A stretch of DNA of 36,743 nt. It comes from Bacteroidia bacterium 43-41 (lineage in GTDB: Bacteria; Bacteroidota; Bacteroidia; Bacteroidales; Dysgonomonadaceae). Below are positions 1 to 36,743 of this stretch, piece after piece (within the stretch, counting starts at the first letter, position 1; each line of letters opens with the position of its first letter). The stretch is from NCBI GenBank assembly GCA_001898165.1, contig MKTD01000075.1, positions 1-36,743 on the forward strand, written 5' to 3'. A program made the translations under genes and the position numbers. The notes below the pieces were generated by a model, which had not been told where the DNA came from, ran no database searches, and saw only the letters and a list, made by a program, of their open reading frames with translations.

Positions 1-2429
1 GTCTTCTTGTTGCATTTCAATTGCGACAATTCGTTTACACAAATCATAAATGCCGACACGGATGTGTTGAACGAGAAATTTTCAATATCGAACGCTACTT
101 TTTTAATCAGTTTGTGCAACGCTTTCAATTCCTCTTTTGTTGGCTCCTCATCCGAAACACAAAACTCCCCGTTGGATTGGAACAAGTTCCAAAGCCTGCG
201 CAAGAAACGATGCACACCATCTATTCCGTTGGTATCCCACGGTTTGGAAAGCTCCAAAGGCCCCAGGAACATTTCGTACAACCGGAGCGTATCGGCACCG
301 TAGTTTTCCACAATTACATCGGGATTCACTACGTTGTACATCGATTTCGACATTTTTTCAACGGCCCATCCGCAAATATACTTCCCCTCCTCCAAAATGA
401 ATTGAGCGTTCTTGTACTCGGGATTCCAGTTACGAAAAGCTTCAATGTCCAAAATATCGTTATGAACAATGTTTACATCCACGTGAATGGGTGTAACATC
501 GTATTGTCCTTTAAGGTTCAGCGAAACAAACGTATTGGTTTCTTTGATCCGGTACACAAAATTGCTTCGTCCCTGGATCATGCCCTGGTTAACGAGTTTC
601 CTGAACGGCTCCTGTTCGCACGAAACACCCAGATCGAAAAGAAATTTATTCCAGAACCGACTGTAAATCAAGTGTCCGGTCGCATGTTCCGTTCCACCGA
701 TGTACAGATCCACATTGCGCCAATATTCGTTGGCCTCTTCCGACACCAGCGCCCGATCGTTCCGCGGATCCATATACCGCAGATAATAAGCCGATGAGCC
801 GGCAAAACCGGGCATCGTGCTTAATTCCAACGGATACCCCTCTTTTGTCTGCCAATTCCTGGCACGGCCAAGCGGCGGTTCGCCCGACTCCGTAGGCAGG
901 TATTTATCCACTTCGGGAAGTTCGAGCGGAAGTTCATCCTCATCGAGCGTGTAGGGCATCCCCTCTTTATAATAAACGGGGAACGGCTCGCCCCAATAGC
1001 GCTGGCGCGAGAAAATGGCATCCCTCAGCCGGAAGTTCACCTTCCGATATCCGAGTTTGCGTTTCTCCACCTCATCCACGGCTTTAGCAATAGCCTCTTT
1101 TACAGAGAGCCCGTTTAAAAAATCGGAATTCATCATGATACCTTCTTTGGCATCGAAACTTTCTTCCGATATGTCGCAGCCTTCGATCAAAGGGATTATG
1201 GGTAAGTTAAAATGTTTGGCGAAAGCGTAGTCGCGGCTGTCATGTCCGGGCACTGCCATGATAGCACCTGTTCCGTATCCCGCCAGCACATAATCCGAAA
1301 TCCAGACCGGTAACGGCTCCCCGGTAAACGGATGCAACGCATAAGACCCGGAAAAGACCCCGCTTACCGATTTGTCGGCAATGCGTTCCCGCTCCGTACG
1401 TTTTTTTGTTTTCAGTATATATTCATCTACCGCCTGCCGCTGTCCGGCGGTTGTGAGCTGTTCAACCAATTCGCTTTCCGGGGCAAGGACCATAAAGGTT
1501 ACACCGAAAATGGTGTCGGCTCTTGTTGTAAAAATATCGAAAGAGAGTCCGCCGGAGGTTTTAAATTTCATTTCAGCACCCACCGAGCGCCCGATCCAAT
1601 TCCGCTGTGTTTCTTTCAACGATTCTGTCCAATCCACGTCATCGAGCCCATCCAGTAAACGTTGCGCATAAGCCGATACGCGCAGGCACCATTGACGCAT
1701 TTTCTTCTGCTCAACAGGATATCCGCCGCGGATGGAAAGCCCTTCGCTCACCTCGTCGTTGGCCAGAACCGTCCCCAATTGCGGGCACCAGTTTACCATT
1801 GTATCACCCAGGTAGGCGATACGGTAATTCATCAGGATCTCTTGCTGCTCTTTTCCGGTTTTAGCGTTCCACTCATCGGCAGAGAAACTCATCGGCTCAG
1901 TACAAGCCAGGTCCAATCCGGTCGTGCCCTGTTGCGAGAAAAGCCCGATCAGTTCATCTATCGGCCGTGCTTGCCGCGCCTGGTTGCAATAATAGGATTT
2001 GAACATTTTCACAAATGCCCATTGTGTCCATTTATAATATTCCGGATCACAAGTTTGCACCTCGCGGCTCCAATCGTAAGAGAAACCGATTTTATCCAAT
2101 TGCTCGCGATAGCGGGCAATATTGTTTTTGGTGGTAACTGCCGGATGTTGGCCGGTTTGAACAGCATATTGTTCCGCAGGAAGTCCATAAGCATCATAGC
2201 CCATAGGGTGAAGCACGTTGAATCCCCGCAGGCGTTTGTATCTCGAATAAATATCGGAAGCGATGTATCCGAGCGGATGTCCCACGTGCAGGCCGGCTCC
2301 CGAAGGATAGGGAAACATGTCCAGCACGTAAAACTTGGGTTTGGATCTATCTTCTGTTACTTTGTATATCTGGTGGTCAGCCCAGTACCGCTGCCACCGT
2401 TTTTCTATTTCTCCGAAATTATATTCCAT
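1..2429 (-). CDS. leuS: Leucyl-tRNA synthetase, 3' end outside the window
   Basis: Class I aminoacyl-tRNA synthetase that charges tRNA-Leu in the cytoplasm. Translating the minus strand from the ATG at 2427-2429 gives an uninterrupted frame of 809 codons to the window edge. It has the HIGH-type motif HVGH at residues 48-51 after [11 protein letters not shown], the connective-peptide editing domain (TTRADTIFG near residue 300, AVPGHDSRD later) and the KMSKS loop at 692-696. The C-terminal anticodon-binding part is cut off by the window edge; Bacteroidetes LeuRS is usually a little over 900 residues. The start lies 44 bp after the stop of the acyl-CoA ligase gene, so the two are probably co-transcribed. 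The identification is secure. Confidence 0.97.
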
Positions 2430-2473
2430 TTTTTAACCTTTGAAAAACGGTGCAAAGATAGCAAAAAAGTTCT

Positions 2474-4279
2474 CTACTCCTTGTACATTTTGTCAATCTC
2501 GTCGGCATATCGTTGAAGAATAATTTTTCTTCTCAACTTTAACGTATTGGTAAGTTCGCCCGATTCCATCGTGAAAGGATGCGGCAGCAGCGTTATTTTT
2601 TTAATTTTCTCGTACGATGTGAACTGAGCTTGCAAGAGTTCGATCCTGCCAAACATATAGTCGTGGATTACTTTGTTTCCCGCCAGCTCTTCAACTGACC
2701 CGTACGAGATCCCATGCTCTTGGGCATATAGTCTTAAATATTCGAAATTCGGGACAATTAACGCGCTTACAAATTTTCGTTTGTCGCCAATCACGGCAAT
2801 CTGCTCGATAAATTTATCCTCGGTCATCCTTGTTTCAATCATTTGCGGAGCGATATATTTCCCGTTTGATGTTTTATACAGGTCTTTTATTCTTTCGGTC
2901 AGGATAATTTCGTTGTTTTCGGTCAGTTTTCCGGCGTCGCCTGTTCTGAAAAATCCGTCTGCCGTAAATGCGGCTGCCGTTTCGGCAGGTTTGTTGTAAT
3001 ACCCTTTCATCACAGTTTTGCCTTTCACTAAAATCTCATTGTTCTCGCCGATTTTCACTTCCAGCTCGGGCATGATCTTTCCAACGGTCCCTATCGTAAA
3101 ACCTTTTTCGGGAAAGCAGCTAACCGTCGCAGTGGTCTCGGAAAGCCCGTATCCGTAAACCAGACGCACATCGATGGATTGCATAAACTCATTGATCTTG
3201 TCCGATAACGGGGCCCCCGCCACGGGAAAAAAGTTTCCTCTATCGATACCGATCACTTTTTTGATCAAATGGAATATGGTGAGTTTATAGAGGAAGAATT
3301 TTACAGCAATGCTGGCCGGCGCCCTTTTCCCTTGATTTTTATACATGAGGTTGTATTTTCTTCCCGTCCTGACACTATCTTCAAACAGCCATTTCAAGGT
3401 CCTGCTTGCCGTTTCGATCTCCTGTTGGATGCCGTCATACACCTTCTCCCAAAATCGGGGAACGTTGCTCATCAATGTCGGGCGTATTTGCTTGATGGTT
3501 TGTTGGATCTTGGTCGGGTCCCTGTTCACGGCGATAGTTATTCCTTTGCACAAACAGTAATATGTCCACGCTTTTTCGAAGATATGCGTCAGGGGCAAAA
3601 AGCACATCGACAAATCTTTATCCGAACATCGGGTCAGACGTGTTTCATGAATCTTGAATGCCTCCATATAATTATCGTGTGTGAGCATAACTCCTTTGGG
3701 TTCTCCTGTAGTTCCCGACGTATAGATGATTGTTGCCAGGTCAGAACCTTTAAGTTGGTGCAACCGGGCATTGACGAGCGCTAAAGATTCGGAATTGTCG
3801 CCTGTGGTAATAAAATCATCGAAATATATTGAACTCTTATCTTCGGGCTTTAACACCACATTCCTGTCGAAAACGATGATCTTTTTCAGGATCGGGCTTT
3901 CCTGCTGAACTTTATAAGCGTTATTGTACTGGAATTGTTCGCCCACAAAAATCACTTTTATCCCTGCATCGTTCACGATATATTCTACCTGTGAAGGCGA
4001 CGAAGTGGCATACATGGGCGCCATAACCGCGCGATTGGCATAGGCGGCAAAATCCGTGATAAGGTACTTTGCCATATTCTGAGAATAAATCCCGATATTA
4101 TCTCCGGGTTCGATCTGCATCTCTGCCATTGCCTGGGCGGTCTTTATAATTTTTTCCGAAAATTCCTCCCACGACATACTCACCCACTTATCATTTGACA
4201 ATAAGTACTTTAACGCCGTTCTGTTCTTATATTTCCGTGCCTGGATATGAATTAACTCTCCCAAATGATAGTAAGTCAT
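2474..4279 (-). CDS. Long-chain acyl-CoA synthetase (AMP-forming, FadD-like)
   Basis: 601-residue ANL-superfamily adenylate-forming enzyme that activates fatty acids to acyl-CoA through an acyl-AMP intermediate. The AMP-binding P-loop motif YTSGTTGEPKG is at residues 186-196, followed by the GYGLSETTA segment and the GYYNKP/FRTGD motifs of the C-terminal subdomain. The length matches bacterial long-chain acyl-CoA ligases of the AMP-binding (PF00501) family. There is no signal peptide, so it is cytoplasmic or peripherally membrane-bound. A -7 box (TACCTTTG on the minus strand, 4301-4308) lies just upstream, and leuS follows 44 bp after the stop. The exact chain-length preference cannot be read from sequence. 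Confidence 0.93.
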   Translation of the reverse strand: MTYYHLGELIHIQARKYKNRTALKYLLSNDKWVSMSWEEFSEKIIKTAQAMAEMQIEPGDNIGIYSQNMAKYLITDFAAYANRAVMAPMYATSSPSQVEYIVNDAGIKVIFVGEQFQYNNAYKVQQESPILKKIIVFDRNVVLKPEDKSSIYFDDFITTGDNSESLALVNARLHQLKGSDLATIIYTSGTTGEPKGVMLTHDNYMEAFKIHETRLTRCSDKDLSMCFLPLTHIFEKAWTYYCLCKGITIAVNRDPTKIQQTIKQIRPTLMSNVPRFWEKVYDGIQQEIETASRTLKWLFEDSVRTGRKYNLMYKNQGKRAPASIAVKFFLYKLTIFHLIKKVIGIDRGNFFPVAGAPLSDKINEFMQSIDVRLVYGYGLSETTATVSCFPEKGFTIGTVGKIMPELEVKIGENNEILVKGKTVMKGYYNKPAETAAAFTADGFFRTGDAGKLTENNEIILTERIKDLYKTSNGKYIAPQMIETRMTEDKFIEQIAVIGDKRKFVSALIVPNFEYLRLYAQEHGISYGSVEELAGNKVIHDYMFGRIELLQAQFTSYEKIKKITLLPHPFTMESGELTNTLKLRRKIILQRYADEIDKMYKE

Positions 4280-4300
4280 AACTTCTGATTTTTAGTTCTT

Positions 4301-4333
4301 CAAAGGTACTCCAAATTGAATGATATCGGGCAA
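4301..4333 (-). promoter_or_regulatory. Putative Bacteroidetes sigma-ABfr promoter for the acyl-CoA ligase/leuS unit
   Basis: On the minus strand, TACCTTTG at 4308-4301 matches the Bacteroidetes -7 consensus TAnnTTTG, with a TTG (4333-4331) 22 bp upstream as a possible -33 element. The start codon is about 20 bp downstream. Confidence 0.5.
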
Positions 4334-4449
4334 TAAGAGCCCAACTTTTTGCTTATGGAGGCCGATTTCAGGGGGGGTTCACCGCATTATTTTCTTAACA
4401 ATCTATAAATACGATTGTTAATTAACTACACTTAACGCGATTTTAAGCA

Positions 4450-4477
4450 TTTGAATAAAACAATAGTATTAATTTTG
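4450..4477 (+). promoter_or_regulatory. Putative promoter of the DUF4294 gene
   Basis: TTTG at 4450-4453 (-33 element) and TAATTTTG at 4470-4477 (-7 element, TAnnTTTG) are separated by 16 bp. The -7 box ends only 10 bp before the ATG at 4488, so the transcript would have almost no 5' leader. Confidence 0.45.
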
Positions 4478-4487
4478 CCTCCGATTC

Positions 4488-5123
4488 ATGAGAAGATTTG
4501 TTCAAATATGGCTGCTCCTGACCGTAACTTTTGTATGCCACGCAGAGGCTCAGGACCTGATTGCCGACAACTCTACGCCGGCAAAGCAAAGAACTACTAT
4601 TTACCTGTTGCCAAACGTTTATCCCGCAGTGATCATTGACGGTGACACGGTTGCCTGTATGAGCCTGCACGATTTCATCAAATATTCCCCTCTCCGCTTC
4701 GCCAGCAACAGGGACCAGACACAATATACAAAATTGATCCGAGACGTAAAGAAAACCCTTCCTTACGCAAAAGAGATCGCAGTCATCATTACCGAAACTT
4801 ACGAATACATGGAGACGCTGCCTGACGATAAGGCAAGGCAGAGACACCTGAACCAGATGGAAAAGTATCTGATGGATGCCTATACGCCTAAAATGAAAAA
4901 ACTTACCCGTTCACAAGGACAACTGTTGATGAAGCTGGTTGACAGGGAAACCAACTCGTCGTCGTACCACATCATCGACGCCTATATGGGGAGCGCCAAG
5001 GCTTTTTTTTACAATGCGTTTGCAAGCATGTTCGGCAACAGTCTTAAAAAGAGATACAACCCTTACGCCGAAGATCGTTTAACAGAGCGTGCCTGCGTGC
5101 TTGTGGAGCAGGGTGCTTTCTAA
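4488..5123 (+). CDS. DUF4294 exported protein
   Basis: 211-residue protein with an N-terminal signal peptide (MRRFVQIWLLLTVTFVCHAEA, likely cleaved after HAEA), so it is exported. The body matches the Bacteroidetes DUF4294 family: a central RDVKKTLPYAKE segment, then LTRSQGQLLMKLVDRETNSS, then AFFYNAFASMFGNSLKKRYNP and an acidic tail. The family is known only from Bacteroidetes; its function is not established. The start at 4488 is the only one that keeps the signal peptide intact. The gene precedes the SulP gene by 71 bp but appears to have its own promoter, as does SulP. Confidence 0.85.
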   Translation: MRRFVQIWLLLTVTFVCHAEAQDLIADNSTPAKQRTTIYLLPNVYPAVIIDGDTVACMSLHDFIKYSPLRFASNRDQTQYTKLIRDVKKTLPYAKEIAVIITETYEYMETLPDDKARQRHLNQMEKYLMDAYTPKMKKLTRSQGQLLMKLVDRETNSSSYHIIDAYMGSAKAFFYNAFASMFGNSLKKRYNPYAEDRLTERACVLVEQGAF

Positions 5124-5163
5124 CTTTAACACGTACAAATTTCATTCTTATCCTTTTAATTGT

Positions 5164-5190
5164 TAATTTTGCAGCCGATTATTGAAAGGA
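5164..5190 (+). promoter_or_regulatory. Putative promoter and ribosome binding site of the SulP gene
   Basis: TAATTTTG at 5164-5171 matches the TAnnTTTG -7 box. GAAAGGA at 5184-5190 is a purine-rich ribosome-binding stretch four bases before the ATG at 5195. No clear -33 TTTG is present. Confidence 0.45.
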
Positions 5191-5194
5191 CACA

Positions 5195-6928
5195 ATGCAA
5201 AAAAACATATTTAAGGATTTTCAACCTGTACTTTTCGCTTCTCTTAAAAACTATAACAAAGAGAAATTCGCCGCCGACGCCATGTCCGGGCTTATCGTCG
5301 GCATCGTGGCATTGCCGCTGGCCATTGCTTTCGGTATCTCCTCCGGCGTTACGCCCGAAAAAGGAATTGTCACTGCTATTATTGCCGGATTTATCATCTC
5401 GTTCTTAGGCGGTAGCCATGTACAAATTGGCGGGCCAACGGGGGCATTTATCGTTATTGTTTACGGAATTGTGGAACAATTTGGCGTAACCGGGCTGGCT
5501 ATTGCCACTGTTCTTGCGGGGATCATGCTGGTTTTGATGGGTTTCCTGAAGTTGGGCACCGTCATCAAGTTCATCCCCTACCCCATTGTGGTTGGCTTCA
5601 CAAGCGGGATTGCGCTTACAATCTTCTCCACGCAGATAAAAGATCTGTTTGGGTTAAGCTTCGATAAGGCCCCTTCCGATTTCTTTGCCAAATGGGGAGC
5701 CTATTTTCAACATATAGACACCATAAATTGGTGGGCAACAGGAATTGGCGTGGTAAGCGTGGTTATAATCTTTCTGACGCCCAAGATCTCCAAGAAAATT
5801 CCCGGATCACTTGTCTCAATTATTTTGATGACTGTTGTTGTTCTTGTGATGAGAAACTATTTTGGAATTACCGGGGTTGAAACGATCGGCGATAGATTTC
5901 AGATCAACAGTCAGCTGCCCCAGGCCATGCCCATCGGGTTCAGCCTCGAAAGTGTTCGTATTTTGTTTCCTTCGGCATTTACCATTGCCATGCTGGGCGC
6001 TATTGAGTCATTGTTATCTGCAACCGTCGCCGACGGAGTGATTGGTAAACAGCACAACTCAAACATGGAACTGGTTGCGCAGGGAGTGGCCAATATCGTA
6101 ACTCCGTTCTTCGGCGGGATCCCGGCTACAGGCGCCATTGCCCGGACAATGACCAACATCAACAACGGCGGGCGTTCGCCGGTGGCAGGAATTATCCATG
6201 CAGCGGTTCTCTTATTGATTCTGTTGTTTTTAGGTGATCTCACCAAACATATCCCGATGGCTTGCCTTGCGGGGGTTCTTGTTGTGGTGGCATACAACAT
6301 GAGCGAATGGCGCACGTTCCGTTCATTGGCTAAGCAGTCGAAATCCACCCTGGCTGTCCTGCTTACCACCTTTACACTGACGGTTGTCTTCGACCTCACC
6401 ATCGCCATTGAAGTAGGATTGTTGCTCGCCATCTTCTTGTTCCTGAAACGGATGAACGAAAGCACACAAGTGTCGGTAACCACCGGGAAGATAGATATTT
6501 CGAAAGATATTGAGTCACACTCCGGGAAGTTACAGGACGAAGTGCTACACTTGCCTAAGGGTGTTGAAGTGTATGAAATTGACGGGCCATTTTTCTTTGG
6601 CGTAGCCAACAAGTTTGATGACATTATGCGCGGAATCGGCGAAAGGGCGCACATTCGGATCATCAGGATGCGCAAAGTGCCGTTTATCGATGCCACAGGG
6701 TTGAACAACCTCCAAAACCTATGCAAAAACTCCAAGAGGGAAAAAATCCAGATCATTCTTTCGGGAGTAAATGATCGCGTCAGGGCAAGCATCGAAAGCT
6801 CCAAGATTCCGGGCATTATCGGAGAAGAAAATATTTGTTCAAATATCCACCTGGCGGTGGAACGGGCGATTATGCTGAGCGAGAAAATGACAGAGGAAGA
6901 TAAACCCAAGAAGCATAAACACCTTTAA
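5195..6928 (+). CDS. SulP family inorganic anion transporter with STAS domain
   Basis: 577-residue inner-membrane transporter of the SLC26/SulP family; members carry sulfate, bicarbonate or related anions. The N-terminal motif AMSGLIVGIVALPLAIAFGI (about residues 28-47) and GGSHVQIGGPTGAFIVIVYG are typical of the first helices. Many hydrophobic segments follow to about residue 425. A cytoplasmic STAS domain occupies roughly 450-560, with the FIDATGL motif near 500. Length and layout are those of a complete SulP protein. The substrate cannot be told; bicarbonate or sulfate are both plausible. The YgiQ-like gene follows 25 bp downstream, so the two may share a transcript. Confidence 0.93.
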   Translation: MQKNIFKDFQPVLFASLKNYNKEKFAADAMSGLIVGIVALPLAIAFGISSGVTPEKGIVTAIIAGFIISFLGGSHVQIGGPTGAFIVIVYGIVEQFGVTGLAIATVLAGIMLVLMGFLKLGTVIKFIPYPIVVGFTSGIALTIFSTQIKDLFGLSFDKAPSDFFAKWGAYFQHIDTINWWATGIGVVSVVIIFLTPKISKKIPGSLVSIILMTVVVLVMRNYFGITGVETIGDRFQINSQLPQAMPIGFSLESVRILFPSAFTIAMLGAIESLLSATVADGVIGKQHNSNMELVAQGVANIVTPFFGGIPATGAIARTMTNINNGGRSPVAGIIHAAVLLLILLFLGDLTKHIPMACLAGVLVVVAYNMSEWRTFRSLAKQSKSTLAVLLTTFTLTVVFDLTIAIEVGLLLAIFLFLKRMNESTQVSVTTGKIDISKDIESHSGKLQDEVLHLPKGVEVYEIDGPFFFGVANKFDDIMRGIGERAHIRIIRMRKVPFIDATGLNNLQNLCKNSKREKIQIILSGVNDRVRASIESSKIPGIIGEENICSNIHLAVERAIMLSEKMTEEDKPKKHKHL

Positions 6929-6953
6929 CCCGCCTCTTACCCACCGAAAAAAA

Positions 6954-8789
6954 ATGGATTCAAAATACAATCTTACCCACTTTCTCCCCACCACCAAAAA
7001 AGAGATGGAGCTCCGCGGATGGGACCGGGTGGATGTGGTCCTGTTTTCGGGAGATGCGTATATCGATCATCCTTCGTTCGGGACAGCAGTGATCGGGCGA
7101 ATATTGGAAAGGTTGGGATTACAGGTTGCCGTTGTTCCTCAGCCAAATTGGAGAGACGACTTACGTGATTTTAAGAAATTTGGGGTTCCACGGATGTTTT
7201 TTGCCATAACCGCCGGTGTGATGGACTCGATGATCAACCACTACACCGCCAATAAACGTTTACGTTCCAACGACGCCTACACGCCCGAAGGGAGAACGGA
7301 TATGCGTCCCGACCGGGCTTTGACTGTCTATTCCAACATTTTGAAAGAGCTCTATCCCGATATTCCGCTTATCATCGGCGGTGTGGAAGCTTCGCTTCGC
7401 CGGGTTTCTCACTACGATTACTGGAGCGACTCACTGCATAAGACTATCCTGACCGATACCAAGGCCGATTTACTTGTTTATGGAATGGGCGAACTGCCGA
7501 TTACACAGATCGTCCGGGAAATGCAAAACGGGAAAGCCGCCGCCGAAATCTGGGATATGCCGCAGACTGCTTTTCTCACAAGGAAAGACAATGTCCCCGA
7601 AAATTTATTTAAAGACGAAGTGAGGTTGTTCTCTCATGAAGAGTGTCTGGAAGACAAACTAAAACAGGCAAAAAACTTCCGTGTTGTGGAAGAGCAATCC
7701 AACTTGTTGCACGCGTCGCGTATTTTGCAAGATGTGGACAATAAAACATTGGTCGTGAATCCGCCTTTCCCGCCGATGACCGAGGAGGAAATTGATGCCT
7801 CTTTCGATCTGCCTTATACCCGCCTGCCCCATCCCAAGTATAAGAACAAACAGATTGCGGCTTACGAAATGATCAAGTTCTCAGTGAACCTGCACCGGGG
7901 TTGTTTTGGAGGGTGTGCATTTTGCACCATTTCGGCACATCAGGGGAAATTTATCGCTTCACGGTCGAAAAAATCGATCCTCGAAGAAGTAAAGAAAATT
8001 ACCTTGATGCCCGATTTTAAAGGATACATCAGCGATCTGGGCGGCCCGTCGGCCAATATGTACAAGATGCAGGGCAGAGACCTGTCGGTTTGTGAGAAGT
8101 GCAAACGCCCGTCGTGTATTTATCCCGGGATTTGTCCAAACCTCAATACCAATCACGCGCCCCTGCTCGATATTTACCGTTCGGTAGATAATCTGCCAAA
8201 AGTGAAAAAATCGTTTATCGGAAGCGGCGTTCGTTACGACATGCTATTGCACCGCGGGAAAGACGAAACCGTCAATAAAGCCGCCGGAGAATACACAAAA
8301 GAGCTTATTGCCAACCACGTTTCTGGAAGGCTCAAAGTGGCCCCGGAGCACACGTCGAATCGTACGCTTGATGTGATGCGCAAGCCGTCGTTCGGCCAAT
8401 TTTATCAATTCAAAAATATATTCGACGCAGAAAACAAAAAAAATAACCTTAATCAGCAATTAATACCCTATTTCATCTCCTCGCACCCGGGCTGTACCGA
8501 AGAAGATATGGCGGAGCTTGCTGCCATTACCAAAAACCTGAATTTTAAATTGGAGCAGGTTCAGGATTTCACCCCATCACCCATGACACTGGCTACCGAA
8601 ATTTATTACACCGGCTACCATCCATACTCACTCGAAAAGGTTTATACCGCAAAAAACCCGTCACAAAAAGAGAGCCAGCGGCAATTTTTCTTCTGGTACG
8701 ACAAGAACAATAAAAAGAGATTAATTGCGGAATTGAAAAGACTTAACCGTGCCGATCTTATCGAAAAGCTGTATCCGACAGTTAAATAA
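6954..8789 (+). CDS. YgiQ family radical SAM protein (UPF0313)
   Basis: 611-residue radical S-adenosylmethionine protein. The [4Fe-4S] cluster motif CX3CX2C is at C317, C321 and C324 (HRGCFGGCAFCTI). The N-terminal part has the family's hallmark LFSGDAYIDHPSFGTAVIGR and IIGGVEASLRRVSHYDYW stretches, and a C-terminal Cys-rich stretch (CEKCKRPSCIYPGICPN) follows the core. The closest known family is E. coli YgiQ, whose reaction is not established. It is somewhat shorter than the E. coli protein. It sits 25 bp after the SulP stop. Confidence 0.93.
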   Translation: MDSKYNLTHFLPTTKKEMELRGWDRVDVVLFSGDAYIDHPSFGTAVIGRILERLGLQVAVVPQPNWRDDLRDFKKFGVPRMFFAITAGVMDSMINHYTANKRLRSNDAYTPEGRTDMRPDRALTVYSNILKELYPDIPLIIGGVEASLRRVSHYDYWSDSLHKTILTDTKADLLVYGMGELPITQIVREMQNGKAAAEIWDMPQTAFLTRKDNVPENLFKDEVRLFSHEECLEDKLKQAKNFRVVEEQSNLLHASRILQDVDNKTLVVNPPFPPMTEEEIDASFDLPYTRLPHPKYKNKQIAAYEMIKFSVNLHRGCFGGCAFCTISAHQGKFIASRSKKSILEEVKKITLMPDFKGYISDLGGPSANMYKMQGRDLSVCEKCKRPSCIYPGICPNLNTNHAPLLDIYRSVDNLPKVKKSFIGSGVRYDMLLHRGKDETVNKAAGEYTKELIANHVSGRLKVAPEHTSNRTLDVMRKPSFGQFYQFKNIFDAENKKNNLNQQLIPYFISSHPGCTEEDMAELAAITKNLNFKLEQVQDFTPSPMTLATEIYYTGYHPYSLEKVYTAKNPSQKESQRQFFFWYDKNNKKRLIAELKRLNRADLIEKLYPTVK

Positions 8790-8870
8790 AGTTAAAGTTT
8801 AAAATTTCCGTGATTTTCATGCAGCGTTTTTTCTGTTTTTGCATCTTATAGTTATAGAAGTAAAAAACAT

Positions 8871-9605
8871 ATGAAGCCTGCTGTTTGGAGATTTGTTCTT
8901 GCAATTGTCTTACTCGTTGCCGTTTCCTGCAATAAGAAAGACGAGCATTCGCTGGGCGAATTCCATATCGACATTGCTACCGTTATTCCTTTAGGGGAAA
9001 ACAGATACACGTTGTTGCTCGACAACGGCAAACGGCTTTGGCCGGCGGCATCCGATGTTCGATACTCTCCGGCCGGCAATCAGCGGGTATTTGTGAATTA
9101 CACCACGTTGTCGGGTGAACAAAGCGGATACGATCATTACGTAAAGATAAACGATATCTGGAATATCCTTACCAAAAAGATCATAGGGCAAACGCCCCAA
9201 AATACCGACAGCATCGGAAATAACCCGGTAAAAATAAACGAAGCATGGGTGGGGAACGATTATTTGAATATCGATTTCATGTTCAATTACGGAGGTACCA
9301 GGCCACACGCCATCAATCTGGTAATCAATCCATCGTATCCGGATGCAACACCCAACACCATTGATCTGGAATTCCGGCATAACGCTTACGGCAGCTCAAG
9401 TACGAGATTTTACGAAGGATTTGTCTGTTTCGATTTGAAACCGCTCCAAAGGCCGGATGTCGATTCCGTGAAATTAGCGATAAAAGCGAAAGAGGGAAAC
9501 GAAGAAAAAACGTATCGTGTGGTTTACAGGTACAACCAGGCCGCATTAAGAAACATAATCGCAGAAACGCCTATTCCGGTAGTCGCTTCGAACGAATACT
9601 ATTAA
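8871..9605 (+). CDS. NigD-like lipoprotein
   Basis: 244-residue predicted lipoprotein: hydrophobic signal and lipobox VAVSC with Cys20. It matches the two-domain NigD-like family of Bacteroidales, with an N-terminal beta-domain (GENRYTLLLDNGKRLWPAAS, then FVNYTTLSGEQSGYDHYVKI) and a C-terminal domain (GNDYLNIDFMFNYGGTRPHA). NigD was named from a Prevotella bacteriocin (nigrescin) locus, but most homologues have no known role and none of the other nigrescin genes are visible here. It is followed by a strong terminator. The surface or periplasmic location is inferred from the lipobox. Confidence 0.85.
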   Translation: MKPAVWRFVLAIVLLVAVSCNKKDEHSLGEFHIDIATVIPLGENRYTLLLDNGKRLWPAASDVRYSPAGNQRVFVNYTTLSGEQSGYDHYVKINDIWNILTKKIIGQTPQNTDSIGNNPVKINEAWVGNDYLNIDFMFNYGGTRPHAINLVINPSYPDATPNTIDLEFRHNAYGSSSTRFYEGFVCFDLKPLQRPDVDSVKLAIKAKEGNEEKTYRVVYRYNQAALRNIIAETPIPVVASNEYY

Positions 9606-9659
9606 ATAACCATAACTTAATTAGTTCTATTTCTTATATGACTTTTTGATTTTCCATGG

Positions 9660-9696
9660 CCGGTAAGACTCTGTGAAGAGCCTTGCCGGTTTTTTA
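9660..9696 (+). terminator. Rho-independent terminator after the NigD-like gene
   Basis: A 12-bp stem, CCGGTAAGACTC pairing with GAGCCTTGCCGG with one wobble and one mismatch and a 6-nt loop, is followed by six T residues at 9690-9695. It separates the NigD-like gene from the fucose locus. Confidence 0.9.
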
Positions 9697-9760
9697 TTTA
9701 ATTCAACGAAATATATGCCGCTAATTCTTGCGATTGCCGAAAACATGTGAAAATTCGATT

Positions 9761-9774
9761 ATGTTGTATAACAT
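9761..9774. promoter_or_regulatory. Palindrome upstream of fucR, candidate GntR operator
   Basis: ATGTT-GTAT-AACAT is an inverted repeat with 5-bp arms, about 33 bp upstream of the -7 box. GntR-family repressors often bind short AT-rich palindromes of this size near their own promoters. A related, shorter-spaced TGTTCATAAC lies at 10854-10863 before fucI. Operator function is an inference. Confidence 0.35.
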
Positions 9775-9807
9775 ATTATTTTAGCCTTAAAATCGATAAA
9801 TAAAAAA

Positions 9808-9815
9808 TAACTTTG
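9808..9815 (+). promoter_or_regulatory. -7 box of the fucR promoter
   Basis: TAACTTTG matches TAnnTTTG and lies 31 bp before the ATG at 9847. No clear -33 TTTG is present. Confidence 0.45.
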
Positions 9816-9846
9816 TAATCAGAACAGAACAGCACACTGGTTTATT

Positions 9847-10830
9847 ATGGAGTTAGAGTTTAATAACAAAAACACTAAAGTCAAACAGTTAGCAGATTAC
9901 ATTCAGCGAAGCATATCGATAAGTGAGCTGATGCCAGGGGATAAATTGCCATCAATCAACACGTTAAGTGCGCGACACAACATATCTCGCGACACCGTTT
10001 TCAAGGCTTTTAATGAACTGAAAGCACGGGGTTTAATAGAATCCATTCACGGAAAAAACTATCATGTGAGCTACCAGATGAAAAATGTGCTGCTCATCCT
10101 CGATGAATATACGCCATTCAAAGACGTGCTATACAACACATTAATTTCTAAATTGCCTACAAGCTATAAAATTGATCTTTGGTTTCATCAATACAACGAA
10201 AACCTGTTCAATAACATTGTTCAGGAATCATACGGAATGTACAATAAATACCTGATCATGAATTACAGCAACGAAATGCTTGCCGGGTCATTATCAAAAA
10301 TCAATCCCGATAAATTGTTGCTGCTCGATTTCGGCAATTTCGATAAAAGAGGGTTGTCGTATGTTTGTCAGGATTTTGACCGGGGATTTTATGACGCCTT
10401 GGATCAGGCAAAAGAAGATTTCAGAAAATATAAAAAAATAGTTTTCTTATTCGATAAGAGGCACAAACATCCGCAAAGCAGCAAAGAGTATTTTATTAAG
10501 TTCTGCTTTGATAATCATTTCGAATTTGAAATTATCGATTCCTTCACACCCAAAACGCCTGTGGTGGAAGGCACGTTATACATTATCATCAAGCAAACCG
10601 ATGTGGTAGAGGTTATTAAAAGAAGTAAAACAGACAATCTTAAAGTTGGTAAGCAATTTGGAATTATCGGCTACAATAATAACCCTTTTTACGAAGTGAT
10701 AGAGAACGGAATTGCGGCCATCAGTATCGATTGGGAAGAGATGGGCAATTTAGCCGCCGACTTTGTGATAAACGGCAGGCAGATAACCCGCTATCTTCCG
10801 ACAAAAATCATCAAAAGGGATTCCTATTAA
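9847..10830 (+). CDS. fucR: GntR-family regulator of fucose utilisation (FucR-like)
   Basis: 327-residue transcription factor. Residues about 5-78 form a GntR-type winged helix-turn-helix (MPGDKLPSINTLSARHNISR, then TVFKAFNELKARGLIESIHGKNYHV). Residues about 80-327 resemble a sugar-binding, periplasmic-binding-protein-like effector domain of the LacI/GntR chimeric type found in Bacteroidetes, ending in IGYNNNPFYEVIENGIAAIS. In Bacteroides thetaiotaomicron a GntR-type FucR sits directly upstream of fucI and represses the fucose operon until L-fucose binds; the order here is the same. The gap to fucI is 85 bp with no terminator. The symbol rests on domain type plus position; the ligand is inferred. 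Confidence 0.82.
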   Translation: MELEFNNKNTKVKQLADYIQRSISISELMPGDKLPSINTLSARHNISRDTVFKAFNELKARGLIESIHGKNYHVSYQMKNVLLILDEYTPFKDVLYNTLISKLPTSYKIDLWFHQYNENLFNNIVQESYGMYNKYLIMNYSNEMLAGSLSKINPDKLLLLDFGNFDKRGLSYVCQDFDRGFYDALDQAKEDFRKYKKIVFLFDKRHKHPQSSKEYFIKFCFDNHFEFEIIDSFTPKTPVVEGTLYIIIKQTDVVEVIKRSKTDNLKVGKQFGIIGYNNNPFYEVIENGIAAISIDWEEMGNLAADFVINGRQITRYLPTKIIKRDSY

Positions 10831-10915
10831 ATTTTTTAGTGCGGCATCAGCACTGTTCATAACTCAGATCGACAAGCTATAAAAATTTATTTAATCATTA
10901 AACAGGCACAAGTCT

Positions 10916-12685
10916 ATGAAAACTTATCCGAAAATCGGCATCCGTCCCGCCATCGACGGCCGGCAGGGAGGCGTCAGAGAAAGCCTCGAAGAAAAAACAA
11001 TGAACCTGGCAAAAGCAGTTGCCGGTCTTATAAGCTCAAACTTAAAAAACGGCGATGGAAGCCCTGTTGTATGCGTGATCGCCGACACAACTATTGGCCG
11101 CGTGGGCGAAAGCGCAGCCTGTGCCGCTAAATTTGAGCGCGAAGGCGTGGGATCAACCATAACCGTCACATCGTGCTGGTGCTATGGCTCCGAAACCATG
11201 GACATGAATCCCTATTATCCTAAGGCAGTATGGGGCTTCAACGGGACCGAGCGCCCGGGCGCCGTCTATTTAGCAGCAGTTTTAGCGGCTCATGCGCAAA
11301 AAGGGCTGCCCGCATTTGGTATTTACGGACACGATGTACAAGATTTGGACGACAACTCCATCCCCGATGACGTGGCGGAAAAACTGCTGCGTTTTGCCCG
11401 TAGCGCCCAAGCGGCAGCCACCATGCGCGGTAAATCCTATCTTTCGATAGGAAGCGTTTCCATGGGAATTGCCGGATCGATTGTCGATCCCGATTTCTTT
11501 CAGGATTACTTGGGAATGCGAAACGAACAGGTAGAATCTATAGAGATCCTTCGCCGTATGGAAGAGAGAATTTACGATCGGGAAGAGTTTGCCAAAGCGA
11601 TGGAATGGACCAAAAAGTATTGTATGCCCAATGAAGCGGCAGACCTCAACCGTCCTGAAAAAGCAAAAACCCGTGCCGAAAAGGATGCCGACTGGGAGTT
11701 TGTAGTGAAGATGACCCTCATCATCCGCGACTTGATGACCGGCAATCACAAGCTTAAAGAATTGGGATTCAAAGAGGAAGCCATCGGGCACAATGCCATT
11801 GCCGCCGGTTTTCAGGGACAACGTCAGTGGACCGACTATAAACCGAACGGTGACTTTTCAGAAGCCCTGCTCTGCTCATCGTTTGACTGGAACGGGGTTC
11901 GCGAAGCTTTTGTACTTGCCACTGAAAACGATGCCTGCAACGGTATAGCCATGCTGTTTGGACATCTCCTGACCAACACTTCCCAAATTTTCTCCGACGT
12001 ACGTACCTACTGGAGCCCCACGGCGGTGAAACGTGTTACGGGAAAAGAGCTGACCGGAAAAGCGAAAAACGGGATTATCCACCTGATCAATTCCGGTGCT
12101 ACCACGCTCGATGCGACCGGAAAACAGCGGAAAGACGGCAAACCGGCCATGAAGCCGTTCTGGGAGATTAGCGAAAAAGAGGTGGAGGAATGCTTAGCGG
12201 CCACCAGGTGGTGTCCGGCAAACCGCGATTATTTCCGCGGAGGCGGCTTCTCTTCCCATTTCCTTTCGGAAGGCGGGATGCCCGTCACCATGTCCCGGAT
12301 AAACCTGGTAAAAGGCGTTGGTCCGGTTCTTCAATTGGCCGAAGGGTGGACTGTGGAGCTCGATCCTGAAATCCACAAAACGCTTAACGAGCGCACCGAC
12401 CGTACTTGGCCCACCACCTGGTTTGTTCCAAGATTAACCGATAAGCCGGCTTTCAAAGATGTCTATTCAGTAATGAATAACTGGGGAGCCAACCATGGCG
12501 CCATCAGCTACGGGCACATCGGACAGGACTTGATAACACTGGCATCCATCCTTCGCATCCCGGTGTGTATGCACAATGTGGAAGAAGATGAAATATTCCG
12601 CCCTGCAGCATGGAATGCATTGGGAATGGATAAAGAAGGCGCCGATTATCGTGCCTGTGCAAACTTCGGTCCGGTTTACAAATGA
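10916..12685 (+). CDS. fucI: L-fucose isomerase
   Basis: Cytoplasmic Mn-dependent ketol isomerase converting L-fucose to L-fuculose, the first intracellular step of fucose breakdown (it also acts on D-arabinose in many species). The 589-residue length and collinearity with E. coli FucI are nearly perfect. Metal ligands correspond to E337 (ATENDACNG), D361 ([10 protein letters not shown]) and H527 ([13 protein letters not shown]). The N-terminal [20 protein letters not shown] segment is typical. The gene follows fucR and precedes the wrecked fucP. No fuculokinase or fuculose-phosphate aldolase gene is in the window, so the remaining pathway steps must be encoded elsewhere or be lost. Confidence 0.96.
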
Positions 12686-12709
12686 CATCTCACAACCAAT
12701 AATGTACCG

Positions 12710-12993
12710 ATGAAGACCAACAGGTTAAATACCAAGCCGGCGGTTATTGAGAAGAAGTACATCGTTCCCTTTGTCCTTATCACCAGCCTGTTCGCGCTGT
12801 GGGGATTTGCCAATGACATCACCAATCCGATGGTGGCGGCGCTTTGATGCCTCCCCTGCAAGGCTCTATTATCGATTTGGGAACCGTAGCGGGGCTGCCT
12901 GCCGTGAACGTATCGTTTATTTTGCCTTTCATTTGTTTCGCTGTGATCTGCGTTTACGGCGCAAGAACAAACAGAAGGAGAATTGTGGGTTAA
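12710..12993 (+). pseudogene. fucP: L-fucose permease remnant with large internal deletion
   Basis: Two pieces of a major-facilitator fucose:proton symporter abut. From 12710, 45 codons encode the N terminus (VPFVLITSLFALWGFANDIT, then NPMVAAL) and end at TGA 12845-12847. From 12847, in another frame, 48 codons encode the extreme C terminus (MPPLQGSIIDLGTVAG, then FILPFICFAVICVYGARTNR) and end at TAA 12991-12993. Complete FucP proteins have about 400-440 residues, so roughly three quarters of the transporter, including nearly all helices, is missing. Stop and start share an A (TGATG), making the joint look like a tiny two-gene unit. It begins 24 bp after fucI, where an intact fucP is expected. 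Neither piece could transport sugar. Confidence 0.88.
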
Positions 12994-13092
12994 GACCGGT
13001 TCTGCATCAACGCCCATCAATCGGAAGATATGTGAAAGTTGAGTATGTTACAAAGCATAGTAAAAAATTATTAAAAAGTGGCAGATATACAC

Positions 13093-13100
13093 TACTTTTG
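13093..13100 (+). promoter_or_regulatory. -7 box for the GH109-GH110 unit
   Basis: TACTTTTG matches TAnnTTTG and lies 36 bp before the ATG at 13137, in an AT-rich stretch. The two glycosidase genes can therefore be transcribed independently of fucI. Confidence 0.5.
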
Positions 13101-13136
13101 TATATTTATCCTGAATTAATTAAAACATTCAAAGTA

Positions 13137-14549
13137 ATGAAAAAACTGTTCTTTTTATCCATTATTACAGCCGCTCTTTTAGCATCTTGTAACACAGGCC
13201 CTGCAAAAGAAAAAACGACTGGAACTTTTCAACCCCTCGAGACCGTAGTGCCTGCCCGTCCTGCCGGACAAAAGCATGTTTTGGGATTGACAACGCCAAA
13301 AATCGACACGGTTCGCGTAGGATTCATCGGACTGGGAATGCGCGGGCCGGGCGCCGTAGAACGATTCACTCACATTCCGGAAACGAAAATCGTTGCCCTT
13401 TGTGATTTACATGCCGACAGAGTTGAAAAATCTCAACAAATTCTCGACAAAGCAGGGCTGCCCCGCGCTGCAGCATATAGTGGAAGCGAAGAGGCCTGGA
13501 AAGAACTTTGTCAGAGAGACGACATCGACCTGGTTTATATCGCGACAGACTGGAAACACCATGCTCAAATGATGATCTACGCAATGGAGCAGGGGAAGCA
13601 TGTAGCTTGTGAAGTACCGGCCGCCATGACGTTAGAAGAGATATGGGATGTTGTCAACACAGCAGAACGTACTCAAAAACACTGCATGCAATTGGAGAAC
13701 TGCGTCTATGATTTCTTTGAACTCACCACGCTCAACATGGCTCAACAAGGTGTTTTTGGAGATATCCTCTACGCCGAAGGCGCTTACATCCACCAACTGG
13801 AAGATTTCTGGGAGTCTTACGAAGGCGACTGGCGCATGGAATACAACAAAACACACCGGGGAGATGTTTATGCTACCCATGGGATGGGGCCTGCCTGCCA
13901 GGTTCTGGATATCCATCGGGGCGACAAAATGAACTACCTGGTTGCCATGGATAGCAAACCGGTCAGCATCCCGGCTTTCCTGAAGGAAAAGCGCGGTGAA
14001 GAGGTGACCGACTTCCAAAACGGACAGCACACCATGACAATGATCCGTACCGAAAACGGAAAAACGCTCCACATCCAACACGATGTTGCTTCTCCCCGTC
14101 CTTACAGCCGTATGTACCAGGTGCAAGGGACAAAAGGATTTGCGAACAAATATCCGAATGAAGGCTATGCCCTGAAAGCTGATGCCGTTGAAACTGGAAG
14201 CGTTCCCAGTCACGAAAATTTGTCTGCACACGAGTATGTGTCGGATGAAGTGAAAAAAGCACTGATGGACAAATACAAACATCCGATCCAAATCGAACTC
14301 GAAGAGACCGCGAAAAAAGTGGGCGGACACGGCGGGATGGACTTTATCATGGATTATCGCCTGATTTACTGCTTGAGAAACGGGCTTCCACTCGATATGG
14401 ATGTATATGACCTGGCAGAATGGTGCTGTATGGGGCCGCTGACAGCCCTTTCGCTCGAAAACAACTCCGCTCCGGTAGCAATTCCCGACTTCACCCGCGG
14501 GCACTGGAACGATATAAAGGGATTCAGGCATGCGTTTGTTGGCAAATAA
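13137..14549 (+). CDS. GH109 family lipoprotein (putative alpha-N-acetylgalactosaminidase)
   Basis: 470-residue Gfo/Idh/MocA-fold protein of the glycoside hydrolase family 109 type. It uses NAD in an oxidation-elimination mechanism; characterised members remove terminal alpha-GalNAc, including from blood-group A antigen. The signal peptide MKKLFFLSIITAALLASC gives lipidated Cys18, so the enzyme is envelope-anchored. The Rossmann motif GLGMRG (GxGxxG) is at 65-70. Family stretches include CDLHADRVEKSQQ, YIATDWKHHAQM, HCMQLENCVYDFFELTTLNM and HRGDVYATHGMGPACQ. The frame stays open upstream to 12747, but that part crosses the fucP remnant and is not coding; the ATG at 13137 gives the signal peptide. 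Its last 20 bp overlap the GH110 gene. A plain oxidoreductase is the alternative. Confidence 0.86.
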   Translation: MKKLFFLSIITAALLASCNTGPAKEKTTGTFQPLETVVPARPAGQKHVLGLTTPKIDTVRVGFIGLGMRGPGAVERFTHIPETKIVALCDLHADRVEKSQQILDKAGLPRAAAYSGSEEAWKELCQRDDIDLVYIATDWKHHAQMMIYAMEQGKHVACEVPAAMTLEEIWDVVNTAERTQKHCMQLENCVYDFFELTTLNMAQQGVFGDILYAEGAYIHQLEDFWESYEGDWRMEYNKTHRGDVYATHGMGPACQVLDIHRGDKMNYLVAMDSKPVSIPAFLKEKRGEEVTDFQNGQHTMTMIRTENGKTLHIQHDVASPRPYSRMYQVQGTKGFANKYPNEGYALKADAVETGSVPSHENLSAHEYVSDEVKKALMDKYKHPIQIELEETAKKVGGHGGMDFIMDYRLIYCLRNGLPLDMDVYDLAEWCCMGPLTALSLENNSAPVAIPDFTRGHWNDIKGFRHAFVGK

Positions 14550-16383
14550 TACTTATATCTGCTTACTCTTTGCCATCCTGATGCTCTGCACAGGGTGTGT
14601 CTCAACAAAACCGGGTTTCACGTTGAACGTGAAACCCGGTACAAAAGAAGACGCTTCGGTTGCGGCAGTCAAGCTGGTCGGGCAGCTGCAATCGCGAAAA
14701 GGGACCGCGCCCATTATCATTACTATTCCGAAAGGGCGGTACGATTTTTATCCCGACAGCGCTTTTGTGCGTGAATATTACATCTCGAATCACGATCAGG
14801 ACAACCCCAAAAAGGTGGGCTTCGCGCTTGAAGGCCTGCAAAACGTAACCATTGACGGGCAAGGTTCGGAGTTTATTTTCCACGGACGTATGATCCCTTT
14901 CGCTATCCTGAAAGGCCGAAACATCACACTGAAGAACTTCTCCATCGACTTTGAACTTCCGGCCTTACGCCAGCTCAACATCCTGGAGGTGAATGTCGGT
15001 AACAATGAACTGCTTGCCGAAATTTACCCTCAGGGGAACTACCGCATCGATAACGAACAGCTGGTCCTTTTGGGAGAAGGATATGAGGTTATCCCGCGAG
15101 GCTCCATGGCATTCCGGTCCGACAAACGTCTAACGTACATGCGCAGTGACGTGGGTTTTAATCCGCAATCGGTTACGGAAGTGTCACCCAATGTTTTACG
15201 CATCAAGGGGTGGAACGAGGTGAAAAAAACATCCCCGGATGAACGTTATGTATTGCGTTCGTGGTATCGCCCCACACCCGGTATTTTCATAAGCGAATGT
15301 ACCAATACTGTTTTAGAAAACGTAAAAGTACATTACGCCGAAGGGATGGGCATGCTGGCACAGATGAGTGAAAACATTACATTAGACGGGTTCTCGGTTT
15401 GCCTGAAAGGTGCAGAGGACCCCCGTTTTTTCACTACCCAGGCCGACGCGACGCATTTTTCGGCGTGCAAAGGTGTGATTATCTCAAAAAACGGACTTTA
15501 TGAAGGGATGGCCGATGACGCCATAAACATACACGGAACTTACCTGCGCATCACCCGCCGCGTAAACGACAATACACTGCAAGCCCGCTACATGCATCCG
15601 CAATCGTGGGGTTTCAAATGGGGAGAAACGGGCGACAGCATACAGTTTGTGGAATCGGAGAAGATGGAATTGGCAGGCAATCACGTCAACACCATTGCAT
15701 CAATTAAAGCTATCGACAAACCTACCGAATTTGGTGCAAAAGAGTTTGAAATAACATTTGCCGACGCACTTCCACAGGAAATTTCCGAAACCGGAAAATT
15801 CGGGATCGAAAACCTGACACAAACTCCCGAAGTGATTTTCTCCAACAACATTATTCGCAACAACCGTGCACGCGGTGCGCTGTTCAGCACGCCCAGGCGT
15901 GTGGTTTGCGAAAACAACCTCTTCGATCATACCCACGGAACGGCTATCCTGCTTTGCGGCGACTGTAACGGCTGGTACGAGACCGGTGCTTGCAAAGAGG
16001 TGATCATAAGAAACAACAGGTTTATCAACGCACTTACGGCAACCTACCAGTTTACAAATGCCATTATCTCCATCTACCCCGAGATACCCAACCTCAAGGA
16101 ACAACAGCAGTTTTTCCATTCGGGTATCGTCATCGAAGACAATACGTTTGAAACATTCGACCGCCCTCTCGTTTACGCCAAGTCAACCAACGGACTGATT
16201 TTCCGTAACAACACCGTTACCTGCAATACCGAGTTTGAACCGTTCCACTGGAATAAATACCCGTTTTTCTTTGAACGAGTTGACAACATCCTTATCGAAA
16301 ACAATCGCTTCGAAAACGGATGGGATCCGGAAAAGGAGATAAAGACGGAGCTCTCAACAAGCGATGCGGTTACGGTTAGATGA
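14530..16383 (+). CDS. GH110 family lipoprotein (putative alpha-1,3-galactosidase)
   Basis: 617-residue right-handed beta-helix protein matching glycoside hydrolase family 110, which cleaves terminal alpha-1,3-linked galactose from blood-group B or linear alpha-Gal structures with inversion. The N terminus is a lipoprotein-like signal ending LCTGC (Cys23; -3 is Cys, slightly atypical). Conserved family stretches include YAEGMGMLAQMSENITLDGF, GLYEGMADDAINIHGTYLRI and HPQSWGFKWGETGDSIQF, and the parallel-helix repeats FSNNIIRNNRARGALFST and IIRNNRF are visible. The start overlaps the GH109 gene by 20 bp, implying translational coupling. Codons 27-37 lie inside a perfect 31-bp DNA palindrome. 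GH110A versus B specificity (branched only, or also linear) cannot be decided here. Confidence 0.88.
   Translation: MRLLANNTYICLLFAILMLCTGCVSTKPGFTLNVKPGTKEDASVAAVKLVGQLQSRKGTAPIIITIPKGRYDFYPDSAFVREYYISNHDQDNPKKVGFALEGLQNVTIDGQGSEFIFHGRMIPFAILKGRNITLKNFSIDFELPALRQLNILEVNVGNNELLAEIYPQGNYRIDNEQLVLLGEGYEVIPRGSMAFRSDKRLTYMRSDVGFNPQSVTEVSPNVLRIKGWNEVKKTSPDERYVLRSWYRPTPGIFISECTNTVLENVKVHYAEGMGMLAQMSENITLDGFSVCLKGAEDPRFFTTQADATHFSACKGVIISKNGLYEGMADDAINIHGTYLRITRRVNDNTLQARYMHPQSWGFKWGETGDSIQFVESEKMELAGNHVNTIASIKAIDKPTEFGAKEFEITFADALPQEISETGKFGIENLTQTPEVIFSNNIIRNNRARGALFSTPRRVVCENNLFDHTHGTAILLCGDCNGWYETGACKEVIIRNNRFINALTATYQFTNAIISIYPEIPNLKEQQQFFHSGIVIEDNTFETFDRPLVYAKSTNGLIFRNNTVTCNTEFEPFHWNKYPFFFERVDNILIENNRFENGWDPEKEIKTELSTSDAVTVR
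14610..14640. repeat. Perfect 31-bp palindrome inside the GH110 gene
   Basis: The 15-base arm ACCGGGTTTCACGTT (14610-14624) is followed by one central base and its exact reverse complement (14626-14640). It lies just after the signal peptide and encodes KPGFTLNVKPG. It would form a very stable hairpin in RNA. On the minus strand it is followed by TTTT, terminator-like; on the plus strand there is no T run. Confidence 0.97.
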
Positions 16384-16580
16384 TTTACCTATTTTATTAA
16401 CAATCGGTTGTTGTCTGCCACCATCCGGGCCACGGTCGATAATACATCTAAGGTGAAAGTCTCCGATTATGCCGTGTCTGGAAAACAGAACGGGAAAAAA
16501 TAACAGCAGAAGACGTTTATGTTTTGATGACGTTGAAATCGGGACAGAAAGCGAAACCGGAATTTATTGCATTCGCTTAA
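16384..16580 (+). pseudogene. Decayed 3' fragment of an unidentified gene
   Basis: Directly after the GH110 stop, an open frame from 16384 reads FTYFINNRLLSATIRATVDN, then TSKVKVSDYAVSGKQNGKK, and stops at TAA 16501-16503 after a run of six A. Adding one A there joins it to a second frame, ITAEDVYVLMTLKSGQKAKP then EFIAFA, ending at TAA 16578-16580. There is no start codon. It looks like the last ~65 codons of a lost gene with a homopolymer frameshift. I do not recognise the parent; a secreted carbohydrate-active protein would fit the neighbourhood. Its end overlaps the 3' end of the TPR gene on the other strand by 17 bp. Confidence 0.5.
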
Positions 16581-18636
16581 TGATACTGTAAGACTCCACG
16601 ATACCCAACTCGCCGGCTTTGCGGAGGTCGTCTAATCCGAGGGCAGTCTCGCCAATCGATAACCGCGACAATCCGCGGTTGAAATAGGCTTCGGCAAACT
16701 GCGGCTCAATCTTCAACGCTTTGCTGTAACTGTCTATCGCTGCACGATAGTCTTTTTCCAGGCTGTAGATCTCAGCCATATTGTAGTATGCGAAAATAAA
16801 ATCGGGATCAAGGCGCAAGACCGTTTCATAATCCTTTAAAATAGCATCGTACCTGAACGACTTCGTTGAAACTTCGGGTATTTTCGCCCTGGCAATTCCC
16901 GGCAGCTCTTTCAGCCTGTCGGCCGGACTTACGCCCACCGGAGATTCTTGAGTAACCGCTTCGGGGGGAAGCAGGGGATCAAGTTCTAATTGCTTCGACA
17001 TGATTACCGCCCGTACAAAATAAGGCTGCAAAAAATCGGGCTGCAGCTCAATAGCCTTATTGATGTCCTTCAGCGCGTTTTCATAATCCTGAACCAGCAT
17101 AAAATCCATTCCCCGCCCGAAATAGAGTTTGGCATCGTTTGGCCTTTGCACCAGCAACCGCGAAAAATTATCAATGGAGCGGAAATGCGTTTGTACCTGC
17201 ATTTCGTTCAGTGGAGCTTCGTTGTTAACAGCCTTAAGTTTCCAGTTCAGGTTCAACATACGATTTGCTTTTTCCATCGACTTGGAAAAATAGACCGGAC
17301 GATTCACTTCAAACCCTTTGTCGTAATAGGTCAACACAAATTTAGGCTCCAGCGTTACTTTCGTATTCAGGTCCTGCACCCGGCCGCGCGACTCGCGCTG
17401 GTATTTGCTTTGGCTCTTCTGCGACGCTTCCTTGTCGGCAACCACCAAAAGGTTGAATTTATCTATGTCTTTATCCGTCTCTTCGCGTGTATCTTTCGAT
17501 TCTGAAGCCCGCTTTCTCCCATCCGCCGCATCGGTTGTGGCCTGTTTTTTGGCCTTGGCCTCTTCGTTGCGTGCAGCCAGGTAATCGTGTTCCGCCCCGC
17601 GCAAATCATTCAACTGGCGTTTCATCTCAGCACGCATATAATATCCCGTGAAAAAATCGGGATGCTCATTGAGCACAACGTTCAAATCCTGTATAGCGCT
17701 CACATTGTCTCCTATCTCAGCGTGCAACGTCGCTCTGTTTATGTAAGCCATCATGTTATCGGGCTCGATCTCGATCACTTTATCAAAGTCCTTGATTGCC
17801 CGGTTGTTATCAGCCACCTGGGCACGCAGCAAACCACGGTTAAACAGGGCAATCAGATTATTCCCATCCATTTCAATCACTCTATCGTAATCGGCCATCG
17901 CTCCCCGGAGGTCGTTCAGGTTGTATTTTACCAACCCCCGATTGATGTAATTTCCGGTAAAATACGGGTCAAGCCTGATGGCCTCATCCAGATCGGCAAG
18001 CGCCTTGTTGTAATCTTTCAGCTGAAACTGCAGCACTCCGCGTGCAGAAAAAGATTGTGCCGTATATGGATCAATTTCGATGGCCTTATCGTAATCAGCC
18101 AAAGCCTTCAGCGTATCTTTTTGCTCCAGGTACATTTGTCCGCGGGTGAGATATCCAGGCACATAATCGGGGAAACGGCGCAGCAGCACTTCGAAAAACT
18201 TCTCCGCCACCTCATAATGCTTCAATTCAACATTCACGATAGCCATATTTACCAGTGTGAGCCTGTCCTCGGGAAAAAACTCCAGGCTCCGCTGATAATC
18301 GGCAGCCGCCAATTCATATTTTTCCTGATTCTGCCGGGCCGCACCGCGAAGCTGATAAGCTGCCGTATAGTAAGGATTTCGTTCAATACAGAGATTCGCA
18401 TCTTCTTCGGCACCTTTAAAATCGTCGAGCATAAATTTCGACATTGCTCTAAAATAGTACGGGTCAGCCAGATATGACTTCGCACCGATTACCTGATTAA
18501 AGTACTGTATCGCCAGCACATAATCTTCGAAGTAAAGGGCATTTTTCCCGATCATCATCACTCTGTCGGTATTCACTTGCGAAAAAACCGAAAGTGCGGA
18601 TAAAAATATGCAAACAGATATAATTATTTTTCTCAT
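16564..18636 (-). CDS. Exported tetratricopeptide-repeat protein
   Basis: 690-residue TPR protein with a signal peptide (MRKIIISVCIFLSALSVFS), so periplasmic or outer-membrane associated. TPR units fill residues about 25-350 (for example YLTRGQMYLEQKDTLKALAD, YINRGLVKYNLNDLRGAMAD) and resume at about 490-680. They are separated by a charged linker (roughly 355-400, rich in K, E, D) and a non-TPR segment. It starts directly after the tsaE stop (TAAATG, no gap), so it is third in the porX-tsaE-TPR operon. Its function is unknown; a scaffold in envelope assembly is plausible given the PorX link, but that is inference. Confidence 0.85.
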   Translation of the reverse strand: MRKIIISVCIFLSALSVFSQVNTDRVMMIGKNALYFEDYVLAIQYFNQVIGAKSYLADPYYFRAMSKFMLDDFKGAEEDANLCIERNPYYTAAYQLRGAARQNQEKYELAAADYQRSLEFFPEDRLTLVNMAIVNVELKHYEVAEKFFEVLLRRFPDYVPGYLTRGQMYLEQKDTLKALADYDKAIEIDPYTAQSFSARGVLQFQLKDYNKALADLDEAIRLDPYFTGNYINRGLVKYNLNDLRGAMADYDRVIEMDGNNLIALFNRGLLRAQVADNNRAIKDFDKVIEIEPDNMMAYINRATLHAEIGDNVSAIQDLNVVLNEHPDFFTGYYMRAEMKRQLNDLRGAEHDYLAARNEEAKAKKQATTDAADGRKRASESKDTREETDKDIDKFNLLVVADKEASQKSQSKYQRESRGRVQDLNTKVTLEPKFVLTYYDKGFEVNRPVYFSKSMEKANRMLNLNWKLKAVNNEAPLNEMQVQTHFRSIDNFSRLLVQRPNDAKLYFGRGMDFMLVQDYENALKDINKAIELQPDFLQPYFVRAVIMSKQLELDPLLPPEAVTQESPVGVSPADRLKELPGIARAKIPEVSTKSFRYDAILKDYETVLRLDPDFIFAYYNMAEIYSLEKDYRAAIDSYSKALKIEPQFAEAYFNRGLSRLSIGETALGLDDLRKAGELGIVESYSIIKRMQ

Positions 18637-19071
18637 TTATATTGTAATTCTTTTTACTGGGTTGACCGTTAGAGTCCGCTTGCCGTTATCGGCCTCGGTG
18701 ATGTAAACTTTTACGACGTTATCGGGAAGGAGCGGCTCCACCAATTCCGGCCATTCGATAAAACAGAGGTTTCCGCTGTAGAAATAGTCTTCGTAACCGA
18801 AATCGAACACTTCTTCCAGTTTATTGATGCGATAAAAATCGAAATGATAAATGGAATTCCCTTTGCTGTCCCTGTATTCGTTGACAATAGCGAATGTGGG
18901 GCTGGCAATAGTTTCCAACACACCCAACTCTTCGCAAACGGCTTTAATGAACGTGGTTTTACCGGCACCCATCGCGCCATAGAAAGCAAAAACTTTTTCG
19001 TCCCCTATTTCGGCGATAAATTGTCCGGCCGCCTTATTTATCCCGGAGATATCGTTTATTATTAGCTGCAT
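18637..19071 (-). CDS. tsaE: tRNA t6A37 threonylcarbamoyltransferase complex ATPase TsaE
   Basis: 144-residue P-loop ATPase that works with TsaB, TsaD and TsaC to make N6-threonylcarbamoyladenosine in ANN-decoding tRNAs. The Walker A motif GAMGAGKTT is at 32-40 and LCFIEWPEL near the C terminus is typical. The ATG at 19069-19071, preceded by GAAGAAG, is preferred. A GTG at 19081-19083 overlapping the porX stop (GTGA) would add four residues and is an alternative. It lies between porX and the TPR gene. Confidence 0.93.
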
Positions 19072-19079
19072 ATTCTTCT

Positions 19080-20624
19080 TCACTTAGCTTGTAACGTCAC
19101 TAGCGGGACAATCATCTCTTCCATTGAAATTCCGCCGTGCTGAAACGTATTTTCGTAATACGAAACATAGTGGTTGAAATTATTCGGATATACAAAGAAA
19201 TCATCCCCAAGAGCAAAAATGTACCTCGTACTGATGTTTGGCGAAGGCAAACCCACTTTTTCGGGCTGAGTAACACAGAAGACCTTTTTGGGGTCGTACG
19301 ACAGGTTCCTTCCCACTTTATAACGCAAATTGGTATTGGTACTTTTTTCGCCCATCACTTTTTGCGGATGATGCACACGGATCGTTCCGTGGTCGGCAGT
19401 AAGGATCACCCTGTAGCTTTTTTCCGATATCTTTTTCAACAGTTCCAATAAAGGCGAATGCCGGAACCACGAGCGCGTAAGCGACCGGTAAGCCGATTCA
19501 TCGGGAGCCAGCTCGCGGATCATTTTCGATTCGGTCCGTGCATGCGAAAACATATCGATAAAATTAAAAACCACTACATTCAGGTCGTTGTGCTCCAATT
19601 CCGTGAAATTTTGCAAAAGCTTCTCACCTTCGGCATTTGAGTTTATCTTGTTGTACGAAAATTTCTCCTTTCGCCTGCACCTTTCCAGTTGCGAGCGGAT
19701 AAGCGGTTCTTCCGACAAATTTTTACCCTCATCCTCATCTTCACCCACCCACAACCCGGGAAACATTTTCGTCATCTGCAACGGGGTTAATCCTGAAAAA
19801 ACAGCGTTACGCGCGTATTGGGTTGCCGTGGGTAAAATGCTGAAACAGGTATCTTCAGAATAGGTGAAAAACTCTGAAACAAGGTCTTTGACGGCCTGCC
19901 ATTGGTCGAACCGGAAATTATCGATCAAGATGAAAAAGAGCTTTTCTCCCCTATCCAGTACCGGGAAAACCCGGTTTTTAAACACTTCGTGGCTCAACAA
20001 TGGCCGGGGTTCGGTTACCGACAACCATCTCTCGTAATTTTGTTTTACAAATTTGCCAAATTCACCGTTCGCTTCCGATTTTTGCATCGTCAGCAACTCC
20101 TGCAGCGGATGTTGGGACCGGGCGAATTCAATTTCCCAAAAAACAAGCTTCTTATACAATTCCGTCCAATCTTCTGCCGTCCGGCAATCGTTAATATCGC
20201 TGCTCAACCGGCTGAATTCTTCCCTATAATGAGTGGTGTTTGTTTCGCTGATTATTTCGTTTCTCTCCAGATTTTTTTTAATGGCCATCAAGATCTGATG
20301 AGGATTGACCGGTTTGATCAGGTAATCGGCGATTTTTTTACCGATAGCCTTTTCCATGATACCCTCATCCTCGCTTTTTGTGATCATCACTACCGGAATG
20401 GCAGGATGAGAAGCATATATTTCGGAGAGCGTTTCCAAGCCCGACAATCCGGGCATGTGCTCATCTAAAAAAATGATATCGTAAGCCGATGTCCGGCACT
20501 TTTCAATGGCATCGCGGCCGCTGTTCACGGGATCAACCCCATACCCTTTCTCTTCCAAAAAAAGGATATACGGCCTGAGTAAATCAATCTCGTCGTCTGC
20601 CCAGAGAATGTGCGCTTTTTTCAT
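19080..20624 (-). CDS. porX: PorX-type response regulator with PglZ/alkaline-phosphatase-like domain
   Basis: 514-residue two-domain protein. Residues 1-120 form a CheY-like receiver with acidic pocket D10/D11, phosphoacceptor D54 ([10 protein letters not shown]) and DYLIKP. Residues about 150-514 are a PglZ/alkaline-phosphatase-like domain ([44 protein letters not shown]). In Porphyromonas gingivalis and Flavobacterium, PorX with the kinase PorY controls the type IX secretion system; length and order agree. Start chosen at 20622-20624, preceded by AAAGGAGAAA; the longer frame to 20663 lacks support. No other T9SS gene is in the window, so dependence on T9SS here is inferred. Confidence 0.93.
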
Positions 20625-20660
20625 TTTCTCCTTTAAATGATTTGCCAACTGAAAATTAAA

Positions 20661-20691
20661 CAAAAATATGCATTTATTGCCTATCTCACAA
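20661..20691 (-). promoter_or_regulatory. Promoter of the porX-tsaE-TPR operon
   Basis: On the minus strand TTG (20691-20689), 20 bp, then TATTTTTG (20668-20661) match the Bacteroidetes -33/-7 pattern. The box ends about 36 bp before the porX ATG. Confidence 0.6.
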
Positions 20692-20787
20692 TCATTTTTT
20701 GCTTTTTTAGGAGTATATTCCGCATCGAAAATCTTTATTAATAAAACTCATTCTTAGAAACTGTTTCTTATTTTCAGCAATTATGCT

Positions 20788-20795
20788 TATCTTTG
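20788..20795 (+). promoter_or_regulatory. -7 box of the DUF1080 gene promoter
   Basis: TATCTTTG matches TAnnTTTG, 34 bp before the ATG at 20830; TTTC at 20764-20767 is a weak -33 candidate. It is divergent from the porX promoter. Confidence 0.55.
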
Positions 20796-20829
20796 TCAGG
20801 ATACATCCATCATCCATTTATATATCGAA

Positions 20830-21468
20830 ATGAGAAAGACAAATCTATTTGTATTCGCCGTGTTTATTGTTTTCGCTTCCTGCCGCACGCAAGGCAACGA
20901 AAAAATTTTCAACGGTAAAGATTTATCGAACTGGAACTTCGTAGTGGAGAACAACGCTGTTCCCGGTGATCAAGTGTATGCGGTAAAAGATGGCCTGATC
21001 TCTATAAAGGGAGAGCCGCTGGGTTATATGTACACAAAAGAGAAGTACGCCAATTACACCCTGGAACTGGAATACCGCTGGGCCGGGGAAGCAGGCAACA
21101 GCGGGATTTTTATTCTGATCGAGGATCCCGGGAATCCATTCCCTACAGGCATTGAAGTACAATTGGCGGCAGGCAAGGCAGGCGACTTTGTATTGCTCGC
21201 CGGTTCCGACATGAAGGAGTACACGCTTCCCGAAGGTGTAACAGAACGTCCTAAATTCCCGGTAATCCAAAAAAGACAGCCATCGAGTGAAAATCCAACC
21301 GGTGAATGGAATAAAGTAAAAATCACCGTTCAGGATGGAATAATAGACGTTTTTGTGAACGATGTTCACCAAAACTCGGGAACCGGTTTAGTTAAAGAAG
21401 GAAACATCGGGTTACAGAGCGAGGGAAGCGGAATTTTGTTCCGGAACTTAGTCCTGACAAAGACATAA
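20830..21468 (+). CDS. DUF1080 (3-keto-disaccharide hydrolase-like) lipoprotein
   Basis: 212-residue predicted lipoprotein (lipobox FASC, Cys18) consisting of one DUF1080 concanavalin-like beta-sandwich domain: IFNGKDLSNWNFVVENN, YTLELEYRWAGEAGNSGIFI, TGEWNKVKITVQDG, IGLQSEGSGILFRNLVL. Some DUF1080 proteins act on 3-keto sugars made by Gfo/Idh/MocA oxidoreductases; others have unknown substrates. No partner oxidoreductase is adjacent, although a Gfo/Idh-fold GH109 gene lies about 6 kb away. Envelope location is inferred from the lipobox. Confidence 0.85.
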   Translation: MRKTNLFVFAVFIVFASCRTQGNEKIFNGKDLSNWNFVVENNAVPGDQVYAVKDGLISIKGEPLGYMYTKEKYANYTLELEYRWAGEAGNSGIFILIEDPGNPFPTGIEVQLAAGKAGDFVLLAGSDMKEYTLPEGVTERPKFPVIQKRQPSSENPTGEWNKVKITVQDGIIDVFVNDVHQNSGTGLVKEGNIGLQSEGSGILFRNLVLTKT

Positions 21469-21521
21469 CCTCTGCGGATCCGATTATAAAACCACAATAC
21501 TAACTTTTAAATCTCTATGTT

Positions 21522-22751
21522 ATGTTAATTACAGAAAAAGCTCAACAGTTTATCAATAAGGAAGATAAATATGGAGCACACAATTATCATCCGCTACCCG
21601 TTGTATTATCCAGGGGGAAGGGCGTTTATCTCTGGGATGTCGATGGCAAAAAATACTTCGACTTCCTTTCTGCTTATTCAGCAGTGAATCAAGGGCATTG
21701 CCATCCTAAAATTGTAAAAGCGCTAACCGGACAGGCAGAGACCTTGTGCCTCACCTCGCGCGCATTTTACAACGATTGCCTCGGTCCGTACGAAGAGTTT
21801 GTACATCACTATTTCGGTTACGACAAGATGTTGCCTATGAATTCGGGTGCCGAAGCCGTTGAAACGGGGTTGAAACTCGCCCGTAAATGGGGTTACCTGA
21901 AGAAAGGGATTCCCGAAAACGAGGCTATTGTTGTTGCTTGTGAAGGGAATTTTCACGGACGCACCATTACTATCGTCTCCCTTTCTACCGACAGTGAAGC
22001 CCGCGCCGATTATGGCCCATACACACCGGGGATTGAAACAATTCCGTACAACGATGTGGATGCCGTTCAGAAAATTTTCGAAGAAAAGGGCGATAAGATT
22101 GCCGGATTTCTCGTTGAACCTATTCAGGGCGAAGCGGGCGTTTTTGTTCCCGATGACGGGTACCTGAAAGCGTGCAAGCATCTCTGCGAACAACACAACA
22201 TCCTGTTTATCGCCGACGAAGTACAAACCGGCATTGCCCGTACAGGAAAACTGTTGTGTTGCGACCACGAAGGCATCCGCCCCGACATTGTCATTTTAGG
22301 CAAAGCTATCTCCGGCGGTGTTCTGCCGGTTTCCGCGGTGCTCGCGGACAACGAGATCATGATGACCATCAAACCCGGCCAGCACGGATCTACTTTCGGC
22401 GGATTTCCACTCGCCTGTAAAGTGGCCATAGCGGCATTGGAAGTGGTGAAAGAGGAAAAATTGGCAGAAAAAGCCGAGCAGTTAGGGGAAATTTTCCGCG
22501 ACGAGATGAGGAAGCTTAACAGTCCGTTTGTAAAACAGATCCGGGGAAAAGGATTGCTCAATGCTATTGTCATTGAGCCTCATAACGGAAAGGAAGCCTG
22601 GGATGTTTGTCTGAAAATGGCCGAGAACGGCTTGCTGGCAAAACCAACGCATCAACACATTATCCGCTTTGCTCCTCCGCTGGTAATCACGGAAGAAGAA
22701 TTGAGGGAAGCTATTGAGATCATTAAGAAATCGATAAAAACGCTCGAGTAA
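21522..22751 (+). CDS. rocD: Ornithine aminotransferase
   Basis: 409-residue class III pyridoxal-phosphate aminotransferase converting ornithine and 2-oxoglutarate to glutamate-5-semialdehyde and glutamate. Typical segments are [69 protein letters not shown], and the cofactor lysine K261 in [14 protein letters not shown]. The length is that of bacterial ornithine-oxo-acid transaminases. A CtlX-type hydrolase gene follows 33 bp downstream, supporting a role in arginine/citrulline breakdown. Confidence 0.94.
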
Positions 22752-22784
22752 AAAATCTTCACCTTCAAAAAGTTTCTTAGCGAT

Positions 22785-23687
22785 ATGCAAACAACTTCAA
22801 GAATATTGATGGTCCGTCCGGCGCGATTCGCTTTTAACGAAGAGACGGCAAAGAACAACTATTTCCAGCAAAAGACAGAGCAGGAGAAAGTGGCGGAAAA
22901 AGCGCTGGATGAATTTGACGCTTTTGTAAATTTACTCCGGAGAAACGATGTGGATGTCATTGTGATGCAGGACACGGAAGAACCCTGGACACCCGATTCC
23001 ATATTTCCCAATAACTGGTTTTCTTCTCACATTTCGGGAGAGCTGGTCCTTTATCCCATGTTTGCAGAAAATCGCCGTCAGGAAAGAAAGCCCCACATTC
23101 TGGACTTCCTACGCCGGAAAATGAATCACCCCAAACTTATCGATCTCACATCGTGGGAGGGAAAGGGGGAGTTCCTGGAAGGTACGGGAAGCATGATTTT
23201 CGATCGCGATAAACGGATCGCTTATTGCTGCCGCTCGCCGCGTTCATCGGAAAAAGTATTGCAGGATTTCTGCTCGCGGATGAATTTTGATGCGGTAGTA
23301 TTTGATGCTGTTGATAAAAACGGTAACCTTATCTACCATACGAACGTGATGATGGAAGTAGGGACACAGGTTGCCGTTATATGTCTTGAATCGATAAAAG
23401 AGGAAGAGGAACGTAAAAAAGTGGCATCGAGATTGACCACAACCGGAAAAGTTATCGTGGAGATTTCGCCGGACCAGGTGGAACATTTTGCCGGGAACAT
23501 GCTGGAGTTGAAAAGCCGCAACGGGGCCCCCCTGATGATCATGTCGGCTACCGCCCGTAAGGCACTGACGACACAGCAGGAAAAGATCATTTCCACCTAC
23601 AATAAAATCCTTTCTCCCGAACTTGCCACCATCGAAACCAACGGTGGCGGCTCTGCCCGATGCATGATTGCTGAGCTGTTTTATTGA
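22785..23687 (+). CDS. ctlX: CtlX-type citrulline hydrolase / amidinotransferase-fold enzyme
   Basis: 300-residue enzyme of the guanidino-group-modifying (pentein) fold, as in arginine deiminase and dimethylargininase. Likely catalytic residues are E132 (LEGTGS), H185 (YHTNVMM) and C293 (GGGSARCM); the substrate loop DSIFPNNW is at 71-78. It resembles the family named citrulline-utilisation hydrolase CtlX. With ornithine aminotransferase 33 bp upstream, it would feed ornithine into glutamate metabolism. The exact substrate (citrulline or arginine) is inferred from family and neighbour. Confidence 0.82.
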   Translation: MQTTSRILMVRPARFAFNEETAKNNYFQQKTEQEKVAEKALDEFDAFVNLLRRNDVDVIVMQDTEEPWTPDSIFPNNWFSSHISGELVLYPMFAENRRQERKPHILDFLRRKMNHPKLIDLTSWEGKGEFLEGTGSMIFDRDKRIAYCCRSPRSSEKVLQDFCSRMNFDAVVFDAVDKNGNLIYHTNVMMEVGTQVAVICLESIKEEEERKKVASRLTTTGKVIVEISPDQVEHFAGNMLELKSRNGAPLMIMSATARKALTTQQEKIISTYNKILSPELATIETNGGGSARCMIAELFY

Positions 23688-23782
23688 TGAGGCGTAAATT
23701 TTATTGATAAAATTAATATATTCACATTTTTTTATTTTCTTTGTAACAAAATGGAATATTAACCTTTTAATAAATCAGCATT

Positions 23783-24172
23783 ATGTCATTTAGATCAGAA
23801 CTAAAAGATTTCTTGATGCGCGGCAGCGTGGTTGACATGGCCGTGGGTATCGTTATCGGAGCCGCTTTCGGCAAAATCGTAACATCTTTTGTTAACGATA
23901 TCCTGATGCCGCCTATCGCATTGATCTCAGATCAGGGACAATTCGCAGACCTGAAGCTTGTTTTGAGGCAGGATCCTGTTGTTACCTGGAATTACGGCGC
24001 TTTCATTCAGACGATCGTCGATTTCGTAATCATAGGCACAGCTATTTTCCTCGTTATCAAGGCGATGAATGCCCTGAAACGGAAAAAAGAGGAAGCACCT
24101 GCTCCTGCTCCCGCACCGACAAAAGAGGAGGTGTTGTTGACAGAGATCCGCGATCTGTTGAAAAACAAGTAA
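23783..24172 (+). CDS. mscL: Large-conductance mechanosensitive channel MscL
   Basis: 129-residue inner-membrane channel that opens under membrane tension to release solutes on osmotic downshock. The first helix [23 protein letters not shown]-type segment (residues 14-35) and the second, [20 protein letters not shown], are classical. The C-terminal tail has an APAPAPAP linker and the conserved amphipathic [10 protein letters not shown]. The length is normal. It has a terminator directly behind it. Confidence 0.96.
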
Positions 24173-24183
24173 GAAGATTCAAA

Positions 24184-24217
24184 CCGTCGGGCCGGTATCC
24201 GGTCAGACGGTTTTTTT
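24184..24217 (+). terminator. Terminator after mscL
   Basis: CCGTC (24184-24188) pairs with GACGG (24206-24210), with an inner CCGG/CCGG stem, followed by seven T. It lies between convergent mscL and the DUF4130 gene. Confidence 0.88.
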
Positions 24218-24986
24218 ACTGCATCTCCGTCAGGTATTTCCAATAACGGCGAGGCATATGTTGGCGTTGCAGCTTAAGGTTGATGCGCTCTTTTATCGTA
24301 ATGCTCTTAAAATACTCTCTCCACATTTCCTGAAAAGAGGCTTCTTCGCCGGATAACTTTTCCTCGTCAAGTCCCCCTGTTTTTAAGTCCGGGAGATCTT
24401 TCTGTGCAAATGAGACTTCTGCAACCGAGCGCGTATCATAATATAACCCGATATTACGGTTTGTGTCGTAAATGATCCACGGCTGGCCGGCATAACGCGA
24501 TTTGAAATGCGGTGCAATCAATGAAAGCACATTGTAACGCGGCGAGACTGGCGCGAACCAGATGCCGTCGGCCGTCTCCTGAAACCGCACGAACTGGATC
24601 AACCTGCGGGCATCGTTTGCCACTTTCTGCGCAATATCCTTGATGCGAAGCACATCGTCGTCACCAAAATTCATCTCTATTCCCTGCGGATGATCGATGT
24701 TCTTGCGGATATAGCGGAAAAGCAGCATCTCCGCCTCAGGCAACTCAGACAACCAAACGCTCAACATCATGTTTTGTGCGAATTTCGACAATTTTTTCTC
24801 CAATCCCTTCCACACACGTCCCGACTTTTCCTTTTCGGTACACACATAATACTGTTCATCGACAAACAGAGGCTTTTGATCGGATTCCGAAAGGATCCGG
24901 TCGGGGAACTTCTTCTTCTCATACGCGAAGAAAACGCAGGAGAGAAGCCCGTCGAAAGTTTTATCGTAAGTAAAAAGAATCATCAT
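24216..24986 (-). CDS. DUF4130 putative DNA metabolism/repair protein (TIGR03915 type)
   Basis: 256-residue protein of the DUF4130 family, usually encoded next to, and presumed to work with, a radical SAM protein with helix-hairpin-helix domain and sometimes fused to a uracil-DNA-glycosylase-like domain. Typical stretches are ILFTYDKTFDGLLSCVFFAY, NDARRLIQFVRFQETADGIW and RYAGQPWIIYDTNRNIGLYY. The usual partner is at 31699-32961, now 6.7 kb away. The second ATG (24981-24983) is the ancestral start; the first Met codon takes one base from inserted DNA. The stop overlaps the mscL terminator's T run. The family's biochemical activity is not established. Confidence 0.87.
   Translation of the reverse strand: MMILFTYDKTFDGLLSCVFFAYEKKKFPDRILSESDQKPLFVDEQYYVCTEKEKSGRVWKGLEKKLSKFAQNMMLSVWLSELPEAEMLLFRYIRKNIDHPQGIEMNFGDDDVLRIKDIAQKVANDARRLIQFVRFQETADGIWFAPVSPRYNVLSLIAPHFKSRYAGQPWIIYDTNRNIGLYYDTRSVAEVSFAQKDLPDLKTGGLDEEKLSGEEASFQEMWREYFKSITIKERINLKLQRQHMPRRYWKYLTEMQ
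24963..24985. repeat. Left copy of 23-bp direct repeat bounding the inserted region
   Basis: Identical over 23 bp to 31675-31697. It contains the start codon and first seven codons of the DUF4130 gene (minus strand, encoding MILFTYD). Identity stops exactly at both edges of the repeat. Confidence 0.97.
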
Positions 24987-25000
24987 ATTACAAATTCTGT

Positions 25001-25159
25001 TTACAGTGATGAAATAGTCAAATCCCCAACACTTTTTCCAGCTTCAACCATCATCTTACTTTTATAGAGATTTTTGAAGACCGAAATCTCAAACACCGTA
25101 GCAAACCCATTGTCCAGCACACACCTAATCTGATCTATTTCAGAAGTAACGGGACACAT
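25001..25159 (-). CDS. Small 52-residue ORF upstream of the DUF4130 gene
   Basis: Starts MCPVTSEIDQIRCVLDNG and ends KSVGDLTISSL; there is no recognisable domain or signal peptide. The ATG (25157-25159) is preceded by GGGGAGATT and by a -7 box TACATTTG (25183-25176). It ends 14 bp before the DUF4130 start, so it may act mainly as the leader of that transcript. It lies entirely within the inserted DNA. Whether the peptide is made is uncertain. Confidence 0.4.
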   Translation of the reverse strand: MCPVTSEIDQIRCVLDNGFATVFEISVFKNLYKSKMMVEAGKSVGDLTISSL

Positions 25160-25175
25160 AGAATCTCCCCGATGG

Positions 25176-25183
25176 CAAATGTA
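25176..25183 (-). promoter_or_regulatory. Candidate promoter inside the island reading into the DUF4130 gene
   Basis: TACATTTG on the minus strand matches TAnnTTTG. It could supply transcription to the DUF4130 gene after it was separated from the radical SAM gene. No clear -33 TTG was found. Confidence 0.4.
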
Positions 25184-25267
25184 CAATAACTTTTACATTG
25201 GAAAACACTTCTTTCACGGCATTATATCCGGCATTGTTCAAATTAGCGTGATTTTTCATATTTACGG

Positions 25268-25376
25268 GTGCCTTACCCTCTTCCCAAGATTATTCGCACA
25301 GAATTTCCGTCAGATTGCACCATCCCCAGCCGGAATGTCGTGCCTTACCCTCTTCCCAAGATTATTCGCACAGAAT
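25268..25376. repeat. Two identical 37-bp direct repeats 35 bp apart
   Basis: Copies at 25268-25304 and 25340-25376 begin GTGCCTTACCCTCTTCCC and end TTCGCACAGAAT, with no mismatch. The flanks also share a degenerate ATTGCACCANCCC (25315 and 25404 regions), suggesting a larger, partly eroded unit. On the minus strand one frame reads CANNLGKRVRH in each copy. Only two copies and no cas genes are seen. Apart from this and the small ORF, 25160-25473 holds no gene. Confidence 0.95.
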
Positions 25377-25473
25377 GCTTTTGCCCGCAGGTTCCCCTTA
25401 TTGCACCAGCCCTCAATGATATGGGCGAAAATATAGGCGTTTAAAGAAACTCAAAAGCAAAGGCAGGGATATC

Positions 25474-26454
25474 TCAAAAATATACTGTATGTTTCTCCGC
25501 ACTCAGTCCACCCAGTATACCCCAGCCACTATTTATATTAGAATGTATCTGTATGGCTTCCGTATAAGCATCCTGGTCTGTTATTCGATAAAGCATCACG
25601 GACTTGAGATAGTAATACAAATCGCGTGTAATAGACTGCAACTCAATGACTGCATGAGGGTGCTCCCCATATCTTAAATGAGTCTCTACCGAGAAAGTAT
25701 ATTCTTTGCCGTTAAACAAATGGTCATCAAATATATTGGAAAAGTGAGCAACCCATCCACCATAGCCCCGCGTCAACTGTTCGTCCATGAAAATGACATC
25801 AGACGAAGTGTAAATATCACTATATTGTAATATTACCTCTGAACTACCTCCCCTTTTATCGTGCGCAATACTTCTCACTTTTAAACGATAGTAATTACGT
25901 TCATCACCCGGATCCGTCAGACGAAGTGTAATGTGCGCCACCGTATCCTGCGATATATCGGACAGAGGACCTTCACCTATATATTCTTTTTTATAATATT
26001 TCTCACAGCCCAGTATCTCCAGTAGTTGAACATTAGGGACAATCGTCTCTGCTGAAACGGATTCCAAATCCTCCGCCTTAACACGCAATGTAATGCGATC
26101 ACCACTCCGGGGCATATAATCACTTGTGAAATTGTAATGCAAAGGATCGTAACGCATGGTATATTTTTCCTGTTCGTTGACAACCAGTTCCACTTCAGCT
26201 TCTGATAAGACGGCTTTTTCATAAAAAGGATCGGGATGTGCCTCATATTCCCAATAATCTATATAATTCAAAGCAGGTACTTCCGTGAACAGGTACGCAC
26301 GAGAAATTGCTGCCGTGAAAACTGTATCTGGAACGGCCAGGGCATTAACCGTAATACCTTGCAAACCATTTTCACTCCCTTGAAAGTCTATCATATGCTC
26401 ACAACCAGGCATCAAGAGAATGACCATACATCCCATTATTTTTCTGAAGTCCAT
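25474..26454 (-). CDS. DUF4249 lipoprotein, partner of the TonB-dependent receptor
   Basis: 326-residue predicted lipoprotein (lipobox LMPGC, Cys18) of the DUF4249 family, which in Bacteroidetes is usually encoded immediately after a TonB-dependent receptor. Visible family features are an N-terminal beta-rich part with VNALAVPDTVFTAAISRAYL, a middle RSGDRITLRVKAEDLESVSA segment and the C-terminal DLYYYLKSVMLYRITD stretch. It starts 4 bp after the receptor stop, so it is translationally close. A surface lid or ligand-binding role beside the receptor is the common assumption but not proven. Confidence 0.85.
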   Translation of the reverse strand: MDFRKIMGCMVILLMPGCEHMIDFQGSENGLQGITVNALAVPDTVFTAAISRAYLFTEVPALNYIDYWEYEAHPDPFYEKAVLSEAEVELVVNEQEKYTMRYDPLHYNFTSDYMPRSGDRITLRVKAEDLESVSAETIVPNVQLLEILGCEKYYKKEYIGEGPLSDISQDTVAHITLRLTDPGDERNYYRLKVRSIAHDKRGGSSEVILQYSDIYTSSDVIFMDEQLTRGYGGWVAHFSNIFDDHLFNGKEYTFSVETHLRYGEHPHAVIELQSITRDLYYYLKSVMLYRITDQDAYTEAIQIHSNINSGWGILGGLSAEKHTVYF

Positions 26455-26458
26455 TGCA

Positions 26459-29020
26459 TCAAAATTCTAAAGTATAATTCAATGAAGGCATAAAGGGAAA
26501 TACGCAAATCCCTTTTAGCACCGTCTTATTTTTCTCGTACCCGATATAAACGTCCGATACATTCTGCCTGTTATAAAGATTGTAAACTGTTAGCCCCAGC
26601 ACGCTTTTTCCTCTTTGATGCTTCACGGAATAGTTGACGCTGACATCCAAACGGTGGATATCCGGGAGTTTGTAGTCATTACGTTCCGAGTAAGTATAAA
26701 AGCGGGAAAACTTACGGAGGTAAGCCACCCCGTCAGGACCATCCCCATACCGGTCACCCCCCAAATAAGAATCACCGGAAGAGAGTTGTCCGTAAGGGTC
26801 GTATTCATCCAGTTTCCCGCCATATATGGCAGTCGTGGAGAGCACACCCCGTCTGCCGGTCTGATAGGTCCATGCTGTCGATACATCCCAATGCGTGTTA
26901 AAACGATGCGACACCACAACATTTATATTATTACGGCGGTCATTTCCTGCATAAAACTCCCGTCCACCGCTTATTTCTTGTCCTATACGGTCATACTTTC
27001 TCAATGACTTGGACCATGTATAACCTATCCATCCGGTAGTATTTCCCTTTTTTTTCTGCAACAGCAACTCCATGCCGTAGGCACGTCCTTTGCCCAGTGC
27101 AATCATCTCCTGCCAGTCGCCCGAAGAGGTCATATAGGAAACGCCTTCACGATAATCCATCACATTATCCATCATTTTGTAATATCCTTCTATCGAAAAA
27201 TTGACTTTCTCCTTTATAGTGTAGTTGTAGCCTAATGCCCATTGGTCTGCTTTCATCAGCGGTACCTTCCGGGTTATGGGCACCCAGATGTCGGAGGGCA
27301 TTATCAAGTTACTACTGCTTAGCAGATGGATACCTTGCGTCATGCGGGCGTAAGAAATTTTGAGCGCCATATCATTTGTCAACAAATAACGTAATGAAGT
27401 CCGGGGTTCGATCGAATGGAATGTTTTTCCTTTTACCGGAAACAATGTATAGCGCAATCCTACATTCATTTTCCACCGTTTCGCCGGCATCCAGTCATCT
27501 TCCACGTAAAGGGCCATAGTCTTCAGGTTTTGCCTCTCTCCTAACAACGTGTCCATCAACTGTTCTGTCTCAAGATACTGATTGTTTTGCCATACCTTTG
27601 TGTATGTCCATTTATAAACATCTACAATAGGCATGAAGTTCTGCAATGATATTTTAGCTCCCCAGCGAAGGTCGTACCGTACTTGTGGTACGTAATGGAA
27701 ATCTACCGTCAAAGCAATATCATCGATGTCGGAATGATATTGGGCATACGAATTTTCATCATACTGCCGCATTAATATCTCCGTAGGGGAGTCTGTGACG
27801 TCATCTTTCCGGTTATGGGTTTCAGATGCTATTTTGAGTCGGTATTTATATTGACTGTAGCTTAAATTCGTATTGGCCGAGAGATGTTCATTCTCCACAT
27901 GTGTCCAGAAGAGGCTCGAAACAATGTTTCCCCACGTGTTATCAGTAGAATTTGCTTTCCAGTTGTCGTAGTTGTATATACGGGTACCATTCGAACTATC
28001 TTCATAAAGTTTGTATTGTTGTCTGCTGTCCGTGGGCGCCGAATTGTATACATCCCTTCCGAGGTAAAAGACAGCGGAGATTTTGTCCTTGACCGAGAAC
28101 TTATGTGTCAGCTTCGCATTGATGTCATAGTAATTCATATACGAGTAGGGACGAAGAGCATCGGGCTTGTCATACACCCTTTCCAGTAAAGGCTGTACGA
28201 TAACGTCAAAATAGGATAAACGCGCCGCCACGTTGAACGAAGTAGTACCCTTATGGATTGGGCCTTCTAAATGTACCCTCGACGATAGCATTCCAAAGCC
28301 CGCAGCCCCGTGATAGTTCTCAAAATCGCCTTCTTTCACGCCGATATCCAACACACAGGAAAGACGTGCACCGTACCGGGCAGGGAAAGCGCCCTTGTAA
28401 AAAATAATGTTTTCTATCATATCTGCATTGAGCGCAGAGACAAAGCCTTTCAGATGCTCGGAATTATAAAGTGTGGAACCGTCTAACGTAATCAGGTTCT
28501 GATCGTAATTTCCGCCCCGTACAAAGATTCCGGCATTGCCGTCGCCGGCCGATTGTACTCCGGGTAAGCGCTGCAATGCCTTCATTACGTCCAACTCGCC
28601 GAACAAGGTAGGCAACGCTTTGACTTGTGCCGCCGTTAATTCCATGGCACTCATCTGCGAATTATTAACTCCGAAATCACGCCTGGCTCCATATACCTGA
28701 ACATCAGGCAACCGGTTGTCCTGAATCATTTCCACAACGAACAACGTATCTCGTTCCGGCGCCAGAAAGCGTGTCTGCGTGGCATATCCCACATAACTGA
28801 AAGTCAACTCCACCGGCTTATGTATCGGAAAACGAAAACTAAAGAATCCTGCCTTATCCGTCGTTTGTCCATATCTGCCGGATTCAGAATAGACATTGGC
28901 ACCCTGCAACGCTGCACCGGATGTGGTATCTTTCATATATCCGCTGACGGTAACTGTTTGTGCACTAAGTTGTAAACTGCACAAAAAGAACAACCCTGTG
29001 GTGAAAACTCCCAGTTTCAT
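26459..29020 (-). CDS. TonB-dependent outer-membrane receptor with CarboxypepD-reg-like domain
   Basis: 853-residue outer-membrane transporter. Signal peptide MKLGVFTTGLFFLCSLQLSA; residues about 22-105 form a carboxypeptidase-regulatory-like domain (VSGYMKDTTSGAALQGANVY); about 108-225 is the plug (LPGVQSAGDGNAGIFVRGGN); the rest is a 22-strand-type barrel ending in LNYTLEF with terminal Phe. It lacks the SusC-type length (about 1000) and its partner is DUF4249 rather than SusD, so it belongs to the non-Sus class. The substrate is unknown; the adjoining CHAP-like protein could suggest peptides. It is fourth in the island operon. Confidence 0.9.
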   Translation of the reverse strand: MKLGVFTTGLFFLCSLQLSAQTVTVSGYMKDTTSGAALQGANVYSESGRYGQTTDKAGFFSFRFPIHKPVELTFSYVGYATQTRFLAPERDTLFVVEMIQDNRLPDVQVYGARRDFGVNNSQMSAMELTAAQVKALPTLFGELDVMKALQRLPGVQSAGDGNAGIFVRGGNYDQNLITLDGSTLYNSEHLKGFVSALNADMIENIIFYKGAFPARYGARLSCVLDIGVKEGDFENYHGAAGFGMLSSRVHLEGPIHKGTTSFNVAARLSYFDVIVQPLLERVYDKPDALRPYSYMNYYDINAKLTHKFSVKDKISAVFYLGRDVYNSAPTDSRQQYKLYEDSSNGTRIYNYDNWKANSTDNTWGNIVSSLFWTHVENEHLSANTNLSYSQYKYRLKIASETHNRKDDVTDSPTEILMRQYDENSYAQYHSDIDDIALTVDFHYVPQVRYDLRWGAKISLQNFMPIVDVYKWTYTKVWQNNQYLETEQLMDTLLGERQNLKTMALYVEDDWMPAKRWKMNVGLRYTLFPVKGKTFHSIEPRTSLRYLLTNDMALKISYARMTQGIHLLSSSNLIMPSDIWVPITRKVPLMKADQWALGYNYTIKEKVNFSIEGYYKMMDNVMDYREGVSYMTSSGDWQEMIALGKGRAYGMELLLQKKKGNTTGWIGYTWSKSLRKYDRIGQEISGGREFYAGNDRRNNINVVVSHRFNTHWDVSTAWTYQTGRRGVLSTTAIYGGKLDEYDPYGQLSSGDSYLGGDRYGDGPDGVAYLRKFSRFYTYSERNDYKLPDIHRLDVSVNYSVKHQRGKSVLGLTVYNLYNRQNVSDVYIGYEKNKTVLKGICVFPFMPSLNYTLEF

Positions 29021-29057
29021 TGTTATTTAGAGTCAGTCCTTACTCCTTATTCCCTTT

Positions 29058-29675
29058 TTAAAACAGTATCTTCACGCCTGCCATACCACAACCTGCACTA
29101 CCCGCGCCAACTTCGGCAAAGAGAGCCAGATGTTGCATGAAATTCCATTCCACACCTATCGGCATTGCTTGCCAGACTATACACTTATCTCTTTCCATAG
29201 TGGCGGAAGATAAATTCATATACTCAGAAGAAACGTCGAAAATATCCATCTTCCCTTTCTCCACCGACATGATCCCTACACCTATGCGTGAGTAAAAAGA
29301 AAATTGTTTCAGGCGAAGCCATGAATACTTACCGGTAACCATCAACGTATGGCATGTATTCTTTATTTCAGCCAACGGTACGGACGATCCCAAAACAACA
29401 TCCCGCTTCACTGTATTGTGAGAGTAAGAAAGTCCTATCGCCAAAGGATCGGAAACGTGGAACAGATAACCCACATTTATTGTCTCTGAAAATCTTTTGT
29501 TGTCAGTGGAATACGGGGCATTCACCATTACATCAACCGGAAGATCCGGCTCTGGAATAGATGCTATCGGCGCAAAACCATAACCAACAAATAGTTCATG
29601 CTTTGAGGCACTCTCTTGAGCATATAGCCCCCCTGCCAAGAGGATAACGAACAATAGAGATAAATAATACTTCAT
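29058..29675 (-). CDS. Small outer-membrane beta-barrel protein
   Basis: 205-residue protein with signal peptide MKYYLSLLFVILLAGGLYAQ and alternating beta-strands (HELFVGYGFAPI, NVGYLFHVSDPLAIGLSYSH, KQFSFYSRIGVGIM, WNFMQHLALFAEVGAGS) typical of an 8-stranded barrel, ending in Phe. The frame remains open up to 29795 but that part overlaps the preceding gene; the ATG at 29673-29675 is chosen for the signal peptide. It sits between the CHAP-like gene (25 bp) and the receptor gene (37 bp). Its function is unknown. Confidence 0.8.
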   Translation of the reverse strand: MKYYLSLLFVILLAGGLYAQESASKHELFVGYGFAPIASIPEPDLPVDVMVNAPYSTDNKRFSETINVGYLFHVSDPLAIGLSYSHNTVKRDVVLGSSVPLAEIKNTCHTLMVTGKYSWLRLKQFSFYSRIGVGIMSVEKGKMDIFDVSSEYMNLSSATMERDKCIVWQAMPIGVEWNFMQHLALFAEVGAGSAGCGMAGVKILF

Positions 29676-29700
29676 AATAACAAAATTGTAGAATATCAAT

Positions 29701-30507
29701 CTATAACTCGACAATAGGTTCAAACCAATAACTTGCCAACATCTCTCCACCGGACAAATGCAAGTTGTAAGATACTTCATAAATTCCGGACGCATTAAAT
29801 GAAATAGTCGCTATTGTTCCTGAGATCGTAACATTCGCTTTAGTTCCTATTACATCCTCACCTTTTCCATCTTCCACAATCCAAGTAGGCAGGACATAAC
29901 TTCCAAAAGGTAAATCACCGGGATATTTCACAGAGTATGTGCTACTAACGCCTACACGGGTTGTTCCGGTCCCATTACTACATTGCAATGATTCATAAAC
30001 AACATCATGCCTACAATAAAATCTCTTATCCATATTTGAATAGGGACCATATCCCGGTGCATGCCGCATTAAAGGAGCCCTACCCCATTTAGATTCATAC
30101 ATCCCTGAAATTGATGAAACGACAGCAGAATGATCCGACTGATAATAAAAAATCTTTTGGGTCTTACTCTCTTCTGTACTTGAATAGTAATCTCTTGACC
30201 AGTATTTACTAATATTATCATTTAGACTGTTAACAGTAGCGTTAAGCCAGCAAGTTTGTCCTCCTTGTGACATATTCCAAGCATAACTATGACAATTATA
30301 AGTCTGGGTAGCGCTTGCCAAATAAGTAGCATTGGGATATGTTGAAGTATAATAAGAATTGGCTTCAGCTATTTCGGCTGCAGACATCTCTGCAAGTATG
30401 ATGGCTTCAATTGTCTTCCCACACTTCGTATATAGTGTAATATAACTATCTGCATAAATATTCATGGATAATAATACCATCCAGAAACTGAATAGATGTG
30501 TCTTCAT
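29701..30507 (-). CDS. Secreted CHAP/NlpC-P60-like protein
   Basis: 268-residue exported protein (signal MKTHLFSFWMVLLSMNIYA). The core reads YNCHSYAWNMSQGG (C72, H73) and later DHSAVVSS (H126) and SKWGRAPLMRH. This Cys...His layout resembles the CTWYAW/GHVAVV pattern of CHAP amidases and other papain-like NlpC/P60 folds, so a cysteine peptidase or amidase is plausible. Residues about 180-268 look like an Ig-type beta-sandwich. It ends 25 bp before the barrel gene and starts 5 bp after the lipoprotein stop. No experimental function is known to me; catalytic activity is inferred from the motif only. Confidence 0.6.
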   Translation of the reverse strand: MKTHLFSFWMVLLSMNIYADSYITLYTKCGKTIEAIILAEMSAAEIAEANSYYTSTYPNATYLASATQTYNCHSYAWNMSQGGQTCWLNATVNSLNDNISKYWSRDYYSSTEESKTQKIFYYQSDHSAVVSSISGMYESKWGRAPLMRHAPGYGPYSNMDKRFYCRHDVVYESLQCSNGTGTTRVGVSSTYSVKYPGDLPFGSYVLPTWIVEDGKGEDVIGTKANVTISGTIATISFNASGIYEVSYNLHLSGGEMLASYWFEPIVEL

Positions 30508-30512
30508 AATTA

Positions 30513-31289
30513 TTACTTATTAATGATTTGTGATACTTTTGTATAATCCTCTAATGTATTCACTTCTCCACCCATTTCTACAAATCGAGACAATAATGAT
30601 TTCTCTTCATTATTTATCTCTTTAGACTTTAATTTTATTTGGGCACCTAACAATAGAGATTTTTTGATCACCTGTAAGCTATATACCTCAGAATTTTGCA
30701 GTTTGTCCTCATATTTTTTATATCTCGCTTTTTCTAACCGGGATATGTTCGGTTCCGCATAAAGTGAAGGAACAAGTCGTGAACTCAAAATCAACTCTAA
30801 ATATCCTATATGCAAAACAGATAATTCATTCTTTGTTGCAGAAAGAGTGATCGCATTTTCTGCAATTTTCCTAACATCTATCCCTTCATAATAAGCAATG
30901 AGCCTGTCAGCAGCATCTTCTCGGTTTTGTAATTCGGCAAAACCATTAAACCCATTTATTATGAACTTTATACCTTCTAACTCATTGTTATAAGCTAGAT
31001 AATTTCCATATAACGGATAATTCATACATGTCTGTATTAAATTATCTGTTGACATACTTTCCAGAATATCCTCCGGTACCTGACAGGCAACTTGCATTTC
31101 TTCAAGACTTTGAAATGTTCTCCACACTACAGGATTAGTTACTGAGTCAAAAGAAAAAAAAGCTTCAGCATTCATCGCTCTTACTTCTACTATTTCTCTT
31201 GTTCTTACATCTTCGGTCACGCAGTTCGTGTTTTCATTACATGCATATAGCAGCAAAAATGAAAGCATCAGAAATAGAATTCTTTTCAT
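30513..31289 (-). CDS. Unrecognised lipoprotein, first gene of the island operon
   Basis: 258-residue predicted lipoprotein (MKRILFLMLSFLLLYAC, Cys17). The mature part is rich in helices and charged residues (SRLEKARYKKYEDKLQNSE) and shows no domain I can name. A promoter box lies 31 bp upstream of its start, and it is followed 5 bp later by the CHAP-like gene. The AT content is visibly higher than in the flanking chromosome. It could guard against, or deliver substrate to, its CHAP-like neighbour; neither can be shown here. Confidence 0.7.
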   Translation of the reverse strand: MKRILFLMLSFLLLYACNENTNCVTEDVRTREIVEVRAMNAEAFFSFDSVTNPVVWRTFQSLEEMQVACQVPEDILESMSTDNLIQTCMNYPLYGNYLAYNNELEGIKFIINGFNGFAELQNREDAADRLIAYYEGIDVRKIAENAITLSATKNELSVLHIGYLELILSSRLVPSLYAEPNISRLEKARYKKYEDKLQNSEVYSLQVIKKSLLLGAQIKLKSKEINNEEKSLLSRFVEMGGEVNTLEDYTKVSQIINK

Positions 31290-31674
31290 AAATATTAAGA
31301 TTAGATAAAATTTGTTTCACAAATATAAAAAAACAAACGCTAAATCGAACTATATTTACATTATTTATATATATTTAATCTAAATAAATGTATTGATATA
31401 TACCTTAATAAGCCTATCATTACATCTATGATGCAATAAGAGGTCACATAATATATATTTTTTGTTAAAGAAAACATTTTGCGTCTGTTCTATCGCGAAA
31501 CTTTATCGTTTGTCGTTATGAAGTCTGCCCGTACTATGGAAGATAAGGTTACGAAACAGAAAATAAGGATAAGGATTCGTCTTCGCATACGCATTGTCTT
31601 TCATTAATTAACAATGAATATTCTCAAAAATCTGATAATCAATGCTCCGGCCGAAACCCTGGATACAGGAATAA
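31290..31674. other. AT-rich gene-free right end of the island
   Basis: Contains the island operon promoter near its left end. On the plus strand, 31518-31607 encodes a possible 29-residue basic peptide ending IRIRIRLRIRIVFH. No terminator or mobility gene is seen. Confidence 0.6.
31320..31327 (-). promoter_or_regulatory. -7 box of the island operon promoter
   Basis: TATATTTG on the minus strand matches TAnnTTTG, 31 bp upstream of the lipoprotein start at 31289, within an AT-rich tract. Confidence 0.55.
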
Positions 31675-31697
31675 ATCGTAAGTAAAAAGAATCATCA
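31675..31697. repeat. Right copy of 23-bp direct repeat bounding the island
   Basis: Identical to 24963-24985. It begins one base past the radical SAM stop codon and keeps the ancestral DUF4130 start codon plus seven codons in the minus orientation. Confidence 0.97.
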
Positions 31698-31698
31698 A

Positions 31699-32961
31699 CT
31701 ACTCTCCCCAATCGATGGAATACTGCAACAACTCCGCCGCTTGTTTTTTCTGTGTCCGGGAAACCTGGCGGCGGACGTATTGAGGCGTGAGTTCGTTTAC
31801 TGTCTGCATCGGCAGTTCGCGGCACACGATAAAGTACTGCGCCCGTTTCATTACCACACCCATTTTCTTCAGTTGCACCGAGTTTAACCGCCCGTATCTT
31901 CGCGAGGCGAGGATCAGTTTTGCCGATTTCACGCCGATTCCCGGTACACGGAGGATCATTTCGTAGGGTGCAGTGTTTACATCAATAGGGAAGAAGGCAG
32001 GATTACGCAGCGCCCAACCCATTTTAGGGTCGATATCCAAGTCAAGGTCGGGATGCGCGTCGTTTACGATTTCATTTGCTTTGAATTCATAAAAGCGCAT
32101 CAGCCAATCGGCCTGATACAGTCGGTTCTCGCGCACCAACGGCGGTTTGGCCAGCGCAGGCAGACGGTTGTCGCCGGTGTTTATGGGGATATAGCCCGAA
32201 TAATAGACCCGTTTGAAAGAGGGCCGCTTGTATAACGCTGATGCCAGCGTGAGGATTTGCTTGTCAGAATCCGGTGTAGCACCAATGATGACCTGCGTAC
32301 TCTGTCCCGCGGGTACAAATTTGGGTGCAGAACGAAATTTCTTCCGGTCTTCCGCGCTTTCCAGCATTCCCTGCTGAATAAAGCGCATGGGAGCAAACAC
32401 GCTCGGGTAATCTTTTTCGGGTGCAAGCAGCTTCAGGTTCTGTTCCGACGGAATTTCGAGGTTCACGCTCATGCGGTCGGCCAGCACCCCTGCTTGTGCA
32501 ATCAGTTCGCTGCTTGCTCCGGGGATAGTTTTCATGTGGATGTACCCGTTAAAGCGGTGCACCTCGCGCAACAGTTTTACAACTCGCACCATCTGCTCCA
32601 TCGTATAATCGGGATTGCGCATTACACCGGAGCTGAGGAAAAGTCCTTCAATGTAGTTCCTCCGGTAAAATTCGATGGTGAGTTCAGCCAGCTCCTCAGC
32701 CGTGAAAGCCGTACGCTTCACGTCGTTACTGCGGCGATTGCTGCAATAGGCGCAATCGTAAATACACTGGTTGGTCAGCAGGATCTTGAACAATGAGATA
32801 CAACGCCCGTCGGGAGTGAAGCTGTGGCAGATGCCCCACCCTGCCGCCGTGCCGATCCCTCCCGGCACATTGTTACGCGAGGTGCCGCTCGATGCGCATG
32901 ACACGTCGTACTTGGCGGCATCGGCAAGGATTTTTAGTTTTTCGAGCGTTTTGTCGTTCAT
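31699..32961 (-). CDS. Radical SAM putative DNA modification/repair protein (TIGR03916 type)
   Basis: 420-residue radical SAM enzyme with cluster cysteines C66, C70 and C73 (NQCIYDCAYCSNRR) and a C-terminal helix-hairpin-helix DNA-binding motif (LRVPGIGVKSAKLILASRR). The family is genetically linked to DUF4130/uracil-DNA-glycosylase-like proteins and presumed to act on DNA; the reaction is unknown. Start at 32959-32961, preceded by CAGGGAAG; the upstream extension to 33081 reads through AT-rich spacer and is rejected. The DUF4130 partner is at 24216-24986 beyond the island. Confidence 0.9.
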   Translation of the reverse strand: MNDKTLEKLKILADAAKYDVSCASSGTSRNNVPGGIGTAAGWGICHSFTPDGRCISLFKILLTNQCIYDCAYCSNRRSNDVKRTAFTAEELAELTIEFYRRNYIEGLFLSSGVMRNPDYTMEQMVRVVKLLREVHRFNGYIHMKTIPGASSELIAQAGVLADRMSVNLEIPSEQNLKLLAPEKDYPSVFAPMRFIQQGMLESAEDRKKFRSAPKFVPAGQSTQVIIGATPDSDKQILTLASALYKRPSFKRVYYSGYIPINTGDNRLPALAKPPLVRENRLYQADWLMRFYEFKANEIVNDAHPDLDLDIDPKMGWALRNPAFFPIDVNTAPYEMILRVPGIGVKSAKLILASRRYGRLNSVQLKKMGVVMKRAQYFIVCRELPMQTVNELTPQYVRRQVSRTQKKQAAELLQYSIDWGE

Positions 32962-33113
32962 CTTCCCTGTTGCATGGTTCGTATTGCGTTTACAAAGAAA
33001 ACAAATAGAAATCAATTCCACGAATTTAAAATCATAAAAATATCTGTCCGGTTGATAATTTTTCAACAATCTGATTTTCAATTATAAAATAATCTTTTCT
33101 AAAAATATTTCCT

Positions 33114-33121
33114 TATTTTTG
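33114..33121 (+). promoter_or_regulatory. -7 box of the DUF6249-sigma operon
   Basis: TATTTTTG matches TAnnTTTG, 67 bp before the ATG at 33189, so a leader of about 60 nt is predicted. Confidence 0.5.
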
Positions 33122-33188
33122 TAACCGAATTTTGTTTCCTGATGTCTTATGAATGTAAACAAATTATTCACTTTAAAAAATTGTAATT

Positions 33189-33584
33189 ATGGAAGAATTA
33201 TGGGTGCCAATTATAGCTATTCTTTGTACGATCGGTTTACCGATAGGTTTTGGGATGTATTTAGGGTTAACCTCCATCAGGGCAGAGCATAAGGAACGAA
33301 TGGATCTTATTCGCCAGGGAATAATTCCTCCCGAGAGAATAAAAAAGAAAGCCAATCCCAACCGGCTTGTATCCCTCAGAAACGGAATTGTGCTTATAGC
33401 GCTTGGAATTGGGATAATTGTAGGATTCTTATGTTCGGAATACCTTACCATCGGGCAGGATAATGAATTTTGGATAATTGGAGCAAGCGTTGTCTTCTTT
33501 CTCGGTTTGGGGTTTTTGGCCTACTTCCTCGTGACGCAAAAAATGCCGTTAGCTCAACAAAAGGAAGAAACCGATCAGGAATAA
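33189..33584 (+). CDS. DUF6249 membrane protein
   Basis: 131-residue inner-membrane protein with a helix at residues 5-27, a cytoplasmic RAEHKERMDLIRQGIIPPER segment typical of DUF6249, and two further helices (RNGIVLIALGIGIIVGFLCS, and FWIIGASVVFFLGLGFLAYF). It starts an operon with an ECF sigma factor 9 bp downstream, an arrangement that suggests a link to envelope sensing. Its function is not established. Confidence 0.8.
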   Translation: MEELWVPIIAILCTIGLPIGFGMYLGLTSIRAEHKERMDLIRQGIIPPERIKKKANPNRLVSLRNGIVLIALGIGIIVGFLCSEYLTIGQDNEFWIIGASVVFFLGLGFLAYFLVTQKMPLAQQKEETDQE

Positions 33585-33593
33585 TCCATTGCG

Positions 33594-34151
33594 ATGAACG
33601 AAAATCAGCGTGTGCAACAGGTGCTTTCGGGCAATACTTCCGCGTTCGCGTACTTTGTCGATACCTATCAGGATATGGCGTTTACTATCGCCCACCGGAT
33701 TTGCGGCAACGTGCAGGATGCGGAAGATGTCGTGCAGGAGAGCTTCGTAAAAGTATATCGTAACCTGCACACATTCAGGAATGAAAGTAAATTTTCGTCG
33801 TGGCTTTATCGTATTGTTTACAACACGGCAATCACACAATCCAGAACAAAATTGTGGTTATACGATCAGGAGAGTTCACTTTCAGACGTTCAGGAGGTAT
33901 CGGATTTCGATACCGAAACACAAATTACGGATTCCGAGAGAACAGAAACAGTGGCTAATGTGTTAAGAAAAATGCCTGCAGGCGAAGCGCTGCTGCTTAC
34001 ATTGTACTATCTGGAAGATAATCCGGTAAAAGAGATTGCGAGAATTACCGGGCTGAACGAATCTAACGTAAAGGTGAAATTATTCAGAGCCCGACAATCA
34101 TTTAAAGAATTATACGCAAGGTTTGAGCCGGCCGTTGCCGACCTATTATAA
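33594..34151 (+). CDS. ECF-type RNA polymerase sigma-70 factor
   Basis: 185-residue extracytoplasmic-function sigma factor. Region 2 spans about residues 15-85 (YFVDTYQDMAFTIAHRICGN, then DAEDVVQESFVKVYRN), and region 4 about 125-175 (LTLYYLEDNPVKEIARITGL, then NESNVKVKLFRARQ). It is placed between a DUF6249 membrane protein and a two-helix membrane protein, which may act as its anti-sigma factor. Regulon unknown. The plain ATG at 33594 is well supported by alignment of the N-terminal region to the family. Confidence 0.93.
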   Translation: MNENQRVQQVLSGNTSAFAYFVDTYQDMAFTIAHRICGNVQDAEDVVQESFVKVYRNLHTFRNESKFSSWLYRIVYNTAITQSRTKLWLYDQESSLSDVQEVSDFDTETQITDSERTETVANVLRKMPAGEALLLTLYYLEDNPVKEIARITGLNESNVKVKLFRARQSFKELYARFEPAVADLL

Positions 34152-34165
34152 AAGCGAAACAGGTT

Positions 34166-34540
34166 ATGAACGAAAAAAACAATATACAACGCGACGATGA
34201 ATTCATCCGGAAAATGATGCAGTCGGCAAAAGATCAAGCTCCTGAAGGCCTGAAATACAGGATTATGCATCAGGTAGAAACCGAAGGTGCGTTCAAGCAT
34301 CAACAGACACCCGTAAAGCTACGCGAGCGTAAAGTGCTGAAAGATTTTATCGGCATTTTCGGGTTGATGTACGCTGTGCTGGCAGCTCTCATCGGTGGTG
34401 CCTACTTGCTGAAGGGTAAAGAGTTTGTTTTATCTTCCGGTTTTCTCTGGACGATTATTCTCGTAGCCTTCGTTTTCAGCCTTTTCTGGCTGATGTCGCG
34501 GGTGGATGAACGGCTAAAAGACAAGAGACTCATTCATTAA
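34166..34540 (+). CDS. Two-helix membrane protein, candidate anti-sigma factor
   Basis: 124 residues: a soluble N-terminal part (MNEKNNIQRDDEFIRKMMQS, then APEGLKYRIMHQVETE) of about 65 residues, followed by two transmembrane helices (IFGLMYAVLAALIGGAYLL, then FLWTIILVAFVFSLFWLM). The gene lies 14 bp after the ECF sigma gene, the normal place for an anti-sigma factor. The zinc-binding HxxxCxxC motif of classical anti-sigma domains is absent. The last 27 bp overlap the convergent ppk2-like gene. Confidence 0.75.
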   Translation: MNEKNNIQRDDEFIRKMMQSAKDQAPEGLKYRIMHQVETEGAFKHQQTPVKLRERKVLKDFIGIFGLMYAVLAALIGGAYLLKGKEFVLSSGFLWTIILVAFVFSLFWLMSRVDERLKDKRLIH

Positions 34541-35398
34541 TTGCTCCCGTGCCTTGTCGAGTACCTCTTGCGACTCGGCAGGAGGATAATGCAAGTCGAG
34601 CGATTTAAACAATTCCAAAATTATATCGCCGACAGCTACACGTGTAAAAAATTTCTTATCGGCCGGAATCACATACCACGGGGCATACGGTTTCGATGTC
34701 TTCTCCAACATCTCTTCAAAGGCTTTTTCGTACTTATCCCACTGCGAACGGGCATGCAGGTCGTCTGAATTGAATTTCCAGTTCTTATCCGGTTCGTCGA
34801 TCCTTGCGAGAAAACGTTTTTTCTGCTCTTCTTTTGATATGTTCAGGAAAAACTTTAAAATACGCATGCCGTTATCGTACCAATGCTTTTCAATAGCGTT
34901 AATGGCCGCGTAACGGTTTTCCCAAAACTGCTTATCGATCTCATCAACCGAGCCGTATCCGGGAATACGTTCATTGAGGATCCATTGCGGGTTTACTTTG
35001 GTGGCAAGCACATTTTCGTAATGTGAACGATTGAAAATCTCAATCATCCCCCGTTCGGGCAACGCCCGGTAGTGGCGCCACATATAATCGTGTTCCAGCT
35101 CGTTCGTCGTGGGAGTTTTAAAACTATGCACACGGCATCCCTGCGGATTGATACCCGACATCACGTGGCGGATTACACCGTCTTTTCCGGCTGCATCCCG
35201 TGCCTGCAAAATGATAAGCAACGAATACCGGTCATCGGCATAAAACATTTCCTGCAGCTCTTTCAACTGCTTGATGTTTTTTTTGATTTCGTCCCCGGCC
35301 GATTTCTTATCGAACCCTCCATTTTCGGAAGTGGCAAAATCTTTCAGATTCACTTTCGAATCGGATTTTACCCTAAATTTGCTGTAATTAAAATCCAT
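34514..35398 (-). CDS. Polyphosphate kinase 2 family nucleotide phosphotransferase
   Basis: 294-residue PPK2-family enzyme that transfers phosphate from polyphosphate to nucleotides. Walker A DAAGKDG is at 68-74; the Walker B region reads MIEIFNRSHYENVLATKV, and the lid region CRVHSFKTPTTNELEHDYMW. The NRSHYE form (Asn rather than Asp before the Arg) resembles class III PPK2, able to use AMP and ADP, but this assignment is tentative. It follows the lipoprotein gene by 13 bp, so both share a promoter at about 36000. Confidence 0.92.
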   Translation of the reverse strand: MDFNYSKFRVKSDSKVNLKDFATSENGGFDKKSAGDEIKKNIKQLKELQEMFYADDRYSLLIILQARDAAGKDGVIRHVMSGINPQGCRVHSFKTPTTNELEHDYMWRHYRALPERGMIEIFNRSHYENVLATKVNPQWILNERIPGYGSVDEIDKQFWENRYAAINAIEKHWYDNGMRILKFFLNISKEEQKKRFLARIDEPDKNWKFNSDDLHARSQWDKYEKAFEEMLEKTSKPYAPWYVIPADKKFFTRVAVGDIILELFKSLDLHYPPAESQEVLDKAREQLMNESLVF

Positions 35399-35411
35399 TT
35401 TATAAAATTAT

Positions 35412-35972
35412 TTACCTCTTTAGATAAATTACCCAATACCAATCTTTTGGATCGCCTTCACCAACACTGGGGGTGTAAAGAAACATCTTTACCTTTTGAT
35501 CAGGGTTGTCGGCTAAAAACTCACGCACTTTCACCAAACCCTGAACGGAATACCACGGTATCTCATAATCCAACTCGCGGTTGTCGGGGTTAAACACATC
35601 TTCAAAACCGCTTGGATAGCGAATGTCTTCGGTTATAACGTATTCAAAAGAGCTCGCAGGTTCCAGTTTTTTGGGGAACGTCATTTCTCCCAATCCCATC
35701 CTCCAATGGATGGTCCCCTCAAAGAGCGTTTGGTTCAACTCTTTGTAAGTCAGTTTAACACTGCCAAAATCACCGGGCGAAACATATTCATTGGTAATGG
35801 TAAAGTTTTCTGTTTGCCTGGAGAAGCCCAAGATGGTTCCGCCTTCAAAAGTGTTTGTCGTATAATCGACTTTCAGCATCAAAACCTGGGTAGGCGCATC
35901 TGTAACTATATTCTCAGAGGTACAACCCAACAAGATGCCCATTAGAAATAAAAACAGAAGTTTTGTTTTCAT
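35412..35972 (-). CDS. Unrecognised lipoprotein upstream of ppk2
   Basis: 186-residue predicted lipoprotein (MKTKLLFLFLMGILLGC, Cys17). The mature part looks beta-rich with a hydrophobic-polar pattern (VLMLKVDYTTNTFEGGTILG, IHWRMGLGEMTFPKKLEP) and ends KDWYWVIYLKR. No named domain was recognised. The ATG at 35970-35972 is chosen because the long upstream extension (to 36149) runs antisense to the AraC fragment and across the promoter at 35997-36027. It precedes ppk2 in the same orientation by 13 bp. Confidence 0.75.
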   Translation of the reverse strand: MKTKLLFLFLMGILLGCTSENIVTDAPTQVLMLKVDYTTNTFEGGTILGFSRQTENFTITNEYVSPGDFGSVKLTYKELNQTLFEGTIHWRMGLGEMTFPKKLEPASSFEYVITEDIRYPSGFEDVFNPDNRELDYEIPWYSVQGLVKVREFLADNPDQKVKMFLYTPSVGEGDPKDWYWVIYLKR

Positions 35973-35996
35973 AAACAGATCCCTTGTAAATTTATT

Positions 35997-36027
35997 CAAA
36001 AATAGCCTATTTAAGTATAGGATACAA
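35997..36027 (-). promoter_or_regulatory. Promoter of the lipoprotein-ppk2 operon
   Basis: TTG (36027-36025), 20 bp, then TATTTTTG (36004-35997) on the minus strand fit the Bacteroidetes -33/-7 pattern. An inverted repeat CCTAT-n6-ATAGG (36006-36021) sits between the two boxes and could be an operator. Confidence 0.6.
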
Positions 36028-36051
36028 TGAATAGATGAAATTTTACGTGAA

Positions 36052-36342
36052 ATGTTGCACCGATTATTGAAAAACTCGTCAGGAATAACAATTATTAACA
36101 AAGTCGTTAAGCGAATAACCCGTTTTCGGACTCTCTTGAGGTACTCCAAAGAAACCGGTGTCTCTGCTCAGGAATATATTCAGACCAAGGTAATTGAAGT
36201 AGCCAAGAAAAGGCTTTTTGATGTTGATAAATCCATTAGTGAAATAGCTTATGAGTTAGGTTTTAGATATCCGCAACATTTCACTCGATTATTTAAACAA
36301 CGGACAGGACTTACACCAAATGAATATAGGACAGTGAATTGA
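36052..36342 (+). pseudogene. Truncated AraC-family regulator
   Basis: The frame ends with a good AraC-type DNA-binding half: LLRYSKETGVSAQEYIQTKV, AKKRLFDVDKSISEIAYELG, then FRYPQHFTRLFKQRTGLTPN EYR-type ending. The first 25-30 residues do not resemble the start of the first helix-turn-helix, and the usual N-terminal sensor domain is absent. AraC-family proteins normally have about 100 residues for the two helix-turn-helix motifs alone, so this is a 5'-truncated remnant. It lies divergent from the lipoprotein-ppk2 operon. A small functional protein is possible but unlikely. Confidence 0.7.
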
Positions 36343-36370
36343 TTTTCGCCTTTGGTCCCCGATAAAACAC

Positions 36371-36404
36371 AAAAGGCTGTAAATCAATTGACTTACAGCC
36401 TTTT
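36371..36404. terminator. Long bidirectional hairpin after the AraC fragment
   Basis: AAAAGGCTGTAA pairs exactly with TTACAGCCTTTT around a TCAATTGA core, leaving a single mismatched pair in 34 bp. A/T runs at both ends allow termination in either direction. Confidence 0.75.
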
Positions 36405-36743
36405 GGAGTACTCGGAGCGAGTACCCAACTCCTAAAACAAGAGAAACCAAAAGCAACCATATCTCTGTATATCAAATTATTGCAGCTTTCTATTATTTTC
36501 CAAATTTGCCAATTTTCACTCATTTTTGTTGGTTTGGGCGCCCCCTAGGCACCCCGGATATCCGGATTTAATTTCTATATTTCCTCTATAAATCCTTTTT
36601 TCCGGTATGAATAAACCCTTTTAGAGTTATCTTACATTACTTTAGCCTAATAAATATACTGACGGAAGAACAAGGTCTTTCGTCAAAGTATAATTAATTT
36701 CCTCTTCGAACTCTTATGTTTCTTGAGTGGCGTTCAATGCGGG
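36405..36743. other. Gene-free palindrome-rich tail
   Basis: No gene is supported. Besides the 36408 inverted repeat, it holds a GC-rich patch GGGCGCCCCCTAGGCACC followed by the perfect 12-bp palindrome CCGGATATCCGG (36554-36565), set in AT-rich sequence. A plausible edge of an integrated element, but nothing shown proves that. Confidence 0.5.
36408..36424. repeat. 7-bp inverted repeat with 3-nt loop
   Basis: GTACTCG-GAG-CGAGTAC directly follows the 34-bp hairpin. It does not fold into a tRNA arm; its function is unknown. Confidence 0.85.

Follow-up and report, generated by a model that had tools for sequence, protein, structure and literature searches.

The window, that is, the whole stretch of 36,743 nucleotides that was analysed, carries on its minus strand a radical SAM gene (TIGR03916, putative DNA modification/repair; 31699..32961; NCBIfam, 654.6 bits), which forms the left flank of the slot considered here, and a DUF4130/TIGR03915 gene (putative DNA repair; 24216..24986; Pfam and NCBIfam), which likely starts at its second ATG. 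A plus-strand gene at 23783..24172, which we take to be mscL-like from the look of its protein, served in trees as the outside marker for the mosaic test.

Two 23-bp direct repeats, at 24963-24985 and 31675-31697, are identical at 23 of 23 positions and lie 6712 bp apart; read on the minus strand, both copies are TGATGATTCTTTTTACTTACGAT. The original prediction of two identical copies is thereby borne out, the 6.7-kb insertion between the gene pair is real, and the identity of the copies allows a recent junction, as had been suggested. The right copy (minus strand) is the start of the intact DUF4130 gene. The left copy (minus strand) lies right behind the radical SAM stop, where TAG is followed by TTG ATG ATT CTT TTT ACT TAC GAT, with the DUF4130 start codon among the first seven codons; the sequence thus agrees with the prediction that the start of the partner gene had been kept there. 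To the right of the left copy it is not DUF4130 that continues but a hybrid two-component sensor (HTCS) gene of a polysaccharide-utilisation locus (PUL), the signal-peptide codons of which are joined to the DUF4130 start at the near-match CTTTTT(A)CTTACGAT. A short microhomology between the two gene starts is present at this chimeric junction: CTTTTTCTTACGAT (HTCS signal-peptide codons) and CTTTTTACTTACGAT (DUF4130 start) match nearly over 14-15 bp with one indel. The former is found in the HTCS start of the related genomes G001 and G050, and G030 differs from it at two positions.

The window's own genome (a draft of 80 contigs) holds no third copy of the 23-mer at up to 3 mismatches. Within the window, the sole other exact direct repeat of at least 20 bp is a 37-bp pair at 25268/25340, and the longest word common to both flanks after shuffling the left flank 100 times is at most 9 bp. 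Codon 3 is Leu in both copies, as in G002, G006 and G018, and Val in the five g11 genomes of the trees; with Val in G003 (g1) and Leu in G477 (g11) as exceptions, this codon is weak as evidence. A non-coding RNA or tRNA target at the site was ruled out, as the window has no tRNA and no Rfam match at gathering scores.

The genes that fill the insert, all on the minus strand, encode a predicted lipoprotein (258 aa, by eye; 30513..31289; no Pfam/NCBIfam match), a DUF7689 protein (268 aa; 29701..30507; Pfam PF24738), a predicted outer-membrane protein (204 aa, by eye; 29058..29672; homologue in L061; no Pfam match for a longer version of the ORF and no NCBIfam match), a TonB-dependent receptor (853 aa; 26459..29020; Pfam) and a DUF4249 protein (326 aa; 25474..26454; Pfam). 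Distant homologues of the lipoprotein and the DUF7689 protein occur in 8 and 6 other genomes, respectively, of 393 searched. The receptor shows 79% amino acid identity to Bacteroides stercorirosoris, and the match to this species is limited to window positions 25490-29600. A search of the order for the receptor gave a weak negative, with only two candidates per genome scored at the strict cut. The predicted absence of a recombinase gene from the insert holds among those of its translated ORFs that were scanned against Pfam, seven in all (five long ones and two short ones, of which one short ORF spans the left junction).

Remnants of a polysaccharide-utilisation locus

In G001, G030 and G050, the same slot holds a GH53/GH2 PUL of 16.6-16.8 kb, which by its gene content is a beta-1,4-galactan PUL. 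HTCS, GH5-like, SusC, SusD, SusE, GH53 and GH2 genes are present as whole ORFs in G001 and G030; in G050 the ORFs as listed run up to GH53, and GH2 is recognised by alignment only. Gene identities were taken from Pfam on the G001 proteins, with SusC from G030.

Fragments of four of these genes lie on the minus strand at both edges of the insert and keep the PUL order. The first is the 5' end of the HTCS gene (31613..31674; blastn and tblastn), with blastn identity of 78-81% over 76-78 bp to G001/G030/G050 and tblastn E values of 3e-5 to 1.6e-4; the complete G001 gene encodes an HTCS, and the blastn match spans 31613-31690, so that it begins inside the 23-mer. It is followed by the upstream region and signal-peptide codons of the GH5-like gene (31545..31607; blastn 83-84% over 55-63 bp to the same three genomes). 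At the other edge, two remnants of the GH53 (endo-galactanase) gene are found at 25346..25447 (tblastn E 1e-6 to 1.5e-7; blastn 80% over 59 bp to G030/G050) and 25167..25287 (blastn 83% over 121 bp; tblastn 75% aa to G030/G050, E 2e-15), and the 37-bp exact duplication (25268-25304 and 25340-25376, together 25268..25376) lies inside the GH53 remnant. The GH2 remnant (25040..25180; blastn 83% over 109 bp to G001 and 79% over 107 bp to G030; tblastn E 2.5e-10) consists of an internal part joined near 25060-25076 to the 3'-end motif TCAAAAATCTCTATAA, and the microhomology ACATTTG is seen at the GH53-GH2 deletion (both motifs by eye).

The window thus keeps only fragments of HTCS, GH5-like, GH53 and GH2, with no whole gene set of a functional PUL, and no discrete cargo coincides with the 23-mers. 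The 6.7-kb stretch is a worn-down and refilled sugar-utilisation gene island. When the insert was searched with PUL proteins, the HTCS of G030 and of G050 also matched the other strand at 29003-29131 (E 0.004 each), and the SusC of G050 matched at 30612-30860 (E 8e-4, composition correction off); these three weak matches are taken as chance.

The slot in relatives and exchange tracts in its flanks

Genome sets comprised one genome per species. The gap between the two genes, stop codon counted, is at most 200 bp in 45 of the 55 family genomes that carry both on one contig and strand, and 11 of the 55 have tight sites with gaps of 2-10 bp. The expectation that the pair is normally adjacent is supported by this count, and relatives mostly have the pair adjacent rather than always separated by the same genes. 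Compared with adjacent-gene relatives, the window has a whole DUF4130 and no gene missing between the pair. The count leaves out G485, whose two genes stand on different contigs, G476 and G046, which lack a DUF4130 match, and G026 and G460, which lack one for radical SAM. Also outside it are G461 and G482, which match DUF4130 only partially or weakly and radical SAM not at all, and a second match each in G006 (3' copy) and G477 (C92). G477 itself is included with a 4-bp gap via a 46-residue fragment beside radical SAM. It was considered as a second split DUF4130 and rejected, as the radical SAM tail stands on both contig ends as variant copies of one junction; we set it down as an apparent assembly or strain variant of the junction. 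Among titles and abstract starts in the literature on DUF4249, TIGR03915/TIGR03916/DUF4130 and PUL recombination, direct repeats or lateral transfer, none concerned the radical SAM/DUF4130 site.

Direct repeats were looked for at 8 of the 10 sites with a gap above 200 bp (G000, G001, G030, G050, G003, G002, G018 and G006; G458 and G049 lay outside the test). The PUL-filled sites of G001, G030 and G050 have no flanking repeat, their flanks sharing at most 7 bp, the same as shuffles; the repeat is thus absent from three orthologous junctions. At the G002 site, the flanks share an 11-bp word, which is as long as the longest one seen in 100 shuffles of this site. Allowing up to 3 mismatches, the 23-mer has one match outside the window in each of 4 of 101 family genomes, namely the DUF4130 start in G001, G030 and G050 and one other place in G004.

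Homologous exchange of the slot is traceable in G001. The 3' third of its radical SAM gene is 93% identical to G030 and 77% to G008, whereas the 5' third is only 85% identical to G030 and 81% to G008. On the other side, the first two thirds of DUF4130 are 93-96% identical to G030 versus 76-79% to G008, and the last third is about 75-76% identical to all four genomes compared. Beyond the pair on this side, identity is 68-75% to G030/G050 and 74-78% to G005/G008; the mscL-like gene of G001 groups with its genus mates (99/99), and the AU test rejects its placement with the window and g11 (p 0.018). The breakpoints are sharp inside DUF4130 and less sharp inside radical SAM. These comparisons indicate that the slot content of G001 arrived by homologous recombination in the flanking genes. 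Because its similarity to G050 falls to 76% across SusC-GH53, no single close donor stands out.

The window appears to be mosaic too, with weaker support than G001. The 3' third of its radical SAM gene is 81-85% identical to four g1 genomes versus 76-79% to four g11 genomes, and the 5' two thirds and mscL are g11-like. DUF4130 nt 1-513 groups with g11 (100/99) and nt 513-768 with G005/G008/G009 (95/99), which places a tract change near nt 513; within the first part, nt 1-256 is about 80% identical to both groups and does not discriminate. The next gene past mscL groups with g1 (88/98). Grouping the window with g11 is not rejected by the AU test, either for radical SAM nt 841-1260 or for DUF4130 nt 513-768 (p 0.26 each), and rejection of DUF4130 nt 1-513 with G005/G008/G009 is marginal (p 0.036 and 0.052 in two analyses). 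It is important to note that the partitions were chosen after the identities had been seen. A uniformly g11-like locus had been considered from whole-gene trees, in which radical SAM, DUF4130 (where the G030 row covers 702 of 768 bases) and mscL go with g11; it was abandoned when the genes, split after the binned identities had been seen, showed a mosaic.

Origin of the repeat

We hold with moderate confidence, from the sequence comparisons, that an empty allele and a PUL-type allele recombined, with homology on the DUF4130 side and microhomology on the other. The radical SAM/DUF4130 slot would be a variable site, with recombination in the genes on either side exchanging what it contains. Deletions would have worn down the PUL in the window lineage, and the PUL core would have been replaced by the operon of the outer-membrane protein, TonB receptor and DUF4249 protein together with the lipoprotein/DUF7689 pair. 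The empty-site allele would read radical SAM stop TAG, TTG, DUF4130 start (ATGATTCTTTTTACTTACGATAAAAC). When it met the PUL-type allele, the right exchange would have taken place by homology in or at DUF4130 and the left one illegitimately at the near-match, so that the first DUF4130 codons of the recipient stayed next to the radical SAM stop and the 23-bp repeat arose. The form of exchange may be homology-facilitated illegitimate recombination (HFIR). Several exchange tracts would be needed, because the 5' two thirds of radical SAM and mscL are g11-like. The identity of the 23-bp copies was counted against this model, as a diverged donor should not yield identical 23-mers; a close-kin donor would explain it. 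We infer that there was an empty parent, in which order decay and exchange took place, and that the donor was close kin.

Local repair in a PUL-bearing ancestor, with no empty allele involved, is unlikely. Here a templated copy of the DUF4130 start would have replaced about 36 bp of leader and HTCS start, through a template switch or short gene conversion via the shared CTTACGAT. The shared word is present at the junction and the identity of the two copies is accounted for directly, but the empty-site spacing of the copied start behind the radical SAM stop (TAG TTG ATG) is left unexplained, as is the g1-like 3' third of radical SAM, itself weakly supported in trees.

It is less likely still that the PUL block looped out between the near-identical HTCS and DUF4130-start words and then entered an empty-allele DUF4130 start by a single crossover. 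Twenty-three base pairs is short for a RecA-dependent crossover, no circle was observed, and the tract change inside DUF4130 points to a longer homologous exchange. Such a circle does predict where the boundaries lie and that both copies are identical, and single-crossover duplications of a homologous locus, of 109-950 bp, are described in the available part of PMC3240628.

The original prediction, a cargo element that lacks an integrase and is mobilised in trans by a recombinase encoded elsewhere, with the repeats as att sites or a target-site duplication, is very improbable. It suits the identical flanks at a gene start, the lack of a recombinase found inside and the many relatives without the insert. 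However, the insert edges are PUL remnants, so the content is no discrete fresh element, and the slot content of G001 was moved by homologous recombination in the flanking genes. The search of 101 family genomes, expected to find the 23-bp flanks at other elements, gave only the three DUF4130 starts and the one place in G004; with no third copy in the window's own genome and three repeat-free PUL-bearing orthologous sites, an att site or target-site duplication was rejected. The receptor trio of B. stercorirosoris also has no recombinase in the 20.6 kb read (ORFs of at least 110 aa, by eye). An integrase in trans is thus unlikely, and the two matching ends most probably result from an imprecise exchange of DNA and not from an integrase-using mobile element. 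That the assembly wrongly joined two loci at a short repeat is hardly credible even for a draft contig, as 23 bp is below usual assembly word lengths and the PUL remnants on both sides follow the order in other genomes.

Where identical direct repeats mark a gene boundary, they are often interpreted as att sites; at this locus, such att-like repeats could stem from recombination of a filled with an empty allele. In G001, the passage of a PUL from one genus to another through homologous exchange within the flanking genes can be traced. More tentatively, the radical SAM/DUF4130 pair may be a standing, integrase-free gateway that swaps outer-membrane uptake operons between genera of this family, its conserved coding ends serving as a homology anchor and as accidental att-like words; through imprecise entries, part of DUF4130 would stay behind as a copy, namely its 5' end in the window and its 3' end in G006.

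Comparison with known systems

The process behind the locus is of a known kind. Integrative elements mobilised in trans (CIME-like) resemble the window in its direct repeats at a gene end and in the lack of an own recombinase found. In contrast to these, the window repeats are gene-start codons fused at a microhomology, PUL-filled sister sites lack them, and the insert consists of PUL debris and unrelated operons. The pectic galactan PUL of Bacteroides thetaiotaomicron (BT4667-BT4673) has, in the available part of PMC5238430, GH2, GH53, SusE, SusD, SusC and HTCS components, all of which are held in the slot of the relatives; compared with that account, the relatives add a GH5-like gene, whereas the window keeps only HTCS, GH5-like, GH53 and GH2 fragments. 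In HFIR, the illegitimate end mostly shows 3-10 bp of microhomology, according to the available part of PMC3240628. The window would share with it an insertion beside a homologous anchor, and it has the short shared sequence at the other junction; it differs in being read from sequence alone, in a near-match of 14-15 bp with one indel, in the several tracts needed and in keeping a 23-bp duplication instead of a deletion similar in size to the insertion. The lack of a recipient deletion of insert-like size lowers the claim of a textbook HFIR product, but not that of the mechanism type.

Slot occupancy and the cargo of relatives

The slot between the radical SAM gene (TIGR03916) and the DUF4130/TIGR03915 gene is variable, with adjacency as its dominant state. 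All 101 family genomes were searched, gaps being measured from the final matched residue and so including the stop codon; the radical SAM gene is present in 58 (E 1e-150) and a DUF4130 match, in a few cases partial, in 60 (E 1e-10). Both genes lie on one contig and strand in 55 genomes, and the original prediction that the pair is normally adjacent is borne out by the 45 in which the gap is at most 200 bp. Six of the 55 have gaps of 279-1606 bp and four have larger ones: the window (6.7 kb) and the genomes G050 (16.6 kb), G001 (16.7 kb) and G030 (16.8 kb). A single other gene occupies the slot in G018 (locus L045; oxidoreductase-like protein, 420 aa) and in G002 (L047; 372-aa predicted lipoprotein), both named by eye.

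The slot of G001 and G030 is filled by a polysaccharide-utilisation locus (PUL) with genes for a hybrid two-component sensor (HTCS), a GH5-like protein, SusC, SusD, SusE, GH53 and GH2. The G050 stretch has the same ORFs up to GH53, with GH2 seen by alignment. Proteins of the G001 set, with SusC taken from G030, were scanned against Pfam, and the GH5 match was barely above its cutoff. The set corresponds in its components to the pectic galactan PUL of Bacteroides thetaiotaomicron (PMC5238430).

The window insert and its 23-bp repeat

The window insert is a PUL that has decayed and whose core has been replaced, since pieces of the relatives' PULs lie at both edges in PUL order around an unmatched middle. 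An HTCS-start remnant of 76-78 bp (78-81% identity) begins inside the left 23-mer and is followed by a GH5-like-start remnant of 55-63 bp (83-84%); at the other end are two GH53 pieces (80% and 83%) and one GH2 piece (79-83%; 76% to G050, whose stretch ends partway through the match). An exact 37-bp duplication, with 72 bp from the start of one copy to the start of the next, lies within the GH53 remnant at 25268-25376. The middle 6 kb has no blastn match to the relatives' PULs at E 1e-3, and encodes a lipoprotein, a DUF7689 protein, an outer-membrane protein, a TonB-dependent receptor and a DUF4249 protein (lipoprotein and outer-membrane calls by eye).

Horizontal transfer is suggested for the outer-membrane protein-receptor-DUF4249 trio (25490-29600), because the receptor is 79% identical between the window and Bacteroides stercorirosoris DSM 26884, exceeding the 70% of the radical SAM protein in the same two genomes. 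This species, the only relative returned by the genome scan, carries a trio of 76% DNA identity, and inspection by eye of the neighbouring ORFs of at least 110 aa showed no recombinase. The next-best receptor matches are at 41% or lower (61 of the 101 family genomes searched), and none passed E 1e-190 in 392 other genomes of the order, with only two candidates scored per genome. The lipoprotein/DUF7689 pair (29701-31289) looks like a separate module, since distant relatives (25-42% identity) recur close together in five other genomes of the order (G201, G202, G251, G297 and G317), with the two matches about 0.2-1.1 kb from each other. These recurrences were read at loci L063-L065, L067-L070 and L102-L105.

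On the minus strand, the radical SAM gene ends at 31699 and is followed by TTG ATG ATT CTT TTT ACT TAC GAT and then by foreign sequence; the identical 23 bp, 6.7 kb further on, start the intact DUF4130 gene (copies at 31675-31697 and 24963-24985). The split pair with identical repeats, a DUF4130 start behind the radical SAM stop, had thus been described correctly. The spacing TAG TTG ATG agrees with an empty allele, in which the two genes adjoin; gaps of 2-10 bp occur in 11 of the 55 genomes. When the left flank was shuffled 100 times, the word shared with the right flank never exceeded 9 bp, and a search of the window's own draft genome that allowed up to 3 mismatches yielded only these two copies.

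It had also been suggested that the insert could be an integrase-less cargo element moved in trans, a reading that the distribution of the repeat does not support. No repeat flanks the PUL-filled sites of G001, G030 and G050, where the longest word common to both flanks measures 7 bp in each case, in line with shuffles. Beyond the window, the 23-mer (up to 3 mismatches, family genomes) occurs only at the DUF4130 start of these three and once in G004. The latter match (L073, G004:C85:1917-1939) has 3 mismatches, and the radical SAM and DUF4130 genes were not found in G004. Given the missing repeats and this restricted occurrence, the repeat belongs to the single window junction and not to an element family. 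To the right of the repeat, the left copy runs into HTCS sequence and the right copy into DUF4130. The sequence CTTTTTCTTACGAT, present in the HTCS of G001 and G050 and with two differences in that of G030, resembles its counterpart CTTTTTACTTACGAT in the window's DUF4130 start, so the junction lies in a near-match. The leader ahead of the HTCS ATG differs at PUL-filled sites (CAGGGAGCAAAGCAT in G030).

Recombination in the flanking genes

Because identity shifts within both flanking genes of G001, its slot content moved by homologous recombination in these genes. Identity of the G001 radical SAM gene to G030 goes from 85% in the 5' third through 86% in the middle to 93% in the 3' third, versus 81%, 79% and 77% to the genus mate G008. 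The first two thirds of DUF4130 are at 93-96% to G030 versus 76-79% to G008, and the last third is at about 75-76% to all four compared genomes; the breakpoint is thus sharp in DUF4130 and less sharp in radical SAM. The G001 PUL is 84-90% identical to G030, and 91% dropping to 76% to G050. Beyond DUF4130, identity is 68-75% to G030/G050 versus 74-78% to G005/G008, and the mscL-like gene (branch supports 99/99) and the next gene (93/96) cluster with genus mates. Similarity in short pieces upstream of radical SAM is not decisive. The PUL locus (L040/L041, G001:C1:3596000-3616500) reads as an import from a genome of the g11 genus type; a transposase-like gene, named by resemblance, lies directly upstream of radical SAM (L041 9330-10241).

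The alignments and trees give strong evidence for the G001 mosaic, more than for the window, where a similar mosaic is suggestive and gene partitions were picked after identities had been seen. The window is like genus g1 upstream of radical SAM and outward from the gene after mscL (88/98 for the latter test). The 5' two thirds of radical SAM cluster with g11 (100/99), and the AU test rejects grouping with G005/G008/G009 (p 0.0005). The 3' third is closer to g1 (81/99 for a wide group, 65/76 for G005/G008/G009), with grouping with g11 not rejected (p 0.26). DUF4130 nt 1-513 clusters with g11 (100/99; AU p 0.036 and 0.052 in two runs for the alternative with G005/G008/G009), nt 513-768 with G005/G008/G009 (95/99; AU p 0.26 for g11), and mscL is g11-like (100/99).

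An apparent mirror of the window case occurs in G006 (L048, G006:C77), where a different uptake operon lies between a full DUF4130 gene (2179-2946) and a partial copy, the DUF4130 3' end (139 bp, 95% identical, at about 9310-9448). This would be the expected leftover of an imprecise exchange anchored on the opposite side. The operon encodes FecR and a TonB receptor (Pfam) and sigma-like and methyltransferase-like proteins (by eye); no recombinase was found among three proteins scanned, or seen by eye among the others.

Proposed history and known mechanism

In the most likely history of the window locus, a PUL would first have occupied the slot and then decayed through deletions, one with an ACATTTG microhomology (by eye) between GH53 and GH2. 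A TonB-receptor operon would have entered next, and the filled allele would finally have exchanged with an empty allele, whose DUF4130 start was joined to the HTCS remnant at a microhomology of its own. With a close relative as donor, the 23-mers would be identical, and the junction could be recent despite old content; the identity may stem from such a donor, or else from a circle or from local conversion.

The exchange step resembles homology-facilitated illegitimate recombination (PMC3240628). That process usually entails a deletion, whereas the window locus is without one, and for this reason we call the step similar to homology-facilitated illegitimate recombination.
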